From a virus, in IMG/VR virus record IMGVR_UViG_3300017963_002942, positions 1 through 33,901 of that record: a stretch of 33,901 nucleotides of DNA. The stretch is one strand, 5' to 3'. Every line of letters starts with the position of its first letter. Within the stretch, counting starts at the first letter, position 1. This document shows positions 1-33,901 of the stretch, piece after piece. A program made the translations under genes and the position numbers. Below the pieces are notes generated by a model. It had not been told where the DNA came from and did no database searches. It saw nothing but the letters and a program-made list of their open reading frames with translations.

Positions 1-120
1 ATTAAAATCATGGCTGATTATTTCAAGGTTGATATTTCAGATTTTCTTATGAAATCAGACACCGAAAAACATAAAAAATACTTAAATAATATTTATAAAA
101 AAAAATTTATAGGAGCCTAA
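1..120 (+). CDS. C-terminal fragment of a probable XRE-family (Cro/CI-like) regulator
   Basis: The first frame is open from the window edge to a TAA at 118-120, so only the last 39 residues are visible. The segment IKIMADYFKVDISDFLM matches the usual end of an XRE HTH domain, where a last helix reading 'iAdyF.Vs.d.Ll' follows the recognition helix. A short lysine-rich tail follows. The recognition helix itself lies outside the window. Its place at the head of the early genes fits a phage repressor or Cro protein, but this is inferred from a fragment. Confidence 0.55.
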   Translation: MKIMADYFKVDISDFLMKSDTEKHKKYLNNIYKKKFIGA

Positions 121-121
121 A

Positions 122-394
122 ATGGATTATTCAGAAGAACAAGAATTTCAAATCGCAGATTCAACAGACAGAGATTATATAATAATTGCAAGAATTGACT
201 TCCATGTTGAATCGAATTATGGAGCAGACGCAGACGGTAATCGGGGAGTTTCAAGAACTTATATTGAACATGCTGAAATATTAGAAATATATCCAGAAGA
301 TCATCAAGACTGGGATCTATTGCCCAGGTTGAAAAAATTATTTCCAAATACGATTTATAATCTTTCTAATTATTGTCTGGAATATGCAGAGTAA
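122..394 (+). CDS. small acidic protein of unknown function
   Basis: This is a 90-residue acidic protein with no family I recognise. It starts one base after the preceding stop, with AGGAG (110-114) spaced for the ATG at 122, so it is probably co-transcribed and translationally coupled with the upstream regulator. The residues around DRDYIIIARIDFHV and the later YIEHAEILEIYP read like alternating beta strands, so a small alpha/beta fold is likely. It has no membrane segment and no cysteine pair. The stop is followed within 10 bases by the promoter for the next gene, so this gene ends its transcription unit. Confidence 0.6.
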   Translation: MDYSEEQEFQIADSTDRDYIIIARIDFHVESNYGADADGNRGVSRTYIEHAEILEIYPEDHQDWDLLPRLKKLFPNTIYNLSNYCLEYAE

Positions 395-401
395 AAAATG
401 C

Positions 402-432
402 TTGACAAATTAGTTTTATTATATAGTATAAA
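402..432 (+). promoter_or_regulatory. sigma70-type promoter for the early operon
   Basis: A perfect -35 box TTGACA lies at 402-407. A -10 candidate TAGTAT lies at 424-429 (16-bp spacer), with TATAAA at 427-432 as a less well spaced alternative. The leader then reads ACCAAACAAAA (435-445) into an SD. The TAGTAT hexamer, 16-bp spacer and CCAAACAAAA leader recur near 12769, which supports a real promoter class. It probably drives the recombination genes from 459 onward. Confidence 0.65.
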
Positions 433-458
433 ATACCAAACAAAAGGAGGTGATCCAA

Positions 459-686
459 ATGTCAAATCCATCTATCAATGGATCTCAAATTAAAAAACTT
501 ATCTATTCAGCGTCAGTTGACACTGGAGTAAAAACTTCTCAAATAAGATCTTCTTTATGTGAAACACTGGGAATAACTCGTCAATGTCTTAATAATTGGA
601 TCCAGGAAAAAAATAACCCGACTACTAATCATGTAATTGGCTTATGTAAATTTTTCAAAGTAGATTTATTAAATTTAATTAATTAA
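459..686 (+). CDS. small HTH (XRE-like) DNA-binding protein
   Basis: This 75-residue protein has an XRE-like HTH. The helices around SLCETLGITRQCLNNWIQ (about residues 32-49) match the pattern in which a turn after LGIT leads into the recognition helix, and the end GLCKFFKVDLLNLIN is the usual closing helix of the family. I chose the ATG at 459 over an in-frame GTG at 450 because AAAGGAGGTGATC (443-455), a full complement to the 16S rRNA 3' end, is spaced for 459 and includes the GTG. It lies first in the promoter-led early operon, just before the recombinase, so it is probably a Cro-like or early-gene regulator. The DNA target is unknown. Confidence 0.7.
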   Translation: MSNPSINGSQIKKLIYSASVDTGVKTSQIRSSLCETLGITRQCLNNWIQEKNNPTTNHVIGLCKFFKVDLLNLIN

Positions 687-698
687 GGAGCATTAAAA

Positions 699-1589
699 AT
701 GGTTAAAAAAGTAGAAAAAAAACCAAAGAAAAAAGTAACTAAAAAGAAACCAGTTGTTAAAAAGAAACCAGGAAAAGAACTGGCCAAACCAGTTGAACAA
801 AAAATCCAGGTGAATCCAAACCAGGTAACCGAAAAAATTATTGACGATTATATTTTCGGAAATAGTACAAAGTTGACAAATGAACATAAATTACTATTTA
901 AAAAAACAGCCGTAAATTTTCAACTTAATCCATTCAAACGGGAAATATACGCTATCCCTTATACCGACTATAAGGGTGAGGTTCAAATGTCTATAATTAC
1001 TGGGTATGAAGTTTATTTAAAAAGGGCCGAACGGTCTGGAAAATTATCGGGGTGGAAAGTCTGGACGAAAAAAGAAGGTAACGAAACCATAGCATGTATT
1101 GAAATCTACCGAAAAGATTTTAAAGAACCTATTTATCATGAAGTATTATTTTCAGAATATAATCAGAATAATAAAATCTGGAAATCAAAACCAGTCACAA
1201 TGATAAAAAAGGTAGCAATGGCACAAGGATTCCGACTGGCCTTCCCAGATGATCTTGGAGGAATCCCTTATACAGCCGACGAACTACCAGATAATATGAC
1301 AACTATCAATGTAACCCCACAAGAACAAAGTCAACCCGTCCAGGAACCAGAGAAAACCTGGGGTGCAGAAGAATATAAGACTTTCGAACATATTCAAAAT
1401 GGATCTAAAATTATTGGATTGACAGCCCTTGAAATAAAAGAACGATTTAATATAGACAAATTTAAGGATCTATCCCTGGAAGAACTGAAAAAGATCGACA
1501 AATTTGTAGAACAAAAAGTGGCCGAAGAACTCGATAAAAAAGAACAAAAGGAAAAAGATGAAACAGAAAATCAAGAAAACCAACAATGA
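699..1589 (+). CDS. bet: Bet/RecT-family single-strand annealing recombinase
   Basis: This 296-residue protein matches the lambda Bet type of single-strand annealing protein. The core at about residues 60-190 contains LTNEHKLLFKKTAVNFQLNP, then FKREIYAIPY, then GYEVYLKRAERSGKLSGW, all hallmark blocks of that family. The partner exonuclease follows with a 32-base overlap. Together they should resect double-strand ends and anneal the strands during phage replication. Residues 1-32 are an unusual lysine-rich extension with repeated KKKP-like units, absent from typical Bet and possibly giving extra DNA affinity. The C-terminus (about 265-296) is highly charged and coiled-coil-like. An SD (AAGGAG) precedes the ATG. 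Confidence 0.88.
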   Translation: MVKKVEKKPKKKVTKKKPVVKKKPGKELAKPVEQKIQVNPNQVTEKIIDDYIFGNSTKLTNEHKLLFKKTAVNFQLNPFKREIYAIPYTDYKGEVQMSIITGYEVYLKRAERSGKLSGWKVWTKKEGNETIACIEIYRKDFKEPIYHEVLFSEYNQNNKIWKSKPVTMIKKVAMAQGFRLAFPDDLGGIPYTADELPDNMTTINVTPQEQSQPVQEPEKTWGAEEYKTFEHIQNGSKIIGLTALEIKERFNIDKFKDLSLEELKKIDKFVEQKVAEELDKKEQKEKDETENQENQQ

Positions 1590-2202
1590 TGAACTTCCTT
1601 ATCGAATGAAGGACGGAGACCGATATTATCGAGTAACCAGTCTTATATCAATCCTTAATAGGCCAGAGTTAAACGAGTTACGGGGATTCAAGGGAAATAA
1701 GGAAATGGATCGAATCATGAATGAAACAGCCACTATTGGTAGAATATTTCATGATCAAGCCGTTCAAATGGTGGAACTTCGAGAACATTATGAATACCTT
1801 ATCAATACAACTTATGATGATATTTTAGAACCTATGTGCAAAAAATATCTTGAATTTATTCTCGAAAATGTAGTCAAAGCCAAATGTCATGAAAAAACAA
1901 TGTTCTCAAAAAAATTCGGGTATTGTGGCAGAATAGATGATCTTTATTTATTTAAGAATAGAAAAACCTATGACTTAATAGATATTAAAACATCTAAAAT
2001 CAGACACTATTCTCATGCCTTACAATTATCAGCATATAAAAATCTATTAAAAGAACATGGAATTGAATGTTCAAATAGATATATAATATCTGTACCCAGG
2101 GACGGATCACCAGTAAAGATGTATAAAATAACAACGGATCATAATATAGACTTTTACAATTTTTTACACTGTAAAACTTTATTTATAGCCGTTAATAATT
2201 AA
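1558..2202 (+). CDS. PD-(D/E)XK exonuclease, RecB/Cas4-like partner of Bet
   Basis: This 214-residue protein has the RecB-type nuclease motifs in order: GRIFH with H65, GRIDDL with D127 or D128, DLIDIKT with D142 and K144, and QLSAY with Q156 and Y160. That set is the catalytic core of metal-dependent 5'-3' exonucleases in phage recombination modules. It overlaps the end of bet by 32 bases, and AAGGA (1548-1552) serves as its SD inside bet, so production of the two proteins is probably coupled. The assignment to the PD-(D/E)XK fold is firm. Exonuclease activity, as opposed to endonuclease activity, is inferred from the pairing with Bet. Confidence 0.82.
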   Translation: MKQKIKKTNNDELPYRMKDGDRYYRVTSLISILNRPELNELRGFKGNKEMDRIMNETATIGRIFHDQAVQMVELREHYEYLINTTYDDILEPMCKKYLEFILENVVKAKCHEKTMFSKKFGYCGRIDDLYLFKNRKTYDLIDIKTSKIRHYSHALQLSAYKNLLKEHGIECSNRYIISVPRDGSPVKMYKITTDHNIDFYNFLHCKTLFIAVNN

Positions 2203-2211
2203 GGTGAAAAA

Positions 2212-2421
2212 ATGAAAATCAAATTATATTTAGATGATCATGAATTAGAAACAATAAAAGGGCTTATATATAAGCATAATCGAAAAGCAATGGTTATATA
2301 TATGACAAAGCGAGAAAACAGCGTACAAAGGCACTGTGTCACTTTAAATGTACCTCAATTAAAGTTGACAACGGAAAATAAGAAAATATTATTAAATACC
2401 AAATTAAAAAAGGAGAATTAA
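2212..2421 (+). CDS. small basic protein of unknown function
   Basis: This 69-residue protein lies between the exonuclease and a coiled-coil protein, with AAGGTG as SD seven bases before the ATG. I recognise no family. It begins MKIKLYLDDHELETIKGLI, a strand followed by a helix, and has several strand-like stretches after that. It has no cysteine pairs and no membrane segment. The stop abuts the next start codon (2421/2422), so it belongs to the same operon and may be translationally coupled. Confidence 0.6.
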   Translation: MKIKLYLDDHELETIKGLIYKHNRKAMVIYMTKRENSVQRHCVTLNVPQLKLTTENKKILLNTKLKKEN

Positions 2422-3018
2422 ATGGAAAAACAAAATTTTACAAAAGATCAAGAAATTAAAAAGGTTAGTAAAAATCTACCAGGTATGATTGAATCGGCCG
2501 AACAACTGGAAATCTTGAACCAGGAAACAAGGGAAACAGCCGTAACTATTCTTGGTGAATTAAAAAAGGTTAAGTCACTTGTCAATGACAGAAAATTATT
2601 TTATACAAAACCATTAAAACAAATGATGACAGACTATAATACAATGGCCAATAACTTTCTGGAACCAATAAAAAAGGCCGATCAATTAATTAGAGGAAAA
2701 CTAATTAAATATGATGACTACCTGGAAGACCTTAAACGAAAAGAGGAAGAAAAACTTAAAAAGAAAACCGAAAAAGCGATCCAGGAAAATAAACCTTTAC
2801 CAGTAGCCAAACCAATAGACACTACAAAAAAAGTCAAATCAGAAAATAATACTTTTACTGTTACCAAAGTCAGAAAATTTGAAATAACAGATGAAATGGA
2901 ACTTCCCCGTCAATTTTTAACACCAGACTTAAAGAAAATCGGGAAACTTGTCAAGGCTGGTATAGAGGAAATTCCAGGTGTGAGAATCTGGACTGAAAAA
3001 TCAAGCATGGTAAGATAG
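2422..3018 (+). CDS. conserved phage coiled-coil protein of the recombination module
   Basis: This is a 198-residue protein. Residues 1-115 are mostly helical and coiled-coil-like, with heptad-like EKKADQLIRGKLIKYDDYLE. A charged linker follows. The C-terminal block has FEITDEMELPRQFLTPDLKK and then IPGVRIWTEKS. I know this ending (a leucine-proline block, a PD..KI..LVKAG stretch, then IPGVRI.EE) from a widespread phage protein next to Bet or RecT genes. Its biochemical role is not settled. By position it could aid or control the recombinase or inhibit host nucleases, as Gam does, but no Gam motif is clear. AAAAGGAGAATTAA provides the SD. Confidence 0.6.
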   Translation: MEKQNFTKDQEIKKVSKNLPGMIESAEQLEILNQETRETAVTILGELKKVKSLVNDRKLFYTKPLKQMMTDYNTMANNFLEPIKKADQLIRGKLIKYDDYLEDLKRKEEEKLKKKTEKAIQENKPLPVAKPIDTTKKVKSENNTFTVTKVRKFEITDEMELPRQFLTPDLKKIGKLVKAGIEEIPGVRIWTEKSSMVR

Positions 3019-3028
3019 CAGATAAAAA

Positions 3029-3064
3029 GGGGAAGAATCAGAAATGGTTCTTCCCCAGGAGGGG
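3029..3064 (+). promoter_or_regulatory. intergenic hairpin abutting a strong ribosome binding site
   Basis: GGGGAAGAA (3029-3037) pairs perfectly with TTCTTCCCC (3048-3056), leaving a 10-base loop. The stem is followed with no gap by AGGAGGGG, the SD for the ATG at 3072. There is no U-tract, so it is not an intrinsic terminator. The layout suggests an mRNA processing or stabilising hairpin that also keeps the ribosome binding site exposed. Similar arrangements occur at 13329 and 19231. Confidence 0.6.
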
Positions 3065-3071
3065 TTCTTTA

Positions 3072-3632
3072 ATGGACAAAAAAACTAAAGATAAATTAAA
3101 TGAAATTATGCTGAACAAACAGTTCACTAACTATGATAAGATCATTCAAATTTATATATCAATAAATGGGAAGGATAAAGCATATAAATTGGCCAATGTT
3201 CTGGGAATACCTACACTATTCATAGAAGAATACCAGGTTCCAGAAGATCTTCCTAAACCAAAAATGGAAAAATCTATGATGACAAAATATATCAATATAT
3301 TCACTGAATATCATAAAATGATACATGGCCGAAAATATGACTTTGATCCAACGGAAATTGGCCAGTTAAAAAATTGCATTAAAAAATTTAAGGATCTGGA
3401 AACTTTTACCAATATTTTGATCCTATTAGAACAAAAAAATAAAAGAATAAAAGGTAAACAATTCACAAAAGATAAGTCTACCTGGAATTTTATAATTTCA
3501 AACATGCGACCGTCGATTATTTATAAAAATCGTAATTTTATTTTAAATGCAGAAGAAACGGCCGATAAAAACCTTGACAAAAAGCAGAAAACAAAATGGG
3601 GGTGGAATGATCACTGTAAAGTTGAAAAATGA
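3072..3632 (+). CDS. putative replication initiator / replisome organiser
   Basis: This 186-residue, mostly helical, basic protein lies directly before a DnaC-like helicase loader. That is where phages usually place the origin-binding or replisome-organiser protein. The segment FTEYHKMIHGRKYDFDPTE (about residues 76-94) followed by QLKNCIKKFKDL and NFIISNMRPSIIY resembles the C-terminal helical domain of phage replisome organisers and DnaD-like proteins. I cannot identify a definite HTH in the N-terminal 60 residues. Function is inferred mainly from neighbours. The gene has the hairpin-SD arrangement at 3029-3064. Confidence 0.4.
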   Translation: MDKKTKDKLNEIMLNKQFTNYDKIIQIYISINGKDKAYKLANVLGIPTLFIEEYQVPEDLPKPKMEKSMMTKYINIFTEYHKMIHGRKYDFDPTEIGQLKNCIKKFKDLETFTNILILLEQKNKRIKGKQFTKDKSTWNFIISNMRPSIIYKNRNFILNAEETADKNLDKKQKTKWGWNDHCKVEK

Positions 3633-3649
3633 TTTTAATATAGTATTAT
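3622..3649 (+). promoter_or_regulatory. probable promoter before the helicase-loader gene
   Basis: TTGAAA (3622-3627), a 16-bp spacer and TATTAT (3644-3649) form a good sigma70-type promoter overlapping the end of the preceding gene. The leader that follows repeats ACCAAACAAAA (3655-3665), exactly as after the promoter at 402, and runs into GGAGG. The shared leader makes a functional start here more likely. Confidence 0.5.
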
Positions 3650-3677
3650 AAAAAACCAAACAAAAATGGAGGATCTA

Positions 3678-4349
3678 ATGTCAAAAGGAAAATGTCAATT
3701 TTGTGGCCAGACTTATTCTTATAAGTCTATTGGCCAAATAATGGATCAAGGAATCAAGGTGCCAGATTATGAATGTGACTGCATGAAAAAGCACCTGGAA
3801 GAAGAACGAAAATCAAAGCACATTGAAAAAGTCGGTCACTTATATAGGGAATCTAAAGTAGATCGATTCTGGCTTGAATCAAAGTTCAAAGTTTATAATA
3901 AAAAGTTGATCCCTTATTATGAGAATTTAGACTGGATAAAAAACGGGATCCAGTTGTTATGCTATGGGGGACCTGGTAATCATAAAACTGGCCAGGTAAC
4001 CAGTATAGCAAAAAAAGTTATGAGATATCTACACTCGGTTAAATATTTTCGGGCAAATGATATCCCTCACCAATGGAAACAATATAACAAAATGAAAACT
4101 TGCTCATTATTGATTATTGACAACTTCGGACTGGAAGTTTACGAAGGAAGTCGGGGGTCATTATTTGAAATAGTCGACTATCGAATCCATAATTACAAAT
4201 CAACCATTATAATAAGTAATGGGGATCTCGACGATATAAACGAGATATATAAAACGCCTTTTGTTTCAAGGCTGAAATGCTTTACAGCCATTGAAATAGA
4301 CGGTGAAGATAAAAGAATCGAAAAATATGGGAGGTCAACCAATGACTAA
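3678..4349 (+). CDS. DnaC-like AAA+ helicase loader with N-terminal zinc finger
   Basis: This 223-residue protein has an N-terminal zinc-binding module (C6, C9, C33, C35), followed by a single AAA+ domain. The P-loop is GGPGNHKTGQ (residues 97-106), Walker B is LLIIDNFG (144-151), and SRLKC near the end is the arginine-rich sensor region. Size and order match DnaC/DnaI helicase loaders, which place the replicative helicase on DNA. Two residues are unusual: histidine stands before the P-loop lysine where glycine is normal, and the second Walker B acid is asparagine. I chose the ATG at 3678, nine bases after GGAGG, over the in-frame ATG at 3666 that overlaps the SD. It overlaps the next gene by eight bases. 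Confidence 0.75.
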   Translation: MSKGKCQFCGQTYSYKSIGQIMDQGIKVPDYECDCMKKHLEEERKSKHIEKVGHLYRESKVDRFWLESKFKVYNKKLIPYYENLDWIKNGIQLLCYGGPGNHKTGQVTSIAKKVMRYLHSVKYFRANDIPHQWKQYNKMKTCSLLIIDNFGLEVYEGSRGSLFEIVDYRIHNYKSTIIISNGDLDDINEIYKTPFVSRLKCFTAIEIDGEDKRIEKYGRSTND

Positions 4350-4857
4350 AGAATTGACAAGTAAAGACAGACAAGACCTGGCTGAATTATATGATAGGAT
4401 CATAGATGAAAAATCAGTTCTTATCAGAAAAAGTACCATAATGTTAGCGTCAGCTTTTTATGAAATAAAAGAAAATAATTTATACCTGGAAAAGAACTTC
4501 GAAACCTTTGAACATTATTGTATAGAAAAAGATTTTATGCCGAGTACAATAAAAAGATATATTAAGGTTTATCAAGATTTATGTCTTCAAGGAAAAATAA
4601 AGCCAAAAGAGATCCAGGATATTGCATTGAATAAATTATCTTTGATTAAAAATCTGGAAGATAAAAACAAATGGATCCAGGACGCCAGAGTTTTAAAATA
4701 TAAAGATCTTAAAAGAAAAATTAATGAATCACAAGGACTTCCAGTAAAAGAGGAAATCGACGAGTACCTGGAAAAAAAGGAACGAAAAGAACAAGAACAA
4801 ATCAGCCATATAGGTTGCCCTCACTGGCAAGGAAGGTGTAAACTTGAAAAATACTAA
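4342..4857 (+). CDS. HTH-containing protein, KorB/ParB-HTH-like
   Basis: This 171-residue helical protein has a segment ENNLYLEKNFETFEHYC, then MPSTIKRYIKVYQDL (about residues 48-85). The pattern of a length-variable helix, 'F.tFe.YC', and a recognition helix 'STikRYI' recalls DUF3102-like and ParB-type HTH domains in phage early regions. The C-terminal third is charged and coiled-coil-like and ends with C-H-C residues (GCPHWQGRC). The ATG at 4342 is preceded by GGGAGGT and overlaps the loader gene, giving coupled expression with the replication genes. DNA binding is probable. The target and role are unknown. Confidence 0.5.
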   Translation: MTKELTSKDRQDLAELYDRIIDEKSVLIRKSTIMLASAFYEIKENNLYLEKNFETFEHYCIEKDFMPSTIKRYIKVYQDLCLQGKIKPKEIQDIALNKLSLIKNLEDKNKWIQDARVLKYKDLKRKINESQGLPVKEEIDEYLEKKERKEQEQISHIGCPHWQGRCKLEKY

Positions 4858-5119
4858 AAAGAAAAAAGTGGATCACTCTACTAACGATAATCGAGATCAC
4901 TGTATAGACAGAAAAAATGGAGTTTATTGTGCCCTGGAATTTGATCGAAAAGTATTATGTAAAAACATAACTTGCCATAAGACAGAAAAACAGATATATT
5001 CAGAATATATGGAAAAGGTCAGAAAATTAGATCTAATATCCAGGTATAATCCGAATAAAGAATCTTTTTACTGGAGAAATCGAAAAAGCAAGGAGGTTTT
5101 TGGATATGCTTACCGTTAA
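4844..5119 (+). CDS. small lysine-rich, cysteine-containing protein (TTG start)
   Basis: This 91-residue protein begins KNTKKKKVDHSTN and has four cysteines (C20, C29, C39, C44) that could bind zinc. I recognise no family. The start is a TTG at 4844 with GGAAGGTG just upstream, and no ATG is placed well for the full frame. It overlaps both neighbours (14 bases with the preceding gene, 14 with the next), which supports it being real. The basic N-terminus and possible zinc site suggest nucleic acid binding, but this is only an inference. Confidence 0.55.
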   Translation: MKNTKKKKVDHSTNDNRDHCIDRKNGVYCALEFDRKVLCKNITCHKTEKQIYSEYMEKVRKLDLISRYNPNKESFYWRNRKSKEVFGYAYR

Positions 5120-5312
5120 AAAAGTCGATTACGGGGTTATATACTTCGGAGTACACCGTCACAAAAAATGGAATGATCTTCCTATTGACTATTTAGAGTG
5201 GCTTTTAACTGATGAATGTAACACCAGTAAAGAAAACAAAGAAACAGCATATAAGGTTTTGAAACAAAAAAGAGATCATGAAGGTCAAGGACTTTTATTT
5301 GAAAGTAATTAA
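5106..5312 (+). CDS. DUF3820-like small protein
   Basis: This 68-residue protein contains YFGVHRHKKWNDLPIDYLEW followed by LL, which fits the DUF3820 pattern 'fGkykgk.l.dlP.dYL.WLL'. That family is common in phages and near bacterial nuclease genes, with no settled function. AGGAGG (5091-5096) is nine bases from the ATG at 5106, so I prefer this over an in-frame TTG at 5100. It is the last gene before the terminator at 5359, closing the early replication operon. Confidence 0.6.
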   Translation: MLTVKKVDYGVIYFGVHRHKKWNDLPIDYLEWLLTDECNTSKENKETAYKVLKQKRDHEGQGLLFESN

Positions 5313-5358
5313 GGGAACATTAAAAACAAAGTACTTGACAGAAGTGGAACAGCAAGAT

Positions 5359-5400
5359 AAAAGGATCAGGAATAATAATATTTTGTTTTTGATCCTTTTT
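5359..5400 (+). terminator. intrinsic terminator ending the early operon
   Basis: AAAAGGATCA (5359-5368) pairs with TGATCCTTTT (5390-5399), giving a 10-bp stem with a 21-base AT-rich loop and a T run on the 3' side. It lies 46 bases after the last early gene. The long loop makes it weaker than a textbook terminator. The near-symmetric A and T runs could let it work in both directions. Confidence 0.6.
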
Positions 5401-5423
5401 ATTATATTGGGGGGGATAATATT

Positions 5424-5552
5424 ATGGTTTCGATTCTTTTGATTATTTTATTATTCACCCTTTTTAGTTCTTATATCTGGGTCAGAGGAATAGATTCAAC
5501 TCTTAATAAGGACGGGGAGTTAGATAAATATTTTGAAGATGACGAGTTATAA
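5424..5552 (+). CDS. 42-residue membrane protein, possible holin-like partner
   Basis: This short ORF encodes MVSILLIILLFTLFSSYIWV (one membrane helix, about residues 2-20), an arginine at 21, and then an acidic soluble tail ending YFEDDEL. The single N-terminal helix with a charged tail suits a small phage inner-membrane protein. It overlaps the next small gene by 14 bases, and that gene in turn overlaps a lytic transglycosylase. The context makes a holin or other lysis role possible, but no holin family is recognisable. The only ribosome binding site is a G run (GGGGGGGA) before the ATG. Confidence 0.5.
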   Translation: MVSILLIILLFTLFSSYIWVRGIDSTLNKDGELDKYFEDDEL

Positions 5553-5679
5553 AATTGAAAAAGTAAGATGTTCTAATAGAAAATGTGCCAGGTATAATAA
5601 AAAGATGATCGCAGAATATGATCATAAAAACTTAATATGTCCAGAGTGTAAAAAAATATTAAAAGAGGTTAAAAAATGA
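5539..5679 (+). CDS. 46-residue zinc-ribbon protein, Mu Com-like
   Basis: This small protein has two cysteine pairs, C11-x4-C16 and C34-x2-C37, set in VRCSNRKC and LICPECKK. The pattern matches zinc ribbons of the phage Mu Com type, which bind mRNA or DNA. It starts inside the preceding membrane-protein gene and ends in ATGA shared with the transglycosylase start, so the three genes probably form a coupled unit. Mu Com activates translation of mom. Whether this one regulates a neighbour, for example the downstream lysis gene, is speculative. Confidence 0.6.
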   Translation: MTSYKIEKVRCSNRKCARYNKKMIAEYDHKNLICPECKKILKEVKK

Positions 5680-6278
5680 AAAAATCAATACGAAAAAAAA
5701 TATATTATATAATCTTAACTTTTATATTGTCTTATTTTATTATGATAGGTGCAACAAGTTCAAGGCGTGGAGATCTAAAAAAGGTTAGATTTTTAATGAA
5801 CTATTTTGACTGTGAGGAATCGGCTGTTCATGAAATAAAGTCTGCTGATTTTTTCGGTCTGGACTGGCTTAAAACTTCGGCTCAAACTATAATTGAATCG
5901 GGGTGTAATAAAAAAGCGATTAGTTACAAACGAGTTAATGGGAAAAAACTGATCCTTGCCTATGGTTATAAACAAATAGCACCTTGTAATCTTAATATGG
6001 TTTATAACTGTATTAAAAACATAGTTCACTTTTCCAATGGGTATAGTAAGTATTCAGCAAAATTACAATTCTGGGGAGGGAATTTTTTAATGAGAGATAT
6101 CTTAAATAATCTCGCACCTGGTACAGATATAGAAAAATATAACAATGCTTTATTGATTTATAATATGGGATATCAAGACTTTAAAAGAAAGGGCCCTCGT
6201 AGTCAAAATCATAAATATGTGGAAAAATGGTCAAGATGGTATACCAAATTAGAAACCGAGTGGAGGTTGTACAAATGA
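5676..6278 (+). CDS. membrane-anchored or secreted SLT-type lytic transglycosylase
   Basis: This 200-residue protein begins with a basic stretch and a hydrophobic segment (about residues 9-25, IYYIILTFILSYFIMIG), a signal peptide or signal anchor. The rest carries the SLT lysozyme-fold signature in order: ESGCNKKAIS with putative catalytic E74, AYGYKQIAP (95-103), and ALLIYNMG (158-165) followed by KYVEKW. These enzymes cleave peptidoglycan between MurNAc and GlcNAc. It probably acts as the endolysin or an entry enzyme. The location among replication and repair genes, not late genes, is unusual. Its ATGA overlap with the zinc-ribbon gene implies coupling. Confidence 0.72.
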   Translation: MKKSIRKKIYYIILTFILSYFIMIGATSSRRGDLKKVRFLMNYFDCEESAVHEIKSADFFGLDWLKTSAQTIIESGCNKKAISYKRVNGKKLILAYGYKQIAPCNLNMVYNCIKNIVHFSNGYSKYSAKLQFWGGNFLMRDILNNLAPGTDIEKYNNALLIYNMGYQDFKRKGPRSQNHKYVEKWSRWYTKLETEWRLYK

Positions 6279-6745
6279 AGGAACGAGATATGCAACTAAA
6301 ATTCAACCATTTTGTTAGAGATAATATGGAATATTTAAAAGATAAACTGGGTCCATCAGTCGCTTTCGAATTAAAAATAGAACATGGGAAAAGTTTTGCT
6401 TTTAAAAATGTTCTTCCTCACCAGGTACAAGCACTATGTCAATCATGTAATGGATCCTTTTATTATAAGATCCCAGATGATCCAATATTCAAGCAAAGTA
6501 AAACTATGTTTCATATAAAGCGTCCGTATGACTGTTACTATATGTCTGATTCTGGAGCCTATATAGTTGTATGGTTCTATGAACCGAGGAAGGATAAGCC
6601 TATATACTTAATTGATATTAATAATTTTATTGGCTTGTCTGTTAAATGGCCTAAATTATATAATAGAAAATCAATGACAGAGGAACAAATAAAAGAAAAT
6701 TCTGATCATATATTTTTGTTGAAAAAGAAATACGAAGTATTATAA
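6275..6745 (+). CDS. RecU-like PD-(D/E)XK Holliday junction resolvase
   Basis: This 156-residue protein has VAFELKIEHGKSFAFKNVL (residues 29-47) with the E32-x-K34 catalytic pair, then PHQVQAL, and later IKRPYDCYYM and SGAYIVVWFYEPR. This order matches phage RecU-like resolvases, which cut branched DNA before packaging. The usual upstream D motif is less clear, so the active-site assignment is partial. I chose the ATG at 6275, with GGAGGT before it, over the upstream in-frame GTG/ATG region that overlaps the transglycosylase. It overlaps that gene by four bases. Confidence 0.68.
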   Translation: MKERDMQLKFNHFVRDNMEYLKDKLGPSVAFELKIEHGKSFAFKNVLPHQVQALCQSCNGSFYYKIPDDPIFKQSKTMFHIKRPYDCYYMSDSGAYIVVWFYEPRKDKPIYLIDINNFIGLSVKWPKLYNRKSMTEEQIKENSDHIFLLKKKYEVL

Positions 6746-6788
6746 TATGATTGCGTTCGTGGAGAACACATATATTCAAGGAGGATAT

Positions 6789-7160
6789 ATGAGATCAATT
6801 CCAAATAAAGTAAAAGAGAACCTTAAAAAAGATCCATTTATGAAAGTTTGTGCCTATCCTGGCTGTGGAAATCAACTAGTTCAGTGGCACCATACATATA
6901 TTTATGCCAGGAAACAAATAGTTGAGGACTGGGCTACTGTTCCTTGCTGTGAAAATCATCATAAATTAGTAGATACCAATAAACGGGTAAAAGATTTTTT
7001 TAAATGGGTATCTTTATATCGGGGGGAACTGTTACAAATAGTCTGCAGATATCCAAAATTCCAATGGGCTCATGAGTGGCAACGGGTCAATGATCAATTT
7101 GAATATAAAACGAATAAACAATTAATAGAATATTTTATGGAGGAAGATGATCATGTTTAA
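6789..7160 (+). CDS. HNH-type zinc-binding nuclease-like protein
   Basis: This 123-residue protein has C21-x4-C26 (VCAYPGC), QWHH (H34, H35) and VPCCENHH (C53, C54, H57, H58). The spacing of cysteines and histidines matches HNH endonucleases with a structural zinc site, in which the first histidine pair and the last histidine form the active site. AAGGAGGATAT lies directly before the ATG at 6789. It is next to the resolvase and may help recombination, packaging or host DNA cleavage. It is not inside another gene and has no intron-like surroundings, so it does not look like a homing nuclease. Confidence 0.6.
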   Translation: MRSIPNKVKENLKKDPFMKVCAYPGCGNQLVQWHHTYIYARKQIVEDWATVPCCENHHKLVDTNKRVKDFFKWVSLYRGELLQIVCRYPKFQWAHEWQRVNDQFEYKTNKQLIEYFMEEDDHV

Positions 7161-7368
7161 TAAAAAAATACCTAAAATTGGCCAGACTGAAAAAGAAAAA
7201 GCCCAGGAACTGGTTGACAAATTTAAAAAAATGCACCCTCATGAGATCCAAATTTATGTAGCAACTCAAATATTAAATATGGCTAAAAATATTTATACTT
7301 TAGATCATAAAATTAATCAAATAAAAAGTTTAGTGGAGGAACTTCATGCCGAAAACAATACCAATTAA
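7153..7368 (+). CDS. small helical protein of unknown function
   Basis: This 71-residue protein is predicted by eye to be mostly helical, with KEKAQELVDKFKKMHPHEIQ and a final heptad-like helix around HKINQIKSLVEELHAENN. I recognise no family. The ATG at 7153 is nine bases from GGAGG (7139-7143). The ATG at 7147 would be too close. It overlaps the HNH gene by eight bases and the ParB-like gene by 23 bases, so it is read with both. Confidence 0.6.
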   Translation: MFNKKIPKIGQTEKEKAQELVDKFKKMHPHEIQIYVATQILNMAKNIYTLDHKINQIKSLVEELHAENNTN

Positions 7369-8032
7369 AGCCAAAGGAACTGATTATTTACCATTGAAAA
7401 AGTTAAAGTTTTTTCAAGGGAATCTTAAAGAATTAAAAAGAGCAGAGTTTGAAAAATTGAGATCTTCAATTCTTAAATATGGGTTTAGGATCCCAGTATT
7501 CACCTGGAAGGAAAATATTATAGATGGTCACCAGAGGATCTTCGTATTAAATAAGTTGATTAAAGAGGGCTACACAGTTGAGGGAGATATCCCGACTATT
7601 GAAATAGTAGCAAAAGATAAATCGGACGCTAAAAAGATCCTTTTATTAATTAATGCCAGGTATGGAAAAATGTCTTATGAAGGGCTTTATGAGTTCTTAA
7701 ACGATACAGAGATTGATCCGTCTTCCTTTTTAAAAGAGTTAGATCTTCCAGAAATTGATCCAGAAAGATATATGTACCAATTTCATGATGATATTGATAC
7801 AGCAAATTTTGACGAAACTAATATGGAACATGGTATGGTCGGGAAGGCTCCAGATCGGGGATATAGACTTTCAGAAGGGTTAACTTTTAGGCTCGGGAGA
7901 TACCAGATAAATATTGGAGCAAAAATGAAAGGGTTCAAAACCATAGCCAGACTTGAAAAGGCTTTAATGGAAGACAGAGTAAAAGAGGAAGTTTTAATCG
8001 AATTTATGAGAGGATTTTATGCAAAAAATTAA
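7346..8032 (+). CDS. ParB/Srx-superfamily protein with methyltransferase-linker-like C-terminus
   Basis: In this 228-residue protein, residues 12-120 match the ParB-N/Srx domain: a 'F..L..SI.kyGf..Pv' block, then NIIDGHQRIFVL (59-68, in place of GERR/GHRR), then KKILLLINARYGKMSYEGLYEFL, the 'LniAlNki.geWde..L' block of phage ParB proteins linked to DNA methyltransferases. Residues 176-191 (SEGLTFRLGRYQINIG) resemble 'GDLW.LGrHrLlcGD', which begins the methyltransferase half of such fusions, but no methyltransferase follows. The gene overlaps a radical SAM gene by 14 bases. ParB-fold proteins can bind and hydrolyse nucleotides or bind DNA. Here a targeting or partner role for the radical SAM enzyme is inferred. 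Confidence 0.72.
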   Translation: MPKTIPIKAKGTDYLPLKKLKFFQGNLKELKRAEFEKLRSSILKYGFRIPVFTWKENIIDGHQRIFVLNKLIKEGYTVEGDIPTIEIVAKDKSDAKKILLLINARYGKMSYEGLYEFLNDTEIDPSSFLKELDLPEIDPERYMYQFHDDIDTANFDETNMEHGMVGKAPDRGYRLSEGLTFRLGRYQINIGAKMKGFKTIARLEKALMEDRVKEEVLIEFMRGFYAKN

Positions 8033-9299
8033 ATTCGTTCCAGAGTTGATCAACGAATATAGTTATATTCCAGCCTTATTCCTGGCCAATGTCAATCCTA
8101 AACAATTCGAGATATCAAGCGATGTCAAAAAAACTGATATCCTGGGATTGACAGTTTTTGATTCTCAAAGTCTTGTTTATTTAAGAAAAGCAAGAAAAAA
8201 ATATCCAAATAATAAGATCATAGTCGGGGGAATAGGTGTAACTGATCTATACCATTATATTCTGGAATATGCAGATTATGTTTATTTTGGTCAAGCGTTC
8301 GAGTTTGATGATAATTGTGTATTGGAAAAAAAGGGAACTAAAAAGATCAAATATAATAATGCTATACCCTGGGAAAAGATACCTATTGTAAGAACTGGGA
8401 AAAAATCATGGTATTTTATGATCGAATCTGGTTGCCCTTTTAAGTGTGAATATTGTAATGTATCTCATATTTCTAAATTTGACAGTATGCCAGGAGAGGT
8501 TTTTTTTGATAAGGTGTTTAGATTTGATATTAAATATAAAGGCCAGTTTGTACGCCTATTATCTAATGAGGGTTACTTTATATACCGACACTTTGAAAAA
8601 TATAATAAATTAAAGCATAATAGATACTTGTCTTCCAGTATTCCCTTGAAATCTTTTGTTAAATATTATAAAAAGGGAGTTAACCAGACTAAAGAACCAG
8701 TTTTGAGGTTTGGAATCGAGTTGCCTACGGAGGAATTAAGAAAAAAGATCTTACCACCAGTAAAGCATATTTCAGACGATGAGATTTTAGATGTAATTTA
8801 CAGAATGAATCTTATGGGCCAGGATATAACCTTATTCTTATTATACAACTATCCAGGAACTACACCAGAAGATTTTGAACGAATTTATGAACTATTGACT
8901 TATGCAGAGATAAAAAAGAGGAAGATCCGAGTAAGTATGTCAACTTTTACTATGCTATCGACTTTTAGAAAGTCTTATTCAGCGTCAGAATATGTTGATC
9001 ATCTATTAGACTTCCCGAATTTTGATACTACCGAAACTCATAGGAATTTAAGACGAGTGCATGGACTGAAAGTATTGGCGCCGGCTCACATGAAAAGGGC
9101 TTTACACTTTCACTCGCACATGTTTCTTCCTGGAGGGACAAAGTTACCCAGTATCTCAAACCCTAAAATAACGGCCAGATCTTACCTGGATAAATTGCAG
9201 AAATATAACCCTGATCTTAATATCTATAAGACTATGGATTCTATGTTCAAAGGACGGGTATTAAAAAACGGATATTATCATTTAACCTGGGGTGAATAA
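8019..9299 (+). CDS. B12-binding-like radical SAM enzyme
   Basis: This 426-residue protein has the radical SAM cluster motif C139-x3-C143-x2-C146 in IESGCPFKCEYCNVS, then an ELPTEELRKKILPPVKHISDDE-like stretch typical of the elongated TIM barrel. Before it, residues 30-105 (DILGLTVFDSQ, KIIVGGIGVTD, YADYVYFGQA) look like a Rossmann-type cobalamin-binding domain of class B radical SAM enzymes. Such enzymes usually methylate unreactive carbons. The base-off motif DxHxxG is not obvious, so cobalamin binding is unproven. This gene type is rare in phages. It overlaps the ParB-like gene and shares TAATG with the next, suggesting a dedicated module. The substrate is unknown. Confidence 0.75.
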   Translation: MQKIKFVPELINEYSYIPALFLANVNPKQFEISSDVKKTDILGLTVFDSQSLVYLRKARKKYPNNKIIVGGIGVTDLYHYILEYADYVYFGQAFEFDDNCVLEKKGTKKIKYNNAIPWEKIPIVRTGKKSWYFMIESGCPFKCEYCNVSHISKFDSMPGEVFFDKVFRFDIKYKGQFVRLLSNEGYFIYRHFEKYNKLKHNRYLSSSIPLKSFVKYYKKGVNQTKEPVLRFGIELPTEELRKKILPPVKHISDDEILDVIYRMNLMGQDITLFLLYNYPGTTPEDFERIYELLTYAEIKKRKIRVSMSTFTMLSTFRKSYSASEYVDHLLDFPNFDTTETHRNLRRVHGLKVLAPAHMKRALHFHSHMFLPGGTKLPSISNPKITARSYLDKLQKYNPDLNIYKTMDSMFKGRVLKNGYYHLTWGE

Positions 9300-9514
9300 T
9301 GGATATTAAAAAGGAATTAAAAAAAAGAAGAAAAAGTTACGGAGAATTATATGATATTAGAACATTAGATGATGCACCAATGAAACCATATTATGTTGAA
9401 CTTGAACAGATAATTGAACAGATGTATAATGCTTATAAGGAATGTTCAACTAATTGCTTGTATAATGAACAGTTGATGGAAAGAATTGAAAACATCATAA
9501 AGGAGAACAAATAG
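9299..9514 (+). CDS. small charged protein coupled to the radical SAM gene
   Basis: This 71-residue protein starts at the TAATG that ends the radical SAM gene, so its translation is probably coupled. It has a basic N-terminus (KKELKKRRKSYGELYDIRTL) and an acidic helical C-terminus with two cysteines (ECSTNCLYNE). I recognise no family. Its place directly behind the radical SAM enzyme makes it a candidate partner, chaperone or substrate of that enzyme, without sequence proof. Confidence 0.55.
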   Translation: MDIKKELKKRRKSYGELYDIRTLDDAPMKPYYVELEQIIEQMYNAYKECSTNCLYNEQLMERIENIIKENK

Positions 9515-9523
9515 GATAGTATA

Positions 9524-9688
9524 ATGAATATAAAAAAGAAAGTTAGAAAAATGAAGATTATAAAAAAATATAAATTATATAAACATATGCCTTGTTACGG
9601 GACTTGTTTTCAATGTGGTTTTTGTAATGATTTTATAGATATGATTATAGATATGGAAGATAAAAAAGGAATTAAAAATGGGTCATAA
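9524..9688 (+). CDS. 54-residue cysteine-rich peptide
   Basis: This short ORF has a lysine-rich first half and the cluster C24-x3-C28-x2-C31-x2-C34 (CYGTCFQCGFC), followed by an acidic helix. The cysteine spacing could hold zinc or an iron-sulfur cluster. It overlaps the start of the small terminase gene by 11 bases, and AGGA (9512-9515) is a modest SD. Its location two genes behind a radical SAM enzyme suggests a partner or electron carrier, or else a zinc protein of the packaging genes. The translation is credible but unproven. Confidence 0.45.
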   Translation: MNIKKKVRKMKIIKKYKLYKHMPCYGTCFQCGFCNDFIDMIIDMEDKKGIKNGS

Positions 9689-10163
9689 AATGACTAAACT
9701 GCAAAAAGAAGATCTTATCAATGGTATCGCTTTATTAATGAGTAATGGGATCACTACGAGGGAATCAATCTTGCGATATATTGCTGAAACCCTTAAAAAA
9801 ATGAAAATAACCAAATCACCCAGATCTATTGAATATTATATGACTTCTGCAAGAAAATTGATCCAGGCTGAAAATAAAGTTGAAATTAGTGATCATTTAA
9901 GTCTTGCCTTAAAACAGCGAAATACAATGATCGAGAAACTAATGAAAGAGAGGAAATACAAAACGGCTTTGCAGACTATGGACAGTCGGGATAGATTACT
10001 CGGTTTATTTATTGAAAAAGTAGAAGAATCTGGTAATATAAGCCAGACAGTTTTTTATGTACCAGATAATAATAGATTAATAAAAAAGGAGAATCAAAAA
10101 GATGGCAAAAATAAAGTACAAGAGAAGATCAAAAACAAAAAGAGTAAAAAGGATCCCGAATAG
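9678..10163 (+). CDS. terS: probable small terminase subunit
   Basis: This 161-residue protein has an N-terminal helical DNA-binding-like region (TTRESILRYIAETLKKM and SPRSIEYYMTSARKLI, about residues 26-65), a central helical oligomerisation-like stretch (LALKQRNTMIEKLMKERKY), and DRLLGLFIEKVEES followed by VFYVPDNNR. The 'PDN.R' ending after a beta strand is common in small terminases. It lies about 1 kb before the large terminase. The last 25 residues are very lysine-rich and overlap the next gene in another frame by 62 bases. A non-terminase DNA-binding role is possible, but the context favours packaging. Confidence 0.6.
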   Translation: MGHKMTKLQKEDLINGIALLMSNGITTRESILRYIAETLKKMKITKSPRSIEYYMTSARKLIQAENKVEISDHLSLALKQRNTMIEKLMKERKYKTALQTMDSRDRLLGLFIEKVEESGNISQTVFYVPDNNRLIKKENQKDGKNKVQEKIKNKKSKKDPE

Positions 10164-10392
10164 GTGGAAGTTTTTTTCACAATGGAAGTGGCGTTTTTTT
10201 ATAACTAGGCCCTGGAGATATCTAAATATTTGTATAGAATTTAATGATAGGGATATTGATATCATGATCACTTTTATGGATATAAACCTATTGAGAATAA
10301 GTTTATATCACACCACTAATAAATGGGAAGAACCAGAAAAGTGGATCTTTTTCGGACTGTTAGGTTTTGAGGTAAACAAATATGGAAATTAA
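10102..10392 (+). CDS. basic, tryptophan-rich small protein
   Basis: This 96-residue protein starts within the last 62 bases of the small terminase gene, with AAGGAG well spaced before the ATG at 10102. Residues 1-40 are strongly basic and aromatic (KIKYKRRSKTKRVKRIPNRW, then FFSQWKW), and the rest has mixed strand-like segments such as DRDIDIMITF. It has no convincing membrane helix. I recognise no family. Nucleic acid binding is plausible from charge alone. Confidence 0.5.
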   Translation: MAKIKYKRRSKTKRVKRIPNRWKFFSQWKWRFFITRPWRYLNICIEFNDRDIDIMITFMDINLLRISLYHTTNKWEEPEKWIFFGLLGFEVNKYGN

Positions 10393-10486
10393 TCCAATCT
10401 ATGAAAAATGGACTGTTACCTGGGAATTAATAAATATAAAAACAAATGAACCAGTCACAATGAAACTGGTTTATATTTTAAATTAA
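10382..10486 (+). CDS. 34-residue putative small protein before ssb
   Basis: The frame begins at ATG 10382, inside the end of the preceding gene, with GAGGT upstream, and ends at 10486, ten bases before the ssb start. The product is MEINPIYEKWTVTWELINIK followed by 14 residues. It has the strand-rich look of the surrounding small genes. The coding sequence contains an AACCAGT/ACTGGTT inverted repeat. It is short, so it may be only a coupling leader for ssb. Confidence 0.4.
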   Translation: MEINPIYEKWTVTWELINIKTNEPVTMKLVYILN

Positions 10487-10496
10487 GGAGGATATC

Positions 10497-10895
10497 ATGT
10501 CAGATATCAACAAAGTTGTCATAGTCGGAAGGGTGGTAGAAAAACCGACTGTAAAACATCTACCAAACGCTGATAATACGGCCGTCGCTGATATGAGAAT
10601 AGCGAACAATGTTTATAGAGGTCAAGGGAAGGATCCAAAGGTAAACTGGCTTACTGTTACTGTATTCGGGAAAAGAGCCGAATCATGTGCTAAAAATCTG
10701 GAAAAAGGATCTCAAATAGGTGTTGAAGGGAAACTCGATTTTCAGCAATGGGAAAAGGACGGGAACAAACGAAGTATGGTTAAAATAATTGCAGATCAAG
10801 TTCAGTTCCTGGGTAAAAAGAAAACGAGTGATCAACCAGTAGAAACACAGCCAGACAAAGGTGACGATCCACTACGATTCGACCCAGATGAATAA
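10497..10895 (+). CDS. ssb: single-stranded DNA-binding protein
   Basis: This 132-residue protein has the bacterial SSB OB-fold: INKVVIVGRVVEKPTVKH at the start, then VADMRIANNVY, NWLTVTVFGKRAESCAKNL, KGSQIGVEGKLDFQQWEKDG, and VKIIADQVQFLG (to about residue 106). A short linker and an acidic tail ending DDPLRFDPDE follow. The tail lacks the classical DDDIPF tip that recruits host partners, so partner binding may differ. It would protect single strands and aid Bet-mediated annealing and replication. AAGGAGGATATC precedes the ATG. It sits between the terminase subunits and ends at a hairpin. Confidence 0.92.
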   Translation: MSDINKVVIVGRVVEKPTVKHLPNADNTAVADMRIANNVYRGQGKDPKVNWLTVTVFGKRAESCAKNLEKGSQIGVEGKLDFQQWEKDGNKRSMVKIIADQVQFLGKKKTSDQPVETQPDKGDDPLRFDPDE

Positions 10896-10919
10896 ACCAG
10901 TTAATTAATGGTTTTATAT
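10894..10919 (+). terminator. weak terminator-like hairpin at the ssb stop codon
   Basis: AAACCA (10894-10899) pairs with TGGTTT (10909-10914), and the loop TTAATTAA is itself palindromic. It overlaps the ssb stop and is followed by TTTTATATT. The T run is short, so termination would be partial. It begins the structured non-coding stretch that ends at 11080. Confidence 0.4.
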
Positions 10920-10966
10920 TAATGGCCAATTTAAAACTCCGTACAGAGCAAGTACGAAGTCGTTTT
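10914..10966 (+). ncRNA. repeated RNA element, copy 1
   Basis: TTATATTA (10914-10921) is followed after 11 bases by AAAAC, two variable bases, and CGTAC (10940-10944), AGAGCAA loop, GTACG (10952-10956), then GTTTT (10962-10966) that can pair with AAAAC. A second copy occurs at 13634-13679 with the same order: 22 of 28 core bases match and all six differences are transitions. It lies about 110 bases before a hairpin with a T run. It could be an antitermination or attenuation RNA. The base pairing shown is by eye only. Confidence 0.45.
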
Positions 10967-11001
10967 TTGGGCCTGGTAAGACAAAAAAGGTAATATGTAG
11001 A

Positions 11002-11080
11002 GGATCCCCGATATCCGTAGTTGTGTAAGGTCAACTTTCTGTTTTCAAGGGTATAAACAGAATGTCGGGGATCCCTTTTT
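11002..11080 (+). ncRNA. branched RNA structure with a 3' T run ahead of the large terminase
   Basis: GGATCCCCGA (11002-11011) pairs perfectly with TCGGGGATCC (11065-11074), enclosing two smaller arms: GTTG/CAAC (11020-11023 with 11032-11035) and TTCTGTTT/AAACAGAA (11037-11044 with 11055-11062). The closing stem is followed by CTTTTT. This is a three-way junction that could act as a large intrinsic terminator or a structured regulatory RNA. The RBS of the next small gene follows at 11083. No open frame of note covers the region on either strand. Confidence 0.5.
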
Positions 11081-11094
11081 ATATAGGAGCCATA

Positions 11095-11214
11095 ATGAAT
11101 AGAGGTATAGAATTAAATTCAATATTAATGAAAAACATGTCGTCATTATTAGAACTTCAACATGATCTAAAAGTTTTTAATTATTGGCAATATATGAGGG
11201 GAATAATTAAATGA
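11095..11214 (+). CDS. 39-residue small protein coupled to the large terminase
   Basis: The ATG at 11095 has TAGGAGCC just upstream, and the stop forms ATGA with the large terminase start. The product, MNRGIELNSILMKNMSSLLE plus 19 residues, looks like a single amphipathic helix. It is too short for a family call. It may be a leader whose translation opens the terL start, since terL has no strong SD of its own beyond GAGGGG near 11196. Confidence 0.5.
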   Translation: MNRGIELNSILMKNMSSLLELQHDLKVFNYWQYMRGIIK

Positions 11215-12728
11215 GTGAAAAGGGAATCAAAGAACTAAATAAACAATTTGACGGTGTAGTTATACAGCCACAAGAGGGGAAACAAGAGATGTTTTTATCT
11301 TCCCCAGTAGATGTTGCTATATATGGAGGGTCTGCTGGTGGTGGTAAAACATGGGCTTTGTTAATGGAGTTCAGCCATTATATTAATCAGCCAGGTTACA
11401 ATTCTGTTATATTCAGAAAAAACTCAAATCAAATAAGAAACCCACAAGGCCTATGGGATCAAGCATTAAAAATATATTCGAAGTATTCACCAAAGCCAAA
11501 TTTTAGGGAAACTATTTTGCAGATTGATTTTCCTCATTCGAGATTAAAGTTTGCACATTTAGATAAGGAAAAGTCTGTTTATAATTGGCAAGGATCAGAG
11601 ATCTGTTTCCTGGGCTTTGATGAGTTAACTCACTTTTCAAGAGATCAGTTTTTCTATTTATTTTCAAGGAATAGATCACTATGTGGAGTTCGACCTTATA
11701 TTCGGGCAACTTGTAATGCTGACGCAGATTCCTGGGTGAAAGAATCTTTTATTGAGTGGTACCTGGATCAAAACGGGGAATATGCAGATGAGACAAAAAC
11801 GGGAGCAATTAGATATTTTATTGTAGTCAATGATACTATAAAGTGGGGAAATACAGCCGAGGAACTGGAAAAGGCCTATCCTGGATCAATGCCACTATCA
11901 TTCACTTTTATTAACTCAAATGTATTCGATAATAAAATCTTAATGGACAGTGATCCGAAATATTTATCAAATCTCGACGCCTTGCCACTGGTAGAACGGG
12001 AACGATTGAAAAAGGGGAACTGGAAGATCAAACCGACTGGAGGTCTGGTATTCAAAACCGAGTGGTTCGAGATTATTAATACACCACCAAAAGTATTCAA
12101 GCGTATGGTTAGATACTGGGATAGAGCAAGTACTGTTCCCAGTAAAAAGAATACAGATCCAGATTATACGGCTGGTGTCTGTATGGCTGAAGGGTTCGAT
12201 GGAATGTACTATGTTTTAGATGTAGCCAGGTTCAGAGAATCTCATCATAAGGTCAAGATCAATATTAAAAATAAAGCAAGTCAAGATAATAGTTCACAAA
12301 TTTGTTATGGTGGACTGGAGCAAGAACCAGGTGCGAGTGGAAAAGCCGAAGTTAAAGATCTTATAAAGTTCTTGTCTGGATATCACTTTAAGGCGTACCA
12401 GGTAACTGGAGATAAGGTAACGAGAGCCATGCCAGTTTCTGCTCAAAGTGAAGCGGGTAATGTTAAAATAGTAAAAGGGAAGTGGAATGATGATTTTTTA
12501 ACGGAACTGGAAAATTTTGATGGATCAGATTCTGGACATGATGATCAAGTTGATGGTTTTTCTGGTGCTTTTTATATGTTGACAAGAGCCAATAAGATCC
12601 AAACCTGGGAATCAACATCACAAGTTCGGCCAATAGATAAAAAGATGGATAAAGAATCGGCTGATCAACGAATCAAAGAACGAATTATGCAAAAGAAAAA
12701 CAATAGATCTAATGGATCAGTCTGGTAA
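11211..12728 (+). CDS. terL: large terminase subunit (packaging ATPase-nuclease)
   Basis: This 505-residue protein has a P-loop AIYGGSAGGGKTWAL (G39-T47), Walker B ICFLGFDEL, and coupling motif ATCNAD (in RATCNADADSW) of the packaging ATPase. The nuclease half carries YWDRAST with the first catalytic aspartate, a middle GLEQEPGASG segment, and HDDQVDGFSGAF with the last aspartates of the RNase-H fold. It threads DNA into the prohead through the portal and cuts it. Full length is typical of the family. All key motifs are present and nothing looks broken. The gene is rich in GATC and CCWGG sites (see findings). Confidence 0.95.
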   Translation: MSEKGIKELNKQFDGVVIQPQEGKQEMFLSSPVDVAIYGGSAGGGKTWALLMEFSHYINQPGYNSVIFRKNSNQIRNPQGLWDQALKIYSKYSPKPNFRETILQIDFPHSRLKFAHLDKEKSVYNWQGSEICFLGFDELTHFSRDQFFYLFSRNRSLCGVRPYIRATCNADADSWVKESFIEWYLDQNGEYADETKTGAIRYFIVVNDTIKWGNTAEELEKAYPGSMPLSFTFINSNVFDNKILMDSDPKYLSNLDALPLVERERLKKGNWKIKPTGGLVFKTEWFEIINTPPKVFKRMVRYWDRASTVPSKKNTDPDYTAGVCMAEGFDGMYYVLDVARFRESHHKVKINIKNKASQDNSSQICYGGLEQEPGASGKAEVKDLIKFLSGYHFKAYQVTGDKVTRAMPVSAQSEAGNVKIVKGKWNDDFLTELENFDGSDSGHDDQVDGFSGAFYMLTRANKIQTWESTSQVRPIDKKMDKESADQRIKERIMQKKNNRSNGSVW

Positions 12729-12768
12729 TCTTGCCTAAAAATTAATTGAAAAAAAAGTAAAAAAATGC

Positions 12769-12796
12769 TTGACAAATGGATCACAAGCATTAGTAT
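12769..12796 (+). promoter_or_regulatory. promoter of the terL-portal intergenic cassette
   Basis: TTGACA (12769-12774), a 16-bp spacer and TAGTAT (12791-12796, running into TATATATT) repeat the design of the promoter at 402. Both are preceded by the same AAATGC context. It drives the two-gene cassette 12859-13621 independently of the terminase operon. Confidence 0.65.
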
Positions 12797-12803
12797 ATAT
12801 TAA

Positions 12804-12823
12804 CTTTATTATTAATAATAAAG
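12804..12823 (+). promoter_or_regulatory. perfect 20-bp palindrome at the predicted transcription start
   Basis: CTTTATTATTAATAATAAAG is a perfect palindrome beginning about eight bases after the -10 box. Its position fits an operator for a dimeric repressor, or a 5'-end mRNA hairpin. The leader then contains CCAAACAAAA (12835-12844) and AAGGAG before the ATG at 12859. Confidence 0.5.
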
Positions 12824-12858
12824 AATCCAAACAGCCAAACAAAAAAGGAGAATTTAAA

Positions 12859-13314
12859 ATGTCAGTAATCGCAAAAGAAAAAAAAGAAATTGAAGTAATC
12901 ATTAAGTCAATGCAAGAAAGCCCAGTAGTACATCGGGCTCTTGACTATTCCAAAGATTTTAGTCACTATCAATTAAGAGCATTTAGAAAACCAACAAACA
13001 CAGAAGAACTGGATAATTTCAAACGGGATTATTTAGGAAGACTGGCCTGGTATTTATGGGTAGCAAATAAAACGGCCTATGCTCTACAATATAGGGAAGA
13101 ACCTGGTTTCTTTGACGAATCCCTGGATTCAGAAAAAGCAAAACCTATTCATAAAGAAAAAGATCTTTTAATAGAACTTGAATCTTTAGATTATAATATT
13201 TTCACTAATGACGGGAACAAATTCATCGCAGATGAATGGTATAAACCTTTTCAAAAAATCATTGAAACATTAAAACATGAAGTAAAAAGAAATCAAAATA
13301 TTTATGAAATCTAA
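12859..13314 (+). CDS. unknown protein of a moron-like cassette
   Basis: This 151-residue soluble protein has no family I recognise. It has a helical start (KEKKEIEVIIKSMQESPVV), a central aromatic-rich stretch (LGRLAWYLWVANKTAYALQY), and a helical end. I chose the ATG at 12859, with AAAAGGAG, over an upstream in-frame TTG within the promoter. It has its own promoter and palindrome, lies between terL and portal, and is followed by a second gene and a terminator. That is the layout of phage morons, which often alter host traits or block rival phages. The actual function is unknown. Confidence 0.65.
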   Translation: MSVIAKEKKEIEVIIKSMQESPVVHRALDYSKDFSHYQLRAFRKPTNTEELDNFKRDYLGRLAWYLWVANKTAYALQYREEPGFFDESLDSEKAKPIHKEKDLLIELESLDYNIFTNDGNKFIADEWYKPFQKIIETLKHEVKRNQNIYEI

Positions 13315-13328
13315 TCCAAACAAAAAAC

Positions 13329-13358
13329 GGGGATCTCTTAACGGGGATCCCCAGGAGG
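13329..13358 (+). promoter_or_regulatory. hairpin abutting the ribosome binding site of the second cassette gene
   Basis: GGGGATC (13329-13335) pairs with GATCCCC (13346-13352), and AGGAGG follows at once (13353-13358). ACGGGGATC is directly repeated within the element (13327-13335 and 13341-13349), so alternative folds are possible. A CCAAACAAAA leader motif precedes it (13316-13325). The layout copies that at 3029-3064. Confidence 0.55.
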
Positions 13359-13363
13359 ACAAA

Positions 13364-13621
13364 ATGAAAGTTTCAGAACAAATCGATCATCTAAAAGGCC
13401 AGGTGAAAATCTGGAAACATCATAACCACCCAGAAGATCAACAGTCTATTATTGACTATGAAATAAAGATCAAGAAACTGGAAGATCTCCAGGCTGAAAT
13501 AGTAAAATCAGTTCAATTCTTTATTGACATGGATCTAAAACAAATCGGCAAATTATCTTATGGAACAAAGCGAATCTTAAAAGCACAAGGCATAGAATAC
13601 TCGACACTGAAAGGTAAATAA
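13364..13621 (+). CDS. small helical protein, second gene of the cassette
   Basis: This 85-residue protein is almost wholly helical by eye, with KVSEQIDHLKGQVKIWKHH and DYEIKIKKLEDLQAEIVKS forming a likely coiled-coil hairpin, then a short domain QIGKLSYGTKRILKAQGIEY. I recognise no family. AGGAGG (13353-13358) sets the ATG at 13364 rather than the upstream in-frame ATG at 13304. It ends before the terminator at 13763, so it closes the cassette. Confidence 0.6.
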   Translation: MKVSEQIDHLKGQVKIWKHHNHPEDQQSIIDYEIKIKKLEDLQAEIVKSVQFFIDMDLKQIGKLSYGTKRILKAQGIEYSTLKGK

Positions 13622-13633
13622 AAAGCCAGGGGA

Positions 13634-13679
13634 TTATATTAGATAATCCGAAAAACCTCGTACAAGGCAAATACGAAAT
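13634..13679 (+). ncRNA. repeated RNA element, copy 2
   Basis: TTATATTA (13634-13641), an 11-base gap boundary, AAAAC (13652-13656), CGTAC (13659-13663), GCAA and TACGAA (13672-13677) repeat the order seen at 10914-10966. Only CGTA/TACG pair here, since the fifth pair is C-A. A hairpin GGATTAT/ATAATCC (13631-13637 with 13643-13649) overlaps its start, and GGGGAT (13629-13634) could instead pair with ATCCCC (13723-13728). The terminator follows about 85 bases later. Confidence 0.45.
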
Positions 13680-13762
13680 ATATTTCAAGTTAAAAAAAGT
13701 AAAAAAGCCCTTTATATAAATTATCCCCAAACTCCCAGAAATACTTGCCAACTAAACTTGCC

Positions 13763-13791
13763 AAACCCCAACTTACCTGGGGTTTTTTTTT
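13763..13791 (+). terminator. strong intrinsic terminator before the portal operon
   Basis: AAACCCCA (13763-13770) pairs with TGGGGTTT (13778-13785) around a 7-base loop, followed by an unbroken run of T to 13791. Just upstream is a direct repeat of ACTTGCCAA (13743-13751 and 13756-13764). It ends the cassette transcript and probably transcripts reading through from terL. Confidence 0.88.
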
Positions 13792-13801
13792 GTGTTTCCA
13801 C

Positions 13802-13830
13802 TTGACATTAAAATAATATTTTATTATATA
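13802..13830 (+). promoter_or_regulatory. promoter for the head-gene operon
   Basis: TTGACA (13802-13807), a 17-bp spacer and TATATA (13825-13830) lie just after the terminator and about 65 bases before the portal start. The position restarts transcription for the head and tail genes. Confidence 0.65.
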
Positions 13831-13894
13831 TAGTTATGATTAGATAGGTTCGTAATCAAATTCAAACAAGATCCAGGTGATCGAAAGAGATTAA

Positions 13895-15355
13895 ATGAGT
13901 TCAAATGATTTAGTTCTTCAGTCATTGAAACAATTCAAGATTGATACTACAAGTCAGCGTAACCAGGATATAGAAAAACGCCTTAATATATATCATGATA
14001 ATTATAAACAAATAATTGAAACAGAAGTAAATAACCAGTTTACAGAAGAAACCAGGGACGCCATTAAACAAATGGTTGACGATTCTTTAAATGTGTTAAA
14101 ACGGGTGATCAACGAAATTTCAGTTGTTTATCATGAAGACGCTACCAGGAAGGCTTTAATCCAAAAAACAGATGGGACACAAGAGGAAGATCAAGTTTAT
14201 AAGGATCTATTGTCAAATATCCCCACTGATCTTGTTATGGAGTTAACTAATAGATATACTAACCTCTTAAACGAATCGATCATCTATATAGTTCCCAGGA
14301 ACGGGCACATTGAATATGATATCATAACTCCAGATCAAGTACATATAAGGCAAGATGAAAAAGATCCCAGAAAAATTGAAGCCATTATGTTCACTCGTAC
14401 CTGGACAGACACCTTTGATGATATCAAAATAGAAAAGGTTTACTGGGACACTAATGGTAATCATAGAACCTATGATGAAAATGATAAATTAATCGAAGAT
14501 TTTGGTAACCCTTATATAGATCCAAATGATAAAGAAAAAACAATACTACCATTCGTAATATTTCATAAAAACTATAATCCATATACAGTTTTTGATGAAA
14601 CTAGTGGATCAGATCTTGTTTCATCTGCTATTCAAATCGGAGTTTTATCTACTTATTTGAATTATTTATTGAAGATGAATAGTTTTAAACAACTGGCCGT
14701 AATAGGAATCGAAACAAAAAATGTTCCTATGAAATATATTTTAGATCCGTCCTATCCTATCGTAATTCCAGATTCGGACGGGGATATTAAAACCGTTGAT
14801 TATGAAACGGCTTTTAATTTATTCTGGAATATTATAGTTGAAAAAATCGGAGTTATAGCAAACGCCAATGGGCTATCAATGGAAAATTTTAAATTGACAC
14901 TTTCAGCCCAGTCTGGAGTGGCTTTGAGGATCAAGAATTTAGGCCTGGAAAAAGTAATCAAAGAGCAAGTAAAACATTATAGAGTTAGTGAAAAAGAACT
15001 ATTTGAAAAAACTCGTATTATAAATAATAAACAATTCGATCAAAAAATAAATGAAGACGCTGAATTTATGATCGACTTCAAAGAACTTCAATACCCAGAA
15101 GTACCAGAAGAAATAAGAAAACAATGGATCTTTGATATAGCGATGGGATCAAAAAATATTTTACAGTATCTTATGGAAGTCAATCCAGATATTCAAGATC
15201 TGGAAAAAGCAAAAGAGGTTTTATTGGCCAATGTTGAAGTCAATGATCAAGTCAAGGCTGAAACGTCTATTGGTATTCAAGATCTGATCGACGGTGTTCT
15301 TGATTTAAAAGGTGGATCGACTTCTAATTCTGGGGGAGAATCATCGCTGATATAG
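13895..15355 (+). CDS. portal protein
   Basis: This 486-residue protein is a phage portal of the SPP1 gp6 type. Support is its size, its place after terL, and the blocks ESIIYIVPRNGHIEYDIITP, ILPFVIFHKNYNP, SDLVSSAIQIGVLSTYLNYL and LSAQSGVALRIKNLGL, which match the wing, clip and crown order of such portals. Twelve copies form the DNA gateway in the capsid vertex and dock terminase and connector. The C-terminus ends at a TAG. The -1 frame stays open across that point for a further 77 codons with no start codon of its own, so a longer form may exist (see next feature). Confidence 0.85.
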   Translation: MSSNDLVLQSLKQFKIDTTSQRNQDIEKRLNIYHDNYKQIIETEVNNQFTEETRDAIKQMVDDSLNVLKRVINEISVVYHEDATRKALIQKTDGTQEEDQVYKDLLSNIPTDLVMELTNRYTNLLNESIIYIVPRNGHIEYDIITPDQVHIRQDEKDPRKIEAIMFTRTWTDTFDDIKIEKVYWDTNGNHRTYDENDKLIEDFGNPYIDPNDKEKTILPFVIFHKNYNPYTVFDETSGSDLVSSAIQIGVLSTYLNYLLKMNSFKQLAVIGIETKNVPMKYILDPSYPIVIPDSDGDIKTVDYETAFNLFWNIIVEKIGVIANANGLSMENFKLTLSAQSGVALRIKNLGLEKVIKEQVKHYRVSEKELFEKTRIINNKQFDQKINEDAEFMIDFKELQYPEVPEEIRKQWIFDIAMGSKNILQYLMEVNPDIQDLEKAKEVLLANVEVNDQVKAETSIGIQDLIDGVLDLKGGSTSNSGGESSLI

Positions 15356-15585
15356 GTACAGTAATCAATGATCATCTTGACAATCAAGAAACTATTGAAG
15401 ATGATGTAAAAGATGAAATTGATAAGATTTTCGAGAATCTAAATATAAAAGAACTTATTGTAGATGTTGACAAAACGGCCGAAGAATTAAAAAATTTGAT
15501 AATAAGAACAGTAGTCAATAAATATTTAAGTAAGACTATCAAGGAATCAAAAAGGTTCGTAACAAATGCAATTAAGAGTGACTAA
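15328..15585 (+). CDS. start-less -1 frame extension of the portal gene
   Basis: The -1 frame relative to portal is open from 15328 to a TAA at 15583-15585. After GGGGGA (15332-15337) it reads IIADIGTVINDHLDNQETIE and then a helical charged sequence ending FVTNAIKSD. It has no ATG, GTG or TTG near its beginning. Phage-like residues, codon use like the neighbours and a 20-base overlap with the next gene mark it as coding. Explanations are programmed -1 frameshifting at TGGGGGA, a rare AUC/AUA start after the GGGGGAG, or an assembly error of one G, which would make a portal of about 563 residues. Confidence 0.55.
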   Translation, partial: FWGRIIADIGTVINDHLDNQETIEDDVKDEIDKIFENLNIKELIVDVDKTAEELKNLIIRTVVNKYLSKTIKESKRFVTNAIKSD

Positions 15586-16009
15586 AAAACCAGATCTAAA
15601 AGAACGGCTGAAAGTTATTTTACGGGGTGACTATCGGGCTTTTTTAAAGTCGGCTGGCACAATTATAACCAGAGATATTATTTCCAATATAAGACACCAG
15701 GTAGAACCAGATGGTCGATCAAGATTAAAGAAAAACGCCAAATCGACAATAGATCAAAAAAGGCGTGAGGGTGTTCCAAATGCTGAACGATCTTCTCTTA
15801 TATGGCGTGAACGATTATTGATATCCCCGTCAACTTATATAGTCAAGACTAATAAAAAACAAATGAAGATGTTCCTGGCACCAGTGAGGAAAAAAATAGG
15901 TAAAAGATTACAAGGTAAACTTGGATATATATTTTTCAAAATCGGTCCAGACGCCAGAATCCAGATCATGAAACGATGGCGTGACTTTATAAAAAGAGGG
16001 TTGAGATAA
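15566..16009 (+). CDS. phage virion morphogenesis-like (tail completion) protein
   Basis: This 147-residue basic protein has the pattern of the gpG / virion morphogenesis group: a helix with AGTIITRDIISNIRHQVEPD, then GRSRLKKNAKSTIDQKRREG, and a LIWRERLLISPSTYIV strand. Such proteins finish tails or join heads and tails. Here it sits between portal and the MuF-like protein, where minor head or completion genes are found. The match is by pattern only and is weak at the C-terminus. It shares a base with the next start (16009). Confidence 0.4.
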   Translation: MQLRVTKKPDLKERLKVILRGDYRAFLKSAGTIITRDIISNIRHQVEPDGRSRLKKNAKSTIDQKRREGVPNAERSSLIWRERLLISPSTYIVKTNKKQMKMFLAPVRKKIGKRLQGKLGYIFFKIGPDARIQIMKRWRDFIKRGLR

Positions 16010-16692
16010 TGGCCGAAATATCCTTTTTAGAAGAACTGGGTCAACTCGGAGTTTCTGTTTCTGATCGGAAAAGTATTGCTCGGGAAATGGGGATCTTTGA
16101 GGAAAATTTACAGTCTAATATTGATACATTCAAAAATAAATCTTCTCTATTAGTGGCCAATTTACGAAAGCGTGGATCAACAGATCAAGATATCATTAAT
16201 GTTCTTTTAGATGATTTTGATAATAATGGCCAATTATTCGGATCTTTAAAAAGACAAATGTTCGGTGCCAGTGTTGAAATGCTACAAAATGTCGATAATG
16301 ATATCAAATTAACAGAGTGGAAAGAACAAGGATATAGTGAAGACGAAACCTGGGTCTCTGTTTTAGTCAATACTTGTGAGGACTGTTTCCCCCGTCATTC
16401 AGTAACCAGGCCACATAATGAGTGGGTGGAAATGGGCTTACCTGGAACGGGGTGGAGTGTCTGTAAGGCCAGGTGCCAATGTCAATTAATCCCGAATAGT
16501 ATATCAGAATCAAAAGAACAATTATTGAAACCTATAAAAAGGGTACGGGGTGAAATTCTGCAGAAAGCCAGGAAATTAAAAAAGCAAGGCAAGATTAAAA
16601 ATACAAGTAATTATGTCAACTCTAAATTAAGACAACTTAATAATAAAAAAAATCCATTTAGAAAAGAAATCCTAAAAGCCAAGAGGACGTAA
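16009..16692 (+). CDS. MuF-like minor head protein
   Basis: This 227-residue protein resembles the C-terminal MuF/SPP1 gp7 domain. The segment TWVSVLVNTCEDCFPRHSVT is followed by NEWVEMGLPGTGW and VCKARCQCQLIP, giving cysteines C123, C126, C152, C156, C158 and H130 as a likely zinc site. The gene's position after portal is the standard one. Such proteins sit inside the prohead near the portal and may be ejected with DNA. The N-terminal half is helical, and the C-terminal 60 residues are lysine-rich. It is joined to the preceding and next genes by one-base overlaps. Confidence 0.65.
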   Translation: MAEISFLEELGQLGVSVSDRKSIAREMGIFEENLQSNIDTFKNKSSLLVANLRKRGSTDQDIINVLLDDFDNNGQLFGSLKRQMFGASVEMLQNVDNDIKLTEWKEQGYSEDETWVSVLVNTCEDCFPRHSVTRPHNEWVEMGLPGTGWSVCKARCQCQLIPNSISESKEQLLKPIKRVRGEILQKARKLKKQGKIKNTSNYVNSKLRQLNNKKNPFRKEILKAKRT

Positions 16693-17312
16693 TGTTTAGA
16701 AGGCCCGAAAATAAAGATGAAACGAATTATTTAAAAGACAATACAAGTGAACTTAAATTTCTGATTAATAAATATGATCGACTGTTTATTTTAGGCACTG
16801 GTACAAGTTTAATGGGAGCCAACTTATCTTTATTAAATAATGAATTGACAATAGGGATCAGTCATTCAGCCAGTCTGTTTTTACCAAATATTCTGGCGTG
16901 GGTTGATGAAAGTTTCACTCAATTTTTATATGAACAAGGATATCATGGATTTAATCATCAGTTAATGAGTAATCGAGCAATAAATAAAAATATGTATAAA
17001 GAAGATCCCGAATATAGAAAATTTATTAATTCACTTGATTATAAATTTGATCCCAGTAAATTAAAAGGAAGTTTAACAAGTGTATTTATTTTTGAGTTAT
17101 TAAAAGATTATGTCGGGGAGATTTATCTTCTCGGATTCGACTTTTATCCTGGCCATATATATAAAGAAACTTCCCCAGGTTGGGTATCAAAAAATCTTGA
17201 TAAGGCCAGAGATCAACATGAAGGGTATGATATGACTATTTATAACTGTAACAAAAATAGTAATTTAAAATGCTACCCTTTTAAAATATTAGAGGAAGTA
17301 ATCAATGGTTAA
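16692..17312 (+). CDS. DUF115 / glycosyltransferase-like Rossmann protein
   Basis: This 206-residue protein has RLFILGTGTSLMGANLSLL (about residues 29-47), a nucleotide-binding-like start with a GTGTS loop, then IGISHSASLFLPNILAWVDE, and later GSLTSVFIFELLKDYVGEIY-LLGFDFY. The 'YLLGFDF' strand and the 'GTG.SL' loop are typical of DUF115 (MptE/Maf-like) and sialyltransferase-like proteins that act on sugars or nucleotide-sugars. It is an odd gene between minor head protein and scaffold. It could modify virion proteins or the host surface. No catalytic residues can be named safely. Confidence 0.5.
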   Translation: MFRRPENKDETNYLKDNTSELKFLINKYDRLFILGTGTSLMGANLSLLNNELTIGISHSASLFLPNILAWVDESFTQFLYEQGYHGFNHQLMSNRAINKNMYKEDPEYRKFINSLDYKFDPSKLKGSLTSVFIFELLKDYVGEIYLLGFDFYPGHIYKETSPGWVSKNLDKARDQHEGYDMTIYNCNKNSNLKCYPFKILEEVING

Positions 17313-17490
17313 ATTGAGTAAGAGTAAACAAAAACAAATTATCAGAAGATATGTAACTGAATTAATTTCTAATATGAGTTTTATACAGAGATTAAAGTTC
17401 CTATTTACCAGGAATAGAAATAAAAGATTGAATTTATTATTTGAAGTTGAATTAAGACACCAAGTTTCCAAAGGTGAATTAATAAAGTAA
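17305..17490 (+). CDS. small basic protein of unknown function
   Basis: This 61-residue protein is strongly basic and helical, starting MVKLSKSKQKQIIRRYVTEL. It overlaps the end of the preceding gene by eight bases with GAGGAAG before its ATG. I recognise no family. It precedes a short structured leader for the scaffold gene. Its charge would suit contact with DNA or with the acidic scaffold, but nothing proves it. Confidence 0.5.
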   Translation: MVKLSKSKQKQIIRRYVTELISNMSFIQRLKFLFTRNRNKRLNLLFEVELRHQVSKGELIK

Positions 17491-17508
17491 CACCCACAAA
17501 ACTTTTTT

Positions 17509-17540
17509 GTTTCGCTACGGGGTAGCAAGGAGAAGAAACT
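17509..17540 (+). promoter_or_regulatory. hairpin enclosing the scaffold-gene ribosome binding site
   Basis: GCTAC (17514-17518) pairs with GTAGC (17522-17526), and the flanking GTTTC (17509-17513) can pair with GAAAC (17535-17539). The SD AAGGAGA (17527-17533) then lies inside an internal loop one base before the ATG region. This could tune scaffold yield relative to neighbours. Confidence 0.35.
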
Positions 17541-18248
17541 ATGGGAAAGGATCCCGAAAACAAACCAACAGAAGAAGAAGAAAAAAATGGTAATGGTACA
17601 GACAGTGGCAAGGAGCCAGAAAAAGATTCTAAAAAGCCACACATCTATGATACTGATGTAAAAATAGATGGTGAGTATTATGTTCCTAAAGATGTACACG
17701 AAAAGTATAAGGAAGACTTTTTAACTGTCAAGGCCAAAATGCACAAGTTGGAAAAAGAGCACCAGGCTCTTGTTGACAAAGCGAATGATGAAAAGAAGAT
17801 CGCAGAAGAAAATCAAATGAAGGAAAACAATCAGTATAAAGAACTGGTTGAACATAAAGATAAGGAAATCGCTGATCTTAAAACGAAATTTAAGAAGTCA
17901 ATTATTCGTAACGAGGTATCTTTGGAATCGGCAAAACAAAATGCAAAAGATGTCGATGACATATTGAGGTTTATTGATTTTGATGATCTTCCATTTAACG
18001 AAGATACTGGAAAAATCAATGGTATCGATACTATTATCGGAGATCTCAAAAATGACAAACCGTATTTATTCGGTACAGAGAAACCAGGTCAACCTCAACA
18101 TAAAGTGGACGATGGTAAGCCGATTATGATAGCACCCGATGAAAAATATGAAGATCTTCTAAAAGATCCAGGTCGATTAAAAAAGATCAAGGCTGATCAA
18201 CCAGATATCTTCAAAAAATTAAGGGGTGACTATCTCAAAAATCAATAA
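17541..18248 (+). CDS. capsid scaffolding protein (Gp20-like)
   Basis: This 235-residue acidic protein has a long charged, coiled-coil middle (about residues 55-130, KYKEDFLTVKAKMHKLEKEH onward), a low-complexity start rich in E, K and N, and an end with SAKQNAKDVDDILRFIDFDD and IGDLKNDKPYLFG. That ending is characteristic of phage minor structural Gp20 scaffolds, which guide capsid assembly and leave the prohead. It lies right before the capsid gene with the expected length. Confidence 0.75.
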   Translation: MGKDPENKPTEEEEKNGNGTDSGKEPEKDSKKPHIYDTDVKIDGEYYVPKDVHEKYKEDFLTVKAKMHKLEKEHQALVDKANDEKKIAEENQMKENNQYKELVEHKDKEIADLKTKFKKSIIRNEVSLESAKQNAKDVDDILRFIDFDDLPFNEDTGKINGIDTIIGDLKNDKPYLFGTEKPGQPQHKVDDGKPIMIAPDEKYEDLLKDPGRLKKIKADQPDIFKKLRGDYLKNQ

Positions 18249-18264
18249 TTGGAGGTAGTTAAAA

Positions 18265-19215
18265 TTGGCTACAAGAATAACAGATGTAATTGATCCCGAA
18301 ATTCTTTCGGACATAGTAATTCGTGGAGTAACCGATAATATCGGTAATATGCCTGGTGTTTATATGGGTGACGAGTTTTCAGAAGGTGATCCTGGTACAT
18401 ACTGGGAAGTAATTTACGGAAACAAGTTAGGCGATCTGGAAACTTATGATCCAGATACTCCATTGACAGCCCAGAAACTCACACAAGGAAAGTATGGTCA
18501 TGTAGTTGTAAGAAAGGCTGGTCTATATGGTGTTGACAAAATTGTCAAAAAAGCAGCCAAAAAGGATCCGACTGATTACTTCGGTACACAGTTGGTAGAA
18601 CTAATTACTGATACTGTAATGACTACACAGATCAATATTCTGGAGGGAGCAATTCCTTCTGGATCAAGAGTTGATAATGACGCTGTAATGGACACAGATG
18701 AAGTTAATAGTGCTAAATATGTTCTCGGTGACAAGGCAAGTAAATTAAAATGGATCGTGATGCATAGTAAGACTTTCCAGGTACTTGATAAGGCTGGAGA
18801 AATTGTTTATCAGCCGATAAATAATATTTTACCTTTGTCTAAACCTACGGATAAAATGCAAGTAATCACCAATAGCCAGATGTTAGTTGCGACTATTGGT
18901 GGACTTATTATCTGGCAAACAGACAAAATGCCTATTATTTCTGGTTCACCAGATGAATATGTTTCTTATTTACTGGGTGATCGTGCTATGGGTATGTATA
19001 ATCAAGGTTCATTAAATGTTGATTTTGATTATGATATCACAACTAAACAGCATTATATTTCACCAGACTTCGATTATCTATTGTCACTTCATGGTACTAA
19101 TTATACCGACGCACCAGACTATGATGAAACAAGCCTGGCTACTACTGGTAACTATACCACTGTATGGAATATCAAAGAAATCCCAGCCGTTCGTTTGTTA
19201 ACAAGAATAGCGTAA
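18265..19215 (+). CDS. major capsid protein (HK97-fold type)
   Basis: This 316-residue protein follows scaffold and starts with TTG at 18265, preceded by GGAGG. Its plan matches HK97-fold coat proteins of the scaffold-dependent type: an N-arm ITDVIDPEILSDIVI, a P-domain with GKYGHVVVRKAGLYGVDKIV and the long helix, then an A-domain with WIVMHSKTFQVL, MQVITNSQM and IISGSPDEYVSYLLGDRAMGM. The presence of a separate scaffold agrees. A hairpin follows its stop. Length is standard. The specific fold class is inferred from pattern and context. Confidence 0.8.
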   Translation: MATRITDVIDPEILSDIVIRGVTDNIGNMPGVYMGDEFSEGDPGTYWEVIYGNKLGDLETYDPDTPLTAQKLTQGKYGHVVVRKAGLYGVDKIVKKAAKKDPTDYFGTQLVELITDTVMTTQINILEGAIPSGSRVDNDAVMDTDEVNSAKYVLGDKASKLKWIVMHSKTFQVLDKAGEIVYQPINNILPLSKPTDKMQVITNSQMLVATIGGLIIWQTDKMPIISGSPDEYVSYLLGDRAMGMYNQGSLNVDFDYDITTKQHYISPDFDYLLSLHGTNYTDAPDYDETSLATTGNYTTVWNIKEIPAVRLLTRIA

Positions 19216-19230
19216 CAGTAAAATAAAAAG

Positions 19231-19270
19231 GTGGGGGTCTTCGGATCCCCACTAATTCGGAGGACGAATT
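19231..19270 (+). promoter_or_regulatory. UUCG-capped hairpin followed by a hairpin displaying the ribosome binding site
   Basis: GTGGGGGTC (19231-19239) pairs with GATCCCCAC (19244-19252) around a TTCG tetraloop, a very stable fold. Directly after, AATTCG (19254-19259) pairs with CGAATT (19265-19270) around the loop GAGGA, which is the SD for the ATG at 19273. There is no T run, so termination is unlikely. The first hairpin may protect the abundant capsid mRNA from decay, like the UUCG hairpins of T4 mRNAs. Confidence 0.6.
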
Positions 19271-19272
19271 TA

Positions 19273-19518
19273 ATGTCAATGTTTATAGGAAATAATTTAA
19301 AAAGATCCAAAGGTGAAAAGAAACAAATAAAAGGAAATCCTGGATCATTCAATAATGATCAACCAAAAAAATCCCCGTCAAAAATGAATAAATATGAACT
19401 TGTAACACTGGCCAAAGGACTGGGCTTATCTTTAGATCCTAAAATGGAAAGGAAAGTTATGTTAAAAGCAATTAAAGATCAACAGAAAAAATTAAAAAAG
19501 GAAGGACGAAATGGATAG
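19273..19518 (+). CDS. small protein with HeH/Rho-N-like motif
   Basis: This 81-residue protein has a disordered lysine-rich start and a C-terminal motif NKYELVTLAKGLGLSLDPKM followed by ERKVMLKAI (about residues 37-66). The pattern 'k.eLv.lAk.lGl.ldpk..k..llkai' is the HeH/LEM or Rho-N-like helix-extended loop-helix fold found in small phage head proteins. I chose the ATG at 19273 over a GTG at 19231 that lies in the hairpin. It overlaps the next gene by eight bases. The likely role is in the head or connector, unproven. Confidence 0.6.
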   Translation: MSMFIGNNLKRSKGEKKQIKGNPGSFNNDQPKKSPSKMNKYELVTLAKGLGLSLDPKMERKVMLKAIKDQQKKLKKEGRNG

Positions 19519-19729
19519 TGAAAAAGATCTAAAAGAAGAACTTAAAATAGAGGATAATAAAAAAGAGGAAAAAGTAACTAATGAAGTTAATAAAACTGTA
19601 AAGAAACAAGGAAATAAAAAGGCGATTAAAACCTTGACTGATCAATTAGTCAAAGCCGTTAAATTCGGTGATCAAGATAGGGCGTCAAAATTAAAGAAAT
19701 CTATTCTTAATTTAAAAGGATCTAAATAA
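19511..19729 (+). CDS. small highly charged protein
   Basis: This 72-residue protein has an acidic first half (DSEKDLKEELKIEDNKKEEK) and a basic helical second half (KAIKTLTDQLVKAVKFGDQD, then RASKLKKSILNLK). It has no known family. It is linked by overlap to both neighbours and shares TAATG with the fibre gene. Its place after capsid and HeH-like genes suggests a small capsid-associated protein, but nothing in the sequence confirms this. Confidence 0.5.
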   Translation: MDSEKDLKEELKIEDNKKEEKVTNEVNKTVKKQGNKKAIKTLTDQLVKAVKFGDQDRASKLKKSILNLKGSK

Positions 19730-22700
19730 TGGCAAAAGCTTTTCGTAATTTTCCAGATCGTGTTATAATATCTGGTGGCAAGATTTCAGTAACTGGATCA
19801 AAAACTATAAAAGTTCAACCAGTCGGCTGTATGGATTCCCTAAAACAAAACTATATGCTGACACAAGAAGATATTATAGTTGATATATCAACAAATGGGT
19901 TAAATGGTTTAGATACTGGATCTGTGACTAATGATACTATTTATTATTTATATATAATAAAATCAAAAAAATATTTGAATGATCTTCCAGAAGGGTTTGT
20001 ATTTAGTCTCTCTAATATAGCACCTGGTTTTCCTCATGCCAGTAATATAGAAGACTATGATCTTTATAGGAAACTTGGTACATTCAAAGTGGACAGTTCT
20101 GGTAATATTGTAGAACAAGATCTCACTTTTGTTATAAAAGAAATAGTAGACACCTACGCTGATCTACCAGGCACACCAGATGATGTTAATGATATCTATT
20201 TAGTTCGTAACGGAAGTGGCGTATGGCTTATAAACAGAAAGCCCAGTGGCTTGTACAAATGGGATATAGGTTCGGCCAGTTGGGTTCACATGTCAGCGTT
20301 CCCTGAGCAACATAATGACGCCAATTTTGAATTATATAATAATAGTGATAATACAAAAAGAATCAAATTTTCTGGAGGATTAATAACCACTGGAAATATT
20401 AGAACTATAACGATGGCCGATAGAAACCTTGATCTAAATAATCCAATATTCAATACGGTTAATTATGATCTTTTATCTTCTGCACCAACTCATTCGGAAG
20501 GGTGCTTATTTTATGATGTAATTAATCATACATTCGTCGCTTATAATGATATCATAGATGTTGCCTTAAATATAGGGGAAGAAACCTGGATTAGAGTACT
20601 GAATAATAATGGTAGTATAATTCCTAATGGGACACCAGTTTATGTTGACGGTTCATCAGGAAGTCTACCAACTATATCACTGGCCAAAGCAGATCTGAAA
20701 AATACATCTATTCGTACTCTTGGATTGACTACTCATGATATTGGAATCGGGGAGGAAGGAATAGTCACAAATGTAGGTCTTATTCGAGATGTAGATACTT
20801 CTTCCTGGAATGAAGGTGATGTTTTATATTTATCAGCGACAGCCGAAGGTGAACTGGTTACAACTGAACCATTGACGCCTAACTATTCAATTATAATGGG
20901 GACGGTTATTGTTTCAAATGCAACAACTGGGAAAATTTTAACTCATGTGACAATAGGAACAAATAAAGAAACAGTTTTTAATTTTTTTAATGGTGCAACT
21001 TTAGAAACTGTTGATGTTGATGTATTGAGTTCTGGTGGAACAGTCACGCTTGAAATAGAACAACTGGGTGGTGGAAATATTACTTTCTTTTTTTCCGATG
21101 GATTTTATGTTTTAGGATCTACACCAGTGTCTGTTACTTTGACACCAGGAACAGACACCGATCCTCAAATTAATTATGTTTTTTTAGATCAAAGCGACAA
21201 AACATTGAAGTCAAATACCAGTGGGTGGCCCTCAACTGAACATGCTCCAATAGCGACGGTTTATTTAAGAAGTGCTTTAATAACTCAAACCGATGGTGCC
21301 TTAAAAGTTCATGTCTGGACGGATCACATAGCACAATCTAATGGACAAGGACACTTGTCTGATATTAATTTTTGGATAAGAAGTAAGCATGCTACCTGGA
21401 AAAGTGGTGCTCTTGGATCTACTTCTGTAACGGGGTCTGGGCCCTCAACTGTTTATTTTTCAAATGATACTGGTATCATTCTCCAGTTACATGATCACGA
21501 CTTTCCTTCTTTTTCAATGCCAACAGAACCTATCCATATAGTGAATGATTTTACTACACCATATAAACAAACAACGGATCTTGCTACTGAACTTACAGAC
21601 GCCAATGGAAACTCTATGTCTGGAAAATATTTTAGTTTTGTAATCTGGGGAGTAGTAAGCGAAAAAACTAAAGATTGTCATTTAATGTGCAACTTGCCAG
21701 AATCTTCCTGGAACAGTACAGAAGAAGCCTTAATTGACGCTAACTTTGATATCCCGTCTGAATTTATAGGTGTAGGTTTTCTAATTTCCCATATAGTTTT
21801 AAGACACCAGTCGGCTGGTGGTGGTACCTGGACTTTGCAACAAGAAAAAGATCTTAGAGGAACAATAATCGGAGTTGGTGGATCTGGTGGGCAAAGTTCT
21901 AATATATTGGCGAGCAATGTAATAACTGATATTACTAATTTTGATAACAATTTAAGTTCTGCAGATGATGATGTTCAAAAAGCCCTTGATACTTTAGATA
22001 ATATTTTAATAATAGAACAATCAGAGAAGGGTGCACCTAACGGAGTGGCTACTTTAGACGCTGGTTCAAAAATCCCATCAAGTCAATTACCAAGTACTGT
22101 AATGGAGTTCAAGGGAAATTGGGACGCCAGTACAAATACTCCTACTTTAGTAGACGGAACGGGAACAAATGGCGATACTTATAGAGCAAGTGCTCCAGGT
22201 ACACAAGATCTCGGCTCTGGATCTCAAACTTGGGCTATTGGTGACTGGGTTACATATAATGGATCAATCTGGCAAAAATCACCTGGAAGTGACGCTGTTC
22301 TTAGTGTCAATTCTAAAGTAGGGGTGGTAGTTTTAAATACTGGAGATATATCAGAAGTCACTGATAAAAATTATGTAACAGACGCAGAGAAATCCACAAT
22401 AGGAACTGATTCAGATGCTATTCATGATAATGTAGCAAGTGAAATAAGTGCTATAACTTCAAAAGGTACTCCAACTACTTCCGATTTATTATTGATTGAA
22501 GACGTAGCCGATTCTAATAATAAGAAAAAAATAAATATAGGAAGTTTACCGTCTGGAGTAAGTGGTGGGAATTATTTAGATGATGTTAAGGCCTTTTTTG
22601 GTACAGACCTTGACGCTTATATAGTATGGAATAGTTCAGCCAGTTATTTTGAGTTTAGATTCCCACAAACGGCTGGTCTTTGGTTATGGAATTTAGGAGA

Positions 22701-23613
22701 CGCTACCAGATGGTTTGGTACCGAAGATACATATAGTGAATTAAGTCATAATGCAAATAGACAAAGATGGACAGCCATAGAAACGATTTTTAATAATTTG
22801 AACAATGATGTAGATTTTAAAATAAATAAAAAAACTTCTGGAGTGGCCTTAACCTATGACGCTGGTGATGATAAGTTTACTATTGATAAGGCCACAAAAG
22901 GAATAACGGCTTTAGGTAATTATAGAAATGTAATGGAAAACCTATATGAATTTATTGCAGAAGACACTACATGGCGATTAAATTCAAGTTCAAATGCAAA
23001 TGTCGTTCTTAATGTAGAAGTTGACGGATTGTTTGGCTGTGTAGAGTTAGATTTAAAAACGGGAAGGGGTGCTAGTAATTATGCAGTGGTTACAAGGGAA
23101 ACAACTAATGATGGAGAAATAAAACTTGGACAAGGTTTTTATTTAACCGAATATATATTAAAAACTCCATCAGTTATGCCAGTGACGGCTACTGATGAGT
23201 TTACTATATTTGTAGGAATGAATGAAGTTGTAAATAATATCGGCGTTCAAGTCGGTGGTGGTACTCCTGATCCTGGTAATATTGATGATGGTGTATATTT
23301 TTGGACAAGTAATTCTTATACAAACTGGCAATGTGCGACTGTTAAAAATGGAGTAATGACAAATACAGATACTGGACTTTCTGCAAGTGCAAGTACAAAA
23401 TATGTTTTTAGAATAGAAGTTAATTCTGGAGCAACAGAAGTAAACTTTTATATTAATGACACACTAGAAGGCACACATACAACTAATATACCAGATGATG
23501 TCTATATAGGACACCAGATCCAGTTATATGCAAATACTGGTGTAGACACAAATCAAATTTTAATGTATTTTGATACTTGCTATGAGAGGTACGAGTTCAC
23601 TACTCAAAGATAA
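19729..23613 (+). CDS. large fibre protein, probable head or tail fibre with lectin-like tip
   Basis: This 1294-residue protein is built of segments. It has a structural N-terminus (about 1-250) and repeating beta-rich segments. VITDITNFDNNLSSADDDVQ (about 727-746) is a common phage fibre repeat. The block MEFKGNWDASTNTPTLVDGT and WAIGDWVTYNGSIWQKSPG, then LSVNSKVGVVVLNTGDIS (about 790-880), is a well-known fibre domain. A C-terminal beta-sandwich (about 1080-1294) resembles LamG/concanavalin-like sugar-binding folds. Such fibres bind the host surface or polysaccharide. The gene lies between capsid and connector genes instead of after the tape measure, so it may decorate the head. Confidence 0.7.
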   Translation: MAKAFRNFPDRVIISGGKISVTGSKTIKVQPVGCMDSLKQNYMLTQEDIIVDISTNGLNGLDTGSVTNDTIYYLYIIKSKKYLNDLPEGFVFSLSNIAPGFPHASNIEDYDLYRKLGTFKVDSSGNIVEQDLTFVIKEIVDTYADLPGTPDDVNDIYLVRNGSGVWLINRKPSGLYKWDIGSASWVHMSAFPEQHNDANFELYNNSDNTKRIKFSGGLITTGNIRTITMADRNLDLNNPIFNTVNYDLLSSAPTHSEGCLFYDVINHTFVAYNDIIDVALNIGEETWIRVLNNNGSIIPNGTPVYVDGSSGSLPTISLAKADLKNTSIRTLGLTTHDIGIGEEGIVTNVGLIRDVDTSSWNEGDVLYLSATAEGELVTTEPLTPNYSIIMGTVIVSNATTGKILTHVTIGTNKETVFNFFNGATLETVDVDVLSSGGTVTLEIEQLGGGNITFFFSDGFYVLGSTPVSVTLTPGTDTDPQINYVFLDQSDKTLKSNTSGWPSTEHAPIATVYLRSALITQTDGALKVHVWTDHIAQSNGQGHLSDINFWIRSKHATWKSGALGSTSVTGSGPSTVYFSNDTGIILQLHDHDFPSFSMPTEPIHIVNDFTTPYKQTTDLATELTDANGNSMSGKYFSFVIWGVVSEKTKDCHLMCNLPESSWNSTEEALIDANFDIPSEFIGVGFLISHIVLRHQSAGGGTWTLQQEKDLRGTIIGVGGSGGQSSNILASNVITDITNFDNNLSSADDDVQKALDTLDNILIIEQSEKGAPNGVATLDAGSKIPSSQLPSTVMEFKGNWDASTNTPTLVDGTGTNGDTYRASAPGTQDLGSGSQTWAIGDWVTYNGSIWQKSPGSDAVLSVNSKVGVVVLNTGDISEVTDKNYVTDAEKSTIGTDSDAIHDNVASEISAITSKGTPTTSDLLLIEDVADSNNKKKINIGSLPSGVSGGNYLDDVKAFFGTDLDAYIVWNSSASYFEFRFPQTAGLWLWNLGDATRWFGTEDTYSELSHNANRQRWTAIETIFNNLNNDVDFKINKKTSGVALTYDAGDDKFTIDKATKGITALGNYRNVMENLYEFIAEDTTWRLNSSSNANVVLNVEVDGLFGCVELDLKTGRGASNYAVVTRETTNDGEIKLGQGFYLTEYILKTPSVMPVTATDEFTIFVGMNEVVNNIGVQVGGGTPDPGNIDDGVYFWTSNSYTNWQCATVKNGVMTNTDTGLSASASTKYVFRIEVNSGATEVNFYINDTLEGTHTTNIPDDVYIGHQIQLYANTGVDTNQILMYFDTCYERYEFTTQR

Positions 23614-23630
23614 AAGGAAGGAATAAGATA

Positions 23631-24527
23631 ATGAAACAACAGATATTAAAAGATATAGGTGGATCTCTTATATTAAAATACTATATTAATGGGATTCAAC
23701 GAGTACCCAGTTCTGCAAAAATAACTTTATATAATAATCTCGGATCAGTAATTCAAGAGCAAGTTGCTGTTACCAGTATAGATCCTTTAAGTGGAACGAT
23801 GAGTTTCACAGTTACTCCCGAAAAATCGGCCGATCTTGGTGAAAACTATAAAGCCGTATGGGAGTTTGTATATAATGGTGAAACTCTTTACGAACAGCAA
23901 CTGTACGAGGTTGTTTTACAGATTTTGACTAATCCTATTAAGGATATAGATATAATCAACAGAGCACCTTATTTGAAAGATTTATACTATTCTGTTATAG
24001 GTCTGGCCAGTAGTGGATCAACTACAACTATTGTCTATGATTCATTCACAGAAGAAACGGGCTACTGGGATAATTCAATAGTAGAGATAACGGACGGAAC
24101 AAACGAAGGTGCAATTCGTCGGTGTATAGATTACCAGGAAGACACTAAAACAATGACTTTAGATACGGCCTATCCAATAGATATTGATTCAACTTCTCGA
24201 TTCAAGGTAACAAAATCATTCGATAAAGAATCGAGTGAAGCGTTCGATATGGTTCTTGATGATCTTCGGTTAAAAGGGATCAGATCTAACCTGGTTATTT
24301 CAAACGAGCAGATCAGAGAACTTGTTTTAATAAAAACTTTATATTTAATATGTTTTAATTTGTCAAAAGATCCAGTTGATATATGGTTTGAACGGGCTAA
24401 CAAATTCGAAAATAATTATGATAATAAATTTCAAAATATTACATTCGATTATGATAAAAACGAAGATGGAAAAATCGAAGATGATGAAAAAAGTCAACAA
24501 GTAACACAAACGAAGGCTGTAAGATGA
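23631..24527 (+). CDS. putative connector or head-tail joining protein with EF-hand-like loop
   Basis: This 298-residue protein begins with a beta-rich Ig-like part (about 1-100, ILKYYINGIQRVPSSAKITL), then a mixed part, then a helical block EAFDMVLDDLRLKGIRSNLV, then NEQIRELVLIKTLYLICFNL. The helical block resembles head-tail connectors of the gp6-like type. Near the C-terminus, DKNEDGKIEDDE (275-286) is a canonical EF-hand/dockerin calcium-loop pattern. It sits right before tail-terminator-like and tail-tube genes, which supports a connector role. It ends with an ATGA overlap. Confidence 0.45.
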   Translation: MKQQILKDIGGSLILKYYINGIQRVPSSAKITLYNNLGSVIQEQVAVTSIDPLSGTMSFTVTPEKSADLGENYKAVWEFVYNGETLYEQQLYEVVLQILTNPIKDIDIINRAPYLKDLYYSVIGLASSGSTTTIVYDSFTEETGYWDNSIVEITDGTNEGAIRRCIDYQEDTKTMTLDTAYPIDIDSTSRFKVTKSFDKESSEAFDMVLDDLRLKGIRSNLVISNEQIRELVLIKTLYLICFNLSKDPVDIWFERANKFENNYDNKFQNITFDYDKNEDGKIEDDEKSQQVTQTKAVR

Positions 24528-24958
24528 TAAAAGATATTTATGATTCAATAAGGATAATTCTAAAAAAAACTGGTCTGCGAGAAAGTAAGGTTTATTTTGA
24601 TCTTGACAATGTACCAGATTCATTGACAGATAAATCTTTTATTATTTCTGAAATGGTGCCAGTTTCTGGAGATTATTCAGATCCAGATAATAAAGATGGC
24701 TTTCAAGGTTCTATTATAAATGTAAAATCAGCCATGAAAATTTTTATCTCGAAAAATATATCTATGAACAATGTGGGTGATGATTTGAGATATATAAGTG
24801 CAATGGTTGAAACTATAATTAAGAAAATGATATCAATAGAAGTCGGGACTACTCTTGACAATGTGCGTTTTGTGGGTAGTAATAGTTTTCAAAACGGGGT
24901 AGTTCTGGTGACTGAAATTGACTTTGATATTAATTATAGAATAAATAATCTAATTTAA
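24524..24958 (+). CDS. putative tail terminator / head-tail joining protein
   Basis: This 144-residue alpha/beta protein is located just before the tail tube gene, the normal place of the tail terminator (lambda gpU-like). Its order of elements, helix (MIKDIYDSIRIILKKTGL), strands (KSFIISEMVPVSGDY, INVKSAMKIFIS), helix (RYISAMVETIIKKMI) and closing strand (VLVTEIDFDINYRI), agrees with that fold. Identification is by context and fold pattern. No diagnostic motif is known. Confidence 0.5.
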   Translation: MIKDIYDSIRIILKKTGLRESKVYFDLDNVPDSLTDKSFIISEMVPVSGDYSDPDNKDGFQGSIINVKSAMKIFISKNISMNNVGDDLRYISAMVETIIKKMISIEVGTTLDNVRFVGSNSFQNGVVLVTEIDFDINYRINNLI

Positions 24959-24972
24959 TTAAGGAGGAATCT

Positions 24973-25773
24973 ATGTTTTATGAAAATAAACAAGATCCAA
25001 AATTAGCCGAAGATATCGTTTCAAAGTCAACAGACGCCTATATAATGGTTAATGAAACACCAGATGACGATTCGGCTGTTCTTGATCTAACGGTGCCAAC
25101 AGCGTCGGTTTTCACTCCACCAACTTCACCAGTCTGGACTATTGACGCTTTAATTGGTCAATTAGTTGTAATTGAAGATGATAATGGTCATGCGTCCGAG
25201 TTTGTCATAACAGACAATACGGCAACTTCATTCACAGTCGACCTGGAAAGTGATCTTAATGGAAATGATAAATCAGCAAATTATACTGATACTAGTACTT
25301 ATAATTTCAAATTATGGGGTGCCGAAAAATTTCTGGGCTATACTGATGAATCAAGTTTTAATGATGAGGACGAAAACAAGTCTTTCAAAGTCGATGTACC
25401 CAGAAAAATGGTTCGAGAAGATCTTCTGGAGAATACTGTTACTCTTGAAACTATTGTAAGATCAGTAGGAAAAGATACTCAAAAAGTTGTTTATAATCTT
25501 GATGACAGTGACAGTTCAACAACTCACGAGGTTTTGAACAAGGCGTCCAATCCTACAAGTAGGCCTTTTTATTATCTTATTTTAAGAAATAAAAATGTTA
25601 ATAATAAAGTTCAAGAATTGAGATTATTCTGGTCACAGTTCAAGCCTAACGGTGCTCGTAGTCTGGGTGGTGGAGATGACTATGAAAATATACCGGCCAT
25701 AGTCACAGTTAACTCCGATGGGTTAAGAGATGATACCATAGGTGACAAATATAATGTGAGGATCGAAAAATAG
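24973..25773 (+). CDS. major tail tube protein
   Basis: This 266-residue, acidic, beta-rich protein follows the putative tail terminator and precedes the tail chaperones, the standard position for the tube protein of long non-contractile tails. It has alternating strands, for example SEFVITDNTATSFTVDLESD and HEVLNKASNPTSRPFYYLIL, and ends with a short basic tail. AAGGAGGAATCT before the ATG is one of the strongest SDs in the window, fitting a highly expressed structural gene. No sheath gene follows, so the tail is non-contractile. Confidence 0.6.
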   Translation: MFYENKQDPKLAEDIVSKSTDAYIMVNETPDDDSAVLDLTVPTASVFTPPTSPVWTIDALIGQLVVIEDDNGHASEFVITDNTATSFTVDLESDLNGNDKSANYTDTSTYNFKLWGAEKFLGYTDESSFNDEDENKSFKVDVPRKMVREDLLENTVTLETIVRSVGKDTQKVVYNLDDSDSSTTHEVLNKASNPTSRPFYYLILRNKNVNNKVQELRLFWSQFKPNGARSLGGGDDYENIPAIVTVNSDGLRDDTIGDKYNVRIEK

Positions 25774-25774
25774 T

Positions 25775-26302
25775 ATGAGTGGAATCAAAATTGACTATTT
25801 TGATATGGCTCTACCTGAGTGGGGTGTGATCAAATCACACCCTATTCACGTTCCGTTAACAGATGAAAAATCTTTTCTATTTGAAATCCCGTCGGTAGAT
25901 AAATATTTTCAATTTGAATCCAGATATACGAAATTTATTGCTAAATATATGATCCACTTTTCTGGAGTGACTTTTGTAGAATATCAAGAATTTAAAAATT
26001 TCAAGTTCAAAAAAGAACTTGTTAGTAAAATGCACAAGTTATGGCAAATTAAAAAAGCAAAAAAAGACTTTTTAAAAATAATAAAAAAATATTTTATAGC
26101 ACAAGGCTTTAATATTAAAGACACTATGAAAGAAGTCAACCCAATTCAATTATCATTATTATTTATAGTTATTCATAAGTGTATAGAAACCGTAAAAAAA
26201 AAGTTCCTACACACAATCGAGGAACTGGATCCAACAGCGATATCGGGTCTCTTTTCTACTTCTTTGAAAGGGAGTTCAACAAAACCAGAACCGAGGTATT
26301 AA
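25775..26302 (+). CDS. tail assembly chaperone, short form (lambda gpG-like)
   Basis: This 175-residue protein is read in frame to TAA at 26300-26302. It is helical and basic in the second half (LVSKMHKLWQIKKAKKDFLK). Its place between tail tube and tape measure, and the overlapping -1 frame at its end, match the G/GT chaperone pair that coats the tape measure during tail assembly. A 9-bp inverted repeat lies in codons 16-23. The frameshift site at 26197-26203 creates the longer form. Confidence 0.75.
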   Translation: MSGIKIDYFDMALPEWGVIKSHPIHVPLTDEKSFLFEIPSVDKYFQFESRYTKFIAKYMIHFSGVTFVEYQEFKNFKFKKELVSKMHKLWQIKKAKKDFLKIIKKYFIAQGFNIKDTMKEVNPIQLSLLFIVIHKCIETVKKKFLHTIEELDPTAISGLFSTSLKGSSTKPEPRY

Positions 26303-26397
26303 AAATGCCTATTAACTACGCTTATATGTTAATTAATTATTATAATAAAGAAATAAAAGATATTGAAAAAGCCAAAAAATTCAAAGGAAAAAAATAA
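25775..26397 (+). CDS. tail assembly chaperone, frameshifted long form (GT-like)
   Basis: A -1 shift at A AAA AAG (26197-26203) joins the first 143 codons of the short form to a 64-residue tail starting VPTHNRGTGSNSDIGSLFYF and ending at 26397, giving a 207-residue product. The second part is the T-like domain expected to recruit tail tube subunits. The extension has no good RBS of its own, its stop forms TAATG with the tape measure gene, and a pairing element follows the slip site. Confidence 0.75.
25822..25842 (+). repeat. perfect 9-bp inverted repeat within the tail chaperone gene
   Basis: GGGTGTGAT (25822-25830), CAA, ATCACACCC (25834-25842) form a perfect inverted repeat in the coding sequence, 47 bases after the start codon. 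As RNA it is a tight hairpin. As DNA it resembles a dimeric-regulator site (TGTGA with a 5-base gap and TCACA, one base shorter than the CRP site). Confidence 0.5.
26197..26225 (+). promoter_or_regulatory. programmed -1 frameshift site with hairpin
   Basis: The slippery heptamer A AAA AAG is in the correct phase (codons AAA AAG end at 26203) within a run of nine A. GTTCCT (26203-26208) pairs with AGGAAC (26220-26225), a 6-bp stem with an 11-base loop starting at the last base of the slip site. This is the same heptamer class as in E. coli dnaX. The stem is close to the slip site, so the stimulator may be different or partial. Confidence 0.75.
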
Positions 26398-28796
26398 TGG
26401 CAAAAACTGTTGAAGAGTTAGTAATCGAAATGTCACTTAATAATAAACAAGTCTTAAAGTCGATGGATAAATTTAATAAAAAACTAAAAAAGAATGATAA
26501 TGCTGTTAAGAAATCGGCAAAAAAACGAGAAGGCTTTTTAAAGAAAATGAAAAAGAACTGGTTAGGGCTTACAGCCAGTATAGGAACAGTGGCGTTCGGT
26601 CTTAAAAAAATGTTTGACGCTACGAGAAGACAAGAAAAAGCCGAACAGCAACTTAACGCTGTTATAAAATCAACTGGTGGCGTGGCTGGATTGACAGCCG
26701 AGGAAATAAAGAACATGGCCAGTTCTTTACAAGCCGTAACAACTTTCGGAGATGAAGCAATAATAGAAGGTCAAAATATATTGTTGACATTTAAGAAAAT
26801 CGGGGAAGATGTTTTTCCGAGGGCTACGGAATCTATGTTAGATGTTGCTACGGCTATGGGTCAAGATATGAAAACCACAGCCGTCCAACTTGGTAAAGCA
26901 TTAAATGATCCTATTGAAGGGCTGACGGCTTTAAGGCGTGTTGGTATAACTTTTAGTGCTGAACAAGAAAATACTATTAGAACGATGGCTAAAACAAACC
27001 AGGTAGCCGACGCACAGAAAATAATTTTAGAAGAACTTGAAAGTCAATTCGGAGGGTCAGCAAAAGCCGTCGCTGATGGTCTGGGTGCCTGGACGAGATT
27101 CGGTAATATTATCGGTGATTTAGTTGAAAGGGTTGGTGCATTCGTTTTTAAGGGGATCTCACCATTAATAGATGGTATAATTAGTTTGACAATGACTGAA
27201 ACTGAATTGACGAAAAAGAACTTTGATTTAGGAAAAAGCCAGTTAAAACAAGCCAGGAATACTTCTAGTCTAGTTGCTGAATATAAAGATCTGGAAGGGA
27301 AAACTAAAAGAACAAAAGAAGAAAATGAAAGGTTTCGAGTAGTCGCTGATAAGATATCGAAACTATTACCAGACGCTGTTACTGGTGTTGACAAATTGAC
27401 TGGTGCTTACATAATAAATTCAGAACAAGCCGAAAATTCAGCCAGAGCAAACGAAAAATATGCCGAATTATTAGTCAAAACAGAAGTTACAAATGCCATA
27501 AGTAATATAAACGATCTCAATAAGGCCAATAAAAATTTAGAAGAAAAAGTAAAAAAACTAGCACCTGCATTAAATAAGTTAACAGAAGAATATATTAGAC
27601 TGGGACCCGAACAAGCAAAAAGTAACGCCATTAATACACAATATACTTCTGGGGTGAAATCAACAGCCGACAGATTAAATGATGTTAAAGCCCAGATCAC
27701 TGATTATACAAAAAGTATAAAAGAAAATGATTCAGCAATTCAAAGAAATAGAGGAATTTTAGAGGAAGGTAGAAAACTAAATGTCGATCTTGGAGAAGAT
27801 ATGAATAAGCAGATCGACTTACAAATAAAACTTACTAAAGAACGAGAAAAAGCAACAAAAAGAGCAGTAGAGTTGGCTGAAAAACAAAAAGCAAGTACAG
27901 AAGAAATTAATAAAATAATAGAAAATAATAAAAACTTATGGAGTGAATACTATACTTTTATCAATGATGAGAGATCCCTGGATCTATTAAATGAAAAAGA
28001 ATCTTATGAACAATCTCAACAAGCATTAAAAGATTTATTAAAAGCCAATTTAATAACAAGAGAAGAATATAACAATAATATGGAACTATTACAGTTTCAA
28101 CATGATCTCAATTTAATAGAAATGGAAAAATCAAAAAGAGGTAAAATAGATGAGTTAAATAAGTTAGCCAGGGCTAAATATAAAACAGATTACACTCTAC
28201 TGGAAAAAGATCAAAGGGAACATATAAATAATCAACTGGCCGAAGAAGAAAGGGCTACGGCTCAACGGAAAGAGTTCGCACAGCAATATCAAACAGCAAT
28301 GGGAACAGCCATAGGAAACGTGACTTCGGCCTATGCCGATGGTATAACAGAAATGATCTTTTCTGGTGAAACATGGCGTAAAAGTTTTGTTGATTTTGTT
28401 TCAGATATGTTACTGGCTCTTTCTAAACTGATAGTAAAAATGTTAATAGTTAAAGGGATCCAGATGGCCCTCGGTGGTGTTGGCTTATTTCCTGGCTTTG
28501 CAAAAGGAACAGATTCTGCTCCTGGTGGTCTGGCCGTAGTGGGGGAGAAGGGTCCAGAACTGGTTAATTTACCAAAGGGATCACAAGTTATTCCTAATCA
28601 TAGAATAAGTAATATGAGTTCTTTCGCTACTCTACCTCACTATGCTAACGGAATAGGTGGTGATGAGATAACAAACAATGAAGGAAATTCTGTTGTTATT
28701 GAAAACCTATCTATTGATACTCCCGACGCCAATGACTTCATAGATCAATTATCGGATCTATCAGACAATGTAAATTCAAGGATCTTTAGGAGATAA
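26397..28796 (+). CDS. tape measure protein
   Basis: This 799-residue protein starts VEELVIEMSLNNKQVLKSMD and has a basic coiled coil, then GTVAFGLKKMFDATRRQEKA, a region typical of tape measures (ALNDPIEGLTALRRVGITFS), long charged coiled coils (about 300-640), hydrophobic stretches (KLIVKMLIVKGIQMALGGVG), and the common ending FAKGTDSAPGGLAVVGEKGP followed by ELVNLPKGSQVIPN. By the usual 0.15 nm per residue, the tail should be near 120 nm. It sets tail length and is ejected at infection. TAATG couples it to the chaperone frame. No lytic domain is visible. Confidence 0.9.
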   Translation: MAKTVEELVIEMSLNNKQVLKSMDKFNKKLKKNDNAVKKSAKKREGFLKKMKKNWLGLTASIGTVAFGLKKMFDATRRQEKAEQQLNAVIKSTGGVAGLTAEEIKNMASSLQAVTTFGDEAIIEGQNILLTFKKIGEDVFPRATESMLDVATAMGQDMKTTAVQLGKALNDPIEGLTALRRVGITFSAEQENTIRTMAKTNQVADAQKIILEELESQFGGSAKAVADGLGAWTRFGNIIGDLVERVGAFVFKGISPLIDGIISLTMTETELTKKNFDLGKSQLKQARNTSSLVAEYKDLEGKTKRTKEENERFRVVADKISKLLPDAVTGVDKLTGAYIINSEQAENSARANEKYAELLVKTEVTNAISNINDLNKANKNLEEKVKKLAPALNKLTEEYIRLGPEQAKSNAINTQYTSGVKSTADRLNDVKAQITDYTKSIKENDSAIQRNRGILEEGRKLNVDLGEDMNKQIDLQIKLTKEREKATKRAVELAEKQKASTEEINKIIENNKNLWSEYYTFINDERSLDLLNEKESYEQSQQALKDLLKANLITREEYNNNMELLQFQHDLNLIEMEKSKRGKIDELNKLARAKYKTDYTLLEKDQREHINNQLAEEERATAQRKEFAQQYQTAMGTAIGNVTSAYADGITEMIFSGETWRKSFVDFVSDMLLALSKLIVKMLIVKGIQMALGGVGLFPGFAKGTDSAPGGLAVVGEKGPELVNLPKGSQVIPNHRISNMSSFATLPHYANGIGGDEITNNEGNSVVIENLSIDTPDANDFIDQLSDLSDNVNSRIFRR

Positions 28797-28798
28797 AA

Positions 28799-31700
28799 AT
28801 GGCTGATGAAAAATTATTATTTCATTATGATTTTAAAAAAGAATATACTATTGAAAAAGTTAACGAGATAGGTGCAACTATTGACGAAACAATTAGAACA
28901 GTTGTCACTACTACTGATTCAAATTGTAAATATGTAAAAAAATTCGGGACACCTTATCAAATAAAATCTGTTACAGATATAGATGATCCAGGAACTAATT
29001 TAAACTTTTTAATAAAAACCATTGATGAGGAAGTCATAGGTGGAAGACTGGACGGGTTGGCTTTTAATATTGTAAAAGAAAAACTCAACACAGATACAGA
29101 TGACAATACAAATTCAATAGATCTTGATTCAAATGGAAATGTTCATGTAATATATTATGATGATGTTTTAGATGGTTTATATTATCTAAATAATATAAAT
29201 AATATATGGAATAAAGAACTGGTCTTATCTTCAACAGCAATAAATTATAGTAGAATAAAAGTAGATTCTAATGATAAGATCCATATAGTGTTGATCAACG
29301 AATCCGACGAAGTTATATATTTAGAAAATACTTCTGGAACCTGGACTTCTGTTACAGTTGATGATTCAACGGTCAATACAGAATCCGATATAGATTTAGA
29401 TTCTAATGATTATGCTCATATAGTATATAAAGATTCAGATAATTTTAAAATAAGGTATGCAGAAAATACGGGTGGAAGTTTTACTAAAACAGAAATCGGT
29501 AATTGTGATTCAAGTGTCGGTACTTCTATTGCTGTTGATTCGGCTGACAAAGTTCATATTGCTTTTTCTGATAATTCGGATAACTTAGAATATGCTACAA
29601 ATACTACTGGTTCCTGGGTTAATACAGATGTCTATACATCTGGGTTAGTTACAGAAGGGGTGTCAATAGATACTGATTCAAACAATTATGCTTATATATC
29701 TTTTTATAATGGTGTTACTCTACCTACACCAGTTCAAGATCTTTTATATGCTACAAATAAAACGGGTTCCTGGGTTGTTAGTACCATTGATAGTACTAAT
29801 GATGTTGGAAGATATTCCTCTATAAATATTGATTCGGCCGACAAAGTTCATATATCATATAATGATCTTACAAATAGGAACTTGAAATATGCCACAAATA
29901 CTACTGGATCTTTTGTAATATCTGTTCTTGATACAGACAATACAGATATAGTCAAATATTCAAATCTCAAAACAGATTCGAGTAACAGAATTAATATAGC
30001 ATATAATAGTAATGAGTTTAGAGTTATATATTCAATCCCTACTATTGTTTTAGATGATCCTAAAACTGTTTATCTTCAAATAGATGGATATGGTTCTGGC
30101 ACTTTGTCTACTTCTATTAATATAGATACAGATGTTGACGCCAGTGGTTATTCTTTTATTGCACCTGGTGAAAGTATTATTGATGATCAACAAATAAAAT
30201 TATACTTGTCTTATTCTGGTAGTACATATTATGATCAAAATTATAAGCATGGTGGAGCCCGTCATACTCCGACTGGAGTGGAAAGGCTACCATATTTCAA
30301 AATTCAAGACGCCATAGATACAGTAACTCCGACTTTTATAAATGTAGAGGTACTGGATTCTGAAATCTACGAGGAAATAATAACCATTAATGATAATAAT
30401 ACAAATATTCAATCTTCACTCGGCCAGACGCCGACTATTAAAGCACCAGGTTGTGGTGCCAGGATATCAAGAGAGGTTGAAAATGATGGTAATAATATTG
30501 ATACTATTTATGTTGGTAAATCTGGTAGTGATTCAACGGGTGACGGGACTTACCAGAAACCATATTTCAGTTTACAATATGCTCATGATAATTTGAACGG
30601 GAGAACTAATATAAATATAATAGATTCTTTAGGTTATGCCGAAGGATTAAGTGTAACTAATGTCATAACTTTAGAACCTATCTATGGAGAGGTTCCTATT
30701 TTTACGGGTGGATATCAAATTCATATTATAACTGGAGGAAATGGATCCACTATTATAGGATTAGATTTGAGATTTTCTACTCCAGAAGCGATCTTATGTT
30801 ACCAGGCTGGTAGTAGTAATATTTTGGATAATTCAATTACTAATGCTACGATAGGTATTAAATATGATTCATCTTCTGTTAGTGGAGATATAAAAAGGAA
30901 TAAGATTAGAAATATTTATACTGGGCTTTTATGCAATACGGGATCTAATGGAGCAAGTATTGAAAATAATATAGTAGGGGATTGTGCAAACGGTTTATTT
31001 ATAGCGTTCACTTCAACTACTTCTGGAATAAGTATAAAAAATAATATTATTCATGACTGTTCATTATATGGAATTGAACAAGTAGGGGGAAATAATGCGA
31101 CAATAGAAAATAATACAATTTACAAATGTAATGTAGGAATTGATTATGGATCACTTCCTACTGGAAATACTATAAGAAATAATATAATATATAACTCTAC
31201 TTCTTACGATCTTGTAGATACTTCAACAGCCCAGACTATTACTTATTCTTGCTTTATAACTAATAACGGGTTCACAGAAGGGACTGGAAATGTCAAATCT
31301 GATCCCTTATTAAGTCAAGTTTTTACACCTTATAAACTGGGGATATCACCAATAAGCCCAGTAATTAGAAAAGATTCTAATAGTAAAGATATAGGAACTA
31401 ATTTAGACCTCATAACTATAACAGCCAATAATATAACTATAAATGGGTTCATTATTGACGGAAATGATTTTTTTAATTATGGAATCATTGATTCAACCGA
31501 TACCAATTATACTGGGTTTATAAGCAAATATAATGATGTTATAAACTGTACTTCCTCGGGAATATTTCTTTATGATTCAGATACAGATACGGACGCTCAA
31601 ATTTTAAATACAAAAGTTTATAAAAATGGTAGTGGTATATCTTTATTTTATGGTGGTAATACATTAAAAAATAACTTGATATATCGTAATTCTCAAATTG

Positions 31701-32878
31701 GATTATATTCTAATTATTTATCAACGATAATTCAATCAAATGTATTCTTTTCAAATTCAGAAGGGATCAGATTTGATGAGAATACGGCTGGTACAACAAT
31801 AGTAAATAATATATTCGATAATAATTTTGAGTATGGAATTTATTCAGCCGTAATTGTTGTAGGTACTTATAATTGCCATACGGATCCTATTTTAAATGTT
31901 AATTTTGATGATGAAACAAATATTATCATTGATCCTCTTTTTATTAATATAGAACAAGATTCAGAAGATTTTAATTTGAGATCAGTAGAAGGGGGATTCA
32001 AATACGAATCATCATTAATAAATAGAGGGATCGGTGGTGCTGATATTGGAGCCTATATTGTTGATCGTGAATTGCTATCTGAACAGATCAAATCTTATCA
32101 ATTAGACTATAACCCTTTTATGGTGGAACGAAGTTTGAAATTAAAAGGTCAAACGAAATTTGATAACGCCCTCGGATCACTTTCTACTTTTGGGAGATCT
32201 CATAAAATGATCTTCAATCTACAATGGAATGATGACGATTTACAGACTGAAAAACAATTATTCACTATGAGATATTTAAGTCAATTAAGTAAAACGAGAG
32301 AAAACGAAAAATCAGATGAAAATGTAAAAGTCTATTTTCATTTAAGGCCAGAGGAAAAAGAATTGACTGGATCATCTGGAATTATTTCTGGCTCAAAATT
32401 AAATGATTCGTTACTTAACCTGGCTGAAAATAGATATAAAGGATATCACCTGGCTGTTAAATTCGAATCTGGGTCTGGAATGATTATTGACGCAGACGCT
32501 AAAACTGGAACTGTTTCTGGTGCAGAGTGGACGGAAGATCAATGGAAGGGATATTATATATATTATAATTTGAACTATCATATTATAATTAGTAACACAT
32601 CGGACACTATTACAGTATCGGATATTTATGGAGTATTAATAGATGGTGTTATAAATTATTCCTTTGAAAAATATTTCAAAATCTTAAAACATTCACCAAA
32701 TGAATTTTGTTTATATGATCCAAATTCTGAATTGACAAATGGTACTTATGCTTATTATATTGACTTTGTGGAATGTATAATCACCAATGCACTTTTCAAA
32801 CCAAAACAAGATTCTGGGTTCAGAGAAACTCAATATCACCAACAAACTGGAATCCAGATCACACTGGAGGAAAAATAG
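28799..32878 (+). CDS. large tail protein: seven-repeat beta-propeller plus parallel beta-helix
   Basis: This 1359-residue protein follows the tape measure. Residues about 106-417 hold seven repeats of roughly 45 residues, each starting with an S/D-I-D-x-D-S-x-x-x-x-H/N-I core and carrying a 'YATNTTGSW'-like segment, which fits one seven-bladed propeller. Residues about 515-1095 carry many NNxI and GI repeats of the right-handed beta-helix (PbH1) kind, for example SIENNIVGDCANGLFI and TIENNTIYKCNVGIDYGS. The last 250 residues (from NPFMVERSLKLKGQTKFDNA) look like a tail attachment domain. It is probably a host-binding or glycan-degrading spike. No catalytic pair is identifiable. Confidence 0.72.
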   Translation: MADEKLLFHYDFKKEYTIEKVNEIGATIDETIRTVVTTTDSNCKYVKKFGTPYQIKSVTDIDDPGTNLNFLIKTIDEEVIGGRLDGLAFNIVKEKLNTDTDDNTNSIDLDSNGNVHVIYYDDVLDGLYYLNNINNIWNKELVLSSTAINYSRIKVDSNDKIHIVLINESDEVIYLENTSGTWTSVTVDDSTVNTESDIDLDSNDYAHIVYKDSDNFKIRYAENTGGSFTKTEIGNCDSSVGTSIAVDSADKVHIAFSDNSDNLEYATNTTGSWVNTDVYTSGLVTEGVSIDTDSNNYAYISFYNGVTLPTPVQDLLYATNKTGSWVVSTIDSTNDVGRYSSINIDSADKVHISYNDLTNRNLKYATNTTGSFVISVLDTDNTDIVKYSNLKTDSSNRINIAYNSNEFRVIYSIPTIVLDDPKTVYLQIDGYGSGTLSTSINIDTDVDASGYSFIAPGESIIDDQQIKLYLSYSGSTYYDQNYKHGGARHTPTGVERLPYFKIQDAIDTVTPTFINVEVLDSEIYEEIITINDNNTNIQSSLGQTPTIKAPGCGARISREVENDGNNIDTIYVGKSGSDSTGDGTYQKPYFSLQYAHDNLNGRTNINIIDSLGYAEGLSVTNVITLEPIYGEVPIFTGGYQIHIITGGNGSTIIGLDLRFSTPEAILCYQAGSSNILDNSITNATIGIKYDSSSVSGDIKRNKIRNIYTGLLCNTGSNGASIENNIVGDCANGLFIAFTSTTSGISIKNNIIHDCSLYGIEQVGGNNATIENNTIYKCNVGIDYGSLPTGNTIRNNIIYNSTSYDLVDTSTAQTITYSCFITNNGFTEGTGNVKSDPLLSQVFTPYKLGISPISPVIRKDSNSKDIGTNLDLITITANNITINGFIIDGNDFFNYGIIDSTDTNYTGFISKYNDVINCTSSGIFLYDSDTDTDAQILNTKVYKNGSGISLFYGGNTLKNNLIYRNSQIGLYSNYLSTIIQSNVFFSNSEGIRFDENTAGTTIVNNIFDNNFEYGIYSAVIVVGTYNCHTDPILNVNFDDETNIIIDPLFINIEQDSEDFNLRSVEGGFKYESSLINRGIGGADIGAYIVDRELLSEQIKSYQLDYNPFMVERSLKLKGQTKFDNALGSLSTFGRSHKMIFNLQWNDDDLQTEKQLFTMRYLSQLSKTRENEKSDENVKVYFHLRPEEKELTGSSGIISGSKLNDSLLNLAENRYKGYHLAVKFESGSGMIIDADAKTGTVSGAEWTEDQWKGYYIYYNLNYHIIISNTSDTITVSDIYGVLIDGVINYSFEKYFKILKHSPNEFCLYDPNSELTNGTYAYYIDFVECIITNALFKPKQDSGFRETQYHQQTGIQITLEEK

Positions 32879-33076
32879 ATGAGATATGAATTTATTAATA
32901 TAGTTTCTTGTAATTGTGGAAATGAAAAAAAATATACAAATGGAATCCAGGAATCAGAAATTAAAAAAAATATAAATTTAGGTATATGTGAAGAATGTAA
33001 AGAGCAAGAAATATTAATCAAGAAGTATAAAAAAACTATTGATAAGAACGGAAATATAACCACAGAGGAAATATAA
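32879..33076 (+). CDS. small zinc-ribbon protein
   Basis: This 65-residue protein has CNC near residue 11-13 (VSCNCGNEKK) and CEEC (ICEECKEQEIL) about 25 residues later, a zinc ribbon with the first knuckle as CxC. The remaining residues are charged. It begins directly after the preceding stop with GGAGG upstream and overlaps the next gene by one base. Its function is unknown. Small zinc ribbons of this type are scattered between tail genes in many phages. Confidence 0.6.
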   Translation: MRYEFINIVSCNCGNEKKYTNGIQESEIKKNINLGICEECKEQEILIKKYKKTIDKNGNITTEEI

Positions 33077-33901
33077 TGGGTCAAGCAGATTATCAACACT
33101 GGTGGAAAGTAGACAATGGATCGACTGGGTTAATTGATGAAATAGGTTCGGCAAATTTGTCTTTGAACGGAAGTGGTGAAACATATCCCACTTGCAAATT
33201 CAATGGTGGATTCTATCCTGGTTCAAATACTGTTGTTTTAAGAAACATATCATCTAATCCAGTCAGTTATGAAAAGGGCCTGGTTGAAAGTTGGATTAAA
33301 ACTGATTTTAATATGGTCAATGGTGCAAGAAGTGATTCTCTTTCACTAGGTGTAAATTTTGAAATGTTTTTATATTCGGGAAATGCACCGGCTTTTGTTT
33401 ATTGTAGATTTAATCCTACACAAATGAGTTTTATAGTTAGAACAAATGGCTCTGGCACTCAGGCTGTTTTTATCTCAACATCATCAGGATTAACTTGGAC
33501 CGCTGGAGATTTAGTGCATTTTATGTTCTGCTGGGATAAAGATGGAATAGGTGCAACTTCTGAAACAATGAGAATATATGTCAATGGTGTAAAAGTTGAT
33601 AGTTCTACTGTATCAATAGCAAGTTCACCACATACTACTGGGCAATTTTATGTAGGTAATGCAAATATACCAGGAACAAGTTCAAGACTTATTACAGATA
33701 ATGTTAAAGTAATATGTGATGGAAGAAGTATCACAGAAGATATTATTCAATATGCAGTTGATAATAGAAATAATGAAGCATGGATTCCTCCACCGATTAC
33801 TCCAACTAATGTTATAGCAAGTAACGGATTATATGAAGACAAAATAAAAATAACTTGGAATGAAGTAGCAACAGCAGATACCTATAATATTTATAGAAGT
33901 G
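33076..33901 (+). CDS. LamG-like and FN3 domain structural protein, truncated at the window end
   Basis: The frame from ATG 33076 stays open to the last base (275 codons seen). Residues 1 to about 230 read as a concanavalin/LamG-like beta sandwich: HWWKVDNGSTGLIDEIGSAN at the start, then YEKGLVESWIKTDFNMV, TMRIYVNGVKVDSSTVSIAS and TGQFYVGNANIPG. Then PPPITPTNVIASNGLYEDKI, KITWNEVATADTYNIYRS begin a fibronectin type III domain that runs off the window. Such proteins are tail tip or baseplate-associated adhesins. Its codon and site usage differ from most genes here, since GATC occurs once in 826 bases. No promoter is visible in the one-base junction. Confidence 0.7.
   Translation, partial: MGQADYQHWWKVDNGSTGLIDEIGSANLSLNGSGETYPTCKFNGGFYPGSNTVVLRNISSNPVSYEKGLVESWIKTDFNMVNGARSDSLSLGVNFEMFLYSGNAPAFVYCRFNPTQMSFIVRTNGSGTQAVFISTSSGLTWTAGDLVHFMFCWDKDGIGATSETMRIYVNGVKVDSSTVSIASSPHTTGQFYVGNANIPGTSSRLITDNVKVICDGRSITEDIIQYAVDNRNNEAWIPPPITPTNVIASNGLYEDKIKITWNEVATADTYNIYRS

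Follow-up and report, generated by a model that had tools for sequence, protein, structure and literature searches.

A ParB-like gene overlapping the gene for a predicted B12-type radical SAM enzyme in a phage packaging block: a candidate two-gene modification module

Introduction

Phages alter their own DNA in many ways to evade host defence, and most of the DNA writers known from phages belong either to the classical SAM-dependent methyltransferases or to hypermodification pathways. The described systems closest to the one considered here are the phage ParB-methyltransferase fusions (PHROG_498; PV036429, PV036453 and Porphyromonas phage BK068102), which carry a C-terminal N6/N4 methyltransferase domain with a DPPY motif. 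In Porphyromonas phages the fusion gene lies a few genes upstream of the gene for the large terminase subunit (TerL), and a ParB-methyltransferase also occurs in the terminase region of another record, L053. For BCE_0392, the one fusion studied, a prophage ParB-methyltransferase with a nicking-associated activity, a role in phage replication or packaging has been proposed (PMC3459991; PMC5512222).

The window analysed here is a virus record of 33.9 kb, and the term refers to the whole of that stretch. It contains a ParB-like protein whose core is homologous to that of the fusions (BLASTP E 4e-13, 27-30% identity), but the methyltransferase domain is wholly absent, and in its place there is a separate, overlapping gene for a radical SAM enzyme. 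The same is true of a second contig, L046. The gene pair is real and no one-off, having two independent occurrences, and it is a candidate for a new, two-gene form of ParB-linked modification. In the window it is preceded by a recombination and replication block (RecT, exonuclease, helicase loader) and followed by a packaging and structural block. The latter includes TerL (11211..12728, plus strand; PF03237 E 2e-26, PHROG_979 E 2e-160) and, outside the pair, a probable small terminase subunit (TerS; 9678..10163, plus strand). The TerS assignment was made by eye and from position: the ORF has no Pfam or PHROG family match, and its C-terminal TVFYVPDNNR resembles TVIYIPENNR of the PHROG-supported TerS in a further relative, L018.

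The ParB-like protein

The ParB-like protein has the ParB/sulfiredoxin fold assignment and a length of 228 aa (7346..8032, plus strand), and its start is preceded by a GGAGG ribosome-binding site. It matches PHROG_498, which is annotated as DNA methyltransferase and is a ParB-methyltransferase family, with E 8e-15 over residues 8-149, and the ParB-like family PHROG_620 with E 5e-10. A custom profile built from eight ParB-methyltransferase sequences gives 50 bits over residues 29-167. The [DG]GHQR motif that marks the phage ParB-methyltransferase branch of the ParB/Srx superfamily is present, in agreement with the preliminary description, which had recognised a phage DGHQR-type core here. A structure prediction from two sequences reached a pLDDT of 35.

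The protein ends at residue 228, where a fusion would continue into the N6/N4 domain. PF01555 is not found anywhere in the whole window record, nor is a DPPY-like motif found in any window ORF of at least 60 aa. The window record is without an N6/N4 methyltransferase, and the earlier remark that the methyltransferase itself is missing is borne out.

It had also been proposed that residues 176-191 are a segment like the start of a methyltransferase half. By eye they do resemble GDIWLLGRHR, and one pairwise BLASTP alignment runs through them. However, the tail compared alone scores no better than shuffled sequences (p 0.06-0.15 for the linker region, 0.30-0.60 for whole proteins), and the eight-sequence profile ends at residue 167, leaving 176-191 outside. 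A methyltransferase remnant in the tail is thus unsupported by either approach, and we have abandoned the idea. There is weak similarity between this tail and the tail of the L046 ParB (p 0.03), which makes it more likely to be a feature of the ParB family of the window and L046 than a leftover of a methyltransferase.

The radical SAM enzyme

The end of the ParB gene overlaps the start of the radical SAM gene by 14 nt (8019..8032, plus strand), exactly as first described, and a GAGAGGA Shine-Dalgarno-like site lies upstream of this start, inside the ParB gene. Together, the overlap and the internal site suggest translational coupling. The enzyme has 426 aa (8019..9299, plus strand) and matches PF04055 above the gathering score (E 2.3e-8). 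Its [4Fe-4S] motif, C139-P-F-K-C143-E-Y-C146 (CxxxCxxC; 8433..8456, plus strand), is invariant in the window, L046 and L018. The family match, the motif (in 3/3 relatives) and the predicted fold all place it in the radical SAM superfamily, and confirm the earlier reading of a radical SAM enzyme with a CxxxCxxC cluster. Three regions can be distinguished: a Rossmann or B12-binding-like N-domain (about residues 1-100), the core (about 120-300) and a C-terminal region (about 300-415).

The cysteines conserved among the three relatives are only those of CxxxCxxC. The methyl-accepting and C-terminal cysteines that characterise class A (RlmN/Cfr) are not conserved across them, and the N-domain holds a single, unconserved cysteine (C100), compared with the three needed in a methylthiotransferase (MiaB/RimO). 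This argues against chemistry of either type and keeps class B open, so that, as far as the residues go, B12-type or plain radical SAM chemistry would remain.

The B12-binding family PF02310 falls below threshold in the window enzyme (20.2 bits, where the cut-off is 32.1) and also in that of L046. The AlphaFold model, made with 17 natural sequences (pLDDT 87.6), nevertheless has a complete and compact Rossmann-like N-domain. The best structural match is the B12-dependent C-methylase MgmA (Foldseek E 7e-14; VIA-align Z 20.3, 353 residues), with which the model aligns over residues 3-371. CysS, AprD4, MiaB, MTAB and RimO follow, with OxsB and TsrM close behind, and the N-domain is aligned from residue 1-3 with MgmA, TsrM and OxsB. 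The VIA-align list does not name every B12-dependent radical SAM family, and absence from it carries no evidential weight. The cobalamin-domain-like N-terminus of the preliminary description thus finds its counterpart in the model, if not in the Pfam score.

The predicted architecture is that of the class-B and methylthiotransferase enzymes, and by its fold the protein appears to be a B12-type enzyme that may depend on cobalamin. As in the model, class-B enzymes (MgmA, CysS, AprD4, TsrM, OxsB, TokK), a type that frequently transfers methyl groups, have a Rossmann-like N-domain followed by a core with CxxxCxxC. They differ from the window protein in that the identity is only 9-14%, and in that the N-domain here is compact, under the Pfam cut-off and, in L018, mostly missing.

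Conservation of the gene pair

L046 (7.6 kb, 58% GC compared with 33% for the window) has the order TerS (679-1146), ParB (1182-1877), radical SAM (1847-3118), TerL (3123-4778), so that the genes for the two terminase subunits directly flank the pair. Its ParB, 33% identical to that of the window, is again without a methyltransferase domain, and there is a 31-nt overlap at the same junction. The N-terminus of the enzyme is kept (MQKIKFVPELI in the window, MQRIRFVRELI in L046), and identity to the window enzyme is 37% for L046 and 36-38% for L018. The best-matching family of TerL differs between the two, being PHROG_979 for the window and PHROG_2 for L046, which indicates that the pair is not simply the property of one phage lineage; an overlapping pair beside the terminase genes is therefore found in an unrelated phage as well.

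In L018, a fragment of 19.8 kb, the order is radical SAM-TerS-TerL, and ParB is not found anywhere in the record, so the enzyme is not always accompanied by ParB. The L018 enzyme begins in the middle of the N-domain, most of the cobalamin-like part being gone. It is worth adding that in this gene (L018 2761-3871) a strong AGGAGG site is followed by a short EVEEEEK stretch of low complexity in place of the N-domain; this could be either a natural deletion of the domain or decay. When the two ParB-paired enzymes are compared, conservation is highest in the N-domain (49%, compared with 37% in the core). That this domain is best kept where ParB is present and mostly lost where ParB is lacking hints, on the strength of a single case, that it may work with ParB. 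The charge follows the same division: both paired enzymes are strongly basic (pI 9.5 and 9.8, net +21 and +25), and the L018 enzyme is neutral.

A tree of 17 radical SAM enzymes recovers the window, L046 and L018 as a robust family (100/99), with the window branching outside L046 and L018 (89/75). Given this topology, the ancestor probably had the pairing and L018 has lost it, the support for this branching being modest.

Overlap between neighbours is ordinary in the window (15 of the 36 adjacent gene pairs), and it is the conservation in L046 that makes the pair more than chance. Among the matches listed, the full pair occurs in two contigs, the window and L046, so the search for it across phage sequences, one of the checks suggested earlier, shows the pairing to be conserved. 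The preliminary description had further proposed that a radical SAM enzyme took the place of the methyltransferase. The recurrence of the pair in the terminase region of L046, and a fold nearest to B12-type C-methylases, fit this proposal; the notion that the methyltransferase was cut off leaving a remnant is not supported. Taken as a whole, the original observation is partly confirmed and its interpretation partly supported.

Two small ORFs follow the enzyme in the window, of 71 aa (9299-9514) and 54 aa (9524-9688). Both exist as first noted, and the second does have four cysteines, in CYGTCFQCGFC (C24-x3-C-x2-C-x2-C). They have no counterpart after the enzyme in L046 or L018, where it is directly followed by TerL and TerS, respectively. 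They are therefore not part of a conserved unit, and we no longer regard them as a complement of the pair. In its own right, the 54-aa product resembles a miniature Fe-S or zinc-binding protein.

L046 and L018 were found by a scan of viral contigs centred on CxxxCxxC, in which the query alignments were padded with made-up motif variants to broaden the pattern; tblastn against the unaltered protein of the window then confirmed the matches, giving at least two relatives of the enzyme. Single-sequence scans of viral contigs with the enzyme, the ParB and the major head protein gave no relative. Nor did tblastn of the window, L046 and L018 enzymes against 50,697 phage records give anything at E up to 0.001-0.1, the window enzyme having one chance match at E 5. 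In 72,556 plasmid records there was no match to the window enzyme and there were two weak partial matches (E 0.03) to that of L046. A scan of genome contigs returned only distant B12-type enzymes. Whole-genome searches of 289, 296 and 369 genomes from three phyla gave no relative, a result of little weight since the phage hosts may lie elsewhere. In the literature, as far as our incomplete coverage goes, ParB and radical SAM in phages are only incidentally mentioned together.

A sister family beside csf genes

The nearest relatives of the window, L046 and L018 enzymes form a five-member viral sister family (L019, L021, L025, L028 and L033; joint clade 98/96, each subfamily 100/99). Unexpectedly, all five adjoin type IV CRISPR-like csf genes on viral contigs: Csf2/Cas7 in all of them, Csf3/Cas5 in L021, L025 and L033, and Csf1/Cas8 in L025 and L028. 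The clusters lie at 5979-9786 in L025, 5519-9475 in L021, 6230-9098 in L019, 4830-9071 in L028 and 5249-8778 in L033. The radical SAM gene is inside or directly beside the cluster, and in L025 it overlaps Csf1 and Csf3. Both families occur on viral contigs, and in both the neighbouring genes encode proteins that probably bind nucleic acids, but the partner is Csf1/Csf2/Csf3 in one and ParB in the other, and identity between the families is 18-23%. ParB is not found in three whole csf contigs (L019, L021, L025).

Pairs of ParB with a PAPS-reductase-like protein exist (IbrB/IbrA). Type IV-B systems usually have CysH as their ancillary enzyme, and the possibility that CasCysH modifies DNA has been discussed (PMC8175902). 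Type IV-B with its CysH-like protein and IbrB/IbrA have a design like that of the window pair, namely a nucleic-acid- or NTP-binding partner together with an enzyme of unknown substrate; the difference is that a radical SAM enzyme is found here in place of CysH. CysH/PAPS reductase (PF01507) is not found in the window, L018, L046 or the csf contigs. Within our incomplete coverage of the literature, no paper was found that reports a radical SAM enzyme in type IV clusters, and the link of this clade to csf genes bears on the old question of what the ancillary enzyme does in type IV-like systems.

Possible function

Our preferred reading, to which we give a probability of about 0.42, is a two-gene phage module in which ParB guides a class-B radical SAM modifying enzyme of the packaging block, in the niche occupied elsewhere by ParB-methyltransferase fusions. 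A ParB-superfamily protein of NTPase and DNA-binding type and the enzyme would be made together and act together; ParB would bring the basic enzyme to phage nucleic acid, where the [4Fe-4S]/SAM radical, perhaps with cobalamin, would add a methyl or other group to a base. This modification would take place before or during packaging, for example as protection of the DNA or as a packaging mark. The physical interaction, the DNA substrate, the methylation chemistry and the use of cobalamin are all things that we infer. In support of such a module, we note that the overlap and the place beside the terminase are conserved in two divergent phages and that the fold is closest to a C-methylase, MgmA. 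The basic charge of the paired enzymes, and a sister family tied to csf nucleic-acid effector genes, speak for a nucleic acid. Against the module are the restriction of the full pair to two contigs among the matches listed and the presence in L018 of the enzyme without ParB, which implies that ParB is not indispensable there, although that record is a fragment. The L046 ParB, with an acidic pI of 4.6, does not look like a simple DNA binder. We know of no radical SAM enzyme of known function that methylates DNA. The more specific form of the proposal, a ParB-targeted enzyme that modifies carbon atoms of DNA (for example by cobalamin-dependent C-methylation of a base) and would thus be the first radical SAM methylase in a DNA-modification system, with the sisters doing the equivalent together with csf complexes, is unlikely. 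If true, a ParB-linked radical SAM writer would be a new chemistry among phage DNA modifications, and the pair offers a concrete two-gene system.

The strongest rival follows from the structural match itself. MgmA is a protein methylase, acting on a glutamine of methyl-CoM reductase, and this counts against a DNA substrate; the window enzyme might be an MgmA-like C-methylase of a phage or host protein, such as terminase, a capsid protein or ParB itself. Many radical SAM enzymes work on peptides, and in each of the three relatives the gene lies together with those for terminase. On the other hand, likeness of fold among class-B enzymes does not give the substrate, as enzymes that act on tRNA or small molecules are also among the VIA-align rows at Z 17 to 20; a domain for peptide recognition was not noted in the enzyme, and both the ParB partner and the csf-linked sisters point to nucleic acids. 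We consider a protein target somewhat unlikely. The same alignments could be read in favour of tRNA or phage RNA, modified in the manner of MiaB, RimO or MTAB so as to adapt host translation, with ParB being regulatory or incidental: complexes of MiaB with RNA reach Z 17 in an alignment of about 320 residues, and the enzyme is basic. The three N-domain cysteines of the methylthiotransferases are missing, however, C100 being the only one and unconserved, and the gene lies in a packaging block, not near tRNAs. We regard an RNA substrate as improbable.

Binding or hydrolysis of NTPs is a property of ParB/Srx proteins, some of which serve as nucleases in conflict systems (PMC5512222, PMC10853773). 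This, together with the sister family in csf clusters, could point to a ParB-linked nucleotide or defence/counter-defence system, in which the enzyme would produce a modified nucleotide or, jointly with ParB, serve as an effector that depends on NTP. The Foldseek matches to viperin are weak, at E about 2e-3, the genes are placed in the packaging block, and the enzyme has no toxin or nuclease signature; we give this reading little credence. An equally small chance attaches to the two genes being unrelated accessory genes that happen to share a variable spot beside the terminase genes, a place where phages keep such genes. Overlaps are common in the window, both genes together are known from only two contigs among the matches listed, and L018 has the enzyme alone; but the order and the junction overlap are the same, and the two genes have diverged together, in phages that differ both in GC content (33% and 58%) and in the family of their TerL. 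Set against these alternatives, the ParB-guided modification of phage nucleic acid is the reading that we prefer.

Other observations

In three Heliusvirales phages an amidoligase gene lies within a few genes of a ParB-methyltransferase (L004 6354-8085, L005 5257-6159, L057 5647-6351), and in L004 there is also an annotated gamma-glutamyl cyclotransferase. The amidoligase and the ParB-methyltransferase are possibly a further ParB-linked modification module.

Two other genes of the window deserve mention. Between the head-morphogenesis and scaffold-like genes there is an ORF of 206 aa (16692-17312) with a weak match to a phage alpha-2,3-sialyltransferase (PHROG_4603, E 6e-5), a possible glycosyltransferase inside the head gene block. 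A late protein of 1359 aa (28799-32878) has right-handed beta-helix repeats (PF13229 E 1e-13, NosD-like), and is probably a tail protein or one that degrades the host surface.
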